A stretch of 64,000 nt of DNA from Enterococcus timonensis. Lineage in GTDB: Bacteria > Bacillota > Bacilli > Lactobacillales > Enterococcaceae. The notes beneath the pieces are model-generated. The model was not told the DNA's origin and did no database searches. It saw only the letters and a list, made by a program, of their open reading frames with translations. A program made the translations under genes and the position numbers. Shown in pieces: positions 1-64,000 of the stretch; positions within the stretch are counted from its first letter, which is position 1; every line of letters begins with the position of its first letter. The stretch covers positions 1 through 64,000 of the forward strand of contig NZ_FNVY01000002.1 of assembly GCF_900104595.1 (NCBI RefSeq), in the 5' to 3' direction.

Positions 1-29
1 TTATAGAGGAAAAGCCAGATTTCAGAGAT

Positions 30-115
30 GCCGGGGTGGCGGAACTGGCAGACGCACAGGACTTAAAATCCTGCGGTGAGTGATCACCGTATCGGTTCGA
101 TTCCGATTCTCGGCA
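30..115 (+). tRNA. tRNA-Leu (anticodon TAA)
   Basis: Cloverleaf of 86 nt without an encoded CCA. The acceptor arms 30-36 and 108-114 pair over seven bases with G-U pairs. The anticodon loop CTTAAAA gives TAA, there is a long variable arm as expected for leucine, and the T-loop is GGTTCGATTCC. It is the first of three closely spaced tRNA genes. Confidence 0.95.
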
Positions 116-123
116 CTATTTAT

Positions 124-197
124 GCGCTCATAGCTCAATTGGATAGAGTGTTTGACTACGGATCAAAAGGTTGAGGGTTCGACTCCTTCTGGGCGCG
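124..197 (+). tRNA. tRNA-Arg (anticodon ACG)
   Basis: The acceptor stem GCGCTCA (124-130) pairs with TGGGCGC (190-196), with discriminator G at 197. The anticodon loop CTACGGA gives ACG, which is read as ICG after A34 deamination. No CCA is encoded. It lies 8 nt after tRNA-Leu. Confidence 0.95.
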
Positions 198-220
198 TAT
201 TTTAATTTAATCTGTTATTT

Positions 221-294
221 CGGGAAGTAGCTCAGCTTGGTAGAGCACCTGGTTTGGGACCAGGGGGTCGCAGGTTCGAATCCTGTCTTCCCGA
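221..294 (+). tRNA. tRNA-Pro (anticodon TGG)
   Basis: The acceptor stem CGGGAAG (221-227) pairs perfectly with CTTCCCG (287-293), discriminator A. The anticodon arm CCTGG-TTTGGGA-CCAGG gives TGG. It is the last gene of the tRNA cluster, which probably continues upstream of the window. Confidence 0.95.
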
Positions 295-302
295 CTCGTA
301 AG

Positions 303-327
303 ATCGCCTATCTGGCGATTTTTTTTT
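303..327 (+). terminator. Rho-independent terminator of the tRNA cluster
   Basis: Stem ATCGCC / GGCGAT with a 5-nt loop, followed by a run of eight T. Confidence 0.85.
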
Positions 328-346
328 GCAAAAAAATATTTTTAAA

Positions 347-393
347 TAAAAAAGTGTGAAGCTCTTTATCATCAAGAACGTCACGCTTTTTTT
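347..393. terminator. Bidirectional terminator, mainly for birA
   Basis: Imperfect 14-bp stem between 353-366 and 374-387 with A-rich and T-rich flanks on both sides. It lies just after the birA stop on the minus strand. Confidence 0.6.
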
Positions 394-399
394 CTTTTG

Positions 400-1149
400 T
401 TACCATGTTTTTAAAGAAATTTCTCCAGAGTGGAGGATGATTTTTTCATGATTGGCTAATTCTACTAAAAGAGCACCGTCAGGCATAATGTCACGAGCAT
501 ATCCGATATAAGTTTTTTGATTTTGTTGGAAAGAGACTTCTCTTCCTAAAACAAATGAGCGACTTTTATAAAATGTTAAAATCTCTTTCGAATCTTTTTT
601 AAGATTGGCAAAAAAATAATTCAAAAAAGTGGCGATAAAAGTTTCTTGACTGACCACCGGATTTCCTGAAAAAAGTGAAGTTGCTTGCTGAACTAAAGTT
701 TCTGGAAATAAGTTTTCTGGAATATTAAAGTTTAAACCGACACCGATAATTGTTTCATAAACATCAGCACTACTAATTACACGAGTAGCCAAAATACCAG
801 CCAATTTTTTTTGCTGCAAATAAAGATCGTTGACCCACTTAATCATAGGTTTTGCCGTCGTTAGCTTTTCGATTGTTTGGCAAAGGGCAACAGCAGTAAT
901 AATAGTAGGAAAAGTGCCGCTCTCAATATCAGAAATTTTTAAACTAAAATAAATCCCACCACCAGCAACTGTAAAAAATGGACGAGAAAAGCGGCCGTGC
1001 GCTTGGGTTTGTTGATCGGCTAATAACAGCACTGGGGCGGTATAAGGTTTAATTTCAGTCATAGTAGACTGTGATGCAACTTGAAAATGAATTTGTAAGT
1101 TTTCTGGCACGTCGCGACTTAATTTTTCGTATATTTTTTCAATTTCCAT
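400..1149 (-). CDS. birA: Biotin-[acetyl-CoA carboxylase] ligase, without HTH domain
   Basis: Activates biotin to biotinyl-AMP and attaches it to the carrier lysine of acetyl-CoA carboxylase. At 249 aa it has only the catalytic and C-terminal domains: the biotinyl/lipoyl ligase core carries GRFSR (about 52-56, the adenylate-binding loop), IYFSL (66-70), KWVNDL (104-109) and KKLAGIL (114-120), followed by an SH3-like C-terminus from about residue 200. The N-terminal winged helix of E. coli or B. subtilis BirA is absent, so it should not act as a DNA-binding repressor (inference). The start is supported by AAAGGAAAA 7-8 nt upstream of the ATG. The biotin transporter gene bioY lies far away at 49798. 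Confidence 0.9.
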   Translation of the reverse strand: MEIEKIYEKLSRDVPENLQIHFQVASQSTMTEIKPYTAPVLLLADQQTQAHGRFSRPFFTVAGGGIYFSLKISDIESGTFPTIITAVALCQTIEKLTTAKPMIKWVNDLYLQQKKLAGILATRVISSADVYETIIGVGLNFNIPENLFPETLVQQATSLFSGNPVVSQETFIATFLNYFFANLKKDSKEILTFYKSRSFVLGREVSFQQNQKTYIGYARDIMPDGALLVELANHEKIILHSGEISLKTW

Positions 1150-1235
1150 TGTTTTTTCCTTTAGTTTTTATTTTAATTGTAGCATTGACGCCCATCAAGA
1201 GCTATACTTTGGATACTAAAGAAAGGATGATGAAG

Positions 1236-1445
1236 ATGGAAAAGAAACAATATATTTGCGATAAATGCGGCAATATGCATTATGAGGCCGATCAATTCCA
1301 AGCAACTGGCGGGAATTTCGCGAAAATATTCGATGTGCAAAATAAAAAATTCGTGACGATTTCTTGTACCCAATGCGGCTACACTGAATTGTATAAAGCA
1401 ACATCTAGTGACGGTTGGAATGTGTTAGACTTTTTAATGAACTAA
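1236..1445 (+). CDS. Small zinc-ribbon nucleic-acid-binding-like protein (DUF2082 type)
   Basis: A 69-aa protein with two Cys pairs, CDKCG near residues 8-12 and CTQCGY near 45-50, the pattern of the one-domain zinc ribbon family PF09855/COG3478. The role is unknown; zinc binding is inferred from the Cys spacing. The frame is open farther upstream into the birA region, but AAAGG at 1222-1226 fits the ATG at 1236 (spacing 9). Two nearer in-frame ATGs at 1227 and 1230 lie too close to the ribosome binding site. The gene is divergent from birA and is closed by a terminator. Confidence 0.75.
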   Translation: MEKKQYICDKCGNMHYEADQFQATGGNFAKIFDVQNKKFVTISCTQCGYTELYKATSSDGWNVLDFLMN

Positions 1446-1472
1446 TCTAATCTAAGTGGAGCACAGGAAAAT

Positions 1473-1503
1473 GGAGTCAATGAAAATTGGCTCTATTTTT
1501 TTT
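1473..1503 (+). terminator. Rho-independent terminator
   Basis: A 9-bp stem GGAGTCAAT / ATTGGCTCT with a GAAA tetraloop and eight T. It separates the zinc-ribbon gene from the rpoB promoter. Confidence 0.85.
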
Positions 1504-1514
1504 GCGGAAAACAG

Positions 1515-1543
1515 TTGACAAGAGCACGTATTCTGTGTAAAAT
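1515..1543 (+). promoter_or_regulatory. Promoter of rpoB-rpoC
   Basis: TTGACA (1515-1520), 17-nt spacer, TAAAAT (1538-1543), close to the sigma-A consensus. It predicts a leader of about 220 nt before rpoB. I see no strong hairpin or T-run in this leader, only A/T-rich sequence. Confidence 0.8.
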
Positions 1544-1773
1544 TAGGAGTTGCAAATGTTGCTTGAAATGAAAACAAAAACAGGGTGAAATATTGTCCAT
1601 CCTCGTTTAATAGATGCACAAAAGTAGAAACTCGCTTGATCAAGAAGAGAAAATTCTATTTTTGTCTTTTTTTTGCCCAAAAATCAGGGGTAAAAGACGA
1701 TGTAAAGAAAATTTAATCTTTGCAATGTTTTTGTAACATTTCTTCTTTTTGAATAAATAAAGGAGTGAAGAGC

Positions 1774-4700
1774 TTGGCTGGACACGTAGTTAAATACGGA
1801 AAGCACCGAGAACGTAGAAGTTTTGCACGGATTTCGGAAGTTTTAGAATTACCAAACTTGATTGAAATTCAATCCGACTCTTATCAATGGTTTTTAGATG
1901 AAGGCCTCAAGGAAATGTTTGAGGATGTCTTACCCATTGAAGATTTCAATGGCAATTTATCATTGGAATTTGTCGATTATGACCTGAAAGAACCAAAGTA
2001 CACTGTCGCTGAAGCACGGGCACATGATGCCAACTATTCAGCACCACTACATGTAACTTTACGTCTTGCTAACCGCGAAACTGGCGAAATCAAAGCTCAA
2101 GAAGTTTTCTTTGGCGATTTCCCACTGATGACTGAACAAGGAACCTTCATTATTAATGGTGCCGAACGGGTTATCGTTTCTCAATTAGTTCGTTCACCAG
2201 GAGTTTATTTCCATGGTAAAGTGGATAAAAATGGTAAAGAAGGCTTTGGCTCAACAATGATTCCTAACCGCGGTGCGTGGTTGGAAATGGAAACTGACGC
2301 TAAAGATATTTCTTATGTACGGATTGACCGGACGCGAAAAATTCCAATGACCGCTTTAATTCGGGCGTTGGGCTTTGGCTCAGATGACACGATTCTATCG
2401 ATGTTTGGTGATGCGTTAACTTTACGTAACACAATCGAAAAAGATCTTCACAAAAATCCAGGCGATTCCCGCGCTGAAGAAGGATTAAAAGATATTTACG
2501 AGCGACTCCGCCCAGGCGAACCTAAAACGGCTGATTCTTCACGGAATTTACTGAATGCTCGTTTCTTTGATCCAAAACGTTATGATTTAGCGAATGTGGG
2601 TCGTTATAAAGTCAATAAAAAACTCGATTTATCCACACGTTTATTGAATTTAACTTTAGCTGAAACTTTAGTTGATGCTGAAACTGGCGAAATTCTAGTC
2701 GAAAAAGGTGTCGAAATGACGCACGAAGTCATGGACAACTTGAAACCATATTTATTGGCCGGCTTAAATGCGGTCACTTTCTATCCTTCTGAAGATGCGG
2801 TAGTCACTGAACCTATGACTGTCCAAATCATTAAAGTGATTTCTCCAAACGATCCTGAACGGGTTGTTTCAGTTATTGGTAATGGCTACCTTGGCGATAA
2901 AGTGAAAACTGTTCGTCCCGCTGACATGATTGCTTCCATGAGTTATTTCTTTAACTTAATGGATGGTATCGGCAATGTCGATGATATTGATCACTTAGGG
3001 AATCGTCGGATTCGTTCCGTGGGTGAATTACTACAAAATCAATTCCGGATTGGTTTGTCTCGGATGGAACGTGTCGTTCGCGAACGGATGTCCATTCAAG
3101 ATCAAGAAACCATTACACCACAACAGTTGATTAATATTCGTCCAGTTGTTGCTTCAATTAAAGAATTCTTCGGTTCTTCTCAGTTATCACAATTTATGGA
3201 TCAAACCAATCCTTTAGGGGAATTGACTCATAAACGTCGGCTATCTGCCTTAGGGCCTGGTGGTTTGACACGGGATCGCGCTGGTTATGAAGTCCGAGAT
3301 GTACATTACACGCACTATGGCCGGATGTGTCCAATTGAAACGCCAGAAGGTCCAAATATTGGGTTGATTAACTCGCTTGCTTCTTATTCTAAAGTAAATA
3401 AATACGGCTTTATTGAAACACCTTATCGCCGGGTCGATTGGAAAACGCACCATGTTACCAATCGTATTGATTATTTGACTGCTGATATTGAAGATCACTA
3501 TATTGTAGCGCAAGCAAACTCCCCATTAAATGACGATGGAACTTTTAAAGAAGATATCGTTATGGCGCGTTCTCAATCAGAAAACTTGGAAGTAACGATT
3601 GATAAAGTAGATTACATGGATGTATCGCCTAAACAAGTAGTTGCTGTGGCTACCGCTTGTATTCCTTTCTTGGAAAACGATGACTCCAACCGGGCTTTGA
3701 TGGGTGCCAACATGCAGCGGCAAGCTGTACCGTTGATTAATCCTCATTCTCCAATCGTGGGAACTGGGATGGAATTTAAATCTGCCCATGACTCAGGTGC
3801 TGCTTTATTATGTAAAAATGATGGAACTGTTGAATATGTAGATGCCGGCGAAGTTCGCGTGCGTCGCGCTGATGGTTCTTTAGATAAATATGTAGTTACT
3901 AAATTCCGTCGTTCTAACTCAGGAACAAGTTACAACCAACGTCCGATTGTTCATGTTGGTGAAATTGTAGAAGTTGGCGATACTTTAGCTGACGGACCTT
4001 CCATGGAAGAAGGAGAATTAGCTCTTGGACAAAATCCATTAGTGGCCTTCATGACTTGGGATGGTTATAACTATGAAGATGCTATTATCATGAGCCGTCG
4101 TTTGGTAAAAGATGATGTCTACACTTCCATTCATATTGAAGAATATGAATCAGAAGCACGTGACACGAAATTAGGACCTGAAGAAATCACAAGAGAAATT
4201 CCGAATGTCGGCGAAGATACTTTGAAAAATCTCGATGAAATGGGTATTATCCGCATCGGGGCTGAAGTAAAAGACGGCGATTTATTAGTCGGAAAAGTAA
4301 CACCAAAAGGGGTCACTGAATTATCTGCTGAAGAACGTTTACTACACGCTATTTTCGGTGAAAAAGCGCGTGAAGTTCGCGATACTTCATTACGTGTTCC
4401 TCACGGCGGTGGCGGGATTGTTCACGATGTTAAAATCTTTACTAGAGCAGCTGATGACGAATTGTCACCAGGAGTAAACATGCTCGTTCGAGTTTACATT
4501 GTCCAAAAACGTAAAATTCATGAAGGCGATAAAATGGCTGGACGGCATGGTAACAAAGGGGTTGTCTCTTTGATTATGCCTGAAGAAGATATGCCATTCT
4601 TACCAGATGGCACACCAGTGGATATCATGTTGAATCCATTAGGGGTACCTTCACGGATGAATATCGGACAAGTTTTGGAATTACATTTAGGGATGGCTGC

Positions 4701-5376
4701 TCGGTCATTAGGTATTCATGTTGCGACACCAGTATTTGATGGCGCTAATGATGACGATGTTTGGGAAACAGTCAAAGAAGCTGGAATGGCTAGTGACGCT
4801 AAAACAGTCTTGTATGACGGACGGACCGGGGAACCATTTGATAACCGGATTTCAGTTGGTGTAATGTACATGATTAAATTAGCCCACATGGTTGATGATA
4901 AATTGCATGCTCGTTCGACTGGACCTTATTCTCTAGTAACGCAACAACCATTGGGTGGTAAAGCTCAATTTGGTGGACAACGTTTCGGGGAAATGGAAGT
5001 TTGGGCCCTAGAAGCATACGGCGCAGCTTACACATTACAAGAAATCTTAACTTACAAATCAGATGACGTAGTTGGTCGGGTGAAAACCTACGAAGCAATC
5101 GTCAAAGGCGATCCAATTCCAAAACCAGGCGTACCAGAATCATTCCGCGTATTGGTTAAAGAATTACAAGCTTTAGGTCTTGATTTGCGAGTATTAGATA
5201 ATGAAGATGCAGAAATCGAATTACGGGATATGGACGACGACGATGATCTAATCACCGTTGACGCCATGGCTAAATTCCAAGAACAACAAAGTGCAAAAGA
5301 AATCGAAAAACAAGCCACAGTAGAAGATATCCAAGCAGACGAAGCACTAGACGAAGCAATCGACGATGAAGAGTAA
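1774..5376 (+). CDS. rpoB: DNA-directed RNA polymerase subunit beta
   Basis: Beta subunit of RNA polymerase, forming with RpoC the catalytic cleft. The length of 1200 aa fits the family in Firmicutes. The rifampicin-binding cluster lies at about residues 465-497 ([20 protein letters not shown] then LSALG), and the residues associated with sensitivity (Q, D, H, S) look wild type. The C-terminus is very acidic, which is common in enterococci. The start is taken as TTG at 1774, giving [21 protein letters not shown] sits 8 nt upstream. A GTG at 1765 overlaps this ribosome binding site and is unlikely. Cotranscribed with rpoC, but 213 bp containing a structured repeat lie between them. Confidence 0.97.
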
Positions 5377-5493
5377 GGATGTCGAAAAGGCGTTAAGCAG
5401 TGTAGAGAAATAGGAAAATAATTAAAAATCCCGGTTTTGGATTTTCAATTATTTTATCTTTTCTCCTAACTGCTGCCTTTGAGACACCGTCAA
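5375..5493 (+). repeat. Structured hairpin repeat, single copy (R1), between rpoB and rpoC
   Basis: One copy of the 116-121 bp family. It starts at the second base of the rpoB stop codon (AAGGATGTCG) and ends in GACACCGTCAA. Fold: outer stem, 4-nt bulge GTTA, inner stem AGCAGT / ACTGCT (perfect), GTAGAGAAATAGG arm paired with the TCTTTTCTCCTA arm, and the AT-rich tip module with AAAATCC / GGATTTT. No T-run follows, so it is not a classical terminator. Confidence 0.85.
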
Positions 5494-5523
5494 TAAGGTC
5501 ATCATCAAAGATCAATCTCGTCT

Positions 5524-5552
5524 GAACTTCGCCCTGTTTTCAGGGCAAGTTC
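5524..5552 (+). other. Hairpin in the rpoC leader
   Basis: GAACTT-C-GCCCTG, loop TTTT, CAGGGC-AAGTTC: a 12-bp stem with one bulged C, about 37 nt before the rpoC start. No U-run follows. It could be an RNase processing or stability element (inference). Confidence 0.5.
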
Positions 5553-5589
5553 TTGCTTGTTGTTAAAAATGAAATGGAGGGAATCCCTT

Positions 5590-8500
5590 TTGATCGATGT
5601 AAATAAATTCGAAAGTATGCAAATCGGGCTAGCTTCTCCGGAAAAAATCCGTAGCTGGTCTTATGGGGAAGTAAAAAAACCTGAAACTATCAACTATCGT
5701 ACATTGAAACCAGAACGGGAAGGTCTGTTTGATGAACGGATTTTCGGACCGACTAAAGACTGGGAATGTGCGTGTGGTAAATATAAAAGAATTCGTTATA
5801 AAGGTATTGTTTGTGACCGTTGTGGCGTTGAAGTAACACGCTCTAAAGTTCGTCGGGAACGGATGGGTCATATTGAACTGGCTGCACCTGTTTCTCATAT
5901 TTGGTACTTTAAAGGTATTCCATCACGGATGGGTCTTGTTTTAGACATGTCCCCACGTGCGTTGGAAGAAATTATTTATTTTGCATCATATGTTGTAATT
6001 GATCCAGGTGAAACTTCTTTAGAACGCAAACAATTGCTGACTGAAAGAGAATACCGGGAAAAATTAGAACAATATGGTAATACTTTCGTTGCTGCAATGG
6101 GTGCCGAAGCTGTAAAACAACTTTTGGACCAAGTAGAATTGGAAAAAGAAGTTGAAGAATTAAAAGAAGATTTAAAAACAGTTCAAGGACAAAAACGGAC
6201 GCGGGCTATTCGTCGTTTGGATATTTTAGAAGCATTCCGTGCTTCTGGAAATACACCTTCTTGGATGGTGATGGATGTTATTCCAGTAATTCCTCCTGAT
6301 TTGCGTCCAATGGTGCAATTAGAAGGTGGCCGTTTTGCGACGAGTGATTTAAATGACTTGTATCGTCGTGTAATTAACCGGAATAACCGTTTGAAACGTT
6401 TATTGGATCTTAATGCACCATCAATTATTGTTCAAAATGAAAAACGGATGCTCCAAGAAGCTGTCGATGCTTTAATCGATAATGGTCGCCGTGGCCGTCC
6501 GGTAACGGGTCCTGGTAATCGTCCTTTGAAATCTTTATCTCATATGTTAAAAGGGAAACAAGGTCGGTTCCGTCAAAACTTACTTGGTAAACGGGTGGAT
6601 TACTCTGGTCGTTCCGTTATCATCGTTGGACCATCACTTAAAATGTACCAATGTGGTCTGCCAAAAGAGATGGCAATTGAATTATTCAAACCATTTGTTA
6701 TGCGGGAATTAGTGAGCCGTGAAGTTGCTTCTAATATTAAAAATGCGAAACGCAAAATCGAACGTCAAGAAGATGTTGTTTGGGATATTTTAGAAGAAGT
6801 GATTAAAGAACATCCTGTTCTTTTAAACCGGGCACCTACATTGCACCGTTTGGGAATCCAAGCTTTCGAACCAATTTTGGTTGAAGGCCGGGCCATTCGT
6901 TTGCACCCATTAGTATGTGAAGCGTATAACGCCGACTTTGATGGTGACCAAATGGCTGTCCATTTGCCATTAAATGAAGAAGCACAAGCTGAAGCACGGA
7001 TGTTAATGTTGGCTGCTAGCCACATTTTGAATCCAAAAGACGGGAAACCAGTTGTTACCCCTTCACAAGATATGGTGTTAGGGAATTACTACTTAACAAT
7101 GGAAGAAGTTGGACGCGAAGGCGAAGGGAAAGTATTCCGTGATTTGAATGAAGCTGTCATGGCTTGGCGCAATGGGTATGTCCATTTGCACACGAGAATC
7201 GGGATTCAAACCAACTCTTTAGACAAACCATTTACCGAACAACAAAAAAATCAATTATTGATTACAACGGTTGGTAAAGTTATTTTCAATGAAATTATGC
7301 CTAAAGAATTCCCTTATTTAAATGAACCAACTGACTTTAACTTGGCTGTTCAAACGCCGGATAAATATTTTATTGATCCAGCTGTTGACGTATTGGCTCA
7401 TATTCAAGAACAAGAGTTAGTTTTACCATTTAAAAAGAAAAACTTAGGTAATATTATTGCTGAAGTTTTCAAACGTTTTAAAGTAACTGAAACATCAAAA
7501 ATGTTAGACCGGATGAAAGATCTCGGTTATAAACATTCCACTCATGCTGGGATGACTGTTGGGATTGCCGACATTACCGTCTTAGCTGAAAAACACGAAA
7601 TTATTGAAGAAGCTCACCGCCAAGTGGCTGATTTTACAAAACAATTCCGTCGTGGTTTGATTACTGATGACGAACGATATGAACGCGTTATTGCAATTTG
7701 GACCAATGCTAAAGATCAAATCCAATTGAAACTGATGGAAAGTCTTGATGCAAAAAATCCAATCTTTATGATGAGTGATTCCGGAGCCCGTGGTAATATT
7801 TCCAACTTTACACAGCTTGCTGGGATGCGGGGCTTAATGGCCGCTCCAAATGGTCGGATTATGGAATTACCAATTATTTCTAATTTCCGTGAAGGTTTGT
7901 CGGTCTTAGAAATGTTTATTTCCACGCACGGCGCTCGTAAAGGGATGACCGATACAGCCTTGAAAACAGCTGACTCAGGTTACTTAACTCGTCGTTTAGT
8001 TGACGTAGCGCAAGATGTGATTGTTCGTGAAGATGATTGTGGGACTGATCGTGGCTTAGTCGTTTCGGCGATTAAAGAAGGCAACGAAGTCATTGAATCA
8101 TTAGAAGAACGTCTTATCGGGCGTTATGCACGTAAATCTGTTTTAAATCCTGAAACAGGTAAAGTTTTAGTTGCGCCAAATGAATTAATTACTGAAGATA
8201 TTGCTAAACAAATTATTGAAGCAGGTGTCACTTCAGTAACGATTCGTTCCGTCTTTACATGTAATACAAAACATGGCGTTTGTCGTCATTGTTATGGGAT
8301 GAACTTAGCTACTGGGACTAAAGTTGAAGTTGGTGAAGCAGTCGGAACAATCGCTGCTCAATCTATCGGTGAACCTGGTACTCAGTTAACGATGCGGACA
8401 TTCCATACCGGTGGTGTTGCCGGAGACGATATTACGCAAGGGTTACCTCGGGTTCAAGAAATTTTTGAAGCTCGGAATCCTAAAGGGCAAGCAGTTATTA

Positions 8501-9231
8501 CTGAAGTAACTGGGACAGTGACTGATATTACTGAAGACGCTGCTACTCGTCAAAAAGAAGTGACCGTTTCTGGTAAAATCGATACGCGTAGTTACGTGGT
8601 ACCATTTACCGCGCGGATGAGAGTCACTATTGGCTCAGAAATTCATCGGGGCGATGCATTAACGGAAGGTTCAATTGATCCTAAACAATTATTGCAAGTG
8701 CGTGATGCCATTTCAGTGGAAAACTATTTGCTTAAAGAAGTTCAACGAGTTTACCGGATGCAAGGGGTAGAAATTGGGGACAAACATATCGAAGTAATGG
8801 TTCGGCAAATGTTACGGAAAATCCGGGTCATGGATCCAGGTGACACCGAAATTTTACCAGGCACATTATTAGATGTTGCTGATTTCCGCGCGAAAAATTA
8901 CGAAACGCTGATTGCTGGTGGCACACCGGCAACGAGTCGTCCAGTCTTGATGGGGATTACTAAAGCTTCATTAGAAACCAACAGTTTCTTATCAGCTGCT
9001 TCCTTCCAAGAAACAACTCGGGTCTTAACTGATGCAGCCATTCGTGGTAAACGCGATCCATTATTAGGCTTGAAAGAAAATGTTATTATCGGGAAAATCA
9101 TTCCAGCTGGTACCGGGATGGCAAGATACCGGAACATGGAACCTAAAGAAGTCGGTATTACTTCAGATGCTGTTTATTCAATCGCCGACGTTCAAGCACA
9201 AATGGAACGGGAAGACGCTGAAAAAGAATAA
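5590..9231 (+). CDS. rpoC: DNA-directed RNA polymerase subunit beta'
   Basis: Largest RNA polymerase subunit, carrying the active-site Mg ion. The 1213-aa protein shows the N-terminal zinc site (CACGKYK then CDRCG, about 59-78), the catalytic motif [12 protein letters not shown] at about 447-458, and the second Cys cluster near residue 888 (CRHCYG). The start is TTG at 5590, giving [14 protein letters not shown], with GGAGGG 7-8 nt upstream; this N-terminus is the standard enterococcal one. It follows rpoB on the same transcript and is closed by a strong terminator. Confidence 0.97.
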
Positions 9232-9267
9232 TTTAACAGCTGTTGAAAAATTTTAACTTGTTATATG

Positions 9268-9312
9268 AAAAATCCGCCAAGCTATCGTAAAGATAACTTG
9301 GCGGATTTTTTT
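9268..9312. terminator. Bidirectional terminator between rpoC and the WYL regulator
   Basis: A 12-bp perfect stem AAATCCGCCAAG / CTTGGCGGATTT, loop about 15 nt, with T-runs on both strands. It serves two convergent genes. Confidence 0.9.
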
Positions 9313-10222
9313 AATATAAGGAGCTGACTGCGGCGAGATATTGGCGAAATTCAGTTAAAAAAAGAGGATCACTTTTAATAATTTTAGCACGTTTACCTAA
9401 AGACATTAAAAAGCGAAAACTAGCTTCTGATTTTGGTATAGTGAGCTCGATTAAAAATTCATCTTGATTAACGGCGGTCATCTTGGCTTCACCAAAACGC
9501 TCGACTAAAATATCGCGAATTAATTGTTGAGCTTGTAAGGTAATGGCAAAAAATATAGGTTGAAAAGATTGATGAGCTGGCGGTAAAATTTGGGAGGAGA
9601 AGGGTCGCGGGGTAAAAGTTTCTGTTAGTAAAACAACGTTAGTCATTCTAGAAAGGCGAAACGTCCGAAAGTCTTGGCGCTTGGTAGCAAATCCTTCAAT
9701 ATACCAACGATCGCTAAGATAGGCCAGATGATACGGCTCGATGATTCGCTGGGTGGCCACGCCGAGACGATCATAATAAGAAAATTCGATAAGGCGATGT
9801 TGGGTGACGGCTTGATTTATTTTTTCCGCAAGTTTTTTTATTTCAGTTTGTCCTTGCCACTTGGAAAATTGAATCGATAAAGACTCAGGAGATTTTTCTT
9901 GTTCCATCGCTTGAATTTTTGTAATAGTAGCACTCAATTCGGGGCTGGTGATTAATTGTTGGACACTGGAAAGGGCGGTTAGTAAATTTGAAATATCTTG
10001 AGCCGTTAATAATTTTTTGTCGACTTTATAATTAGGCAATAACCCAACGCCGCCGTTGCGTCCTCTCTGGGTGTAGACGGGAATATTGGCCAGACTTAAA
10101 GCTTCCACATCCCGTAAAATCGTTCGGGGCGTCACTTGAAAAATGGCGGCCAATTCTTTCGTGGAGACTAATTCTTTTTGCAGTAAAATCATTACCATGG
10201 AAATTAAACGTTCAATTCGCAT
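9311..10222 (-). CDS. HTH-type regulator with WYL domain (YafY/DeoR-like)
   Basis: A 303-aa cytoplasmic transcription regulator. Residues 1-60 form a winged helix (VSTKELAAIFQVTPRTILRD), residues about 140-220 the WYL ligand-binding domain (RWYIEGF and the following RLSRM), then a WCX-like C-terminus. The longest frame is 23 codons longer, but the ATG at 10222 has AGGT about 7 nt upstream, while the longer form would use the divergent promoter region. It faces a GyrI-like ligand-binding gene across 88 bp holding two palindromes, so it probably controls that gene and itself (inference). Confidence 0.85.
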   Translation of the reverse strand: MRIERLISMVMILLQKELVSTKELAAIFQVTPRTILRDVEALSLANIPVYTQRGRNGGVGLLPNYKVDKKLLTAQDISNLLTALSSVQQLITSPELSATITKIQAMEQEKSPESLSIQFSKWQGQTEIKKLAEKINQAVTQHRLIEFSYYDRLGVATQRIIEPYHLAYLSDRWYIEGFATKRQDFRTFRLSRMTNVVLLTETFTPRPFSSQILPPAHQSFQPIFFAITLQAQQLIRDILVERFGEAKMTAVNQDEFLIELTIPKSEASFRFLMSLGKRAKIIKSDPLFLTEFRQYLAAVSSLY

Positions 10223-10244
10223 TTTTTTACCTCGCTTAAATATA

Positions 10245-10289
10245 TGACAGACTGCTGTCAGGTATTGTTTACTATAGTATAAACATACC
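10245..10289. promoter_or_regulatory. Divergent control region with two palindromes
   Basis: TGACAG-ACTG-CTGTCA (10245-10260) is a perfect inverted repeat. Directly after it, 10261-10289 is a larger imperfect one with GGTAT...ATACC ends around CTATAG. Both lie between the WYL regulator and the GyrI-like gene and are the likely operators and promoter. Confidence 0.5.
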
Positions 10290-10310
10290 AAAGGAAAGAA
10301 GGCAAAAACA

Positions 10311-10790
10311 ATGACTCAATTTGAAATAAAGAATTTTCCGGAAATCACTTTATCCGGCTACGCAACAAGTTTACCTGTACCAACGATGGAAAATATTAAT
10401 GAGGTTTCGAAAAGTAAATCGGCTCACTTTTTCCAATTTGCGCAAAGTGGAAAATTTGCAGCTCTAATGAAAGAATCCCGGGACCAAATTGGTTTTGCGA
10501 TAAGTACGACATCAGAAGACCAGGCAGAATATTTTGCAGGTGCTAATACAACAGCTGTTGATAAAAAGGCCGTGACGAAGGTGATTCCAGCTGGAGATTA
10601 TCTCGTTTTAGCAGCGAGTGGATCAGCAAGTCGGGAGTTATTTGACCAATTGATCGCAACATTTTTTGGCGAAATTTTACCAGCGAATCCAGAAATTCAC
10701 TTAGCGGATCATTTTGTAGTGGAAGCTTTATTGAATGGCAACCCACTAGACTCTGAAGTAGAGTTGCGGGTGCCAGTTTCTCAAAAATAA
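10311..10790 (+). CDS. GyrI-like / effector-binding domain protein
   Basis: A 159-aa free-standing ligand-binding domain of the AraC-effector-binding/GyrI superfamily (SOUL-like fold), with the typical start FEIKNFPEITLSGYA and a late acidic segment before VELRVPV. Such proteins bind small hydrophobic or cationic molecules, often as partners of regulators. AAAGGAAAGAAGG precedes the ATG. It is divergent from the WYL regulator and probably its target. The ligand cannot be told from the sequence. Confidence 0.7.
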   Translation: MTQFEIKNFPEITLSGYATSLPVPTMENINEVSKSKSAHFFQFAQSGKFAALMKESRDQIGFAISTTSEDQAEYFAGANTTAVDKKAVTKVIPAGDYLVLAASGSASRELFDQLIATFFGEILPANPEIHLADHFVVEALLNGNPLDSEVELRVPVSQK

Positions 10791-10840
10791 AAAAAATCTC
10801 GACTTTAGGTAAGTATTTACCAAAGTCGAGATTTTTTTTT
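10791..10840. terminator. Bidirectional terminator
   Basis: Stem AAATCTCGACTTT / AAAGTCGAGATTT with an inner GGTAA / TTACC and long A- and T-runs. It serves the convergent GyrI-like and HI_0552-family genes. Confidence 0.9.
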
Positions 10841-11488
10841 TTAGGCAGCGTCTGATTCATAAAGAGCAATGAGTTCAGTGAGTTTTTCGGCGATGATTTT
10901 TTCAATGTCGGGATAAGTATGGTCACTAGGTAAAAAATAACCGACTTGAAAAGTGGTAGTTTCATTGAGTTGGGATTGAAATTTTTGTTGGAGCGCGGGA
11001 TTTTCAAGATAAGTAGTTAGTGAAAGATAATCGCCATCTTCAGCGTCTTGACTCGTCCAAATATAATAATTTTCTAAGTCAGTGAAGTGTTGGGCGGCAG
11101 TTGGCAGCTGGGCGATTTTTTGATTATAATCAGCCGGGCGAATCGGTGAATTGTCGGATTTGTAATGTTGATACATAAGGTAAATCCGAAAGTTTTTCCC
11201 GTTAAGCATAGTAGCTAGACAAGGAGCTTCGTCGCTGCGAGCAATGGTGCGATAAGGACACCAATAATGAGTCCGCAACTTCCAACCGTTAGTCCAACTT
11301 TCACATTTTATTTTGGTGAAAAGAAATGGGGTAGTCACGGCTAACTGCCAACTTTTGAAATCTAGCCAAGTTGCTTGGAAGATTTTTTTAAGTTGGGCGA
11401 TTTCTTCTGGCGTGCGGACTTTTTTTAATTGACTAAAACCAAAAATTTCTTGGTGAAACGTGTTGAAATGGGTGGGGGTGAGATTCAT
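10841..11488 (-). CDS. HI_0552-family protein (PF10786-like), function unknown
   Basis: A 215-aa cytoplasmic protein. The N-terminal pattern (THFNTFHQEIFGFSQL, then LKKIFQATWLDFKSWQ) and length match my memory of the HI_0552 family, once labelled glucose-6-phosphate 1-dehydrogenase without clear support. There is no signal peptide or membrane segment, and many aromatic residues. It stands alone on the minus strand between two terminated genes. Family assignment is from recall only. Confidence 0.5.
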   Translation of the reverse strand: MNLTPTHFNTFHQEIFGFSQLKKVRTPEEIAQLKKIFQATWLDFKSWQLAVTTPFLFTKIKCESWTNGWKLRTHYWCPYRTIARSDEAPCLATMLNGKNFRIYLMYQHYKSDNSPIRPADYNQKIAQLPTAAQHFTDLENYYIWTSQDAEDGDYLSLTTYLENPALQQKFQSQLNETTTFQVGYFLPSDHTYPDIEKIIAEKLTELIALYESDAA

Positions 11489-11548
11489 GAGGTGACCGGC
11501 TTTCCTGTTCTTTTTATTTATTTTACCAAAAATTTTGAGTCGGCGCAG

Positions 11549-12205
11549 TTATTTTGCTATGATGAGAGTGATGACAAGGGCGAAACTTAAAAAAGGAATA
11601 AACGGCAGAGGCTGATTGGCGCGGGAAAAAAGCAGCCCAGAAAGACTGGCGACAATAATTAACATGAGCCAATGTTCCATGTGAAACAGCGGACTCCAAA
11701 AAAGCAGTAGCAAAAGATCGGCCAATCCGATTTTTCGGCCGGCCACAAGAAATAATCCGCCGAGAAAAATTACGGCTAGCCCTAACGTTTCCAAATGCCA
11801 AATACTTCCAGTGAATCCATAGGCGATAAGTAAAATGATTTGAGAAATTAGGAGCAGGCGCAAGTCCACTTGTTGGGTCCAAAAATCTTCGAGACTTAAA
11901 AGTAAGGCTGTAAAGAGCCAGAAAAAAATCAGCCAACTGTGCCAACAACTTAAAGAAAAAAATAAAAGCAGGCCGGAAAATATTTCTAGTAGTAAAATAC
12001 TTTTAGGAATGAGTGTCGCGCAATGGCGACATTTTCCCCGTAAAATAAAATACGAAACAATAGGCAGTAAGTCATAGGCGGCCAGCTGCTGTTGACAAGC
12101 GTCGCAGCGGGAACGACCAGTAAGAAAATTTTCTCTGCTCGTCAGACGACTGACTAAAACATGGCCAAACGACCCGAAAATACTGCCTAATAAAAAATAG
12201 AACAT
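11549..12205 (-). CDS. comC: Prepilin peptidase (type IV leader peptidase, ComC/PilD)
   Basis: Membrane aspartyl protease that cuts and may N-methylate type IV prepilins such as ComG pseudopilins of the competence machinery. The 218-aa protein starts MFYFLLGSIFGSF, has two zinc-type pairs (CDAC and CRHC, about 32-57), and then several membrane helices with the catalytic aspartates in SLEDFW and GLAD. The ATG at 12205 has AAGGAG at spacing 9; the longer frame has none. No pilin or comG genes are in the window, as is usual for comC. Confidence 0.85.
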   Translation of the reverse strand: MFYFLLGSIFGSFGHVLVSRLTSRENFLTGRSRCDACQQQLAAYDLLPIVSYFILRGKCRHCATLIPKSILLLEIFSGLLLFFSLSCWHSWLIFFWLFTALLLSLEDFWTQQVDLRLLLISQIILLIAYGFTGSIWHLETLGLAVIFLGGLFLVAGRKIGLADLLLLLFWSPLFHMEHWLMLIIVASLSGLLFSRANQPLPFIPFLSFALVITLIIAK

Positions 12206-12260
12206 TTGACGACGCTCCTTTCTTACATACTCTAATAAAACATACGTAAAGGAAAACAAA

Positions 12261-13679
12261 ATGGAAAAATTATATGCGGGAATCGATCTAGGGACGACCC
12301 AAACTAAAATAGTTGTCTATAACAAAGACGGCGTGGTGCGCCATCAAGTGTATCGTAGCTATCAATTAGTGCAAGATCAACCAGGAATGGCGGAGTTGAA
12401 AATTTCCGATTTATTGCAAGCGGTGCAAGGATGTTTAGCCGAAGTCTGGCAACTTTTTGCCCCGCAACTTCAATTAGTCAGCTTCAGCTCGGCGATGCAC
12501 GGGCTGTTAGTCCTTGATGAAAATGTTGAACCATTGACGGAGCTGCTGACTTTTGCCGACACCCGGGCTGTGAGTGTGACAAGCAAATTAACGGCAACAC
12601 AAAGAGAAAATTTCTTGCAAAAAACCGGCGTGCCAGTGCATCCCATGGCTCCAGTTTATAAAATCAAATGGCTTGAAAAAAATCGCCCAGAAATTTTTGC
12701 CAAAGCCGGCTACTTTGTGGGCTTTAAAGATTATTTATGGTATTTATTGACTGGAAAATTATGGCAAGATGTCGCTTGTGGGGCAGCAACGGGCTTAATG
12801 AAAACAGACGGCGGCATTTATGATGAAGAAATTCTCCATTGGGCCGGCATTACCACTAAGCAATTGCCGCAATTAAAAGCCATGACAGAAAGTTTTTCGC
12901 CAGTAGCTAGTGATAAGTTCCCTTTTCTAAAAGGAGACGTGCCCTTTTTTATTGGTGGCAGCGATGGTGTTTTGGCTAATTTAGGCGCGGTAAAAACCGG
13001 AAATGAAGCGGTAATGACGATGGGGACTTCCGGGGCGCTGCGTTATTTAAGTCCGGTATTGCCGGAAGTTTTGCCGGAACAATTATTTTGTTACAACTAT
13101 CAAGAAAATGGTTGGTTAATTGGCGGCGCCAGTTCGAATGCCGGTTCGACGTTAGCTTGGGGCAAGGAGCGCTTTTTTCCAGAAACTGAATTTAGCCTGG
13201 CCATTACTAAGGCGTTAAAAAGTACTCAACCGCCTGTTTTTTTGCCGTATTTATTAGGAGAACGGGCACCCTTATGGCAGCCAGAAGCGACCGGGAGTTT
13301 TTGGCAATTACGTTATGGGCAAGACAATGCTGATTTATTTTTTGGCGTGATTTTAGGTATTTTATTTAATATGAAAATTATTTTGCAAAGCGTGGAAGAT
13401 GCCGCGGGTCCTAGAAGTGAAATTTTAGCCAACGGTGGATTTTTTCAAACACCAGCGCTGGCCCAACTGGCCGCCGATGTCTTGCAGCGACCATTGATTT
13501 TCCAAGAAAACAACGAAGCCTCAGCGTTAGGCGCAGTGAAAATCGCGGCTCCTGAGTTAACTTTTAAAGAGGCGCAAAAAATTGGCGCCACCGTAGTGCC
13601 GAAAAAAAATTATCAAAAACAATTTCAACAATTTGTCCGACTCTTAACCTTGAATGAAAAAATGTTTGCAGACGCCTAA
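12261..13679 (+). CDS. FGGY-family carbohydrate kinase (gluconokinase-like)
   Basis: Phosphorylates a sugar or sugar acid with ATP; D-gluconate is the likeliest substrate by overall resemblance. The 472-aa protein has the FGGY N-terminal domain with phosphate loop [10 protein letters not shown] (7-16), a central ATPase domain with [11 protein letters not shown] and GTSGALR, and the C-terminal ASALGA signature. AAAGGAAAAC precedes the ATG. It is divergent from comC with 55 bp between. No transporter or 6-phosphogluconate dehydrogenase is adjacent, so substrate assignment stays uncertain (xylulokinase is the main alternative). Confidence 0.75.
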
Positions 13680-13700
13680 AAAATGAGAGTGCTTCACGAA

Positions 13701-13725
13701 AATATTATTTGCCAGAAATAATATT
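13701..13725 (+). terminator. Weak hairpin after the FGGY kinase
   Basis: AATATTATTT / AAATAATATT with a GCCAG loop and only a short T-run. It is a possible terminator of the kinase gene. Confidence 0.35.
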
Positions 13726-13736
13726 TTATGATACAC

Positions 13737-13765
13737 TTGAATTCTTTTGGCGAAAATGGTATAAT
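13737..13765 (+). promoter_or_regulatory. Promoter of veg
   Basis: TTGAAT, 17-nt spacer, TATAAT (13760-13765). Close to consensus, as expected since veg promoters are strong in Bacillus. Confidence 0.85.
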
Positions 13766-13783
13766 ACCGTAGAGGTGAAGCCG

Positions 13784-14044
13784 ATGCCAACAACGTTAAC
13801 GGCGATCAAGAAAGAACTTGAAGGTCGCTTAGGTAGCAAGATTAAATTAGTCGCTCAAACCGGTCGTAAACGACAAACCGAGCGGAATGGAATTTTGACG
13901 GAGACGTATCCATCTGTCTTTGTTGTGGATCTCAATCAGGATGAAAATTCTTTTGAACGTGTTTCATACAGTTATTCCGATGTGCTCACCCACACGGTAG
14001 AAATTCAATTTCAAGATGCTGAGCTAGTAGAAGTTATTGCTTAG
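13784..14044 (+). CDS. veg: Veg protein
   Basis: Small 86-aa protein, the same length as B. subtilis Veg, which stimulates biofilm gene expression by opposing SinR there; its role outside Bacillus is unclear. [17 protein letters not shown] and the middle [15 protein letters not shown] are family hallmarks. The start at 13784 follows GAGGTGA. veg just upstream of ispE and purR is the conserved Firmicute order. It has its own strong promoter and terminator. Confidence 0.9.
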
Positions 14045-14048
14045 CCTA

Positions 14049-14082
14049 AAACACCTTAAGGAAAGCCTTGAGGTGTTTTTTT
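14049..14082 (+). terminator. Rho-independent terminator of veg
   Basis: Stem AAACACCTTAAGG / CCTTGAGGTGTTT, AAAG loop, seven T. Confidence 0.9.
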
Positions 14083-14169
14083 GCGCGTTTTTTTGTTAAA
14101 ATGCGGATAAAGCTAACTTTTGTGGTTAAAAATAAGGCTCGTCTACTGAAAATATATAAAGGAGTCGCC

Positions 14170-15018
14170 ATGGAAATTTTAGAAAAAGCCCCCGCTAAAA
14201 TAAATTTAGGCCTCGACACGCAATTTTTGCGCCCAGATGGCTACCACGAGTTGTCCATGGTGATGACCACGGTGGATTTGGCCGATCGGGTGACTTTAAA
14301 AGAAATCCCAGGAAATAAAATTATAGTCACTAGCAATAACGCATTTTTGCCGTTGAATAAAAAAAATCACGCCTATCAAGTGGCCCATTTTCTGAAAAAT
14401 AAATACCATAAGGAAACAGGGTTACATATTGCTATTGAAAAAAACATTCCGATTGCCGCCGGTCTTGGTGGCGGATCAACGGATGCCGCGGCTACTTTGC
14501 GGGGACTGAATCGGTTGTGGAATTTACAATTAAGTAAGGCGGATTTGGCGGAAATCGGCTTAATCGCCGGCTCCGACGTTCCTTTTTGCGTGCATGGAAA
14601 AACCGCCCAAGTTACCGGATTTGGGGAAATTATTACGCCACTTAAAGAGCTACCAAAAATGTGGGTCGTTTTAGTGAAGCCGCCTGTTAGTGTGTCCACC
14701 GCCAAAATTTTTCAAGCGCTAGATGTTTCCAAAGTCACTCATCCAAATATCAACGCGCTAGTGGCGGCCGTCAACGCCCAAGATTATTCAGGAATTATTG
14801 AAAATTTAGGCAACTCTTTAACTAGTGTGACGAAAGAGCGCTACCCGATTGTGGAAAAAATCGAGACTAAGATGAAACAATTCGGCGCAGATGGCGTCCT
14901 AATGACTGGATCTGGTCCGACCGTTTATGGTTTGTGTCAAAATTATTCTCGCGCCAAACGCGTTTATAATAGTATGAAAGGTTTTTGCCACGAAGTTTAT
15001 TTAGTTCGGACGCTGTAA
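14170..15018 (+). CDS. ispE: 4-diphosphocytidyl-2-C-methyl-D-erythritol kinase (GHMP kinase)
   Basis: The family phosphorylates CDP-methylerythritol in the MEP route to isoprenoids. The 282-aa protein has the GHMP N-terminus PAKINLGL and the ATP-binding PIAAGLGGGSTDAAAT at about 93-108, and GSGPTVYGL near the C-terminus. AAAGGAG lies 5 nt before the ATG. Enterococci make isoprenoids by the mevalonate route and keep ispE as an orphan; ispD and ispF are missing from their usual place beside gltX here, which fits. The actual substrate is therefore open. Confidence 0.88.
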   Translation: MEILEKAPAKINLGLDTQFLRPDGYHELSMVMTTVDLADRVTLKEIPGNKIIVTSNNAFLPLNKKNHAYQVAHFLKNKYHKETGLHIAIEKNIPIAAGLGGGSTDAAATLRGLNRLWNLQLSKADLAEIGLIAGSDVPFCVHGKTAQVTGFGEIITPLKELPKMWVVLVKPPVSVSTAKIFQALDVSKVTHPNINALVAAVNAQDYSGIIENLGNSLTSVTKERYPIVEKIETKMKQFGADGVLMTGSGPTVYGLCQNYSRAKRVYNSMKGFCHEVYLVRTL

Positions 15019-15085
15019 AAAAAGATTAATTTCATCTAATTTTGTTATTTTATGACCCTGAACATGTGATGAACCATACATTTGA

Positions 15086-15139
15086 ATGAAATTTCATATT
15101 ATTTTATTCTTGACGAAATCCTTTTGGGCATGATAAAGT
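15086..15139 (+). promoter_or_regulatory. Promoter and candidate metal-repressor palindrome of adcACB
   Basis: TTGACG (15110-15115), 18-nt spacer, TAAAGT (15134-15139). Upstream is a perfect 12-bp palindrome ATGAAATTTCAT (15086-15097). It does not match a Zur or MntR box that I recall closely, so the regulator is unassigned. Confidence 0.5.
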
Positions 15140-15211
15140 GGAGAAGTTGAAAATGGATTGAAAAATTCAAACGCCAAGAAAAAATAAAGGGAAACTTTCA
15201 AAGGAGACGAC

Positions 15212-16231
15212 ATGAAGAAAAAATTTTTTGCCGGACTTTTATTACTATTAATGCTCACTTTAAGTGGCTGCAACGCCGCTGAAGCCGAACAAAATGGCGA
15301 CGGCACGCCCGTTGATGACGATAAACCAACCATTGTAGCGACTTTTTATCCTATGTATGCTTTTGTCAAAATGGTTGTCGGCGACACGGCCAATGTGGAA
15401 CTCTTGATTCCCGCCGGCACCGAGCCCCACGATTACGAACCATCCGCCAAAGATATGGCCAAAATTGCCGACGCCGATGCTTTTGTTTATAATTCGGTGG
15501 AAATGGAAACTTGGGTGACTGACGTTTTAAAAAATATCGGCGACACGCCAGCCATTGAAGCGGCCAAAGAGATTGATTTAGTTGAGACTGACGATGAGGA
15601 TGACCATTCCCATGATGCCCATGATCATAGTCATGATGAAGAAACTGAAACTGCCGCTGATGAGGAAGCCGTTGAAGGTGAAACCGAAACCGGACATAAT
15701 CACAGCCACACGAAAGATCCCCACGTTTGGCTGGATCCTGTTTATGCGGCGATTGAACTTTCTACTATTATGCAAGAGTTGACCACGGCAATTCCTGGCC
15801 ACGCAGACATTTGGTTGCAAAATGCAGTTGATGCTCAGTATGAATTTGACGCTTTAAATGAAGAATTTGAAGCAGCGCTCGGTTCAGCTACCCAACGCAC
15901 CTTTGTCACTCAGCACGCCGCCTTTTATTATTTGGCGGCCCGCTATAACTTAGAGCAAGTGGCTATCGCCGGATTATCGGCGGAAGTGGAGCCCAGTCCG
16001 AAGCGTTTGGCCGAGCTGAAAGATTTTGTCGACGACAAGCAGATTTCCGTGATTTATTTTGAACAAAATGCCAGCCAAAAAATTAGCGAAACGTTAGCTA
16101 ACGAAGCCGGCGTTGAACTAGCAGTTTTAGATCCGCTAGAAAGTTTATCCCCTGAAAAAATTCAAAATGGCGCCGACTATTTTTCCGTGATGCGGGAAAA
16201 TTTAGCCAGCCTGACCCTAAGCATAAAATAA
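15212..16231 (+). CDS. adcA: Zinc ABC transporter substrate-binding lipoprotein (AdcA/ZnuA)
   Basis: Captures Zn(II) outside the membrane for the AdcCB importer. The 339-aa protein has a lipobox LSGC (Cys20), candidate metal ligands His73 (EPHDYEP), His171 (DPHVWLDP) and His235 (VTQHAAFYY), and an acidic His-rich loop at about 131-166 with DHSHDAHDHSHD and HNHSH. This loop is typical of zinc rather than manganese binders. It is the first gene of adcA-adcC-adcB, inserted between ispE and purR, an arrangement that I recall from E. faecalis. Confidence 0.92.
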   Translation: MKKKFFAGLLLLLMLTLSGCNAAEAEQNGDGTPVDDDKPTIVATFYPMYAFVKMVVGDTANVELLIPAGTEPHDYEPSAKDMAKIADADAFVYNSVEMETWVTDVLKNIGDTPAIEAAKEIDLVETDDEDDHSHDAHDHSHDEETETAADEEAVEGETETGHNHSHTKDPHVWLDPVYAAIELSTIMQELTTAIPGHADIWLQNAVDAQYEFDALNEEFEAALGSATQRTFVTQHAAFYYLAARYNLEQVAIAGLSAEVEPSPKRLAELKDFVDDKQISVIYFEQNASQKISETLANEAGVELAVLDPLESLSPEKIQNGADYFSVMRENLASLTLSIK

Positions 16232-16246
16232 AGTGAGGCGAGTGCG

Positions 16247-16927
16247 ATGCACTACATTGATGTCAAAGATTTAACTTTTTATTACGACGAAGAACCAGTC
16301 TTGGAAGACATTTCTTATTACGTGGATCCTGGCGAGTTCGTGACGTTAACCGGGGAAAATGGCGCCGCCAAATCAACCCTCATTAAATGCACGCTCGGTT
16401 TATTGACGCCAAGAAGTGGAACGGTGACGATTGCTAAAACCAATCAAAAAGGCGAGAAATTAAAAATCGGCTACATTCCCCAACAAATTTCTTCATTTAA
16501 TGCCGGATTTCCTTCGACTGTTTTAGAACTAGTGACTTCAGGACGTTATCCGGATAAAAAATGGTTTTCTAAGCTAACAAAAAAAGATCACCAACAAGTC
16601 CAAAAAGCATTGGAAGCTGTGGGGATGTGGGAATACCGCAAGCGGAGAATTGGCGAATTATCTGGCGGCCAAAAACAGCGAATTTCTTTGGCGCGCGTTT
16701 TTGCCAGTGATCCGGATTTATTTATTTTAGATGAACCGACAACCGGGATGGATGAAGTGAGCCGGGGAGATTTTTATCAACTTTTATCCCACCAAGCCCA
16801 TCATCATCAGAAAAGTATTTTAATGATTACCCATGATCACGCCGATATTAAAGAATATGCGGATCGCCACATTCGTTTAGTGAAAAAGGAGGACTCCCCA
16901 TGGCGCTGCTTTCATATGAATTCTTAA
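16247..16927 (+). CDS. adcC: Zinc ABC transporter ATPase
   Basis: Drives zinc uptake with AdcB and AdcA. In 226 aa it has Walker [10 protein letters not shown] (36-44, the GAAKS variant frequent in AdcC/ZnuC), a Q-loop IPQQ, signature LSGGQ (138-142), Walker B LFILDEP (158-164) and H-loop ITHDH. It starts 15 nt after adcA; its last 28 nt overlap adcB, which points to translational coupling. Confidence 0.92.
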
Positions 16928-17745
16928 GACGAGCCTTGCTGGCGGTTTTATTTATGGCCGGCATCGCCCCCATGCTGGGCGTCTTTCTAGTGGTCCGCCG
17001 GCAATCGCTTTTGGCCGACACCTTAAGTCACGTCTCGCTAGCTGGTATCGCCTTGGGATTATTTTTCAATCTTAACCCGACGTTTACCACGTTATTAGTC
17101 GTAGTAATTGCGGCGATTGTTTTAGAATATTTGCGGCGGATGTACGCCGGATATTCAGAAATTTCCATCGCGATTTTAATGGCTGCCGGGCTTTCGGTAG
17201 CGTTAGTTTTAATGAGTCTCAGCGAAAATGCCCAAGGAGTTAATATTCAAAATTATTTGTTCGGTTCAATCGTGACAATTACTTGGAGCCAAGTCTGGCT
17301 ATTGGCGGGATTATTTGTCGCTTTGGCGATTTTATTTGTCCTGGTCAAACGGCCACTTTATGTGATGACTTTTGATGAAGACGTGGCGTCTGTTGACGGA
17401 CTGCCGGTGTCCTTGATGTCAAGCATTTTTAATATTGTTTGCGGCGTGGCGATTGCCGTCATGATTCCGATTGCCGGCGCCCTGTTGGTTTCGGCGATTA
17501 TGGTGATTCCCGCAGCGATTGCTATGCGGATTGGCAGAAGTTTCAACCAAGTGTTGGTAGTCGCCGTTGTGGTCGGACTGATCGGCATGCTGGGCGGACT
17601 TTACACGAGTTTTGAAGTCGACACGCCGCCTGGTGCGACGATTACGTTACTGTTTATTGCGATTTTTATTCTCGTTAATCTCTTTAAAAAAATTATTTTA
17701 CGCTTCCGACAAAATCAAGCCGCGAAAGTTCGCGATAAAAATTAA
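16900..17745 (+). CDS. adcB: Zinc ABC transporter permease
   Basis: Polytopic membrane subunit of the zinc importer (ABC-3 family, 281 aa). [23 protein letters not shown]-like N-terminal segment and seven to nine hydrophobic helices are visible. The ATG has AAGGAGG at normal spacing inside the end of adcC. It is followed by a terminator. Confidence 0.92.
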
Positions 17746-17752
17746 GAAAATA

Positions 17753-17797
17753 AAAAACGTTGCCAACACCGATTTAGGTGCAGGTAACGTTTTTTTC
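17753..17797 (+). terminator. Rho-independent terminator of adcACB
   Basis: Stem AACGTTGCC / GGTAACGTT with an inner CACC-GATTTA-GGTG hairpin and a T-run. Confidence 0.85.
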
Positions 17798-17857
17798 CGA
17801 ACTTTTTTTAAAAATTCGCAGAAATTCCTCGCTTTTTTCAGTAAATCCCCATATAAT
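17791..17857 (+). promoter_or_regulatory. purR promoter with candidate PurBox
   Basis: TTTTTTCCGAACTTTTTT around 17791-17808 matches the PurBox core CCGAAC with A/T flanks that PurR binds in B. subtilis and Lactococcus. A degenerate inverted TTCG lies at 17815-17818. TATAAT at 17852-17857 is the likely -10, with a poor -35. Autoregulation by PurR is inferred. Confidence 0.5.
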
Positions 17858-17916
17858 AATTGAGGCTTACGATTTTTTGTGCATTTAAAAATAAAATATT
17901 TTTTGGAGGAACTTTT

Positions 17917-18732
17917 ATGAAAATTCGCCGCAGTGAACGACTGATTGATTTAACCCAATATTTGCTCAACCATCCCCATGAACTGATTTCGCTAACTTTT
18001 TTTGCCAAACGCTTTTCCTCAGCAAAATCTTCCATTAGTGAAGACATTGCGATTATTAAAAAAACTTTCAAAGAGCGGGGACTTGGCGTGGTGGAAACTT
18101 TGCCAGGGGCGGCCGGCGGTGTCGTGTTTACACCAGCCATTTCTGAGAGCGTCGCTAAGCAAATGATTGCCGATTTGTCAGAAAAATTATCCCAACAAGA
18201 TCGCTTACTGCCTGGTGGCTACGTTTATTTATCCGATTTATTAGGGCAACCCGAATTATTGCGCCAAGTCGGCCAAATTATCGCCTCCAAATATCTCGGC
18301 AAAAAAATTGACGCCGTTATGACGGTGGCTACAAAAGGCGTGCCGATTGCCCAAGCCGTCGCTTATTATTTAAATGTGCCCTTTGTAATTGTCCGCCGCG
18401 ACAGCAAAATCACAGAAGGCGCCACGGTGAGCGTTAATTATGTTTCCGGCAGCTCAGAGCGGATTGAAAAAATGGAACTTTCTAAGCGCAGTTTGAAATC
18501 CGGTTCGCGCGTCTTAGTGGTGGACGACTTTATGAAAGGCGGCGGCACCGTCAACGGCATGAAGTCCATGATTGAAGAATTCGACTGCGAACTTGTAGGC
18601 ATCACCGTTTTTGCCGAATCGAATTTCAAAGGACGCCGCCAAGTAGAAGACTACACCAGCTTACTTTACGTCGAAAATGTCGACACCGCCACAAAAACCA
18701 TCAGTGTCGTACCAGGGAATATATTTGAATAA
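17917..18732 (+). CDS. purR: Purine operon regulator PurR
   Basis: PRPP-sensing regulator of purine synthesis genes. The 271-aa protein has an N-terminal winged helix (about 1-75, MKIRRSERLIDLTQYLLNHP) and a type I phosphoribosyltransferase-like domain with PRPP motif VLVVDDFMKGGGT (about 198-210). GGAGGA precedes the ATG; the longer frame start is inside the promoter region. Its stop codon is directly merged with the first unit of a four-copy repeat array. Confidence 0.93.
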   Translation: MKIRRSERLIDLTQYLLNHPHELISLTFFAKRFSSAKSSISEDIAIIKKTFKERGLGVVETLPGAAGGVVFTPAISESVAKQMIADLSEKLSQQDRLLPGGYVYLSDLLGQPELLRQVGQIIASKYLGKKIDAVMTVATKGVPIAQAVAYYLNVPFVIVRRDSKITEGATVSVNYVSGSSERIEKMELSKRSLKSGSRVLVVDDFMKGGGTVNGMKSMIEEFDCELVGITVFAESNFKGRRQVEDYTSLLYVENVDTATKTISVVPGNIFE

Positions 18733-19204
18733 GGATGTGAAAAATGCGTTATGTGGTGTAGAGAATTAGGAAAATTTTTCGAAAATCCCGAAGTTGGATT
18801 TTTAAAAATTTTATCTATTCTCCTAACCACAGCTTTTTTCACACCGTGAATAAGGATGTCGAAAAGCTGATTTGCGCTGTAGAAATTTAGGGAAATGGTG
18901 AATGAACGCAAAGCGGTCAGTAGGCATTTTGTCTAATTTCCTAAGCGCAGGCTTTGAGACACCGTCAAAAAAAGGATGTCGAAGGCGCGAACAGGGACGT
19001 AGAAAAATAGAGATTCTGAATGCGAATGGAACATTCGCCGGAAGAATCATCTTTTTTCCTAGTCACTGCGCCTAAGACACCGTCAAAAAAAGGATGTCGA
19101 AAGAACGGGTTGCTCCGTAGAAAATTAGAAAAACTGAGGATGAATGGAACATTCAACAGAAGTTCTATCTTTTTCCCTAACTGCTGGACAAAACACACCG
19201 TCAA
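18731..19204 (+). repeat. Tandem array of four structured hairpin repeats (R2a-R2d)
   Basis: Copies at 18731-18848, 18852-18968, 18972-19087 and 19090-19204, head to tail with 118-121 bp steps. Each opens with AAGGATGTSG and closes with ACACCG. Inner-stem pairs: R2a TGTGGT/ACCACA, R2b TGCGCT/AGCGCA, R2c AGGGAC/GTCACT (one mismatch), R2d TGCTCC/ACTGCT (not complementary, see findings). Bulges: GTTA, GATT, GAAC, GGGT. Tips: AT-rich module (R2a), ACGC-AAA-GCG module (R2b), GAATG-GAA-CATTC module (R2c, R2d). The first copy starts inside the purR stop codon; the last ends 38 nt before the rpiR start. Confidence 0.9.
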
Positions 19205-19242
19205 TCAAAACCCCACCCCAACAATCTGTGAAAGGAGCACTC

Positions 19243-19974
19243 ATGTCTCTTTTTGGTAAAATTGATTTCAATCAGCTTTCTGATGTTGACCGAACGATTT
19301 ATCAATATTTCGCCGACCACACCGAAAAAATTGGCTACATGCGCATTCGAGAAATCGCCAATGAATCCCACACGAGCGCTAGTTCCGTGATGCGTTTTAT
19401 TCGCAAAATGGGCTTTTCTAGCTTTGTGGAATTTAAAGCGAATTTTAAAAATGAACCCCGCACTGAGCTAGAATTTTTTCAAACAGGTCAGCAACTTTTG
19501 GCAGCAGAAAATTTTCCTAATAATTTGTCACAGCATTTACAAGAAGTGGCACAATTTATTTACGAAGCGGAAAATGTCGTCTTTTTCGGCATGGGAGCGT
19601 CGGGTTCTTTGTGTGATTATGCCGCGCGAAAAATGGCGACGATTGGCTACAACAGCTTTGCCCTCACCGATCCCACCTATCCCATCGCGCAAAAATTGCG
19701 GAACACCGTCAACAATGTGATTATTGTTTTGTCGGTGACTGGGACTACAACGGAGCTTTTGGAAACCATCAATGGCTTTAAAAATCGGGACGATTATACG
19801 ACGGTCGCTATTTGTGCTAATGAAAATAGTTTGCTGGCTCAACTGGCCGATCACACGTTGAGCTATCACGTGGATATCCGCCATGCCGATCGTTTTAACG
19901 ATCTCACCAGTCAAATTCCCGCTCTTTTTCTAGTAGAATCACTCGTAGCTGAAGTGGAAAAATTAAATAATTAA
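19243..19974 (+). CDS. MurR/RpiR-family transcription regulator
   Basis: A 243-aa regulator with an N-terminal HTH_6 domain (about 1-77; MRIREIANESHTSASSVMRF) and a SIS sugar-phosphate-binding domain (about 107-235; GMGASGSLCDYAARK and LSVTGTTTE). Such proteins sense phosphosugars. The ATG at 19243 has AAAGGAG; a longer frame runs back into the repeat array and is not credible. No promoter is obvious outside the array. It is terminated right after; the sugar genes downstream from 20839 are possible targets (inference). Confidence 0.85.
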   Translation: MSLFGKIDFNQLSDVDRTIYQYFADHTEKIGYMRIREIANESHTSASSVMRFIRKMGFSSFVEFKANFKNEPRTELEFFQTGQQLLAAENFPNNLSQHLQEVAQFIYEAENVVFFGMGASGSLCDYAARKMATIGYNSFALTDPTYPIAQKLRNTVNNVIIVLSVTGTTTELLETINGFKNRDDYTTVAICANENSLLAQLADHTLSYHVDIRHADRFNDLTSQIPALFLVESLVAEVEKLNN

Positions 19975-19980
19975 ACAATT

Positions 19981-20026
19981 AAAAATAGCCCGATTAGCTT
20001 GAAACGCTAACTCGGGCTATTTTTTT
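19981..20026 (+). terminator. Rho-independent terminator of rpiR
   Basis: AAAATAGCCCGA / TCGGGCTATTTT with inner TTAGC / GCTAA, then seven T. Confidence 0.92.
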
Positions 20027-20084
20027 CTTGTGTAATCTGACGATACACGGTATAACTATTTTGTAACAAAGAAGGAGGATCGTG

Positions 20085-20312
20085 ATGCTAGAAGTAGTAA
20101 CCAGAAAAGTTGGTAATTCCATTTCTATTTCTATTCCAAAAAAATTAAATGTCGCTGCCGGGACTGAATTTGTTGTCTATAAAAGTAATAGCGGGAGTTT
20201 AATTTTTTCTCCAAAAATTAAAAATCCTTTTACTTCGAATAGTGAATTTAAAAACGACGAGACAAAAATTTGGCAAGATATCGCCCAAGAAGAGTGGCAA
20301 AAAAATGTATAA
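20085..20312 (+). CDS. AbrB/MazE-type antitoxin
   Basis: A 75-aa protein with a SpoVT/AbrB swapped-hairpin DNA-binding N-terminus (VTRKVGNSISISIPKKLNV) and an acidic, probably flexible C-terminus ending EEWQKNV. This is the layout of PrlF/MazE-like antitoxins of type II toxin-antitoxin pairs, which bind their operator and neutralise a toxin. AAGGAGG precedes it; ATG at 20085 is preferred over the GTG just before. An overlapping second frame starts at 20305, the usual place of a toxin, but it is short and broken. Confidence 0.75.
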   Translation: MLEVVTRKVGNSISISIPKKLNVAAGTEFVVYKSNSGSLIFSPKIKNPFTSNSEFKNDETKIWQDIAQEEWQKNV

Positions 20313-20423
20313 GACATTATCCTTGGAAGAATAAAATCAAATGAGTTCGCTGACCGAATTAGAGGGGAAGATTTCCTTTTAGTGAAGCAAATTTTAGACT
20401 ATTCATTAGAAACTGATTTTTAA
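20305..20423 (+). pseudogene. Frameshifted short partner ORF downstream of the antitoxin
   Basis: ATG at 20305 overlaps the antitoxin stop (ATGTATAA). The frame reads MYKTLSLEE then stops; a -1 shift just before that stop continues as IKSNEFADRIRGEDF and LLVKQILDYSLETDF to a stop at 20421-20423, giving a 39-aa composite. One missing A would explain it. I do not recognise the family. It may be a decayed toxin remnant, a degraded short protein, or an expression by -1 frameshifting; decay is the simplest reading. Confidence 0.45.
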
Positions 20424-20443
20424 TTTATCGAATTTAAACAAAC

Positions 20444-20489
20444 AAAAAAACGTCTCTGGTGCGCTGTGTACCACGATGGCGTTTTTTTC
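20444..20489 (+). terminator. Rho-independent terminator of the antitoxin locus
   Basis: AAAAAACG...CGTTTTTT with inner TGGT-ACCA hairpin, followed by a T-rich tract. Confidence 0.75.
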
Positions 20490-20547
20490 TTTTTTGAAAA
20501 AATTTGCCAAAAAGTGATAAGAGGGTAGTAAATATATGGAAGGGTTT

Positions 20548-20553
20548 TATAAT
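20548..20553 (+). promoter_or_regulatory. Possible -10 box upstream of the GH1 gene
   Basis: TATAAT with only a weak -35 (GTAGTA at 20525-20530). If real, the transcript would carry both R3 repeats in its 5' leader. Confidence 0.3.
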
Positions 20554-20571
20554 GAGTGTAACGAGGTTGGT

Positions 20572-20819
20572 GACAACCTGATGAACGGTGTCTTAAGAAC
20601 TGCTCCTAGGAAAATAGATAAAACTTCTGTCGAATGTTCCATTCATCCTCAGTTTTCCTAATTTTCTACGGAGCAAATCGTTCTTTCGACAACCTATGAT
20701 TCACGGTGTGAAAAAGGCTGTGGTTAGGAGAATAGATAAAATTTTTAAAAATCCAGAAGCAGGATTTTCGAAAAATTTTCCTAATTCTCTACACCCCAGA
20801 ACGCTTTTTTCACAACCTT
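20572..20819 (-). repeat. Two structured hairpin repeats in reverse orientation (R3) plus an end remnant
   Basis: On the minus strand, copies run 20819-20698 (R3b) and 20695-20583 (R3a). Both begin AAGGTTGTS and end near ACACCG. Inner stems: R3a TGCTCC/GGAGCA perfect, R3b TGGGGT/ACCACA with one mismatch. Bulges GATT and GTTC. Tips: GAATG-GAA-CATTC type (R3a) and AT-rich type (R3b). An isolated GACAACCT at 20572-20579 looks like the outer end of a third, deleted copy. The array ends 19 nt before the GH1 start codon. Confidence 0.88.
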
Positions 20820-20826
20820 ACTTTAA

Positions 20827-23813
<2,987 letters not shown>

Positions 23814-23816
<3 letters not shown>

Positions 23817-23829
23817 AAAACGGTTAAAA
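23814..23829 (+). promoter_or_regulatory. Candidate cre (CcpA) site
   Basis: TAGAAAACGGTTAAAA matches the cre consensus WTGNNARCGNWWWCAW at all but two fixed positions. It lies just upstream of the lacI-type promoter. Confidence 0.35.
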
Positions 23830-23835
23830 AAGTGC

Positions 23836-23885
23836 TTGCAATTTCGAAACGGTCGGATATAATAGAAACATAAAAACGTTTTTAT
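23836..23885 (+). promoter_or_regulatory. Promoter and operator of the LacI-family gene
   Basis: TTGCAA (23836-23841), 16-nt spacer, TATAAT (23858-23863). The perfect palindrome ATAAAAACGTTTTTAT (23870-23885) lies at the expected start of transcription. The same 14-bp core recurs at 24924-24937. Confidence 0.75.
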
Positions 23886-23902
23886 TTAAGGAGGCAAGTC
23901 GC

Positions 23903-24898
23903 ATGAACAAAATTACTATTAGGGATGTCGCTAAAGAAGCGGGCGTCTCCATTGCGACCGTCTCTAAAGCTTTAAACGGTGTAGATGTTGTTAAGCCAAA
24001 AACAAAAGAAAAAGTTTTGTTAGCGGCTGATCGACTTCATTATGTTCCAAATCTTATGGGCAAACAGCTCAAAGGAAAAACCACTTTAATGTTGGGTTTT
24101 TATACAAATTCTATCACGGGTCCTTATTTCTCTACTTTAGTTGATGCTATTGCTAAAGAATCCGAAGCTTATGGTTATGGCGTAAATGTTTTTATTTCTA
24201 CCGATAAAAAAGTTGTCCTCAATAGTATTTTAGGAAATATTGTTGATGGTGTGATTGGTTTTGAAGATATGATCACTGCTAGTGACCTAGAAGCAATTAA
24301 ACGAGAAAAAATTAGAGCAGTTTTTATTGATCGAAATATTTCCTCGGAGTCAATTGGTTCTGTGGTTTTTGATTCAGCCGAAGCAGGTTATCAAGCGACG
24401 AAGCACCTAACACAACTTGGGCATCGAAATATTGCATACATTGCTGGATTTAATGACGTGTATGACAATGAAGAACGTTTCAAAGGGTACTTAAGAGCTT
24501 TACAAGAAGCTAAAATTTCTTTTGACGCGAAATTAATTATTCGCGGCTATTTTGAAGAAGAAGCATCATTTAAGGCGACGGTAGAATTTTTAAAAAGTAA
24601 TCCAAAGAGTGCGACAGCATTTGTGGCCGGCAACGATTTATCAGCCATTGGTGCTATTAAAGCCATGCGCACTTTGAATTACGATGTACCAAAAGATTAT
24701 AGTGTGGTGGGCTTTGATGATATTGACTTGTTAGAATATTTTACCCCACCATTAACAACGGTCCAAAATCCAATTGTGCTACAAGGAAAAACAGCGGTAC
24801 ATCATTTGATTAGTTTAATTAATGGAGAAAGCGTCGGTCAATCGATAGAATTAAAAGGGAATTTAATCGTCCGACAATCAACCCATAAACTAGAATAA
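23903..24898 (+). CDS. LacI-family transcription regulator
   Basis: A 331-aa repressor with an N-terminal LacI HTH (ITIRDVAKEAGVSIATVSKA, residues 4-23), hinge near 45-60, and a periplasmic-binding-like effector domain ending VGFDDIDLLEYFTPPLTTV and SIELKGNLIVRQST. Both neighbouring intergenic regions hold the same palindrome with a central CG, as LacI regulators prefer. It likely controls itself and the ABC operon that follows; a beta-gluco-oligosaccharide is the probable effector (inference). Confidence 0.9.
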   Translation: MNKITIRDVAKEAGVSIATVSKALNGVDVVKPKTKEKVLLAADRLHYVPNLMGKQLKGKTTLMLGFYTNSITGPYFSTLVDAIAKESEAYGYGVNVFISTDKKVVLNSILGNIVDGVIGFEDMITASDLEAIKREKIRAVFIDRNISSESIGSVVFDSAEAGYQATKHLTQLGHRNIAYIAGFNDVYDNEERFKGYLRALQEAKISFDAKLIIRGYFEEEASFKATVEFLKSNPKSATAFVAGNDLSAIGAIKAMRTLNYDVPKDYSVVGFDDIDLLEYFTPPLTTVQNPIVLQGKTAVHHLISLINGESVGQSIELKGNLIVRQSTHKLE

Positions 24899-24923
24899 AA
24901 GTGACCATTGTTTTATTAGATAT

Positions 24924-24937
24924 TAAAAACGTTTTTA
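24924..24937 (+). promoter_or_regulatory. Second LacI operator, upstream of the ABC transporter operon
   Basis: TAAAAACGTTTTTA, identical to the core at 23871-23884, 28 nt before the permease start. I see no clear separate -35/-10 pair here. Confidence 0.65.
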
Positions 24938-24964
24938 TTCGTGAAAAACGGAAGGAGAGTTCAA

Positions 24965-25909
24965 ATGAGAGAAGTTGCAAAAGAAACGACGGGTGATCGT
25001 TTCAAAAAGTATTGGCAAACTTTTTTTAGGCAGTGGCAATTACAGTTGATGGCCATTCCCGGCGTAGTTTATATGATCATCTTTAGTTTTATTCCGATTT
25101 ACGGCATTACGATTGCCTTTAAAAATTACACCGTCATTGACACTATGGAAAGTGCGCAATGGGTCGGGATGAGTAATTTCAAAATTATCTTAAATGACCA
25201 ATATTTTTGGACATCAGTTGTCAATACGCTAGGAATTAGTGCTCTGAAATTAGCGTTTGGTTTTGTTTTACCAATCATCATCGCTGTCATGATTTATGAA
25301 TTGCGGGACTCAGTTTTCAAGCGTGTCGTTCAAACTATTTCTTATTTGCCTCACTTTTTGTCTTGGATTATTTTAGGCGGAATGTTAATCACTTGGATGT
25401 CTTCCAATGGGATGATGAATCAAATATTGGGGATTTTTGGGGCAACGCCTAGCACCAACCATATGCTTGATGCCAATAAATATTGGTGGATTGCTTCATT
25501 AGCTGATGTTTGGAAAGAAGCTGGGTGGGGAACCATTTTGTATTTGGCTGCCATGTCCAGAATTGATCCAACTTATTATGAAGCAGCTCGGATGGATGGC
25601 GCTAGTCGTCTTCGTCAAATATGGAGCATTACGATTCCCATGATTAAAGGAATTATTTCTTTAAACTTAATTTTAGCCGTTTCAGGTTTATTCAACTCAA
25701 ACTTAGATCAAACTTTAGTCTTGATGAATTCTCAGAACCAACCAAAATCAGAAGTCATTAACTCATATGTTTATCGAATTGGTTTAATGCAAGGCGACTT
25801 CTCGTATGCAACTGCCGTTGGTCTGGGTGTTTCGATTATTTCAGTAATCTTATTGGTCATTACCAATCTTGTAACTAAAAAATTAAACGACAACAAGTCA
25901 GTTTTATAG
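24965..25909 (+). CDS. Carbohydrate ABC transporter permease (LplB type)
   Basis: First membrane subunit of a polysaccharide/oligosaccharide importer of the LplB/COG4209 type, 314 aa, about six helices. The EAA loop is YYEAARMDGASRLRQIWSITIP. The ATG at 24965 follows AAGGAGAG; an earlier ATG lies upstream of this site. It forms an operon with the second permease and the binding lipoprotein. As usual for this class, no ATPase is encoded here; a shared MsmK-like ATPase elsewhere would be needed (inference). Confidence 0.88.
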   Translation: MREVAKETTGDRFKKYWQTFFRQWQLQLMAIPGVVYMIIFSFIPIYGITIAFKNYTVIDTMESAQWVGMSNFKIILNDQYFWTSVVNTLGISALKLAFGFVLPIIIAVMIYELRDSVFKRVVQTISYLPHFLSWIILGGMLITWMSSNGMMNQILGIFGATPSTNHMLDANKYWWIASLADVWKEAGWGTILYLAAMSRIDPTYYEAARMDGASRLRQIWSITIPMIKGIISLNLILAVSGLFNSNLDQTLVLMNSQNQPKSEVINSYVYRIGLMQGDFSYATAVGLGVSIISVILLVITNLVTKKLNDNKSVL

Positions 25910-25922
25910 GAAGGAGAAATTC

Positions 25923-26843
25923 ATGGAAACTTCAAAAAAGAAAATTAGTTTTTCTAAACGTCGGGCTAATAGTTTGGCTGATAAAGATTCAAAAATTTTT
26001 AATTTCGTGAACATTCTTCTTCTTGTCGTCTTCACGATAATTATCATTGTACCTATTTGGAATGTTGTTGCTTCATCTTTAGCTAGTAGTGAAGCTTTAG
26101 CTAAAGGAGATTTTGTTTTTTGGCCGTCAGAACTTTCTTTTGACAATTATAAACGGGTTTTAAATGATTCAACTTTATGGAACGCTTTATGGATTTCTGC
26201 TAGTAAAACCGTATTAGGCGTTTTAGCTCATACTACTTTTTGTGCAATTATGGCATTTGCCCTAAGTAAACGGAATTTAAAAGCTCGTGGTCTGTATTCC
26301 ACGATGGGGATTATTACTATGTTTTTCTCCGGCGGGATGATTCCAACTTACTTATTGATTAAATCTTTAGGTTTACTAGATTCATTTTGGGTCTACATTA
26401 TTCCAGCTCTCTTTAGTTATTATGATGTTGTCATCTTAATGAACTTTTTCCGTGATGTACCAACAAGTTTAGATGAATCAGCTAAAATTGATGGCGCCAG
26501 CGAATGGAAAATTTTTAAAGATATTTATGTTCCCTTGTCTAAACCAGCCCTCGCAACGATTGCTTTATTTCATGGCGTTTGGCAATGGAATGATTTTATG
26601 ACCACCAAACTTTACATTACTGACAAAGGATTATACCCGTTGCAAATGAAACTTTACGAAATCATCACGCAGTCACAAGCTGCAAGTTCGCAAGGTTTGA
26701 ATGCGGCGATTGCAATCAATACCACATCAAAGGGGGTTCAATTAGCAACCATTGTAATTACCACAATTCCAATTTTAGTTATTTATCCATTGCTGCAAAA
26801 ACAATTCATCTCTGGAATGATGCTTGGGGCAGTGAAAGAATAA
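25923..26843 (+). CDS. Carbohydrate ABC transporter permease (LplC/YtcP type)
   Basis: Second permease, 306 aa, COG0395-like, with about six helices and the EAA loop DESAKIDGASEWKIFKDIYVPLSKP. It starts 13 nt after the first permease with GGAAGGAG as ribosome binding site. Confidence 0.88.
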   Translation: METSKKKISFSKRRANSLADKDSKIFNFVNILLLVVFTIIIIVPIWNVVASSLASSEALAKGDFVFWPSELSFDNYKRVLNDSTLWNALWISASKTVLGVLAHTTFCAIMAFALSKRNLKARGLYSTMGIITMFFSGGMIPTYLLIKSLGLLDSFWVYIIPALFSYYDVVILMNFFRDVPTSLDESAKIDGASEWKIFKDIYVPLSKPALATIALFHGVWQWNDFMTTKLYITDKGLYPLQMKLYEIITQSQAASSQGLNAAIAINTTSKGVQLATIVITTIPILVIYPLLQKQFISGMMLGAVKE

Positions 26844-26891
26844 AAAGATTAAAAGAATCAAAAGAATACAAAAAGAAAAGGAGCAACAAAA

Positions 26892-28541
26892 ATGTCAATG
26901 AAAAAAGGTTACAAATGGGCACTTGGTACTACACTTGCAGCAGCAAGTATTTTAACACTAGCTGCATGTGGCAGCGGCGATAAAAAAGAAAGCAGCACAA
27001 AAGCAACAGATTTGCCAGATCTTGGCGATCGTTATGAAGTCGACAAAACAAAAGCTGCTTGGACACTAGATACAAAAGAAGAAACAGATTTAACTTGGTA
27101 TGTGAATGCTGACTGGTGGAATACTGAGTTTGGTGAAGATTTAGTTACTAAAAAAGTTAAAGAAGATTTGAATATTAATATTAAATTTGTGACCGGTGAT
27201 GATACTAAATTAAATACTTTATTTGCCGGTGGCGATATGCCCGACATCGTAACAATTTTTGATTCAAACTCTCAAGTTGCACGGAAAGCTGAAAGTTGGG
27301 CACTACCTTTACAAGATTTAGCTGATAAATATGATCCGTATTTTTATGATGTAGCTGCTGAAGATACTTTAAACTGGTACAAATTATCAGATGGTAAATC
27401 TTATGGTTATCCAGATTATTCCAATACGGCTGATGATTATGCAAGTGGCGATATTTATTCACGTGATGCGTTTATCATCCGCAAAGATGTTTATGAAGCT
27501 ATTGGTGAACCTGATATGTCTACGCCAGAAGGTTTCCAAAAAGCAATGGCTGATATTAAAGCACAATTTCCAGATTTAGTACCATTTGGCTTTAATGATT
27601 TTGCAGCTGATGGCTCTGGAAATGGTTCGATGGATGGCGTTTTACAAGACCGTTTAGGTGTTCCTTACTTAACTGAAGATGGCACATACTACGATCGTAA
27701 CCTAGATGAAGATTACTTAACTTGGATTAAAACTTTCCGTCAAGCGCGTCAAGATGGCTATATTTCTGATGATTCATTCACCGATGATGGCGATCGTTTT
27801 AAAGAAAAAATTTCTACTGGTGAATATGCTACAATGCTAATTGGTAGTTTCGTAAACCAAGGAATTTCTTTACAAACATTTGCTTCTGCTAATCCTGATG
27901 GTGAATATATTGCTGTCGATGGTGTGATGAGTACTAAAGGAAATGAACCTACTTTAACACAAGCTGGGATTTCTGGTTGGATGATTAACTACATTTCTCA
28001 AAATGCTAAAGATCCAGCGAAAGCAATTCAAGTATTTACTTATTTGTTAAGTGATGAAGGTCAAATGTTAACTAACTACGGTATCGAAGGGGAAACTTAT
28101 GAAGATGCTGGCGATGGTAAAGTCCAATTTACTGAAGAAACACGTAATATTCAATTAAACGACCCTGAAAAATTCCAATTAGAATATCGGATTGGCGAAT
28201 TTATTCAATTTGGTCATGACCGTTACAAAGCTTTAAGCGATCAATCATATGTGGATGCTGTTAAACAATTGCAAGAATGGGGCGACGGAAAATTAACGCC
28301 AGAATTTGCCACTGAAAATATTGGACCAGAAGCTGCTAGCCAAGAAGCTCGTGCTTTAAGTGCTATTACAACAAACTGGGGAACAACTTTAGTCGGCATG
28401 CTTCGTTCTGATTCTGATGATGCAGCAGACGATCTATTAAATAAATACAAAGATTTCCAACAACAAAATAGCATCGACGCGATTAACAAAGTTCGTAACG
28501 AAAAAATTACTGAAAACAAAGAAAAATTAGGGATGGAATAA
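26892..28541 (+). CDS. Extracellular solute-binding lipoprotein (LplA type)
   Basis: Binding component of the oligosaccharide importer, 549 aa, larger than most sugar-binding proteins but normal for the LplA/YtcQ group. Signal peptide with lipobox LAAC (Cys about 26), then an acidic mature domain rich in Trp and Tyr (WYVNADWWN), as expected for stacking against sugars. AAAGGAG precedes the ATG at 26892; the ATG two codons later is a possible alternative. Confidence 0.88.
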   Translation: MSMKKGYKWALGTTLAAASILTLAACGSGDKKESSTKATDLPDLGDRYEVDKTKAAWTLDTKEETDLTWYVNADWWNTEFGEDLVTKKVKEDLNINIKFVTGDDTKLNTLFAGGDMPDIVTIFDSNSQVARKAESWALPLQDLADKYDPYFYDVAAEDTLNWYKLSDGKSYGYPDYSNTADDYASGDIYSRDAFIIRKDVYEAIGEPDMSTPEGFQKAMADIKAQFPDLVPFGFNDFAADGSGNGSMDGVLQDRLGVPYLTEDGTYYDRNLDEDYLTWIKTFRQARQDGYISDDSFTDDGDRFKEKISTGEYATMLIGSFVNQGISLQTFASANPDGEYIAVDGVMSTKGNEPTLTQAGISGWMINYISQNAKDPAKAIQVFTYLLSDEGQMLTNYGIEGETYEDAGDGKVQFTEETRNIQLNDPEKFQLEYRIGEFIQFGHDRYKALSDQSYVDAVKQLQEWGDGKLTPEFATENIGPEAASQEARALSAITTNWGTTLVGMLRSDSDDAADDLLNKYKDFQQQNSIDAINKVRNEKITENKEKLGME

Positions 28542-28552
28542 AACTTTGATTA

Positions 28553-28581
28553 GCTTACATCATTTGTTTTATGATGGTAAG
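28553..28581 (+). terminator. Hairpin after the binding-protein gene
   Basis: CTTACATCAT / ATGATGGTAAG with a TTGTTTT loop and a short T-rich tail. Probably a weak terminator or 3'-end stabiliser that lowers downstream expression. Confidence 0.5.
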
Positions 28582-28616
28582 TTTCTCATAAAGTTCTAGT
28601 AACATCGTTGATTAAG

Positions 28617-28675
28617 AAATGAGCTGTGACATTAGTCTTTTTGTGACTCATGCTCCAGCTCATTTTAATTTTTGG
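28617..28675 (+). terminator. Second hairpin, possible intra-operon attenuator
   Basis: AAATGAGCTG / CAGCTCATTT (10 bp) enclosing about 29 nt, followed by TTAATTTTT. It ends just before the ribosome binding site of the DUF624 gene. Confidence 0.5.
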
Positions 28676-28691
28676 GAAAGGAAGTGGAAAA

Positions 28692-29303
28692 ATGAACAAC
28701 TTATTTAGTCCAGATCGCGGTATTTATAAGGCAATGGCTAAGCTTTATCAGTTACTAGTGTTAAATTTCATATTTCTTTTAACTTGTTTGCCAATTGTGA
28801 CGATTGGTACGGCCATAAGTGCGGCCTATGCCACAAGTTTTAAATTACAAACTGGTTCCGAAGAGAAAATTGTACGTACTTATTTCAAAAAATTCAAAGA
28901 AAATTTATTTCAAGGAAGTCTAGTGTGGCTGCTTGTGATCGCCTTTGCCGCATTGATCTTTGCCGGTTATCAAGGATTAAGAAGTTTTTTCCAAACTTTT
29001 CCAGCAACATTTTATATTTTTGCCTTTGTACTAGGCGTTTTACTATTAACGTTGGAATTTGTTTTTCCTATGATGGCTAAATTCGCTAGCTCAACGCCGA
29101 AAATCTTTATTAACAGCTTGATTTTGGCACTGAAACATTTGCCATATAGTATGTTAATCTTTTTCATGTTTGGAGCAATTGGAGTTGCGTTACCACTTTT
29201 CATTCCGCAACTTTTTGTGCTGTGGTTGTTTTTAGGTTTTGGGTTAATGATTTATTTGAGCTCAATCGTGTTTCAAAAAATTTTTAGTCAATATGTAGAT
29301 TAG
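28692..29303 (+). CDS. YesL-like DUF624 membrane protein
   Basis: A 203-aa integral membrane protein of the DUF624/YesL family, often found beside LplABC-type importers. It begins MNNLFSPDRGIYKAMAKLYQLLVLN and has five to six hydrophobic segments (LLTCLPIVTIGTA is the family-like first one). Its biochemical role is unknown; context suggests a part in oligosaccharide uptake. AAAGGAAG supports the ATG at 28692, not the earlier one. Confidence 0.8.
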   Translation: MNNLFSPDRGIYKAMAKLYQLLVLNFIFLLTCLPIVTIGTAISAAYATSFKLQTGSEEKIVRTYFKKFKENLFQGSLVWLLVIAFAALIFAGYQGLRSFFQTFPATFYIFAFVLGVLLLTLEFVFPMMAKFASSTPKIFINSLILALKHLPYSMLIFFMFGAIGVALPLFIPQLFVLWLFLGFGLMIYLSSIVFQKIFSQYVD

Positions 29304-29318
29304 ATAGGAAGATGACTT

Positions 29319-30251
29319 ATGTATGTGGGATTTGATATCGGTGGAACGACAATTAAGTATGGTTTATTAAATGAATTAGGATCGGTTTTAGAACAAAATG
29401 CAATCGACACGCGTCATGAACTAGTCGAGTTGTTGGCGGATTTGTCAGCGATTGTTAAAAATTATCAAGCACGCTTTGCAGATATTAAAGGCGTGGGTAT
29501 TTCAGCTCCTGGGATTGTCCAAAAAGATGGTACTTTATTAACAGCTGGCGCAATTAAACCGATTTATGGTGTGAATTTAAAAATTGAGTTAGAGAAAATA
29601 ATTGATTTACCAGTGGCTATTGAAAATGATGGAAATGCTGCGGCTATTGCTGAACATTGGATTGGAAATGCTCAAGGAATCGATAATTATTTGTGTATTG
29701 TTCTTGGCACGGGACTTGGTGCAGGGATTGTTTTAAACGGTCAAGTTTATCGTGGACAACATGGGATGGCTGGCGAGTTTGGTTGGATGTTGATTAAGGA
29801 ATTACCCGCTGAAGATAATATTGAATTTGTTTCTATGAACTGGAAAGGGGCAGTAATTTTAGGATTGTGCCGCCTTTACACTGAAGCGCTGAGAGAAATT
29901 GACCCCCAGCAAGAAGATATTATTGATGCGCGGATTATTTTTGAGCGACGAGAAGCAGGGGAGCAATTGGCGACAGAAATTTTAGCCCAGTACTATGAAG
30001 ATTTATCGGTCATGTTACTGAATTTAATTGCTATTTTTGACCCTGAGCGGATTTTAATTGGCGGTGGCATTTCAGCCAATGATTTATTTATGGAAGAATT
30101 AAAAGCAGTGTTTGCCAAAACATTAGCTCGCCATGAAAGTCTGGCTTATCTACCAGAGGAAATTATTGCAAAAATTATGCCCGCTGAACTGAAAAATAAT
30201 GCCGGGATGATTGGTGCTGTTTATCAAATACATCAACAACTAAAAAAATAA
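29319..30251 (+). CDS. ROK-family sugar kinase, possibly beta-glucoside kinase
   Basis: A 310-aa ATP-dependent sugar kinase: phosphate loop GFDIGGTTIKYG (4-15), ENDGNAAAIAEHW with the catalytic Asp, LGTGLGAGIV and GGGIS motifs. The zinc motif CxCGxxGCxE typical of ROK glucokinases is absent, as in BglK-type beta-glucoside kinases (recalled). With a GH1 of the 6-phospho type and a non-PTS importer in the same locus, 6-phosphorylation of imported beta-glucosides is a coherent role (inference); glucokinase is the alternative. Confidence 0.8.
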   Translation: MYVGFDIGGTTIKYGLLNELGSVLEQNAIDTRHELVELLADLSAIVKNYQARFADIKGVGISAPGIVQKDGTLLTAGAIKPIYGVNLKIELEKIIDLPVAIENDGNAAAIAEHWIGNAQGIDNYLCIVLGTGLGAGIVLNGQVYRGQHGMAGEFGWMLIKELPAEDNIEFVSMNWKGAVILGLCRLYTEALREIDPQQEDIIDARIIFERREAGEQLATEILAQYYEDLSVMLLNLIAIFDPERILIGGGISANDLFMEELKAVFAKTLARHESLAYLPEEIIAKIMPAELKNNAGMIGAVYQIHQQLKK

Positions 30252-30265
30252 AATAGGTGAATTCA

Positions 30266-32419
30266 ATGCAAAAAGAAAATTTAGAAAATCTTCTTTCCAC
30301 CATGACTTTAGCCGAGAAAATTGGGCAGTTAGTGCAGCTAACGCCTAATTTTTTTGAAGAAACGGGGGCAACTGGTGAAATTACGGGGCCGTTAGAAGAG
30401 ATGGGGATGACTGAAGACGAGCTGTACACCATTGGTTCGGTTCTTGGAACGCATACGAAAGAAGAAGTTTTAGCGATTCAAAAAAGTTATTTAGAAAAGA
30501 GCCGCTTGAAAATTCCGCTAGTTTTTATGGCTGATGTGATTCACGGGTACGAAACGATTTTTCCAGTGCCGCTAGCACTTGCTTCAAGTTTTAATCCGGA
30601 ACTCATTGAAAAAGTGGCTAGCTATTCAGCCAAAGAAACAGTGGAAGCGGGCGTTCATGTGACGTTTTCTCCCATGGTGGACTTGGTGCGCGATCCGCGT
30701 TGGGGTCGGGTGATGGAAGCGACGGGTGAAGATCCATTGTTAAATAGTCGATTGGGTGCAGCTTTTGTTCGTGGCTACCAAGGGGCGCCTGAAAAATTGG
30801 CGGAAGATTTTTCAAAAATCGCCGCCTGTGTGAAACATTTTGCAGGATACGGGGCGGCTGAAGGTGGTCGTGATTACAATACGGTGGATCTTTCTACGTT
30901 GAATCTTTACGAAAATTATTTGCCAAGTTTTAAAGCAGCAATTGATGCTGGGGCGAAACTTGTTATGACGAGTTTTAACGTGATGCAAGGTATTCCGTCG
31001 ACCGCCAATCGTTGGTTATTGAAAAATGTTTTGCGTGATCATTTGGATTTTTCTGGTCTGGTAATTTCTGATTGGGGAGCCGTCCGAGAATTGGTGCCTC
31101 ATCGCATTGCATCGGATTTAAAAGTTGCTGCTGAACTTTCTTTAAACGCCGGCTGTGATATGGATATGATGAGTAATGCTTATATGAAAAATTTGGCCGA
31201 GTTAGTAGCTGAAGGAAAAGTTTTAGAAGCGGATGTTGATCAATCTGTGCTGCATGTTCTAGAATTGAAAAATGATTTGGGCTTATTTGAAGATCCTTAT
31301 CGTGGATTAATGGCTGAAAGTCAAAAAATCACCGCGGGATCTGAAATCCGTCAAGTGGCTAGAGAAGCGGCTAGTCAAAGTATGGTTTTATTGAAAAACG
31401 AAAAAAATATTTTGCCACTCAATTCACAACAAAAAGTGGCATTAGTCGGTCCAATGGCTGAAAGTCAAGATGTTTTAGGCGCCTGGTCATGGATAGGCAA
31501 AACGGAGCAGGCGGTGAATTTGGCAACTGGTTTAAAAAAAGTTTTGCCAGAATTAACTGTTGTGGGGACAAGTGATCGGCTGAAATTTTCCGAAAAAGAA
31601 TTAGCGGATATGTTTATCGCCGCTAAACATGCCGACGTGGTCATCGTCGCTTTAGGAGAAAGTTCGCTGGAATCTGGCGAAGCTACCAGCAAAGGGGATA
31701 TCAGTTTACCGAAATCGCAAATGAATTTGCTGAAAAAAATTTCCGAAATTAATCCGCAAGTTGTCACCGTCCTTTTTAACGGTCGGCCGATAATTTTAGG
31801 CGAAGTTGTGGCAAGTGCGCAAGCTGTCCTGGAAGGATTTTTCCCAGGAAGTGAAGCTGGAAATTCCTTAGCCGATGTGTTAACAGGCGTAGTTGCGCCG
31901 ACTGGCAAGTTACCTATGAGTTATCCAGTAAGTGTCGGACAAATTCCCGTTCACTATGATGAATTATCCACTGGTCGACCACTAACGGAAAATTATGGCG
32001 GCGGCGGATATGTTTCATTTTATTTGGATCAACCGAACGCACCGCTGTTCCCATTTGGTTACGGGCTAACTTATGGCGCGCTAGAAATTTCTGAGGTGAA
32101 TTTTACTGAGAAAATGAGTGACGAACTGCCTGTTAAAATTTTCCTTAAAAATGATGGTCCAACAGCAGTCACAGAAACGCTCCAGTTATATGTTCAAGAT
32201 TGTTACGGAACTGTCGCTTTACCGAAGCGCCGTTTGCGGGAATTTACCAAAGTTACCGTCGCTGCAAATAGTAGCGAAGTCGTGACATTGAACTTAAAAC
32301 CAGCCGATCTTTCTTACGTGCATTCTGATTTAGAAAATTTTGCTGACCCTGGTGAATTTGAAATATTTGTAGGCTTTGATTCCAATGCCGAAAGTTTCGG
32401 AAAATTTGAATTGATTTAA
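30266..32419 (+). CDS. Glycoside hydrolase family 3 beta-glucosidase
   Basis: A 717-aa cytoplasmic enzyme releasing glucose from beta-gluco-oligosaccharide ends. Order: N-terminal GH3 barrel with KHFAGYGAAEGGRDYNT, nucleophile Asp269 in VISDWGAV, the alpha/beta C-domain (LPLNSQQKVALVGP), PYGYGLTY-like LFPFGYGLTYG, and a fibronectin III-like end. No signal peptide. ATG at 30266 follows TAGGTGA; a GTG nine nt earlier overlaps that site. It is the last gene of the locus, closed by a terminator. Confidence 0.9.
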   Translation: MQKENLENLLSTMTLAEKIGQLVQLTPNFFEETGATGEITGPLEEMGMTEDELYTIGSVLGTHTKEEVLAIQKSYLEKSRLKIPLVFMADVIHGYETIFPVPLALASSFNPELIEKVASYSAKETVEAGVHVTFSPMVDLVRDPRWGRVMEATGEDPLLNSRLGAAFVRGYQGAPEKLAEDFSKIAACVKHFAGYGAAEGGRDYNTVDLSTLNLYENYLPSFKAAIDAGAKLVMTSFNVMQGIPSTANRWLLKNVLRDHLDFSGLVISDWGAVRELVPHRIASDLKVAAELSLNAGCDMDMMSNAYMKNLAELVAEGKVLEADVDQSVLHVLELKNDLGLFEDPYRGLMAESQKITAGSEIRQVAREAASQSMVLLKNEKNILPLNSQQKVALVGPMAESQDVLGAWSWIGKTEQAVNLATGLKKVLPELTVVGTSDRLKFSEKELADMFIAAKHADVVIVALGESSLESGEATSKGDISLPKSQMNLLKKISEINPQVVTVLFNGRPIILGEVVASAQAVLEGFFPGSEAGNSLADVLTGVVAPTGKLPMSYPVSVGQIPVHYDELSTGRPLTENYGGGGYVSFYLDQPNAPLFPFGYGLTYGALEISEVNFTEKMSDELPVKIFLKNDGPTAVTETLQLYVQDCYGTVALPKRRLREFTKVTVAANSSEVVTLNLKPADLSYVHSDLENFADPGEFEIFVGFDSNAESFGKFELI

Positions 32420-32426
32420 CTAAAAT

Positions 32427-32462
32427 GATCACTCAATCTTGTCTGTTGAGTGGTCTTTTTTT
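32427..32462 (+). terminator. Rho-independent terminator of the beta-glucoside locus
   Basis: GATCACTCAA / TTGAGTGGTC stem, 9-nt loop, seven T. Confidence 0.92.
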
Positions 32463-32513
32463 GTACTAAAGCGACTTTATCTTGATGATTTTCGACATTA
32501 GACAAGCGTTTGA

Positions 32514-32529
32514 TTGGAAACGGCTTTAT
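32514..32529 (+). promoter_or_regulatory. Candidate cre site in front of a gene remnant
   Basis: TTGGAAACGGCTTTAT fits the cre consensus with two mismatches. It precedes a broken reading frame, so it may be the relic of a lost sugar-metabolism promoter. Confidence 0.35.
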
Positions 32530-32570
32530 TTCTAGTTAAAATGAAGAAAATTAAGGCGGAGGTTAAGACG

Positions 32571-32676
32571 ATGGCAAAAAAAGCAGATCATTATTTTTTA
32601 GTGGATCCTTGGAAGATGCGCTCCTTTAAAAGATATTCTAATTCAAAGCGATGAAAAAAATAATGGGGCAATCTAG
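32571..32676 (+). pseudogene. Decayed 5' gene fragment
   Basis: GGCGGAGG precedes an ATG whose frame reads MAKKADHYFLVDPWKMRSF and ends after 27 codons. Another frame from about 32623 reads LKDILIQSDEKNNGAI to a stop at 32674-32676, as if further frameshifts had occurred. The start recalls N-termini of sugar phosphorylases (VDPWK), but this is too short to assign. About 250 bp of A/T-rich sequence without genes follows (32677-32925). Confidence 0.4.
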
Positions 32677-32925
32677 TTAATTTCACGAATTTTTTCACAA
32701 ATTTTTCTTTTAAGTTTTTGAGATAGACATAAATATTTACCTGCATATAAATTGCCTGCCTTTAATTTTTCTCGAAAATTTAATGTTTAATCATGTTATT
32801 TAGGACAGAAGAGAGGCCACTTGCGCCAAGAGTATTCAAATTTTGCGGATAATATTATATGATTTAGACAAATAAAAAGAAAGGAAAACATTTTCAAAAA
32901 ATATCATTTAAAAGGGAGGGAATTT

Positions 32926-33342
32926 ATGAGAAAAAAAGCGAATCATTGTTTCGTTGATATTAATACTTCCTTTATTATTCGGTTGTTTTAATAATGAGAA
33001 GAAAATCACAGCAAAAGAAATTGAGAAAATACAGTTATCTATTTCGTATATACAAACTGATGGTAAAAAGATAGATTTGAGAGAAGAAGTTTATGTTAAG
33101 GAGGGGGGAAGCCTTCTACTAGAAATGACTAATGTGCCCGATACACTACAAGGAAATTTATTGATTGATGAACGGTCCGAGATGAAGCTAATCGCAGGTT
33201 CTAGTAAGGAGTATTCGTTTAAAATCTAGGAGAAATAATTCCCCAGCTAGCTAGTGGTCCACATTTTGTGACCATTGTTTCAGAAAACGGGAAAATACTA
33301 CTTTCAAAAAAATATTTGGTTACGTATGATGCTGCCCCTTAA
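32926..33342 (+). pseudogene. Lipoprotein gene with two compensating A-run frameshifts
   Basis: GGGAGGG precedes ATG 32926. Seven A at 32931-32937 throw the frame off; with six A the start reads MRKKRIIVSLILILPLLFGC, a perfect lipoprotein signal with lipobox LFGC. The central frame is open to TAG at 33227-33229, where one more A in AAAA (33221-33224) would continue as NLGEIIPQLASGPHF to SKKYLVTYDAAP and stop at 33340-33342. The total of 417 nt is exactly 139 codons. The family is unknown; the protein would be a small surface lipoprotein. Either a pseudogene, slippage-controlled, or base-calling error. Confidence 0.65.
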
Positions 33343-33344
33343 AT

Positions 33345-33390
33345 AAAAAACTTCAAAATCCCATTTATTTGAGATTTTGAAGTTTTTTTA
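33345..33390. terminator. Bidirectional terminator
   Basis: AAAAAACTTCAAAATC / GATTTTGAAGTTTTTT, 12-nt loop, A- and T-runs on both sides. It sits between the lipoprotein remnant and yfhO, whose stop codon it touches. Confidence 0.9.
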
Positions 33391-35976
33391 TTTTGTTTTT
33401 TTCTTCAATAACACCACGTATCCGGCAAAAATGACTAGTGAACTTGTGGCAATGACTACACCTAATTTAAAACCGGCTGGGACGAATTTTAGTTCTAATT
33501 TGTGCGATCCTGCGGGGATTTCTAAAGTGAGAAAGGCATTTTTAAAGTCTTTGATGGGAATTTTTTTGCCGTCTAGATAAGCTTGCCAACCAAGATCGTA
33601 AGGAATAGTAGTAAATAATGTTTGGTCTTCAGCCGTTTCAATAGTGGCGACAGCGCCGTTATTTTCCATAGTAAAATCGACACTATTTGCTTGAATATTT
33701 TCAGCAGAGCGTACGTAAGCAGCGGTATCTAGCAGGACGATTTTTGGTTTCATAAAAGTAACACTTGGGGTGCCGTACAAATTCAAAACAAAATCAATCG
33801 TCGTTTCTTCGGAGTAATTGCCCAAATCATAATATTGACCGGAAATATTGATTTGCGATTTATGCGTTTCGCCATTGATTAAAATGGCCGCGGTGGAACT
33901 TTCTAACTCGGCAAAATTCATTGGATACAAACTTAAGTAAGCTTGCTTACCGGCTGGAACCGTTACTTGAAAATGAATATCTTTGCCGACATTACTAGTT
34001 TCTTCGGCGTAAGTGACGCTACTATTTGTCTTAGTTACTTTTGTATTTTCAGTGGACGTTTCAACCGGCTCAATGAGTTGATAAAATGTTTCTTGCGTGC
34101 CGGCCAAAGCGTTAAATAAATTTGTTTGGCTAGTGAGATTATCGAGCTCGGGAAAATCGACATCGTAAATTGTCTGATCCGTTAAAATGCCAAGTCCGGC
34201 GGCGTATTGATTTTCAAAAAGTTTATAAGTATTAGCGACACTTGTTTGGGTGAAGCCGAATTTACTCAATTGATTTTGCGAAATATTATAGCGGACACCC
34301 AGCAAATTATCCATTAGCAACGTGTTATTGGCGTAACGAATATTTAAATTGGTGCCGCGGGAGCGAAAGCCCAGCTCATTGAGTAAACTCGACGAATTGC
34401 GATTGCGAATCGAAGAAAACATGGAAACGCCGGAATACCCGTAATTAAAACTATCATTACTGGAAACGCCGTTGAGATTTTCTAAGCGGAAAAATTGATT
34501 TTGTCCTTCATTTTCATCCGCATCTGTCACTAGTTGCTTAATATCTGGATACGGTTCGGTGTAAAGGGAGCGCGAGGCGTAATTCCAATCATCCAAAATC
34601 CCTTTAATCATCCCGCCGCTATTGAGCATAGCTTCGGCGATCATCAGCGCAGCCAAGGCGCGGGTCCAAGATTTTTGATCGAGCAAACGCAATTTGCCAC
34701 TGGTGAACACTAAACAATACAGCAGCAAAAAACTAAGCGACAGCACCACCGACCAAATGCTTAAATAAGGATAACTTTTGCTAAAAAAGATTTTAATCAA
34801 AAGGAAAATCAGCGCTAAGCTAAGAAAAATTCCTGCAATAAGAAAATAATCTCGCCACTCAACTAGCCGGAAACTCCGCAGTGCTAAGGCAATGACTAGA
34901 AAGGAAAAAACAAAACTGTACCGGAATAAGAACATATTGGGCGCGTGCATCCCGTGCCAAAATAAATTCATAGGTACAATATAAAAACTAGCGCCAATCA
35001 CGGCAAAAAGTCCGGCGAAAATAATTTTATTTCTGGCGGGAATTTTTCTTGAGAAAAAATAAAAAAGACAAAAAACTAAAGGAATCAAACCAATATAAAT
35101 AAAAGGAATCGAGCCGTATTTCGTCGTGTCGTAAACGCCGATCATATTTTTTACTAGTAAATCTAAAGGCGCCGTAGCTTCGGTTTTTAATTTGGTAATG
35201 GTGGAAAATGCCTCGCCGTTAGTTCGCAGATCCAGATACGTGGGCAAAATAATTAACATCGCCGCACCGCCAGCAGTTAGCGACGTTAGCAAGTATTGAG
35301 CGATTTTTCGTTTGGCCCAAGCCCAATGCAAAATCGTGCGGGCGACAAAATACAAAAAGGAAAACAGTCCGGCCATAAAGCCAAAATAAAAATTTGACGT
35401 AAATAATAAAAAGTAGCTGACAAAAAGCAAGAGCGGTCGGCCTTCATCTTGGATTTTTTCAATCCCCATAATGACAAGCGGCAAATAAATAAAAGCGTCT
35501 AGCCACATAATTAATTCCGAATGGGCGGTAATGAAACTCATTAAAGCATAAGTTGTAGAAAAGCTGACTGTGACTGCCGTGGATAATTTAAAGCGTCTGG
35601 CGTAATAAAAAAACGTCAGCCCCGCCAGTCCGATTTTAATAATGGTTAAAAAATAAAGCGCATCGGGCATCATTTGGTTGGGGAAAAAAATCACTAATGG
35701 CGTCAATAAGCCACCTAAATAATAAGCCGCCAGCGCAAAAAAATTCAGTCCTAAACTAGTATGCCAAGAATAAAATAATCCTTGGTCGCCTAGCAACATA
35801 TTGCGAAAACTAGCGTGAAAGTTGGAAAACTGCGAGAAAGCATCAGAAGCGAGAATGCTCCGTGTGCTCCCAGGATAAATGCCAGTAAATAAATAAATAA
35901 TTACCATCGCCAAAAACGGCGTAAAAAAAGCCAGCAGTGCCCCGCGATTTACACGGGGTAAAATATTATTTTTCAT
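33388..35976 (-). CDS. yfhO: YfhO-family polytopic membrane protein
   Basis: An 862-aa membrane protein with about 12-13 hydrophobic helices in the first 480 residues, then a large extracellular beta-rich domain and a final C-terminal helix (LGVVIATSSLVIFAGYVVLL). This is the YfhO architecture; in Bacillus and Listeria, YfhO proteins take part in glycosylating lipoteichoic or other wall polymers using lipid-linked sugars. The N-terminal LASDAFSQFSNFHASF resembles the conserved first loop. GAGGAG precedes the ATG. It is a single gene facing dut across about 200 bp. Confidence 0.85.
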   Translation of the reverse strand: MKNNILPRVNRGALLAFFTPFLAMVIIYLFTGIYPGSTRSILASDAFSQFSNFHASFRNMLLGDQGLFYSWHTSLGLNFFALAAYYLGGLLTPLVIFFPNQMMPDALYFLTIIKIGLAGLTFFYYARRFKLSTAVTVSFSTTYALMSFITAHSELIMWLDAFIYLPLVIMGIEKIQDEGRPLLLFVSYFLLFTSNFYFGFMAGLFSFLYFVARTILHWAWAKRKIAQYLLTSLTAGGAAMLIILPTYLDLRTNGEAFSTITKLKTEATAPLDLLVKNMIGVYDTTKYGSIPFIYIGLIPLVFCLFYFFSRKIPARNKIIFAGLFAVIGASFYIVPMNLFWHGMHAPNMFLFRYSFVFSFLVIALALRSFRLVEWRDYFLIAGIFLSLALIFLLIKIFFSKSYPYLSIWSVVLSLSFLLLYCLVFTSGKLRLLDQKSWTRALAALMIAEAMLNSGGMIKGILDDWNYASRSLYTEPYPDIKQLVTDADENEGQNQFFRLENLNGVSSNDSFNYGYSGVSMFSSIRNRNSSSLLNELGFRSRGTNLNIRYANNTLLMDNLLGVRYNISQNQLSKFGFTQTSVANTYKLFENQYAAGLGILTDQTIYDVDFPELDNLTSQTNLFNALAGTQETFYQLIEPVETSTENTKVTKTNSSVTYAEETSNVGKDIHFQVTVPAGKQAYLSLYPMNFAELESSTAAILINGETHKSQINISGQYYDLGNYSEETTIDFVLNLYGTPSVTFMKPKIVLLDTAAYVRSAENIQANSVDFTMENNGAVATIETAEDQTLFTTIPYDLGWQAYLDGKKIPIKDFKNAFLTLEIPAGSHKLELKFVPAGFKLGVVIATSSLVIFAGYVVLLKKKTK

Positions 35977-36129
35977 GAAAAACTCCTCAAATTTGTTACT
36001 ATTAGTGTATCACAAGGGTGAATTTTGCGGGTGAATTTTTTGTTACTTTTTGGCGTTTCTAAAAGCTTGCTTAAAAATTTTCTTTTCCCTTAAATTGAAG
36101 GTTGAAACCCGCTTATTTCCCTAGTCTTA

Positions 36130-36138
36130 TGGTAAACT
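36130..36138 (+). promoter_or_regulatory. Possible extended -10 of dut
   Basis: TGGTAAACT fits an extended -10 (TGN plus TAAACT). No good -35 is visible. Confidence 0.35.
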
Positions 36139-36209
36139 AGAAACAGTATAAAAAACTTTTTTAAGGGGGAATTTTTATAAATACAAAAAAAAATCGTGGC
36201 TTTGAAGTA

Positions 36210-36662
36210 GTGACCGAATTTATCACACAAGAAATTCAATTACCAACGCGGGCTACTAAAGCGTCGGCTGGTTACGATTTTAAAGCTGCCCAAAAAGTGG
36301 TGGTCCCCAGTTTATTTGCCGCGTTGTCCCGTGGTGAAAAAATCGCACCAACTTTAGTGCCGACCGGCGTTAAAGCCTTTATGCCAGAAGACGAATATTT
36401 AGCGCTCGTCATTCGTTCATCAAATTCCTTAAAACGCGGTCTTAGCATGCCCAATGGAATTGGGATTGTCGACAGCGATTATTACAATGCACCAGCTAAT
36501 GAAGGGCATATTTTTTTTCAGTTGATTAATTTTGGCACAGAAGATGTTGTGATTGAAAAAGGCGAACGCATTGGTCAAGGTATTTTCCACAAATATTTTT
36601 TAACAGACGACGATTCCACCGATACAGCGCGTACTGGCGGCTTTGGTTCGTCAGGAAAGTGA
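36210..36662 (+). CDS. dut: dUTP diphosphatase (dUTPase)
   Basis: Hydrolyses dUTP to dUMP, keeping uracil out of DNA. Motifs in order: ATKASAGYDF, VIRSSNSLKRGL, NGIGIVDSDYY, ERIGQGIF and RTGGFGSSGK, which are the trimeric dUTPase motifs 1-5. Coordinates use the first accepted start (GTG 36210), but the frame is open back to ATA 36177, which has AAGGGGGA 6 nt upstream and would add NTKKNRGFEVV, residues that enterococcal homologues appear to have. The true start may thus be ATA, giving 161 aa. It is followed after 15 bp by radA. Confidence 0.85.
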   Translation: MTEFITQEIQLPTRATKASAGYDFKAAQKVVVPSLFAALSRGEKIAPTLVPTGVKAFMPEDEYLALVIRSSNSLKRGLSMPNGIGIVDSDYYNAPANEGHIFFQLINFGTEDVVIEKGERIGQGIFHKYFLTDDDSTDTARTGGFGSSGK

Positions 36663-36677
36663 GTGAGTAAGTAAGCG

Positions 36678-38042
36678 ATGGCCAAAAAAAGTAAAACAGA
36701 ATTTGTTTGTCAAAACTGCGGTTATAACTCGCCGAAATATCTCGGGCGTTGTCCAAATTGTGGCGCCTGGAATCAAATGGTGGAAGAAATTATTGCCCCA
36801 GAAAAAGAAACGCTGGCCGGACTTAAGACCGTGGCCGCTAAAGCTCAACGCCTTAAAGAAGTGAATTTGGAAAATCAACCGCGAACGAAAACGGCGATGC
36901 CAGAATTAAATCGAGTTTTAGGTGGCGGCGTGGTGCCGGGTTCTTTAGTTTTAATCGGCGGCGATCCCGGGATTGGAAAATCGACTTTACTTTTACAAGT
37001 GTCGGCTCAATTAGCAGCCAAAGCGGGGAAAGTTTTATATGTTTCTGGCGAAGAATCAGCCACGCAAATTAAAATGCGCGCCACTCGTCTCGGGGTGACG
37101 GCGGATGATTTTTATATTTATCCGGAAACTGATTTAGGATTAATTTCGCAAACGATTCAGCAGCTGAAACCAGATTTTGTCATTATTGATTCGATTCAAA
37201 CAATGCAACACCCGGAAATTACTTCAGCAGCCGGTTCCGTTTCGCAAGTGCGAGAAGTCACCGCAAGCCTGATGCAAATTGCCAAAACTAGCCAGATTGC
37301 CATCTTTATTGTAGGCCACGTCACCAAAGACGGCGCCATTGCCGGACCAAGAATGTTAGAGCATATGGTAGACACGGTTTTGTATTTTGAAGGGGAACGT
37401 CATCATACGTTTCGTATTTTGCGGGCGGTGAAAAATCGTTTCGGTTCCACCAATGAAATCGGAATTTTTGAAATGCGGGAAGAAGGATTAAAAGAAGTTT
37501 TAAATCCTTCTGAAGTTTTTTTGGAAGAAAGACTGGCGGGCTCCACCGGTTCAGCGATTGTTGTTTCCATGGAAGGAACGCGCCCGATTTTAGTAGAAAT
37601 CCAAGCGCTTGTTACGCCTACCATGTTCGGTAACGCCAAGCGCACAACGGCTGGACTTGATTACAATCGAGTCAGCTTAATTATGGCGGTTTTAGAAAAA
37701 CGAGCCGGACTATTGTTACAAAATCAAGATGCCTATTTAAAAGCGGCCGGCGGTGTGAAGTTGGACGAACCGGCGATTGATTTAGCGATTGCCGTCAGCC
37801 TTGCTTCGTCTTATCAAGAAAAAGAAACGGCTGTAAATGAATGTTTTATCGGCGAACTGGGCTTAACCGGAGAAATCCGCCGCGTCAATCGTATCGATCA
37901 ACGCTTAGGCGAAGCACAAAAACTAGGTTTCACCAAAGTTTATTTGCCAAAAAATAATCTCGACGGCCTAAAAATCCCCAAAGGCCTCACCCTAATCGGC
38001 GTATCAACAATAAGAGAAACCCTAAAAAAAGTCTTTGGATAA
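36678..38042 (+). CDS. radA: DNA repair protein RadA
   Basis: RecA-like ATPase that helps branch migration in recombination repair. The 454-aa protein has a C4 zinc finger (Cys11, 14, 25, 28), Walker [11 protein letters not shown] (94-103), the RadA motif [11 protein letters not shown] (about 253-263) and a C-terminal Lon-protease-like domain without a need for the catalytic Ser. The ribosome binding site is poor (TAAGTAAG), suggesting coupling to dut. Its stop codon abuts a three-copy repeat array. Confidence 0.95.
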
Positions 38043-38391
38043 AGGATGTGTTTTGAACGGTTAATGGCGTAGAAAATTAGGAAAATGGTGTATGAACGCA
38101 AAGCGGTCAGAAGGCATTTTATCTATTTTCCTAGCCATTGTTCAAACCACACCGAAAAAAAGGATGTCGCAAGCGCGGTTAGGGACGTGGAAAAATAGGA
38201 ATTCTGAATGCGAATGGAACATTCGCCAGAAGAATTATCTTTTTTCCTAGTCGCTGCGCTTAACACACCGAAAAAAAGGTTGTCGCAAGCGCGGTTAATG
38301 GCGTAGGAAAATAGGAAAATTTTTGAAAATTGCTTTTTGATTTTTAAATAATTTTATCTTTTTCCCTAGCCATTGCGCTTAAGACACCGTA
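38042..38391 (+). repeat. Tandem array of three structured hairpin repeats (R4a-R4c)
   Basis: Copies at 38042-38154, 38160-38270 and 38276-38391, steps of 118 and 116 bp. The first starts at the last base of the radA stop codon. Inner stems: AATGGC/GCCATT (R4a), AGGGAC/GTCGCT (R4b, one mismatch), AATGGC/GCCATT (R4c). All three bulges are GGTT. Tips: ACGC-AAA-GCG type (R4a), GCGAATG-GAA-CATTCGC type (R4b), AT-rich type (R4c). R4b is nearly identical in its tip to R2c at the other locus. Confidence 0.9.
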
Positions 38392-38456
38392 AAAAAGTTA
38401 CAACAAACAACAAACACAAAACAAAAATCTCAAAAAAACTAAAAAGGAGGATTTCT

Positions 38457-39557
38457 ATGCAAAAACGAGTGATCATGATTCTAATGATCTTACTTGGTGT
38501 TACGTTGGGCATTTCATTTTTACCGGATGCTTGGCACGCGTTACAGTTGGATAATACGAATTGGCTGAACAATGTTTTAACAAATGCGGTGCTTGGTGCT
38601 ATTATTTCTTTTATTATTGCAATGTTTTCCGCAAAATACATTGTTTCTGGGATTAAACGTATTGAAAAAGCTGTCAGCGAATTGTCCTTAACTTATTTAT
38701 TATTTGGTTCGCTGGGGGCGATTTTAGGGCTCATTATTGGGGTTTTGGTTTCCATTCCACTTTATAATGTGCCGCTGCCATTAGTTAATTTGGCTTTGCC
38801 GATTTTTATTATGGTTTTTCTTGGCTACCTCGGCTTTAAAGTGGGCACCACCCGCATTGAAGAGTGGAGTAAATTATTTGCCGGCAAGAAAAAGGAAAAA
38901 GAAGGCGAAGTGCTGGAGCGCAAAGTGGGGGATCATTTTCATAAATATAAAATTCTTGACACGTCTGTCATTATTGATGGGCGGATTTACGATATTGCTA
39001 AGACGGGCTTTTTAGAAGGCGTGCTTTTGATTCCGAATTTCGTGTTGTACGAATTGCAATATATTGCAGACTCCGGCGACTCTTTAAAGCGTGTCCGCGG
39101 TCGGCGTGGTCTAGATATTTTAAATGCTTTGCAAAAAGAAGAAGATATTTCTGTTGAAATGTACGACGGCGATTTTGAAGAAATTTCTGAAGTCGATAGT
39201 AAACTGATTAAGTTGGCCAAATTGTTAGACGGCATCGTGGTGACTAACGATTATAATTTGAATAAAGTTTCTGAATTTCAAAATGTGCCCGTGCTAAATA
39301 TTAACGCATTAGCTAACGCCGTGAAACCAGTGGTGATTCCGGGTGAAAATATGCATGTGCTAGTGGTGAAAGCCGGCACCGAGCGCCAACAAGGAGTCGC
39401 TTATCTAGATGATGGCACTATGATTGTCGTAGAAGACGGGCAACATTATATGAATCAAAATATTGAAGTTGTAGTTACAAGTGCTTTGCAAACGGCAGCC
39501 GGGCGAATGATTTTTGCTAAGCCAGTTCACGCGACTAAAAACATCGCCGAGAAATAA
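38457..39557 (+). CDS. yacL: PIN/TRAM-domain membrane protein (YacL)
   Basis: A 366-aa protein with four N-terminal membrane helices (about 5-130), then a PIN-like nuclease domain (ILDTSVIIDGRI, LDGIVVTNDYNLNKV) with the acidic metal-binding residues, and a C-terminal TRAM RNA-binding domain (VAYLDDGTMIVVE). Probably an RNA-directed enzyme at the membrane; function not established. AAGGAGG supports the ATG at 38457. In Bacillus the order is radA-disA-yacL; disA is absent here and repeats fill the gap. Confidence 0.88.
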   Translation: MQKRVIMILMILLGVTLGISFLPDAWHALQLDNTNWLNNVLTNAVLGAIISFIIAMFSAKYIVSGIKRIEKAVSELSLTYLLFGSLGAILGLIIGVLVSIPLYNVPLPLVNLALPIFIMVFLGYLGFKVGTTRIEEWSKLFAGKKKEKEGEVLERKVGDHFHKYKILDTSVIIDGRIYDIAKTGFLEGVLLIPNFVLYELQYIADSGDSLKRVRGRRGLDILNALQKEEDISVEMYDGDFEEISEVDSKLIKLAKLLDGIVVTNDYNLNKVSEFQNVPVLNINALANAVKPVVIPGENMHVLVVKAGTERQQGVAYLDDGTMIVVEDGQHYMNQNIEVVVTSALQTAAGRMIFAKPVHATKNIAEK

Positions 39558-39683
39558 AAATTTTATTGGATAAATCTCGGTGAAAGTTTGGAAAATAAAG
39601 GATTTGTCCTTTACTATTTCACTAATTAACGTTAAAATTTTCATGAAAGAGCTTGAATTAAAATAAGAAAGAGGCGTGTCTTA

Positions 39684-41147
39684 ATGACTAAAAAAGTTCG
39701 TGTTCGTTACGCACCATCTCCAACAGGTCATCTACACATCGGCAATGCTCGGACGGCGTTGTTTAATTATTTATTTGCTCGTCATAATGGCGGCGATTTT
39801 ATTATTCGGATTGAAGATACTGACTTAAAACGGAATATTGAAGACGGCGAAAAATCTCAGCTAGATAATTTGGCTTGGTTAGGAATGGATTGGGACGAAT
39901 CACCTGACAAACCAGGAGCATACGGTCCTTACCGTCAATCAGAACGTGGCGAAATTTATCAACCGTTAATTGATCAATTATTATTAAGCAATCATGCGTA
40001 TCGTTGTTTCTGTACGGAAGAAGAATTAGAAGCTGAACGGGAAGAACAACGGGCTCGCGGCGAAATGCCTCATTACGGTGGCAAATGTGCCAACTTAACA
40101 CCGAAAGAACAAGCGCAAAAAGCAGCAGATGGTTTTGAAAGTGTGGTACGTTTCCGCGTTCCGAAAAATACAGAATTTGAATTTATTGATATGGTTAAAG
40201 GTCATATTCAATTTGAATCTGATTCAGTCGGTGGCGATTTTGTAATTCAAAAACGCGACGGCATGCCAACGTATAATTTTGCCGTAGCTGTGGATGATCA
40301 CTTGATGAAAATTACGCACGTGTTGCGTGGCGATGATCATATTGCCAACACGCCAAAACAATTGATGGTTTACGAAGCATTCGAATGGACGCCACCAATT
40401 TTTGGTCATATGACTTTAATTATTAATTCTGAAACAGGTAAAAAATTATCCAAACGCGACGAATCTATTTTACAATTCATCGAACAATACAAAGATCTTG
40501 GCTACTTGCCAGAAGCGATGTTTAACTTTATCGCTTTACTAGGCTGGTCACCAGTCGGGGAAGAAGAAATTTTCTCCCAAGAAGAATTAATCAAATTATT
40601 TGACGAGCATCGCTTGTCTAAATCGCCAGCGGCCTTCGATGCTAAGAAATTAGCTTGGGTCAGCAACCAATATATGAAAAAAATGGATGTTAAAGATTTG
40701 GCAGCCATGTGCTTACCTCATTTTGTAAAAGCGGGTCTTTTGCCTGAAGACTTAAGCGCTGATCAAAAAGTTTGGTTGGAAAAATTAGTTTCTTTATACC
40801 AAGAACAAATGAGTTTTGCCGCTGAAATTGTTGAGTTATCGGAATTATTTTTTGCCGATCATCCAACGTTAGATGATGCAGCGCGCGAAGTTTTAGCTGA
40901 GGAAAATGCGAGTGCTGTTGTGGCTGATTTTGCTGAAAAATTTGCTAAACTAGATGTTGTCAATAACGAAACTGTTTTAGCAACGATTAAAGCCGTCCAA
41001 AAAGATATCGGCATCAAAGGAAAAAATTTGTGGATGCCAATTCGTGTCGTAACAACTGGCCAAACTCATGGTCCAGGATTAGGCGAAGCGATTGAACTTT
41101 TGGGCAAAGAAAAAACTTTAGCTCATATCAAAGAATTAACGAAATAA
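39684..41147 (+). CDS. gltX: Glutamyl-tRNA synthetase
   Basis: Charges tRNA-Glu (and, where GatCAB is used, tRNA-Gln) with glutamate. The 487-aa class I enzyme shows [17 protein letters not shown] (HIGH motif) near residue 12 and KLSKRDES (KMSKS motif) near 255. GAGGCG precedes the ATG. The 126-bp gap before it contains only a small hairpin (TAAAGGA/TCCTTTA around 39596) and no T-box. It is closed by a strong terminator. Confidence 0.95.
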
Positions 41148-41152
41148 GACTT

Positions 41153-41191
41153 AAAAAGCGCGCTTCGAAAAATTTGGAGCGCGCTTTTTTT
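41153..41191 (+). terminator. Rho-independent terminator of gltX
   Basis: AAAAAGCGCGCT / AGCGCGCTTTTT, 13-nt loop, T-run. Confidence 0.92.
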
Positions 41192-41382
41192 AATTTCTCG
41201 ACTACTAGAAAAATCCCTTGAAAGATAGTACACTGAAGGTGGAGAAGACTTATTTGTTTTCAGTTTTAATGGGCAAATAAATTTTTCGAGGAATTTATTT
41301 TTGAGTCGGCATTTAATCATTTAGCTGATGGACGGCTCAATCTTTCTAGGTAAAATTTTCCAAAAGAAAGGATGGAAATTTT

Positions 41383-42807
41383 TTGATTCAATTGTATAAC
41401 ACCCTCACGCGCACTAAAGAACCGTTTATTCCGCTCGTGTCTGGACAAGTGTCGATCTATGTTTGTGGGCCGACTGTCTATAATTATATTCATATCGGCA
41501 ATGCTCGTTCGGCGATTGCTTTTGATACGATTCGGCGCTATTTTGAATATCGGGGTTTTGCGGTGAATTATGTTTCGAATTTTACGGATGTGGATGACAA
41601 AATTATTCACGCCGGCCAAACGTTAGGTTTAACGCCAGGGGAAGTGGCGGAGAAATTTATTGCTGCTTTTAAAGAAGATGCCGCGGCTTTAAATATTCAA
41701 CCGGCGACTACTAATCCGCAAGTGACAGAATTTATCCCGCAAATTATTGCGTTTATTCAAGATTTAATTGAAAAAGGATTTGCTTACGAAAGTTTTGGCG
41801 ATGTTTATTTTCGCACTCGGAAATTTAAAAATTACGGGCAACTTTCCGGCAAAAAAATTGACGAATTAGAAATCGGTGCCAGCCAACGAACCGGTCAAGA
41901 ACAAGAGCGCAAAGAAGATCCGATTGATTTTGCTTTGTGGAAAGCAGTTAAACCGGGCGAAATTTTTTGGGAAGCGCCATTTGGTCCAGGGCGTCCCGGG
42001 TGGCATATTGAGTGTTCCGTGATGGCGACTCAACTTTTGGGCCCGACGATTGATATTCATGGGGGCGGTCAAGATTTGGAATTTCCCCATCATGAAAATG
42101 AAATTGCCCAAAGCGAATCAGAAACTGGTCAAAAGTTTGCCAATTATTGGATGCACAATGCCTTTGTTACAGTAGGTTCCGACGATGAAAAAATGAGCAA
42201 ATCTTTAGGAAATTTTGTCACCGTCCACGATTTATTGCACACTGTTGACGGACAAGTGGTCCGCTTTTTAATGGCGACGACCCAATATCGTCGGCCGATT
42301 CGTTTTTCTAAAGAAAGTTTAGCTGAAGCCAAAAATAATCTTACTAAAATTCAAACGGCTTTTGATAATGCCAGCTTTTTATTGACGAAAGATATCGCTG
42401 AAACGAATAATTTGGACGGGGAAAATCTATTATCAATTGATCAATTTGAAAAACAATTTCAAGTGGCGATGGATGATGATTTTAATGCTGCTAATGGTTT
42501 GACGGCAGTCTATGATTTTGTTCGCTGGCTGAATAGTTATAGCGAGACGGAAGAAATTTCTCGCCTCGTTTTAAATGAATCTTTGACTAGTCTAACAAAA
42601 ATAGTGAGCGTCTTTGGACTTGATTTGGCGCCAACTCAGACGGAGTCGTTAGATCATGAAATCGATGATTTAATTGAGCAACGAAATGCTGCCCGCGATG
42701 CTAAAGATTTTGCCAAAAGTGATGCGATTCGCGATCAGTTAAAAGCCCAAGGAATTGTTTTAGAAGATACGCCGCAAGGTACCCGCTGGAGGAAAATAAA
42801 TGAATGA
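41383..42807 (+). CDS. cysS: Cysteinyl-tRNA synthetase
   Basis: Class I synthetase charging tRNA-Cys, 474 aa. Zinc and HIGH region [16 protein letters not shown] (about 28-43), KMSKSLGNF near 270, and [11 protein letters not shown] with the second zinc ligand. The start is TTG at 41383 ([11 protein letters not shown]), with AAAGGATGG at good spacing; the ATG in that stretch is out of frame. cysE, which sits between gltX and cysS in Bacillus, is missing. It overlaps mrnC by 8 nt. Confidence 0.95.
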
Positions 42808-43198
42808 TCTCTCTTTATTATCAGGCTTAACGCTAGCTTATGTTGGTGACGCCACTTATGAAATTTTCATCCGGCGCCATCTAGTAGAAATTGGGCAAAC
42901 CCGTCCCAACACTTTGCATCGGCTGGCGACGCATTATGTTTCCGCCAAAGCCCAAGCGTTCTTAATGGAAAAAATGCTAGTTGAAAATGTTTTGACAGAA
43001 GTTGAAGTGAATATTTACAAACGCGGGCGCAACGCTAAAAGTCATACTTTTGCTAAAAATGCCGACGTGACTACTTATCGGGTGGCCACAGGATTTGAAG
43101 CGGTCTTTGGTTATTTAGATTTAACAGGAGAAAAAGCGCGGGTAGAAGAGTTAGCTGCCTGGTGCATCGAAAAAATTGAGGAGGCCGGAAATGAATAA
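42800..43198 (+). CDS. mrnC: Mini-ribonuclease III
   Basis: RNase III-like nuclease without a double-strand RNA-binding domain; matures 23S rRNA ends in Bacillus. In 132 aa it shows [18 protein letters not shown], the catalytic helix with acidic residues, and [10 protein letters not shown] with the second acidic site. Its ATG lies inside the end of cysS, and its end overlaps rlmB by 8 nt, so the three are coupled. Confidence 0.93.
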
Positions 43199-44096
43199 AC
43201 ACCAAGAAAAAAATTTCTCTGGAGAAAAGAAAAAACGGCCAAGTCAGAGTCGTACTGATGAAAAACGTGGAGGACAAAATCGTTCCACTGAAAAACGCGA
43301 TAACAAGCGTTCAGGAAAAAATCGTTTCGACCAAGTCGATCAATTAAATAAGCAAGATGAAATTGAAACGCCAGAAACAAATGAAATTGCATACGGCTAT
43401 CACGCCGTGGTGGAAGTTTTAAAACAAGGAAAAGTTAATAAATTATTTTTACAAGCAGACGGCAAAGGGCAAAATTTTGAAACAGTAAAAGCACTGGCTC
43501 AAGAAAATCTTGTCCCGGTTAAATGGGTGCCAAAATCTAAACTCGATTTACTGACTGACGATGGCATTCACCAAGGATTTGTCGCCGGCACGACGCCTTA
43601 TGAATATTTAACACTAGACGCACTTTTGGAGAAAACGGAAAATCCTAATCCATTTTTCGTTTTACTAGATGAGCTGGAAGATCCTCATAATTTGGGGAGC
43701 ATTTTAAGAACGGCAGATGCCGCTGGTGTCGATGGAATTATTTTGCCGAAGCATCGGGCAGTGGGCGTAACAGGTACAGTTGTGAAAACTTCGACGGGTG
43801 CGGTGGAATACGTGCCGATTGCTCGCGTGGTCAATGTCAATATGGCGGTGAAAAAATTAAAAGAAGCTGGCTTTTGGATTTTCGGAACGGATATGGAAGG
43901 TACAAACTTCAAAGAGTGGAATGCCACTGGAAAAATTGTTTTAATCATTGGTAATGAAGGACGAGGAATATCGGCTGGTTTGAAAAAAGAAGTCGACGAA
44001 ATGCTGACCATTCCCATGAACGGTCACGTCCAAAGTTTAAACGCCAGTGTGGCGGCGGCTATTTTAATCTATGAAGCATTTATGAAACGGAGGTGA
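43191..44096 (+). CDS. rlmB: 23S rRNA (guanosine-2'-O-)-methyltransferase RlmB
   Basis: SPOUT methyltransferase modifying a 23S rRNA guanosine. The 301-aa protein has a basic, disordered N-terminal tail of about 70 residues, an L30e-like RNA-binding substrate domain, and the knotted SPOUT domain with [28 protein letters not shown] and [17 protein letters not shown]. The ATG 43191 has AGGAGG at spacing 6-7. Four nt separate it from rae1. Confidence 0.93.
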
Positions 44097-44100
44097 CACC

Positions 44101-44775
44101 ATGAAAAAAGAATTATTAATTGTCGATGGCTACAATATGATCGGCGCATGGCCAGAACTAGTGGCTTTGAAGGATAAAAATTTGTTGGAAGAAGCACGGG
44201 AACAATTGCTAAAAAAATTATCCAACTACGCTAAATTTGAAGATTTGGAAATTATCGTTGTTTTTGACGCGCAATTTGTTCCAGGCATCACTCAAACGTA
44301 TAACAAATATTCATTAGAAGTAATTTTCACCGAGGAAGGTCAAACTGCCGACAGCTATATTGAAAAAATGGCCGGTGAAAAAAATAATCGCCTGACCCAA
44401 GTAGCCGTGGCAACATCAGACTTGGCAGAACAATGGGTGGTCTTTTCCCAAGGCGCACTACGAGTTTCGGCTAATGAATTATTTAAACGTATTAAAAAAG
44501 CCGAAGAACAAATTCGCGGCAAAATGGAAGATGTTAAATTTGAAAATTTCCGCCGCAACTCACCTTGGAATGAAGGTCAATTAGATCAGCTTGATACTAA
44601 GTTGACGCAGTTGTCTGGGGCTCCACGCTTAAATAAAGTGGAACTAAAAGGGAAATTACCACAAACAAAAGAAAATAATCCCACCCACAGAATGTCTAAA
44701 AAACCTATCAATAATCTTGCGGCCACTAAAGCCAAACGCGGCTCAAAGAAAAATCCGAACCGCAAAACACCTTAA
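44101..44775 (+). CDS. rae1: NYN-domain ribosome-associated endonuclease (Rae1/YacP)
   Basis: PIN-like nuclease; B. subtilis Rae1 cuts mRNA in the ribosomal A site. Residues 1-165 form the NYN domain with LLIVDGYNMIGAWPEL, VVFDAQ and VATSDLAEQ. At 224 aa it exceeds the usual roughly 170 aa by a basic, Lys/Asn/Pro-rich tail (from about 185, ending KKNPNRKTP), which may add RNA or ribosome affinity (inference). Last gene of the cysS operon. Confidence 0.9.
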   Translation: MKKELLIVDGYNMIGAWPELVALKDKNLLEEAREQLLKKLSNYAKFEDLEIIVVFDAQFVPGITQTYNKYSLEVIFTEEGQTADSYIEKMAGEKNNRLTQVAVATSDLAEQWVVFSQGALRVSANELFKRIKKAEEQIRGKMEDVKFENFRRNSPWNEGQLDQLDTKLTQLSGAPRLNKVELKGKLPQTKENNPTHRMSKKPINNLAATKAKRGSKKNPNRKTP

Positions 44776-44788
44776 ATTTAAGCAAAAA

Positions 44789-44826
44789 ACAAAAACCAAA
44801 GCGCAAATGTGCTTTGGTTTTTTGTA
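44789..44826 (+). terminator. Rho-independent terminator of the cysS-rae1 operon
   Basis: AAAAACCAAAGC / GCTTTGGTTTTT with T-run. The next 275 bp (44827-45102) are very A/T rich and show no gene. Confidence 0.92.
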
Positions 44827-45102
44827 TCAGCAAAAAAGTTTTTGCAATATTTAAAAAACATTCCTAAATGAAAAAACAAAAATAAGCTAACAAAAATATT
44901 TGTAAATTTTTGCGAGTCAAGAAATAATTAAATGCAAATTTTCCAATATTGATAGTATTTTAAAAAATGATATTTAGCGAATAAATAATTTTTAGAAAAA
45001 TTAAATAACAACTCATAAAGTAAAACCAAAAATTAAAAAACAGTCAAGATTTGGGAAGGTGTGATTAAAGCTTAAAAGCTGTTAAAAAGGAGATTAAAGC
45101 CC

Positions 45103-45130
45103 TTGCATTGTGTTTGCGAGATGTTATAAT
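45103..45130 (+). promoter_or_regulatory. Promoter of the small secreted-protein gene
   Basis: TTGCAT, 16-nt spacer, TATAAT (45125-45130); a second TATAAT at 45135-45140. Confidence 0.65.
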
Positions 45131-45170
45131 CGTTTTATAATAAAAAGACTGTTTTTAGGGGATGGTTAAA

Positions 45171-45442
45171 ATGAAAAAATTTTTACAATCGTTTTAACTG
45201 CAGCTTCTCTTGGCTCAGCAATGCTACTTGTCAAACCAAAAGAAGTTGAAGCGGCCGTTCCCCGAATTCGAGCGGCGTATGTCATCGACTATATTGACGA
45301 GAATGGTCAAACGTTTTTTATAGATTTATACTATTCTAATAAATTTTTATCGCAAAAAATTGTTAATCCAAATGGGTCTGTAGATTATATTTATAGCATT
45401 GATGGTGGTAATTTTGAGTACTACGGAAATACTGTCCATTAA
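45171..45442 (+). pseudogene. Small secreted protein, frameshifted in the signal peptide
   Basis: AGGGGATGG precedes ATG 45171. The codons read MKKFLQSF then stop. One extra A in the run at 45174-45179 (seven instead of six) restores MKKIFTIVLTAASLGSAMLL, a Sec signal peptide ending near VEAA, followed by a mature protein of about 60 residues rich in Tyr/Asp/Gly and ending NFEYYGNTVH. The restored total is 90 aa. I do not recognise the family. A good promoter, ribosome binding site and terminator surround it, so decay must be recent, or the length of the A-run is variable or misread. Confidence 0.65.
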
Positions 45443-45450
45443 TTCGTATC

Positions 45451-45489
45451 AAAATGGCGTGCTAACATATTCAGTTAACACGCCATTTT
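45451..45489 (+). terminator. Hairpin after the small secreted-protein gene
   Basis: AAAATGGCGTG / CACGCCATTTT with inner CTAAC / GTTAA. Only four T follow, so termination may be partial and allow read-through into the next gene. Confidence 0.6.
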
Positions 45490-45498
45490 AAAAAAGAG

Positions 45499-46671
45499 GT
45501 GAATGTTATTTTTGAGTTAAAAAACTTTTTAACAAATAAGATTTTCTTTTTATTAATTCTCACCTTTAGTTTACTGATGGGTTTTGATATTTGGCGACTT
45601 ACAGTTGTTGTGCCTTTTATTCAAACTATTTATCAAGTGAAAGAAAAAAATATTACTTTTATCAAAGAAAATTCTGCAGCAACAATTAATTCTTTAAAGG
45701 AATCTAGTAATAGCTATTCTCCTCAAAAAAAGGCTAGTCAAATTAAATATTTTGAAACAGTACCGCTACAGATGGAAGAATTATTGAATAAAGATGACTA
45801 CCTTCAATTTAATCAACTCCATTTAAATGCCATTTTAGATGGCACTAATGTTTTGGGTATAATGGGACTAACCGGAAAGTATCCTATTTTTCAAGAAGCA
45901 ATGGTTAAAAATTTAGTTGCTAATGAAATTGATGACACGGCTTTATTTGAACAAACACGTTCCTTGGGTCAAATGGGAATTATATTAAATTTGCCATTTA
46001 TGACCGCACCAAGTTCTACTTTAGATAGAATACCAAATACTCAATTTATCCCGATTTTTTTATTTGGATTATCAGCTTCAGTTGCTCTTTTTTTTACTAA
46101 TGATCAACGAAATCGACATGATGCATTTGTTAATTTATTACCTACTTTTCGAGGAAAAATAATTTTATTTCGTTTTATGATAGTTGCGTCTAGTTTTCTA
46201 GTTGCTGTTTTTATTTCTTTAAGCACCATTACGTTATTTCGTGGTTTGAATCCTAACTATGGATTTGGTACGTTACATTATCCATATTCCTATGTGAATC
46301 CAGCTGATGCGGCACATCCTTTCATAGTTACGATAGGGCAATATCTTTTAAAATATTTTGGATACTTAACTGTGTGGGCTGTTTTTATGACAAGTCTTGG
46401 ATTTTTAGTGAGTCGGTTTACAAAAGAAGTCTTGGTAGTTTTAGGCGTTTTATGTTTGCCCCTTTTCATGAATAATCTTGGGCTACAAAGTCTAGTAGGA
46501 AAATTTTCCGGCGTCTTTCCGACAAACTATTTGCCATTTACTAATTTACTATTAAATCGTGGGGAATTGGCACTAGTTTCTGATTTGCGGGCCGTCATGG
46601 TTATTTTAAGTTGGAGCGTGTTCTTTCTGTTAGTTTCAGGCGTTGTGATTAAAGTGCGAGGACGAATTTAA
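45499..46671 (+). CDS. ABC-2-like membrane protein, function unknown
   Basis: A membrane protein of about 387-390 aa: helix 1 at about 12-30, a long outside segment of about 150 residues, then five or more helices (FIPIFLFGLSASVALFF onward). The layout resembles ABC-2-type permeases, but no ATPase gene is adjacent, so transport is not shown. AGAGGTGA at 45495-45502 includes the GTG at 45499, which is therefore a poor start; ATT at 45508, giving IFELKNFLTNK, is better spaced but non-standard. Confidence 0.6.
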   Translation: MNVIFELKNFLTNKIFFLLILTFSLLMGFDIWRLTVVVPFIQTIYQVKEKNITFIKENSAATINSLKESSNSYSPQKKASQIKYFETVPLQMEELLNKDDYLQFNQLHLNAILDGTNVLGIMGLTGKYPIFQEAMVKNLVANEIDDTALFEQTRSLGQMGIILNLPFMTAPSSTLDRIPNTQFIPIFLFGLSASVALFFTNDQRNRHDAFVNLLPTFRGKIILFRFMIVASSFLVAVFISLSTITLFRGLNPNYGFGTLHYPYSYVNPADAAHPFIVTIGQYLLKYFGYLTVWAVFMTSLGFLVSRFTKEVLVVLGVLCLPLFMNNLGLQSLVGKFSGVFPTNYLPFTNLLLNRGELALVSDLRAVMVILSWSVFFLLVSGVVIKVRGRI

Positions 46672-46678
46672 AAAAATA

Positions 46679-46726
46679 GACCACCAAAAGTTAGGCTAAA
46701 AAGCTCAATTTTTGGTGGTCAATTTA
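46679..46726. terminator. Bidirectional terminator
   Basis: GACCACCAAAA / TTTTGGTGGTC, loop of 20 nt, A-rich on one side and T-rich on the other. It lies between convergent genes. Confidence 0.85.
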
Positions 46727-47347
46727 TATTTTTTCAATAGCGACGCGCAATAATGTTTTTTGCTTTTCTGGAGCGGATCTTCTTGGATCAGATAAGTAAA
46801 TTTCTTGGTGGGTTTTTCCTACTCGCCGATAGCCATTTTCTTTTAAAAAAATTTCCAAAGTGGCAAAACTTTCTGCTTCATTATCATAGGGCCCGAGATG
46901 GAGAATTTGTCCGACGATTTGGGCCGGTTCTTTTTTAAAAATCAGTTCTTTGGCGAGAGTTTCTGAAATTTTGGCGGTGGCTCTTTCAATGGCTTGTTTC
47001 ATAATTTCCGGTGTCACAAAATCCGGTTGTTGAATCATCAAATCATATTCAAAAAAATCTTTTTTAATTTCAGCAGCGCCAAAATATTTTTCTTGAATCG
47101 TCCAAAAACCCATCAGTGGATAAACAGTGAATGGGAAAAATCCCGGAATAGCGAAACCATTTTTTTCGCTCATGCGAATCTGGTACGCTACTGGATAAAG
47201 AGTCGCCACCCGTTCTTTAAAATCGGCCTCGTTAGGATCGCCCAAACCGTGAATACTCAAAAAATTTTGCGCCGGAATATTTAAAATCTGTGGTTTTTTA
47301 ACGGCTTTATACCAAGGTTCACTTTTTCTCCATTCGTATTTTTCCAT
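46724..47347 (-). CDS. GyrI-like small-molecule-binding protein
   Basis: A 207-aa protein of the GyrI-like/AraC-effector-binding type (COG4832-like): YEWRKSEPWYKAVKKPQILNIPAQNFLSIHGLGDPN at the start is typical, as is LHLGPYDNEAESFATLEIFLKENGY. Ligand unknown. AAGGAGA precedes the ATG. It begins 12 nt after the Cof-type phosphatase on the same strand, so the two are probably cotranscribed. Confidence 0.75.
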   Translation of the reverse strand: MEKYEWRKSEPWYKAVKKPQILNIPAQNFLSIHGLGDPNEADFKERVATLYPVAYQIRMSEKNGFAIPGFFPFTVYPLMGFWTIQEKYFGAAEIKKDFFEYDLMIQQPDFVTPEIMKQAIERATAKISETLAKELIFKKEPAQIVGQILHLGPYDNEAESFATLEIFLKENGYRRVGKTHQEIYLSDPRRSAPEKQKTLLRVAIEKI

Positions 47348-47359
47348 AATACTGTCTCC

Positions 47360-48202
47360 TTAAATCAGTTCGATTATTCTTAAAGCATTAAAAATCCCGT
47401 TGTCATCATTACTATCGGTCACAATATCAGCAGCAGCGCGCACATGTTCTTGCCCGTTAGCCATCGCCACGCCAATACCAGCTGCTTGAATCATTTCAAG
47501 ATCATTATTACCATCGCCAAAAACAATAATATTTTCTGGTGTAATCTGGGCAGCGTCCGCCATTTTCAAAAGGCCCCGCGCTTTGGAATTGCCTTTAGGA
47601 ATAATATCAACGCCAAATGGATGCCAGCGGACAAAATCAAACTGAGCAAAATTTTGGCGGGCAAATTGTTGGTCGAATTCTTCAGAATAAAAAGCAATCC
47701 CTTGATAAATTTCTTCTTGCAAATGGAACGTATCATCAAAATCTGGGACCAACGCTTTAAAACTATTCATGGCCATTTTTTCTTCATTAGAAATAATTTC
47801 GTGATAGCGGCGAATCGTCGATAAGTTCTGATAGACCACATCAATTCCTAGTCCGCTAGCAAACTGAACATAGTCGCTAAAAGCAGCGCGATCCAAAATT
47901 TCTTTGACCACTTGTTGATTGTCTAGAAAAGCTGCCGCACCATTGACTAGCAAATAATTTTCAAATTGCATCGAACGAATTATTTCTTCAGCTAAAAAAT
48001 ACGAACGCCCGGTAGCAATCGTCACCACGTGTCCAGCGGAGCGCAATTTTTTAATAGCGTCTACGGTGGAAGGCAAGACGAAACCTTGAGAATTTAAAAG
48101 CGTGCCGTCAATATCAAAAGCAATTAATTTTTTGTGAGGATTGTTTTTGTTTGACTGCATTTTTATTTGTGGTTCAATATTTGTATCTGATTTAATTTCC
48201 AT
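47360..48202 (-). CDS. Cof-type HAD-family phosphatase
   Basis: Haloacid dehalogenase-type phosphatase, probably of sugar phosphates or related metabolites. Motif I FDIDGTLLNSQG with nucleophile Asp, the C2-type cap domain in the middle, and motif IV VFGDGNNDLEMIQAAG with the Mg-binding aspartates, then VAMANG. The ATG at 48202 is 12 nt from GGGAGG; a TTG nine nt earlier is closer than usual. The first 20 residues are a polar extension before the HAD core. About 280 aa. Confidence 0.85.
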   Translation of the reverse strand: MEIKSDTNIEPQIKMQSNKNNPHKKLIAFDIDGTLLNSQGFVLPSTVDAIKKLRSAGHVVTIATGRSYFLAEEIIRSMQFENYLLVNGAAAFLDNQQVVKEILDRAAFSDYVQFASGLGIDVVYQNLSTIRRYHEIISNEEKMAMNSFKALVPDFDDTFHLQEEIYQGIAFYSEEFDQQFARQNFAQFDFVRWHPFGVDIIPKGNSKARGLLKMADAAQITPENIIVFGDGNNDLEMIQAAGIGVAMANGQEHVRAAADIVTDSNDDNGIFNALRIIELI

Positions 48203-48322
48203 AATATTCAATGACCTCCCGATAATCTGTGTACATATGCTTTCATTTTACCTTATTTTGTCTTATTTTGAAAAAATTTTTGAAAATTTGCCGTTTATGC
48301 TTTCATTTTCTGAAAAAGTGGC

Positions 48323-48328
48323 TATAAT
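48323..48328 (+). promoter_or_regulatory. Probable -10 box of lrgAB
   Basis: TATAAT, 25 nt before the lrgA start region; the -35 (CTTTCA) is weak, so an activator such as LytR may be needed (inference). Confidence 0.45.
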
Positions 48329-48353
48329 CAAAAAGAGCGAAGGGGGACAATTT

Positions 48354-48746
48354 GTGAAAATCTATCGGCAATTTTTTTATATTTTACTTTGTTCATTCAT
48401 TGGTGAATTAATTAAAAGTTTGCTCGGGTTACCGATTCCTGGCAGCGTAGTAGGCATGATTATTTTATTTATTGCGTTAGAATCAAAAATTTTAAAAATC
48501 GAGGACGTCAAAGAGGCCGGAGCGTGGTTGCTTGGTAATTTGACGATTTTATTTGTACCGGCGGGCGTCGGAGTAATGGTGAGTTTTTCGGCGCTGAAAG
48601 ATATTTGGTATATTTTGGCACTGGTTTCCCTGATGGTGACCGCCATTTCCATGGGAGTTGTGGGCGTGATTGTCCAAAAAATCAAGCGGCGCTTTGAAGG
48701 AAGTTATCTAGATATTGACGACAAGGCCAAGGAGGAGGACAAATGA
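48354..48746 (+). CDS. lrgA: Holin-like murein hydrolase regulator LrgA/CidA
   Basis: Small membrane protein of the CidA/LrgA family (130 aa, four helices) that with LrgB affects autolysis and, in some bacteria, pyruvate uptake. Family motif LLGLPIPGSVVGMIILF is visible. The start is GTG at 48354 with AAGGGGGA upstream; the longer frame begins inside the divergent HAD gene and has no ribosome binding site. The TGA overlaps the lrgB ATG. No lytSR pair is present in the window. Confidence 0.85.
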   Translation: MKIYRQFFYILLCSFIGELIKSLLGLPIPGSVVGMIILFIALESKILKIEDVKEAGAWLLGNLTILFVPAGVGVMVSFSALKDIWYILALVSLMVTAISMGVVGVIVQKIKRRFEGSYLDIDDKAKEEDK

Positions 48747-49435
48747 AGGAGTTAACTAGCAATCCGTTATTTGGTTTGGTCTTATCGATTGGCGTTTTTT
48801 TGCTCGCTTCACGCCTGTTCAAAAGATTTCCATATCCATTTTTTAATCCATTAGTCGTTTCTACTGTTGTGATTATTTTATTTTTAAAACTTACCGGCAT
48901 TTCTTACGACGACTATTATGAAGGCGGAAAAATGCTCAACACTTTAATCACGCCAGCGACAGTCGCACTAGGAATTCCACTTTATAATACGTTGCACTTA
49001 TTAAAACGCCACGCCCGTTCGATTTTAGTCGGTATTGTCACCGGATCTTTGATCAGTGGCGTGATGATGATTTTATTCGGCCGCTTGTTTCGTTTGGAAG
49101 ATGCGGTATTAATTTCTGTCGTCCCTAAAAATGTGACAACAGCGATTGCCTTAGAATTAGCTGAAGGTCTCGGCGGGATTTCGGCGGTAACTTTAGTGAT
49201 GGTGATTTTTACCGGCATTTCTGGATCAATTATGAGTCCCTTTATTTTGAAATTATTTCGCGTTACTGATCCGGTGGCCCAAGGAATTGCATTAGGATCA
49301 ACGGCGCACGCTATCGGCACGGCGCGGGCGATGGAACTAGGCGAAGTCCAAGGCGCCATGAGCGGCCTTTCCATCGGCGTCACCGGCACCATCACCGTCT
49401 TTGTCATGCCCGTCCTCTTGAATTTGTTAACATAG
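48743..49435 (+). CDS. lrgB: LrgB/CidB-family membrane protein
   Basis: Partner of LrgA, 230 aa with six to seven membrane helices; typical segments are SVVPKNVTTAIALELAEGLGG and GSTAHAIGTARAMELGE. Translationally coupled to lrgA (4-nt overlap). Its TAG stop codon is merged with the first R5 repeat. Confidence 0.9.
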   Translation: MKELTSNPLFGLVLSIGVFLLASRLFKRFPYPFFNPLVVSTVVIILFLKLTGISYDDYYEGGKMLNTLITPATVALGIPLYNTLHLLKRHARSILVGIVTGSLISGVMMILFGRLFRLEDAVLISVVPKNVTTAIALELAEGLGGISAVTLVMVIFTGISGSIMSPFILKLFRVTDPVAQGIALGSTAHAIGTARAMELGEVQGAMSGLSIGVTGTITVFVMPVLLNLLT

Positions 49436-49681
49436 GATATTTTTTCTGCGTTTAAGGCTTATAAAAAATAGGGAAATGGTGAATGAACGGAGCGTTCAGC
49501 AGGCATTTCATCTTTTTTTCCAAGCCTTGCATAAAAAATACTGATAAATAGGATATTTTTTCTGCGTTTAAGGCTTATAAAAAATAGGGAAATGGTGAAT
49601 GAACGGAACGTTCAGCAGGCATTTCATCTTTTTTTCCAAGCCTTGCATAAAAAATACCGAAAAATAGGATATTTTTTCTGC
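49434..49681 (+). repeat. Two tandem hairpin repeats and a partial third (R5), divergent subfamily
   Basis: Copies begin at 49434, 49550 and 49666, exactly 116 bp apart; the third is cut after about 16 nt. They open with AGGATATTTTTTCTGC instead of AAGGATGTCG and close with ATACYG, but share the fold: bulge GTTT, inner stem AAGGCTT/AAGCCTT, ATAGGGAAATG arm, and tip TGAACG-GAR-CGTTCA. The first two copies differ at few positions, mainly in the tip loop (GAG versus GAA) and the terminal ACTGA/ACCGA. The first starts in the lrgB stop codon. Confidence 0.9.
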
Positions 49682-49693
49682 CTTAAACCAAAT

Positions 49694-49730
49694 AAAAAAA
49701 TTCGTTAGCCAGGTGCTAGCGAATTTTTTT
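49694..49730 (+). terminator. Rho-independent terminator after the R5 array
   Basis: AAATTCGTTAGC / GCTAGCGAATTT, loop CAGGT, seven T. It probably ends lrgAB transcripts after the repeats. Confidence 0.92.
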
Positions 49731-49749
49731 ATTCATCCAATTGTAATCG

Positions 49750-49778
49750 TTGCCAAAATAATTATTTTTTCGTACACT
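49750..49778 (+). promoter_or_regulatory. Promoter of bioY
   Basis: TTGCCA, 17-nt spacer, TACACT (49773-49778). No BirA or BioQ operator was recognised. Confidence 0.65.
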
Positions 49779-49797
49779 GAAAAAGAGGTAAGAAAAG

Positions 49798-50349
49798 ATG
49801 AACAAAATAAAATTAAAAGATTGGATTTTAGCCGCTGAGTTTGCGGCCTTTATAGCCATTTTTGCGCAACTAACTATTCCATTGGCGAGTATTCCTATTA
49901 CCGGTCAAACATTTGCGGTGGGCATGACGGCGACAATTTTGCCGAAAAAAACTGCTTTTTATGCGGTGGGTATTTATTTATTAATGGGACTAGTGGGTCT
50001 GCCAGTTTTTGCTGGCGGGAAATCTGGCGTCGGCGTTTTATTTGGACCTACTGGGGGATTTTTACTAGGATTTTTAGCGGCTGCGTTACTTATTTCTTTT
50101 TGGCTGGAAAAATTCGGCTACGTGACGCTTCATAGTTTGTTGGCTAATTTTTTAGGAGCGGCGGTAACTTTATTTATTGGCACTTTTTGGCTGTGGCTAG
50201 GATTAAAAATAAATTTTTCCGCCGCCCTAACCGCTGGCGCGTTGCCGTTTATATTGCCAACTCTGATCAATGCTAGTGCTTCGGCTTATCTTGGTCTGCT
50301 TGTCCGTCGCGCCCTGTTAAAGGCCCACCTCTTAAAAAACGAGCGCTAA
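49798..50349 (+). CDS. bioY: Biotin transporter BioY (ECF S component)
   Basis: Substrate-capture membrane protein for biotin, working with the shared ECF ATPases and EcfT encoded elsewhere. The 183-aa protein has six helices and typical BioY segments: AQLTIPLASIPITGQTFAVG, GLVGLPVFAGGKSGVGVLFGPTGGFLLGF. GAGGT precedes the ATG. Together with the birA gene at 400 this suggests a biotin scavenger. Confidence 0.93.
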   Translation: MNKIKLKDWILAAEFAAFIAIFAQLTIPLASIPITGQTFAVGMTATILPKKTAFYAVGIYLLMGLVGLPVFAGGKSGVGVLFGPTGGFLLGFLAAALLISFWLEKFGYVTLHSLLANFLGAAVTLFIGTFWLWLGLKINFSAALTAGALPFILPTLINASASAYLGLLVRRALLKAHLLKNER

Positions 50350-50405
50350 TTTTTTGACCTAGCCACTTTTTTGTGGTGAGATAAAGAAGAGAGGAGCGCT
50401 GTTTT

Positions 50406-51137
50406 ATGTCTTTAAAAAAATTATTTATTCCGATCATTTTTCTGAGTCTTATTTTTCTGTCGGCTTGTCAAAAAGAAGAACCGATTGACGCTGAAGAGGC
50501 CGCTACTTTATTTATTAATCGGCTCGTTTACGAAAAAGAAAGTGAGGCTTTTGAAAAAAATTTCAAAGATAGCCAAGACTTAAAAGATGTGATGGACGAA
50601 AATGCGGAAAACTTCCAGCAAAATTTATTGGCAGGACTAATTACCGCTGATGAAACAATTAGTACGGAAACGGCAAACCAACTTTCTGAAAGTTTATTGA
50701 CTCAAGTGCAAGAAAAAACCAGTTACGCCGCCGAAGTGAAAACGCAAGACGAATCGTCAGCTAAAATTACCTATCACGTAACTGGGTTAAATTATCCGCA
50801 AATTATTCAAAATACCGACGTCGATTTACTAACAGCTGCTCAAGGAGATAATACAATTTTAGATGATCAAGCGCGGCTGATGGCAACGATTATTGAAAGT
50901 CTGCAAAAAAATATTGACGCAGCCACAACGATTGAAACGCCACAAAATATTAGTATTACGCTAGAAAAATCCGGCACACAATGGTCTGTTACCCAAGATC
51001 AATCAGAAGCGGTGGCTAATTTATATTTAGCTTTTATTTCCGGAGCGAAAACGCAAGACGAATTGAGTGAACAACTCACGGCAGTAGCTGAAAAAGTAAA
51101 TGCGGATTTAGAAGCGCAATTACAAGAAGACAATTGA
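50406..51137 (+). CDS. Putative lipoprotein (DUF5105-like)
   Basis: A 243-aa lipoprotein with signal peptide and lipobox LSAC (Cys about 21). The mature part is acidic and Gln/Glu-rich with predicted helices followed by a beta-rich section (TSYAAEVKTQDESSAKITYHV). It resembles DUF5105/DUF4878-like surface lipoproteins of Firmicutes. Function unknown. GAGGAGCG precedes the ATG. Single gene between bioY and dps. Confidence 0.7.
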   Translation: MSLKKLFIPIIFLSLIFLSACQKEEPIDAEEAATLFINRLVYEKESEAFEKNFKDSQDLKDVMDENAENFQQNLLAGLITADETISTETANQLSESLLTQVQEKTSYAAEVKTQDESSAKITYHVTGLNYPQIIQNTDVDLLTAAQGDNTILDDQARLMATIIESLQKNIDAATTIETPQNISITLEKSGTQWSVTQDQSEAVANLYLAFISGAKTQDELSEQLTAVAEKVNADLEAQLQEDN

Positions 51138-51164
51138 GAATGGTTTTCATTTGAAGGACTTTAA

Positions 51165-51205
51165 TTTACAAAAAACTAGGAATTGAGTAGTATTAGATTG
51201 TAATA
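51165..51205 (+). promoter_or_regulatory. dps promoter with a PerR/Fur-like inverted repeat
   Basis: TTTACA (51165-51170), 17-nt spacer, TAGTAT (51188-51193). TATTA-GATTG-TAATA at 51191-51205 is an inverted repeat of the size and A/T type of PerR boxes, overlapping the start of transcription. Confidence 0.55.
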
Positions 51206-51228
51206 AAGATAAAGAGGAGGAATGTTTT

Positions 51229-51696
51229 ATGAAATACACAGAAACGAAGAAAGTTTTAAATCAATTGGTCGCCGACCTTTCTCAAGCAGTTGCCGTCATT
51301 CACCAAGCGCACTGGTACATGCGTGGTCATGGTTTCATGAATTTGCATCCTTTAATGGATACTTACATGGATCAACTTAACGATAATTTGGATGAAATTT
51401 CTGAACGCCTGATTACTTTAGACGGCGATCCTTACTCCACGCTAGAAGAATTTGCTCAACATACTGGTTTGAAGAGCCAACCTGGTACTTGGGACAAATC
51501 AATGGATGACCATATCGCACACGTGGTAGAAGTTTTCCGTTATTTACAAGGCGTTTTCCAAAAAGGAATTGACGCATCAGCCAAAGAAGGCGATGATGTA
51601 ACAAATGATATTTTAATCGGCGCAAAAACGACCGTCGAAAAAAATATTTGGATGCTCCAAGCTCAACTTGGTCACGCACCTGAAATCGACAAATAA
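51229..51696 (+). CDS. dps: Dps/Dpr-family ferritin-like protein
   Basis: Dodecameric iron-storage and peroxide-protection protein. The 155 aa show the ferroxidase residues HQAHWYMRGHGFMNLHPLMD and DEISERLITLDGDPYSTL. GAGGAGG precedes the ATG. A PerR-like box in its promoter fits induction by peroxide (inference). Confidence 0.93.
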   Translation: MKYTETKKVLNQLVADLSQAVAVIHQAHWYMRGHGFMNLHPLMDTYMDQLNDNLDEISERLITLDGDPYSTLEEFAQHTGLKSQPGTWDKSMDDHIAHVVEVFRYLQGVFQKGIDASAKEGDDVTNDILIGAKTTVEKNIWMLQAQLGHAPEIDK

Positions 51697-51711
51697 ATAA
51701 TGATTCAACAG

Positions 51712-51745
51712 AAGATCGGGGAAAAATTTCCTCGATCTTTTTTTT
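51712..51745 (+). terminator. Rho-independent terminator of dps
   Basis: AAGATCG-GGGAAA / TTTCCT-CGATCTT, followed by a T-run. Confidence 0.92.
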
Positions 51746-51756
51746 AGCAAGAATTC

Positions 51757-51785
51757 TTGACTTTGCTTGCAGAGTTGGCTAAGAT
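51757..51785 (+). promoter_or_regulatory. Promoter of the UvrA-like gene
   Basis: TTGACT, 17-nt spacer, TAAGAT (51780-51785). It predicts a leader of about 140 nt that holds the attenuator described next. Confidence 0.7.
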
Positions 51786-51823
51786 AAATCTCTAAGAACT
51801 TAACACCACAAAAGGCCGCAAGA

Positions 51824-51907
51824 TTTTTCGCTCATTTTTATTTTACTTGAGCCGAAAAACGCCTGAGTCCAAGCTAGAAAGTCAGCGCTGATTTTTTGGC
51901 TTTTTTT
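51824..51907 (+). promoter_or_regulatory. Leader attenuator: mutually exclusive hairpins
   Basis: Hairpin A pairs TTTTTCG-CTCA (51824-51834) with TGAG-CCGAAAAA (51848-51859), one bulged C. Hairpin B pairs AGCCGAAAAAC (51850-51860) with the strand at 51890-51901 (ATTTTTTGGCT) and is followed by seven T (51901-51907), a terminator. Both use CCGAAAAA, so only one can form. This is the layout of a transcription attenuator in front of a likely drug-response gene. Confidence 0.65.
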
Positions 51908-51931
51908 GTGTCTAAAAAAGGAGGAAGATAT

Positions 51932-54169
51932 TTGGTGCAAGAATTTATTGAAATTTACGGTGCACGGGAAAATAATTTACAAAATGTGAATTTAAAAATT
52001 CCTAAACGCAAAATCACAATTTTTACCGGCGTTTCTGGTTCTGGAAAATCGTCCATTGTTTTTGAAACCATTGCTCAAGAAGCAGGACGGCAACTCAATG
52101 AAAATTTCAGCAATTTTGTTCGCGGCTTTTTGCCGAAATATACGCAACCTGATGTGGAAGAAATTAAAAATTTATCCATGGCGGTAGTTGTTGACCAAAG
52201 TCGAATTGGCGGCAACGCTCGTTCAACTTTAGGAACCATCACCGATATTTCTCCTTTATTGCGGCTACTTTTCTCCCGAGTTGGACAACCCTATGTCGGG
52301 CCGGCGTGGAATTTTTCTTTCAATGATCCTCATGGCATGTGTCCTACTTGTCAAGGTCTAGGCAAAATCGTCACCTTGAATTTAGATCACGCGCTAGATT
52401 TTTCCAAATCGCTAAATGATGGGGCCATTTTGCTGCCCGGTCATGGCGTAGGCACTTGGATGTGGAAACAATTTGTCGGCACTGACTTTTTTGATAATGA
52501 TTTACCAATTAAAGATTATTCCAAAGAGCAATTGGATAAATTACTTTACGCCAAGCCGGAAAAAGTTGAGTCCCTTTTAATTGAAGGAATGAATTCGACT
52601 TATGAAGGTCTGGTGGAAAAATTCCAGCGCCAACAGATTAATACCGCCAATGTTTCTGAAGCAGCCGCCAAAAAAATGAAACCATTTCTAGCAGAAGAAA
52701 ATTGTTATGCGTGTCACGGCACTCGTTTTAATCCGCAAGTTTTAGCTTGTAAAATCAATGGGCAGAACTTACCAGAGATGCTAGCTTTACAAATTGACGA
52801 ACTGCTAGCAGTCTTAGCTGAAATTAAAAATGAAGAAGTGGCTCCGCTACTGGCGTCTCTTGTTGAGCGCTTAAAAAATCTCGCTGATATTGGTCTTGAT
52901 TATCTCAGTTTAAATCGGCAAACCGCAACTCTTTCTGGTGGCGAAAGTCAGCGGGTCAAAATGGTTAAACATTTATCCAGCTCTTTGACAGATGTTTTAT
53001 ATATTTTTGACGAACCGTCAATCGGACTTCATCCCCGTGATGTCCATCGCCTCAATGAGTTGCTGAAAAAACTTCGCGATAATGGCAATACGGTGATTGT
53101 GGTGGAACACGATCCAGATGTGATTCAAATTGCCGATTATCTTATTGATGTGGGGCCGCTTGCTGGTCGCAATGGTGGGCAAATTATGTTTAGCGGCAGC
53201 TACGAAGATTTATTGAAAAGTGACACCCTCACTGGAAAAAATATGAAGCGCCAAATTCCTTTCAAAACAAATCCCCGCACGCCAAAAGAATTTTACCAAA
53301 CAGAACCGTCCACGCTGCATAATTTAAAAAATACGGTGCTTAAAATTCCACAAGGTTTATTTACCGTAGTAACCGGCGTGGCAGGTTCCGGCAAATCCAC
53401 TTTAGTGAATGGCGTCTTTGCCAAACAATTTCCTGAAGCGATTTTAATCGATCAATCGGCAGTCTCAACTAATATTCGCTCGAATCCGGGAACGTACACC
53501 GGAATTATGGATAATATCCGCAAATTATTTGCCGCTAAAAATAATGTTTCAGTGGGACTTTTTTCTTATAATTCACAAGGAGCTTGCCCGACTTGTGGCG
53601 GTCATGGCGTAATTAAAACCAATTTATCATTTATGGATACGGTTGAAACAGTTTGCCAAGATTGCCACGGCACCCGTTATAAAGAAGAAGTCCTCCAGTA
53701 TCATCTAGGTGGAAAAAATATTGTGGATATTCTTGATTTGACGATTTCTGAGGCGCTGATCTTTTTTGAAAATAAAGATATCCTGAAAAAACTTACTTAT
53801 ATAGAAGAAGTTGGTCTAGGATACATGACGCTCGGTCAACCGCTGAACACATTGTCTGGCGGCGAGTGCCAACGGTTGAAGCTGGCTAAAGAGTTGAATA
53901 AAAAAGGCAATATTTATATTATGGACGAGCCTACCACTGGGCTTCATATGGCCGACATTCAATCGATTTTAAAAATTATCGACAAATTAATTGTAAAAGG
54001 CAACACGGTCATTGTCATTGAACACAACACGGAAGTTATGAAATCAGCTGACTGGTTAATTGATGTCGGCGTTGACGGCGGTATTTTCGGGGGCGAGATT
54101 TTATTTAACGGCCATCCGGAAAATTTAAAAAATGAATCCCGCTCTTTAACAGCGCAATATTTATTTTAA
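51932..54169 (+). CDS. UvrA-like ABC ATPase (UvrA2 class)
   Basis: A 745-aa paralogue of the excinuclease A subunit, shorter than true UvrA (about 940) and probably without the UvrB-binding region. Two ABC modules: Walker A GVSGSGKSS and GVAGSGKST, signatures LSGGESQRVK and LSGGECQRLK, Walker B IFDEPSIGLHP and IMDEPTTGLH. Zinc-type clusters CPTCQGLG, CYACHGTR, CPTCGGHG and CQDCHGTR. Such UvrA2/DrrC-like proteins are linked to tolerance of DNA-binding drugs. Start TTG 51932 (or GTG 51935) with AAGGAGG. The leader carries an attenuator. Confidence 0.88.
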   Translation: MVQEFIEIYGARENNLQNVNLKIPKRKITIFTGVSGSGKSSIVFETIAQEAGRQLNENFSNFVRGFLPKYTQPDVEEIKNLSMAVVVDQSRIGGNARSTLGTITDISPLLRLLFSRVGQPYVGPAWNFSFNDPHGMCPTCQGLGKIVTLNLDHALDFSKSLNDGAILLPGHGVGTWMWKQFVGTDFFDNDLPIKDYSKEQLDKLLYAKPEKVESLLIEGMNSTYEGLVEKFQRQQINTANVSEAAAKKMKPFLAEENCYACHGTRFNPQVLACKINGQNLPEMLALQIDELLAVLAEIKNEEVAPLLASLVERLKNLADIGLDYLSLNRQTATLSGGESQRVKMVKHLSSSLTDVLYIFDEPSIGLHPRDVHRLNELLKKLRDNGNTVIVVEHDPDVIQIADYLIDVGPLAGRNGGQIMFSGSYEDLLKSDTLTGKNMKRQIPFKTNPRTPKEFYQTEPSTLHNLKNTVLKIPQGLFTVVTGVAGSGKSTLVNGVFAKQFPEAILIDQSAVSTNIRSNPGTYTGIMDNIRKLFAAKNNVSVGLFSYNSQGACPTCGGHGVIKTNLSFMDTVETVCQDCHGTRYKEEVLQYHLGGKNIVDILDLTISEALIFFENKDILKKLTYIEEVGLGYMTLGQPLNTLSGGECQRLKLAKELNKKGNIYIMDEPTTGLHMADIQSILKIIDKLIVKGNTVIVIEHNTEVMKSADWLIDVGVDGGIFGGEILFNGHPENLKNESRSLTAQYLF

Positions 54170-54185
54170 AAATAATGGGCAAACT

Positions 54186-54223
54186 AAGAACGACTCGTCA
54201 AATGGCGGTCGTTCTTTATTTTT
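54186..54223 (+). terminator. Rho-independent terminator of the UvrA-like gene
   Basis: AAGAACGAC / GTCGTTCTT, 13-nt loop, then TATTTTTT. Confidence 0.88.
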
Positions 54224-54296
54224 TCTTAAACGCCATTTAAGTCTCGGTTAAGCTTGAAGTTTTACAATCACTTTAAGCAAAGAAAGTAGGTGTCTT

Positions 54297-55301
54297 ATGA
54301 AAAAAATTGTCAAGCGCACTTTAATCACCATCTCAACTGTCGCCATTCTGGCCATTAGTGGCATCTTGATTTTTTTTAAAACAAATATTTTTCAAACGTA
54401 TCGAGATCTTTGGGTGCAAACGGCCATGACTACTAGTAGTCATCAATGGCTGGCGACAACTTTTTTATCCCAAGAAGAAATTGATAATATTTTAGCCAAC
54501 TATGTAGTAACTAATGATGAAAATTCTAGCGCCGCACTTGTGGCTATCACCGATACCGATACCGATAGCCAGAGCGCTACAGACAGCACCACTTCTGAAA
54601 ATACGAGTATCACAGAAATATCTGGCGACACGTATACCGGTTATGTAGTGACCATTAAAGACCCCACAACTGTTCAGCTGATCAATACTTTAAACGCCGA
54701 CAACACCGGCACTGAATTATCAGAAACCGTAAGTGAAAATAATATTCAAGTGGCTATTAACGCCGCCGGATTTAATTTTTCCCGTTCTCGCAGTTCTAGC
54801 GCTAATTCAGATGCGAATTCAAGTTCAGGAACGCTAGATTCACTAACAATTATCGACAGCCAACTTCTTTACGGCGATGAGACGGAAACTTATCCCATGA
54901 TTGGCTTAACGGCCGAAGGAAAATTGCTTTTAGGAAATTATACTTATCAAGAAGCACTTGACGCAGGAATTGACGATGCGATTTCTTTTTCGCCATTTTT
55001 AATCGTTAATGGCAATGAACAAATTACGGAAACAGAAACTGGTGGCTACCAGCCTCGTACCGCTATTGGTCAAGCGGCAGACGGAACATTTTATTTTGTA
55101 GTCATTGAAGGAAGGTCAACAACTAGTCTGGGAGCAACATTATATGATCTGCAAGAAATTATGAAAAATCTCGGCGCTGTGAATGCTGTGAATCTTGACG
55201 GCGGCGGCTCTAGTGAACTTTTCTATGACGGCACGCTCGTTAACGATCTATCCAATGGTTCTGAACGCAGCATCCCCAATGCTTTTATCGTCACTGACTA
55301 A
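54297..55301 (+). CDS. Phosphodiester glycosidase (NAGPA) domain protein, membrane-anchored
   Basis: A 334-aa exported protein: one N-terminal membrane anchor (about 8-28), a Ser/Thr/Asp-rich linker (about 75-105), then a domain like N-acetylglucosamine-1-phosphodiester alpha-N-acetylglucosaminidase (PF09992), with AINAAGFNFS, SFSPFLIVNG, PRTAIGQAADGTFYFVVIEG and the signature AVNLDGGGSSEL. It is likely to cut sugar-phosphodiester linkages in wall or capsule polymers; close relatives are labelled EpsL-like. The target is unknown. Single gene with its own terminator. Confidence 0.85.
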   Translation: MKKIVKRTLITISTVAILAISGILIFFKTNIFQTYRDLWVQTAMTTSSHQWLATTFLSQEEIDNILANYVVTNDENSSAALVAITDTDTDSQSATDSTTSENTSITEISGDTYTGYVVTIKDPTTVQLINTLNADNTGTELSETVSENNIQVAINAAGFNFSRSRSSSANSDANSSSGTLDSLTIIDSQLLYGDETETYPMIGLTAEGKLLLGNYTYQEALDAGIDDAISFSPFLIVNGNEQITETETGGYQPRTAIGQAADGTFYFVVIEGRSTTSLGATLYDLQEIMKNLGAVNAVNLDGGGSSELFYDGTLVNDLSNGSERSIPNAFIVTD

Positions 55302-55311
55302 AAAATATAAT

Positions 55312-55363
55312 AAAAAAAGAAGCAACGAAAGAAGATTTTTTTCTTTTCGTTGCTTCTTTTTTT
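55312..55363. terminator. Bidirectional-looking terminator
   Basis: AAAAAAAGAAGCAACGAAA / TTTCGTTGCTTCTTTTTTT, a long perfect stem with a T-run. Confidence 0.92.
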
Positions 55364-55472
55364 AGAAAATTCTTCCAACTTTCAACAAATAAAGTTGCAT
55401 TATGTTGCGTTTCGACACAAATGCAACACAAACCGTTGCATTTATCTTCGTAAAATGAGAAAATAAAACCAA

Positions 55473-55602
55473 CACAAATTTTTTTGTGGCGAAACAATCA
55501 CCTCCTCTTGAAAAAAATGGCTAATGAAAGTCATTTGTGTTGTTTGTCTAGAGGAGTTTGAAAATGAATTTTATGAAAAGAAAGTTCGGTGATGGCCTCT
55601 AA
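55473..55602 (+). other. Unusual leader-like region with a 12-codon ORF
   Basis: In the 640-bp gap before the opp promoter, ATCACCTCCT (55498-55507 region) is identical to the anti-Shine-Dalgarno end of 16S rRNA. Its CTCCTCT (55502-55508) is complementary to AGAGGAG (55550-55556), which is a textbook ribosome binding site 7 nt before ATG 55564; that frame reads MNFMKRKFGDGL and stops at 55602. A small hairpin CACAAA/TTTGTG lies at 55473-55488. Translation and function are unproven. Confidence 0.35.
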
Positions 55603-55604
55603 AA

Positions 55605-55700
55605 ATGAAAAAAATGATCGTACCATCGTCTAAAGACGAATCTTTTGTCAGAGAAAATAATAGTCTGAAAATTCCGCCGAAAAAAGCGTTTTCCTTGTGA
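55605..55700 (+). CDS. Possible 31-aa ORF
   Basis: Frame from ATG 55605: MKKMIVPSSKDESFVRENNS and then LKIPPKKAFSL. Two nt after the 12-codon ORF, so coupling is possible; no ribosome binding site of its own. May be chance. The rest of the gap (55701-56002) is A/T-rich with no gene seen. Confidence 0.2.
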   Translation: MKKMIVPSSKDESFVRENNSLKIPPKKAFSL

Positions 55701-56002
55701 AAATGAGAAAAAAAGTAAAAAAACTTTTCAAAATTTTTTTTCGAAATACTAACTTTTTTTCGAGTTTTGTTATTTTATTATTTTTCTTTGTTGGGAAATT
55801 CAGCGTAACACATCTCTTTTTGCCAAGTATAATTATTGATTAAAATTGCAAGTATTGTTGAAGAAACAGAGAATTTTCTGTGATAATCCAATATTTTCTC
55901 TTGATAAATCAAGCTTGTGCAAGAAGGGCAAAAAAATATTTTATGCACCTATTCATCTAGAAAAATGTTATCTGACAATTCAAATATTTTTTTGAAAATC
56001 AG

Positions 56003-56031
56003 TTGACGACTTTCTGAAATTCTGTTATTAT
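56003..56031 (+). promoter_or_regulatory. Promoter of the opp operon
   Basis: TTGACG, 17-nt spacer, TATTAT (56026-56031), about 75 nt before the oppA start. Confidence 0.82.
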
Positions 56032-56105
56032 CATTTCAATCTCAAATGAGTTTTCTTTAATGAACGGCTTATTAAATGAGAAAAAGTGAATTTGGAGGAA
56101 TACAC

Positions 56106-58103
56106 ATGCGTACACGAAATAAAGTATTTGCCACAGCCGGAGTTCTGTTAGTTTCAACTTTAGTTTTAGCAGCTTGCGGCAGCAATAATGATGAAGGCTC
56201 AAAAGATTCCACCGGCTCGTCTGAAGTATCAACAGAAGATCTACAATCTTCTTATAGCTATGTTTACTCAACTGACCCAACAACATTTGACTACACATTC
56301 TCTTCAAGAACAACTAACTCAACCCACTATGCTAACTTTGTAGAAGGTTTATTAGAAAATGACCAATACGGTAATTTAGTTGGCGCTGGCGCTGAATCTT
56401 GGGAAGTTAGCGAAGATGGCTTAACTTACACGTACAAATTACGTGAAGGAAACAAATGGGTAGATAGCCAAGGCAATGAATATGCTGATGTTACTGCTAA
56501 TGACTATGTAGCAGGTTTGAAACATGCTGCTGACGCTCAATCAGAAACTTTATACTTAGTTGCAGGTTCTGTTGTAGGTTTGGCAGACTACGCAGACGGT
56601 ACAAATTCTGATTTCTCACAAGTTGGCGTAAAAGCTGTTGACGACTACACAGTTGAATACACATTAAACGCTCCAGAACCTTTCTGGAATTCTAAAACAA
56701 CTTACGGAATCTTATTCCCAGTTAATGAAGAATTCTTAAATGAACAAGGCGAAAACTTCGGTGCACCTGTTGCCGATTCTATCTTATATAATGGACCATT
56801 CTTGTTAACTAACTTTACTGCTAAATCTGTTATTGAATATACACGTAATGAAGCATACTGGGATAATGAAAATGTCTTCTTAGATGATATTAAATATACC
56901 TTCTATGATGGTTCTGATCCAAGTTCTTTATTTAAAGGATTTGACGACGGTACTTACGGAATGGCTCGGGTTTTCCCTAATGACGCTGGATTTGCTGATG
57001 TTGAAGCTAAATATGGCGATGACATTATCTGGTCACAAACTGGTGGGACAACTTATAACATGACCTTCAACTTGAACCGGGCAACTTACAATGCCACGAC
57101 TAAAGATGAAGCTCAACAAGAAGATACACGCACAGCTATTTTAAACAAACAATTCCGTCAAGCTTTACAATTTGCTTTAGACAAAACAACGTATAACTCA
57201 CAAAACGTTGGTGCAGAAGGCGCTGAAAAATCATTACGGAATACTTTTGTTCCTGGCGAATTTGTAACAATCGATGGTAAGAACTACGGTGACACAGTTG
57301 AAACAGAATTAGCTGCTTTAGATCCAGTTTGGGAAGGCGTTGACCTTGCTGATGGACAAGATGGTTACTACGATCAAGATAAAGCAAAAGAAGTTTTTGC
57401 TGTAGCTAAAGAAGCTTTAAGTGCTGAAAATGTTGAATTCCCAATTCATTTAGATCTTCCAATGGTAGAAACATCTGAAATCAATGTTAACCAAGCGAAA
57501 TCTTTGAAAAAATCAATCGAAGATACTTTAGGAACTGACAATGTTGTAGTTGATATTCAATTGCTTTCTGAAGATGCATTCAATGCAGCAACTTATGATG
57601 CAACAACAGGTTCTGCTTCTGACTTTGATATCTCCACTGCTTCTGGTTGGGGTCCTGACTACACCGATCCTTCCACTTACTTGAATATTTACAATGCTGA
57701 AACAGGTGACATGTTACAAACATTAGGCCTTGATGCTACAGTTAATGTTCAAGGTGAAGATGCTGGTGCAGTTGCTAAAGAAGCTGTCGGCTTTGCCACT
57801 TATGATCAATTATTAGATGATGCAGCTGCTATTACTGACGATCTAGATGCTCGTTACACGGCTTATGCAAAAGCTGAAGCTTGGTTATTAGATGCTGTTA
57901 TCCAAGTGCCAATTCGTGCTGATGGTGGTACACCTTCATTATCTCGTCAAATTCCATTTATTAAATCATATGGTTGGGCTGGGATTTCTGACTTAAAATT
58001 TAAAAATGTTAAAATTGGACAAGATCCAATTACGACAGCTGAGTATGAAGATGCTTTAGCAACATGGGAAAAAGAAAAAGAAGAATCAACTAAGGTAGAA
58101 TAA
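56106..58103 (+). CDS. oppA: Oligopeptide ABC transporter substrate-binding lipoprotein
   Basis: Extracellular peptide receptor of the Opp importer, which feeds amino acids and, in enterococci, can import pheromone peptides. The 665-aa protein has a lipobox LAAC (Cys about 24), then the family-5 solute-binding fold with TYTYKLREGNKWVDSQGNEY and DYVAGLKHAADA. It is longer than the roughly 540 aa of many OppA proteins. TTGGAGGA precedes the ATG at 56106. A partial terminator follows, so it is probably made in excess over the permease subunits. Confidence 0.92.
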   Translation: MRTRNKVFATAGVLLVSTLVLAACGSNNDEGSKDSTGSSEVSTEDLQSSYSYVYSTDPTTFDYTFSSRTTNSTHYANFVEGLLENDQYGNLVGAGAESWEVSEDGLTYTYKLREGNKWVDSQGNEYADVTANDYVAGLKHAADAQSETLYLVAGSVVGLADYADGTNSDFSQVGVKAVDDYTVEYTLNAPEPFWNSKTTYGILFPVNEEFLNEQGENFGAPVADSILYNGPFLLTNFTAKSVIEYTRNEAYWDNENVFLDDIKYTFYDGSDPSSLFKGFDDGTYGMARVFPNDAGFADVEAKYGDDIIWSQTGGTTYNMTFNLNRATYNATTKDEAQQEDTRTAILNKQFRQALQFALDKTTYNSQNVGAEGAEKSLRNTFVPGEFVTIDGKNYGDTVETELAALDPVWEGVDLADGQDGYYDQDKAKEVFAVAKEALSAENVEFPIHLDLPMVETSEINVNQAKSLKKSIEDTLGTDNVVVDIQLLSEDAFNAATYDATTGSASDFDISTASGWGPDYTDPSTYLNIYNAETGDMLQTLGLDATVNVQGEDAGAVAKEAVGFATYDQLLDDAAAITDDLDARYTAYAKAEAWLLDAVIQVPIRADGGTPSLSRQIPFIKSYGWAGISDLKFKNVKIGQDPITTAEYEDALATWEKEKEESTKVE

Positions 58104-58123
58104 AGTAGAAAAGTAAAACGTTA

Positions 58124-58162
58124 GTAAAAAGGCTAGCTAAATCCTAGCCTTTTTACTTGTTT
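58124..58162 (+). terminator. Intra-operon terminator between oppA and oppB
   Basis: GTAAAAAGGCTAG / CTAGCCTTTTTAC with a 7-nt loop; the T-tract after it is interrupted, which favours partial read-through into oppB. Confidence 0.75.
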
Positions 58163-58191
58163 TATTAATCTGATTGGTAGGAGGCAACAAG

Positions 58192-59685
58192 ATGAAGAAA
58201 TACTTTTTCTTTCGAATCATACGTTCTATAGTCAGTATTTTTTTAGTTACGACATTAACTTATGCACTAATTTATTCTTTGGTTCCTCGGCGAGCTATTT
58301 TTCAAAATGATTCAAACGTCTCGAAGCTCAAAGGTGATCCTGATAAATTAGAGGATTATAAAAATACGGCATATGGTCGGATGGACTACATTGATTATTA
58401 TGGTTCCAAACAGTTAGTCGAAAAAGTACAAGAAGATTATCCAGAAGTAACAACTGAAGATACCGCCGAAAATCGCGAATTATATCAACAATGGGCGGAT
58501 AATAACTCCGGTTGGGAAATCAAACAGTTTGAAATTAGCAAAGGTTTTTACGCGGTCAAAGAATTATCCTTGGTGACACGTGTTAGTCGTTTTTATAGTG
58601 ATTTAATTAAAATTGATCATCCTTGGAAAATAAATGATCCAGATAATCCTGATTTGAAACGCTCCATTAAAATTGAAAATGACGACTCAGTTGGTTGGTC
58701 GTTAGTTGGTTCTGGAACCCAACATAAATACTTAATTTATTTCAACAGCCAGTTTCCATATATTCATCAAAACATAGTTACTTTTAATTTTGGGACGTCC
58801 TATCCAACATTTGCCGGACTACCTGTACTAGATGTAATTTCTGACGGGCAAGGGAAAAATAAAACTGAACAAATTATGATTGATGGGAAAGAATTCAGAT
58901 CTAATGCTGATATTGCTTCTCGTGAATATACAATGACCAGTCAAATTTCTTCGTCAGCTAAAAAACAATATGACGACAATTACACAACAACGGAAAGTCT
59001 CCACGAAGATCCATCTATGGTAGGTACATCGATGCGGATGGGTATTGTGGGGGTTATTATTGCCTATCTAGTTGCAATTCCTATGTCGATTCTAATGGCC
59101 CGCTTTAAAGGGAAGTTAGTCGATAAGGTTGGGATTGCCATCGTTACAGTTTTAATTTCTGTACCTAGTTTAGCTTTTATTTATTTCTTCCGCTTTATCG
59201 GTAATAGTGCCTTTAATTTACCATTAATGTTTCCAACGCTTGGCGCGCAAGATCTTAAATCATGGATTATGCCAACGGTTATTCTTGGACTTCTTTCAGT
59301 TCCCGGACTTGTTATTTGGGTTCGCCGTTACATGATTGACCAACAATCAGCCGATTACGTAAAATTTGCTAAAGCAAAAGGCTTATCCGCTGGAGAAATT
59401 TCTCGTCGCCATATTTTTAAAAATGCGATTATTCCAATTGCCAATGGGATTCCTGGTTCTATTATTGGTGCAATTGGTGGAGCAACAATTACTGAAACAA
59501 TTTTCGCCGCTCCTGGTATGGGGAAAATGTTACCTGATGCTATTAAATCTCATAACAATCCAATCGTTATCGGTTTGGTCTTAATCTTTACGACAATTTC
59601 AGTTTTGTCGGTCTTCTTAGGTGATATTACTATGACGATTGTTGACCCACGGATTAAATTAAATACGTCAAAAGGAGATGAATAA
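58192..59685 (+). CDS. oppB: Oligopeptide ABC transporter permease OppB, with large insertion
   Basis: First Opp membrane subunit, 497 aa against about 310-330 for typical OppB. Helix 1 (about 8-30) and [14 protein letters not shown] are followed by roughly 240 polar, Asp/Lys/Tyr-rich residues (about 40-280) that should lie outside the cell, then the usual five helices with the EAA loop ([20 protein letters not shown]). The ATG 58192 follows TAGGAGG. The insertion is probably a real subfamily trait, as the frame is intact. Confidence 0.9.
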
Positions 59686-59686
59686 G

Positions 59687-60622
59687 ATGGAAGTATCAAA
59701 TAATAATGATAATCAAGGATTCTCCTTTGTTAAAATTGATCGTGCAGAATCAGAAAAAATTGATGCTCCAGCTTACTCCTATTGGCGCTCAGTTGCGCGG
59801 AAATTTTTCTCAAGTAAAGTAGCGATTGCCATGCTAGTTGTGATGGTAGCTGTTTTACTAATGAGTTTTATTCAACCGTTATTTAGTAATTTTGATTTAA
59901 TGGATGTGACTCATATTAATGATCTAAGCCGTCGCTATAACAAACCAAATGCTGAATTTTGGTTTGGGACTGACGATAGCGGGAACTCATTATTTGATGC
60001 CGTTTGGGCAGGTGCTAAAACATCTATTTCAATTAGTGTGTTAGCAACAATTATTACGACTTTTCTTGGAGTAGTAATCGGTGCAATCTGGGGAAGTTCT
60101 AAAAAATTCGACCGGGTGATGTTGGAAGTCTATAACGTGATTTCTAACGTGCCAACTTTACTAATCGTTATCGTTTTAAGTTATAGTTTTGGTTCTGGTT
60201 TTTGGAATTTACTTTTTGCCATGTGTGTGACTAGTTGGATTGGGACAGCGTATTTTATTCGGGTCCAAGTTATGATTCGTCGGGATCAAGAATATAATTT
60301 AGCTTCTAAGACATTAGGTACACCAAAAATGCGTTTAATTACTAAAAATATTTTGCCATATTTGACTTCAGTTTTAGTGACTGATATTTCTCGGTCATTG
60401 CCAAGTTTTATTTCTTACGAAACATTCCTTTCGTTTTTAGGTGTTGGACTTGGCGCAAACGTGCCGTCATTAGGTCGTTTGATTTCTAAATACACGACCA
60501 ATATGAGCAACCAACCATATTTATTCTGGATTCCAGTAGCTGTTTTAGCAACAGTGTCGGTTTCCTTATATATTGTGGGTCAAACACTGGCTGATGCCAC
60601 TGATCCACGAACACACATGTAG
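59687..60622 (+). CDS. oppC: Oligopeptide ABC transporter permease OppC
   Basis: Second Opp membrane subunit, 311 aa, six helices, N-terminal OppC-type segment [19 protein letters not shown] and EAA loop [27 protein letters not shown] lies 9 nt before ATG 59687; the ATG at 59678 directly touches that site and is excluded. It starts 1 nt after the oppB stop. Confidence 0.93.
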
Positions 60623-60635
60623 GAGGAGGAGTAAG

Positions 60636-61733
60636 ATGACTGAAGAAGAAAACATTTTGACTGTTAAAAATCTTTCCGTCAGTTTTAAAGTACGGAACCG
60701 CACACTTAATGCGATTCGTAACGTCTCTTTAAACTTAAAAAAATCTGAAACCCTGGCTATCGTGGGGGAATCTGGTTCTGGAAAATCTGTTTTAACTCGT
60801 AGTTTTACTGGGATGCTTGAAGCAAACGGGGAAATGACGGAAGGAACAGTTGTTTATAACGGTCAAGTTTTAAGTGATTTGAAAAAAGATAAAGACTGGG
60901 AAGGGATTCGCGGAAAAGAAATTGCAACTATTTTCCAAGATCCAATGACTAGTTTAAATCCAATTAAAACTATCGGCTCGCAAATTGCTGAAGTCGTAGT
61001 GAAGCATCAAAAGAAAAGTAAAAAAGAAGCGAAAAAAATCGCTATTGATTTAATGGGTCGGACAGGAATTCCTAATCCAGACAAACGTTACAATGAATAT
61101 CCTTTCCAATATTCTGGTGGGATGCGTCAACGGATTGTTATTGCTATTGCTTTAGCATGTCGGCCTAATATTTTAATTTGTGATGAACCAACAACGGCTT
61201 TAGATGTTACGATTCAAGCACAGATTTTAGATTTAATTAAAGAGTTACAAGAAGAATATAATTTCACGACAATTTTTATCACTCATGACCTTGGTGTGGT
61301 AGCGGCGATTGCTGATCGGGTAGCTGTAATGTATTCCGGTGAAATCGTCGAAACAGGAACAGTAGAAGAAATTTTCTACAATCCAAAACATCCTTATACT
61401 TGGGCTTTGTTGTCCTCGTTGCCACAATTAGGCGATAAAGGGGACGCGTTGTATTCGATTCCTGGTACGCCACCTTCTTTATATAAAGAAATTGTCGGCG
61501 ATGCTTTTGCTCCGCGGAATCCTTTTGCGATGGAAATTGATTTTGAAAAAGCACCACCATTTTTCCAACTAAGCGATACGCATTTTGCTAAAACTTGGTT
61601 GATGGATCCAAGAGCTCCGGAAGCGAAAAAACCCGAAGCTATCACAAACTTGCACGAACATTTTACTCAATTGATGAAAGCTGATACGTTCCAAGTTTTC
61701 TCAGAAGAAGGAGGCGAAGCGGTTGGTAAATAA
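60636..61733 (+). CDS. oppD: Oligopeptide ABC transporter ATPase OppD
   Basis: ATPase of the Opp importer, 365 aa. Walker [11 protein letters not shown]-loop [10 protein letters not shown], signature YSGGMRQR, Walker [14 protein letters not shown], and the C-terminal oligopeptide domain (IPGTPPSL). This group often carries a Cys-rich iron-sulfur motif near the end; I see no such motif here. AGGAGGAGG precedes ATG 60636. Its last 11 nt overlap oppF. Confidence 0.93.
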
Positions 61734-62670
61734 AAATGAAGTTTTACTTTCAATCAAAGATTTAGAAATTGCTTTTGGTGAAGGAAAAAACCGCTTTGTC
61801 GCCGTTCAAGATGTCAACTTTGATATTTACAAAGGAGAAACTTTTTCTCTTGTTGGTGAATCAGGTTCCGGTAAAACAACGATTGGCCGGGCCGTCGTGG
61901 GTTTAAATCCAACGAGCAAAGGCGATATTTATTTTGAAGGTAAGAAAATTAATGGTCGTTTAAGTTCGAAAGAACGGGCGGACGTGATTCGTAATATTCA
62001 AATGATTTTTCAAGATCCATCGGCTTCGTTAAATGAAAGGGCCACTGTCGAATACATTATTTCTGAAGGATTGTATAATTTTAATTTATTTAAAGACGAG
62101 AAAGACCGGCTGCAAAAAGTTGAAAAAATTATTGAAGCAGTTGGACTTTTGCCGGAACACTTGTATCGTTACCCCCACGAATTTTCCGGTGGACAACGAC
62201 AACGGATCGGAATTGCTCGAGCATTAATTATGAGCCCAGAATTAGTTGTAGCGGATGAACCAATTTCTGCTTTAGACGTTTCCATTCGGGCGCAAGTATT
62301 AAACTTGTTGAAGAAATTCCAAAATGAGCAAGACTTAACTTATTTATTTGTTGCTCATGATTTATCTGTTGTTCGTTTTATTTCTGACCGGATTGCGGTT
62401 ATTCGTGCCGGACGTATTTTAGAATTAGCTGAGACGGAAGAATTGTTCAAAAATCCGTTGCATCCTTATACCAAAGCTTTGTTATCTGCTGTGCCAATTC
62501 CTGATCCAAAACTTGCTAAACGGAAAATTTTGACTGTCTATGATCCAGAGATGCACGATTATTCCGTTGACAAACCTGTTTTTCAGGAAGTAAAACCTGG
62601 TCACTTCGTTTATGGGAACGAAAGTGAACACGCGCAGTACGTCAAAGATTTGCAGGCGACGGAAAAGTAA
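61723..62670 (+). CDS. oppF: Oligopeptide ABC transporter ATPase OppF
   Basis: Second ATPase, 315 aa. Walker [10 protein letters not shown], signature [10 protein letters not shown], Walker [14 protein letters not shown] and the C-terminal domain shared by OppF. Start TTG at 61723 with AAGGAGG at spacing 8, inside the end of oppD. Confidence 0.93.
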
Positions 62671-62694
62671 TTTCGTCTGGATAGGAGTGATTTC

Positions 62695-62931
62695 ATGAGT
62701 TTCAACCATTTGTCTTTGGAGGAACGCAAGATTATTGAACGGGCCTTACACGAAAATTGGTCTTTATATAAAATTGCTAAAAAATTAGGTCGTCATCGCT
62801 CAACAATTGGCCGCGAATTAAAACGCGCCGGCATTGAAGTGGAAAATGAAGACGGCAAACGTGTCTTGCGTTATCGAGCAAAACTCGCCGAGCAAGAAGC
62901 ACAAAAAAGAAAATTATCAAGTCACATTTAA
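62695..62931 (+). CDS. Free-standing IS30-type helix-turn-helix protein
   Basis: A 78-aa protein that is little more than an HTH_38 domain as found at the N-terminus of IS30 transposases: FNHLSLEERKIIERAL then YKIAKKLGRHRSTIGRELKR, followed by a charged helix. No DDE catalytic domain follows; the next 50 bp are a terminator. It has its own AGGAGTGA site 24 nt after oppF and ends just before the operon terminator, so it is expressed as the last opp gene. It may be a domesticated regulator or the remnant of an IS30 element. Confidence 0.75.
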   Translation: MSFNHLSLEERKIIERALHENWSLYKIAKKLGRHRSTIGRELKRAGIEVENEDGKRVLRYRAKLAEQEAQKRKLSSHI

Positions 62932-62979
62932 AAAGCTCACGAAAAAATCTTATGGGAGATTTTTTCGGAGCTTTTTTTA
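62930..62979 (+). terminator. Rho-independent terminator of the opp operon
   Basis: AAAAAGCTC and CGAAAAAATCT pair with AGATTTTTTCG and GAGCTTTTTTT around a TATGGG loop, ending in a T-run. Confidence 0.93.
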
Positions 62980-63034
62980 TTTGGCTTGTAGAAGATTTTT
63001 TTTCGTTGTAAGGTAATAGAAAGGATGTGGTGAG

Positions 63035-63646
63035 TTGGAAGAAAATAAAAAATCAAAAAATATTGAGATGCCAAATGAGCCGACGAAAAATAAACATATT
63101 TTAATGCAGATTTTTATTTCTACATTGTATCTTAGTGCGTTTACTTTTGGTGGCGGCTACGTCATTGTGACTTTAATGAAGAAAAAATTTGTTGACGATT
63201 TTCATTGGATTGACGAAACGGAAATGTTAGATTTAATTGCTATTGCTCAATCGTCGCCAGGAGCTATTGCCGTTAACGGCGCCATTGTCGTAGGTTATAA
63301 ATTAGCTAGAATTCCTGGCGTTTTAGTGGCTGTTTTAGGAACAGTGTTGCCGCCATTTGTAATTATTTCTGTGCTGTCATTTTTTTATGAAGCTTTTAAA
63401 GAAAATATTTGGGTCAATTTAATGTTAACGGGCATGCAAGCAGGTGTCGGTGCTGTGATTGCCGCGGTAGTTTATGATATGAGTCGCAGTGTTTTTTCTG
63501 AGAAAAAAGTTAGTCTAGTAGCAATTATGATTGCCGCTTTTGTTGCTAATTATATTTTTAATGTCAATGTGATTTATATTGTGCTGATTTGTATTGGTCT
63601 GGGACTATTACAAGCGCTTTGGCAAAGGGGGCGCAGCGCGGCATGA
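63035..63646 (+). CDS. Chromate transporter subunit (short-chain CHR, first half)
   Basis: A 203-aa membrane protein of the CHR family, the one-domain form that works as a pair. Typical features: FTFGGGYVIVTLM, IAIAQSSPGAIAVNGAIVVGYKLA and LPPFVIISVLSFFY. Such pairs export chromate in some bacteria; the natural substrate in others is unclear. Start TTG 63035 with AAAGGA at spacing 9. Overlaps the second half by 4 nt (ATGA). Confidence 0.88.
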   Translation: MEENKKSKNIEMPNEPTKNKHILMQIFISTLYLSAFTFGGGYVIVTLMKKKFVDDFHWIDETEMLDLIAIAQSSPGAIAVNGAIVVGYKLARIPGVLVAVLGTVLPPFVIISVLSFFYEAFKENIWVNLMLTGMQAGVGAVIAAVVYDMSRSVFSEKKVSLVAIMIAAFVANYIFNVNVIYIVLICIGLGLLQALWQRGRSAA

Positions 63647-64000
63647 TTTATTGGAAATTATTTGTGAGTTTTTTAAAGATTGGTGCCTTTAGTTTTGGTG
63701 GCGGCTATGCAGCGCTGCCCTTAATTCAAGCCGAAGTTGTGGATGGTCATCATTGGTTAACGATGGCCAGTTTTACTGATCTGATTACGATTTCTCAAAT
63801 GACCCCGGGACCGATTGCGATTAATACGGCGACGTTTGTCGGAACTACTACCGGTGGAATCTTAGGAGCAGTGGTGGCGACAATCGGGGCAATTTTACCG
63901 TCTTGTATCATTGTCACAGTTCTAGCGTGGTTATATTTAAAATTCCGCAATATGAGTGTTTTACAAAAAGTTTTACAAACTTTGCGTCCGGCAGTCGTAG
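63643..64000 (+). CDS. Chromate transporter subunit (second half), cut by window end
   Basis: Starts at ATG 63643 in an ATGA overlap with the first subunit. The visible 119 residues show FLKIGAFSFGGGYAALPLIQ, ISQMTPGPIAINTATFVG and LPSCIIVTVLAWLYLKF, the same CHR domain as its neighbour, as expected for short-chain pairs. The 3' end is beyond the window. Confidence 0.88.
   Translation, partial: MIYWKLFVSFLKIGAFSFGGGYAALPLIQAEVVDGHHWLTMASFTDLITISQMTPGPIAINTATFVGTTTGGILGAVVATIGAILPSCIIVTVLAWLYLKFRNMSVLQKVLQTLRPAVV

Follow-up and report, generated by a model that had tools for sequence, protein, structure and literature searches.

What is maintained in a family of hairpin repeats that differ widely in sequence, and why do these repeats lie where they do with respect to genes? 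The window, meaning the whole stretch of 64,000 nt of DNA that was analysed, raises this question at five loci, which together hold 12 full copies of the hairpin and one truncated copy, with a unit length of about 116-124 nt. The initial annotation had claimed eleven or more copies at five intergenic loci, and all five are real. A single unit is located at 5374-5494 on the plus strand, its TAA being the stop codon of the rpoB-like open reading frame (ORF) 1765-5376. The second locus is an array of four plus-strand units (18730-18848, 18851-18967, 18970-19085 and 19088-19205, the last with the lowest score of the units, 90.9 bits), which begins at the stop codon of the ORF 17860-18732, whose putative product, judged by position and sequence, is PurR-like. 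The third locus, on the minus strand, is a reversed pair, of which unit 1 (20704-20818) adjoins with its 5' end the Shine-Dalgarno sequence of the gene starting at 20839, an antisense placement, and unit 2 occupies 20582-20697. Three plus-strand units (38041-38155, 38158-38271 and 38275-38392, the last with an AT-rich tip) follow one another from the stop codon of glmU (36678-38042) onwards. The last array, also on the plus strand, overlaps the stop codon of the ORF 48743-49435 and consists of a unit at 49432-49543 and its local duplicate at 49548-49659 (97% identical); behind them, the 3'-truncated remnant of a further, thirteenth unit (49664-49690, plus strand) precedes an AT-rich hairpin which is terminator-like in appearance and for which a simple terminator scan gave no call. 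Of the five arrays in the window, four have their start at the stop of the upstream gene, a point absent from the earlier description.

The consensus that RNAalifold derives from the 12 window copies has 36 pairs, 25 of which show double changes, and the covariance model that results (R1) comprises 119 positions and these 36 pairs. Eleven of the 12 full window copies fold singly into the same hairpin; the copy at 19088-19205 has another minimum-energy fold when taken alone, yet fits the common structure in the alignment. At the base of the hairpin, GG-N-TGTC pairs with GACACC around a one-base bulge. Above this follow a 2x2 loop, a stem of 6-7 bp, a one-sided 4-nt bulge, two stems of 6 bp each with a GTA/CTA loop between them, a single bulged T, a G-T pair that is constant and, finally, one of two tips. 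Among 108 copies from the same genome, between which sequence identity goes down to 50-60%, 96.5% of the pair cells are standard pairs, 30 pairs show double changes, and covariation amounts to 0.601, against 0.188 in shuffled controls and at most 0.123 when the partners are slid. Two cross-genus sets (66 and 116 distinct copies) give covariation values of 0.775 and 0.735 against about 0.20 in the control, with 94% paired and double changes in all 36 pairs. The shuffled controls keep the relatedness among copies in, and the slid controls were run besides; given the latter and the agreement across genera, chance is a very unlikely source of the covariation.

While the stems covary, the asymmetric unpaired features are nearly invariant, as the first base of the 4-nt bulge is a G in 106 of 108 copies, the single T bulge is present in 106 and the GTA/CTA loop in 98. 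Wobble pairs outside the constant G-T pair make up 2-3% of cells, a scarcity that fits a DNA hairpin, or an RNA that needs a very stable stem. On the plus strand of the element, G-T mismatches outnumber A-C mismatches (76:45 in the own genome, 69:16 in other genera), and by this excess the plus strand appears to be the folded one. These observations support the fold of one strand, bulges included, as the form that is maintained, which is what the initial annotation had proposed, together with a single fold whose stem strands change together and a one-sided 4-nt bulge beginning with G. Its three exchangeable tip modules need correction: there are two tip architectures, since both 'GAATGAAC..GTTC' tips share one plan. 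Its remark that no T-run follows is accurate directly after the hairpin, but arrays often sit between the stop codon and an ordinary terminator (for example at C2:93995). The comparison with Rfam that it had suggested gave no match above the gathering score, and identity with an Rfam RNA family is rejected on that ground.

A search of the whole genome and of its relatives, likewise suggested before, extended the family far beyond the window. R1 finds at least 150 copies in the own genome, and when the extra copies from a local search are added to the R1 matches, these occupy about 82 loci, namely 34 single units and 48 tandem arrays of at least two units. Although built from window copies only, R1 matches in 64 of 149 related genomes, representing 18 of 43 genera and several families of the order, and also in Lactococcus laudensis; with a copy from genus g16 as query, relatives appear on plasmids of Enterococcus, Lactococcus and Streptococcus. 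For 91 of 122 array units the nearest relative belongs to a different array, and near-identical units are found at differing array positions, which indicates that units move singly; local duplication has occurred too in some arrays. An array polarity with the young unit first is rejected, as first and last units are alike. In many arrays the last unit is 3'-truncated or decayed, so that the left ends often outnumber the units by one (n+1 against n).

Some individual loci deserve mention here. One locus in two species (L117 and L119) has a full second hairpin in one case and a version without the tip in the other, as expected if a DNA hairpin were lost in replication. The arrays L111-L118 of genus g8 are composite, with a second repeat module of about 75 nt (..TTCAACATCAG..TCACTGTGTTTC..AGC) between or after the hairpin units. 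A polysaccharide deacetylase gene with a hairpin at its stop codon (L200 and L201) is common to plasmids of L. lactis, E. faecium and E. faecalis, with an IS6-type transposase, in one case that of IS1216, upstream in both loci. An empty site was sought for the L. plantarum aspT plasmid, and the element is present on every close plasmid.

The preference for stop codons holds throughout the genome, where the start of 62 of the 82 arrays lies at most 17 nt from the stop codon of a gene in the same orientation (uniform intergenic expectation 6.4%, p = 2e-56), and 67 of the 82 are in sense orientation. The commonest junction is a GG straight after the stop codon. The stop of rpoB bears hairpins separately in three genera (G000, G111 and G020). 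In this lineage the elements join by their 5' end at the stop of a co-oriented gene. The arrays of genus g8 (L202-L221) are antisense, their 5' end adjoining the Shine-Dalgarno sequence of the neighbour with a near-constant junction (..cctcctaa followed by ATTTAAAAGC), and the window pair at 20582-20818 is placed in the same way.

Genes that end at an array also carry a distinct pattern of silent substitutions. In the 0-120 nt upstream of arrays, C/(C+T) is 0.67 against 0.34 in the control (p = 3e-132) and A/(A+G) is 0.83 against 0.65 (p = 1e-34); the tract fades over about 200 nt upstream, and nothing similar is observed downstream. Among the last 15 codons, C is the third base in 67% of the two-fold pyrimidine codons (29% in controls) and A in 98% of the two-fold purine codons (84% in controls), and leucine is encoded by CTR in 46% (16% in controls); the use of amino acids is almost unmoved, so the changes are silent. 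The purine:pyrimidine ratio in these codons stays the same (0.47 vs. 0.46), which is the outcome expected of transitions. Beyond codon 15, however, purines drop as well (0.31-0.39 vs. 0.45), and CGA is not enriched; transitions alone are therefore insufficient, and codon selection or other changes contribute. The aligned silent sites of the last 20 codons show 23 changes from T to C and three from C to T, against 19 and 32 in controls.

This tract belongs to the array and not to the gene, as array-free genes and orthologs lack it. An A/C score of at least 0.75 is reached by 62.5% of array genes and by one of 262 control genes, and that lone control gene then turned out to be followed by a hairpin missed by the search. 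For nine genes with same-genus orthologs in G001, the sister species, the score is 0.761 in the own genome and 0.531 in G001, with the ortholog lower in all nine; one of the nine orthologs has a hairpin-like sequence past its stop. Control genes in the same comparison score 0.518 and 0.492. In the window, 82% (0.825) of the third positions of the last 40 codons of glmU (37923-38042, plus strand) are A or C, while 80 orthologs have a mean of 46% and a maximum of 63%. The corresponding values, all on the plus strand, are 78% for the ORF 17860-18732 (18613-18732), 70% for the ORF 48743-49435 (49316-49435), and 82% for the rpoB-like ORF (5257-5376), which is a weak example because its orthologs are also about 55-80% A/C there, owing to amino-acid content. 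Other families show the tract as well; it recurs in g26 (p = 5e-18), in G099 (0.94 and 0.94, p = 3e-10) and, weaker, in g16/g4 (p = 2e-4). Next to an upstream gene in antisense orientation it is faint or missing, and likewise in the E. faecalis copies examined, and its strength does not depend on the number of units or on their apparent youth. As far as the literature was searched, neither the placement at stop codons nor the polar rewriting of host genes has been described.

My preferred reading, put forward tentatively but as a plausible one, is that mobile hairpins anchor low-fidelity copying of the adjacent strand. The repeats would be mobile but non-autonomous hairpins, members of a family that spans the order and takes in EFAR/Efa-1, and the form recognised may be the plus strand folded, as the covariation shows, into one long hairpin with fixed bulges. 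As the mosaic arrays show, units have spread one at a time, both to new sites and into arrays that were already there. At or after joining, low-fidelity synthesis of the complementary strand could start from the hairpin base, either with the paired 3' end of the hairpin as a fold-back primer, or by a switch of the hairpin copy to a new template, the mRNA end at the stop codon. Such copying would span some 100-200 nt of the 3' end of the gene and tolerate G-T (G-U) pairs, and the copied strand would recombine back, leaving the polar tract of T-to-C and G-to-A changes that is observed. If a complementary strand were synthesised with tolerance of G-T (G-U) pairs, T>C and G>A changes would be expected together on one strand. 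The tract begins at the base of the hairpin, weakens with distance and extends upstream only, all of which agrees with copying that starts there. The wider proposition, that a widespread mobile hairpin anchors directional low-fidelity copying which repeatedly rewrites the 3' ends of host genes (coding-strand changes T>C and G>A) with no dedicated reverse transcriptase, and thus represents a new mechanism of transposition or mutagenesis tied to stop codons, is possible, and I hold it with some more reserve. If true, such repeats join genes at a landmark that only translation defines, the stop codon, and the mutational trace that they leave in host genes can be measured, which makes the movement of orphan miniature elements directly testable. 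Codon usage and silent-site divergence near gene ends could then reflect a neighbouring repeat instead of translational selection.

Alternatively, the sense orientation of 67 of 82 arrays and their placement at the stop could mean that the hairpins are selected 3'-UTR elements, which protect the mRNA or provide a control point between stop codon and terminator, the A/C-rich gene ends being selected to keep the mRNA ahead of the hairpin unpaired or smoothly read. Wobble pairs favouring the transcribed strand and a tract tied to sense genes agree with this explanation, but I consider it unlikely. The ends of array genes are no less folded than their own synonymous-codon shuffles (z = -0.13 +- 0.14), and selection for unfolded mRNA is rejected, as there is no signal beyond composition. 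Moreover, the units are mosaic and mobile, and it is C-ending fourfold codons and CTA that increase, codons which look non-optimal in AT-rich Firmicutes. Rho-dependent termination, for which a C-rich, G-poor tract would serve as rut site, is not the reason either and is rejected, since G000 and G099 have no Rho. It also seems very improbable that elements choose, or survive best beside, genes that are already A/C-rich at their 3' end. A preference for certain sequences at insertion is possible in principle, but almost no array-free gene has such an end, and neither the sister species nor 80 other genomes show the tract in their orthologs, so that this explanation, lacking a reservoir among the controls, is rejected.

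The structure itself admits two further explanations. Long imperfect palindromes undergo quasi-palindrome correction, and the covariation could be mutational, caused by template switching between the arms and not by selection on the fold, as would agree with nearly all pairs being Watson-Crick. Such correction would, however, erase bulges and loops, yet the 4-nt bulge and the T bulge (106 of 108 copies each) and the GTA/CTA loop (98 of 108) are kept across genera, which leaves this an improbable cause. A DNA-only miniature element is a doubtful but less far-fetched option; here a putative transposase would act on the folded single strand, as on REP or IS200/IS605 ends, and the tract would result from strand-specific damage or error-prone replication by the hairpin, with no RNA step. 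The wobble pairs, at just 2-3% of cells, an internal hairpin deletion between copies of G054 and G009, and bulges that are strictly kept, as in the ssDNA hairpins read by TnpA or integrases, would all be in line with this. On the other hand, the genome has no match to the Y1 (HUH) transposase of the IS200/IS605 type (PF01797), no ORF recurs at the arrays except ABC ATPases, and the single insertion sequence that adjoins two arrays is ISL3-like with unrelated ends. In addition, the tract depends on gene orientation, unlike replication effects, and deamination of one strand should not yield T>C and G>A equally.

For the copying reading that I prefer, candidates for the polymerase and the mobilising enzyme were sought, and none was found. 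No autonomous insertion sequence with matching ends is present among the genes at the arrays, and the ISL3 element is rejected as an autonomous partner because its ends differ from those of the hairpin. Its two copies beside hairpin arrays, L148 (C1:162598-164094) and L162 (C1:~513.7-515.2 kb), are 97% identical and have the ends GGCTCTATAATTTATTGGACTGATAG / GGCTCAATGTCAAATCGGACTGATAG (at each end, one further letter is uncertain). With regard to the characters of a miniature inverted-repeat element, the ends of the repeats pair, GG-N-TGTC with GACACC, with a bulge; the n+1 left-end pattern is observed, and no clean target-site duplication was seen.

Among known repeats, EFAR of E. faecalis had been named earlier as the nearest comparison. 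The EFAR repeat, the subject of a 2007 paper in FEMS Microbiol Lett, is reportedly about 170 bp long and L-shaped, and is said to insert into the stem-loops of terminators, parts of the target stem being left in place. As to this insertion mode, 5'-end remnants and terminators follow the arrays here. R1 recognises the copies L313-L317 on E. faecalis contigs with E = 5e-10 to 1e-4, so that EFAR is a relative and not an analogy alone. A hairpin followed some 14 nt later by a terminator-like hairpin, jointly about 165-170 bp, occurs in G008, G021, G037 and G070, on L. plantarum plasmids and on E. faecalis contigs, and the Efa-1 element of E. faecalis (163 bp, 65 copies) is a pair of adjacent stem-loops (PMC2267715). 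On the basis of these matches and this layout, I place the window repeats and EFAR/Efa-1 in what is probably one family, of which the window holds a single-hairpin, tandem-array variant. Both have the same long hairpin with the same bulge plan and are intergenic, dispersed and modular. The window units, however, do not have the layout of two stem-loops in about 165-170 bp, but are single hairpins of about 116-124 nt, often in head-to-tail arrays and with no attached terminator-like hairpin, and unlike the E. faecalis copies examined they are located at stop codons, with an upstream codon tract. The earlier reading was to fall with a match to an already described element of the same architecture; the homology to EFAR/Efa-1 does mean that the element is not wholly new, but its order-wide spread, its placement at stops and the silent rewriting were unanticipated. 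If the placement is true, EFAR-like repeats are one old family across a bacterial order. The sequences that carry L313-L318 (OR846587, OR846609, OR846596, OR846624, OR846590 and OR848313) are deposited as Enterococcus and Listeria phages; they look like bacterial host contigs (SPAdes nodes of at most 161 kb, repeat-rich), the 'Listeria' ones apparently enterococcal.

Other known systems share single traits with the repeats. BOX, RUP and SPRITE of Streptococcus pneumoniae are also small structured interspersed repeats near genes, BOX being modular. In BOX and RUP, terminal inverted repeats are accompanied by target-site duplications; the part of the source that treats them reports neither stop-codon precision nor upstream rewriting (PMC3049150). 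R1 has no match in the named pneumococcal-group loci. REP/BIME sequences and REPINs with their RAYT transposases are likewise extragenic hairpins in high copy number, show strand-specific features and contain a GTAG motif, but theirs are hairpins of 20-40 nt, whereas GTAG lies here inside a 120-nt hairpin, and membership of the REP/RAYT group is rejected because the genome has no Y1 transposase. Integron attC sites resemble the repeats in their conserved structure and variable sequence, single-stranded hairpins, extrahelical bases and arrays, but the window repeats have neither cassettes nor conserved R boxes, and no cassette ORFs were found between array units.

Diversity-generating retroelements (DGRs) and intron co-conversion tracts offer a parallel to the tract, since in these, too, error-prone copying leaves a polar mutated or converted stretch beside an element. 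In DGRs, however, a single gene is the target and A is replaced by any base, while the changes here are T>C and G>A, silent, and spread over dozens of genes, and the hairpin repeats have no dedicated reverse transcriptase. Such an enzyme is disfavoured: the sole reverse transcriptase in the genome is a DGR-like prophage gene, reverse transcriptases are not associated with the element across genomes (33 of 64 positive genomes vs. 42 of 85 others), and G099, which has the strongest tract, has none. The prophage gene encodes an RVT_1 protein of 352 aa (L242:1306-2364) in an apparent prophage DGR (L242, G000:C1:~567800-571400), and the ORF beside it ends in GGRWTDSSNAGGFYWNLGDWSAARDRGIGGRLVYVA, like the variable proteins of DGRs.
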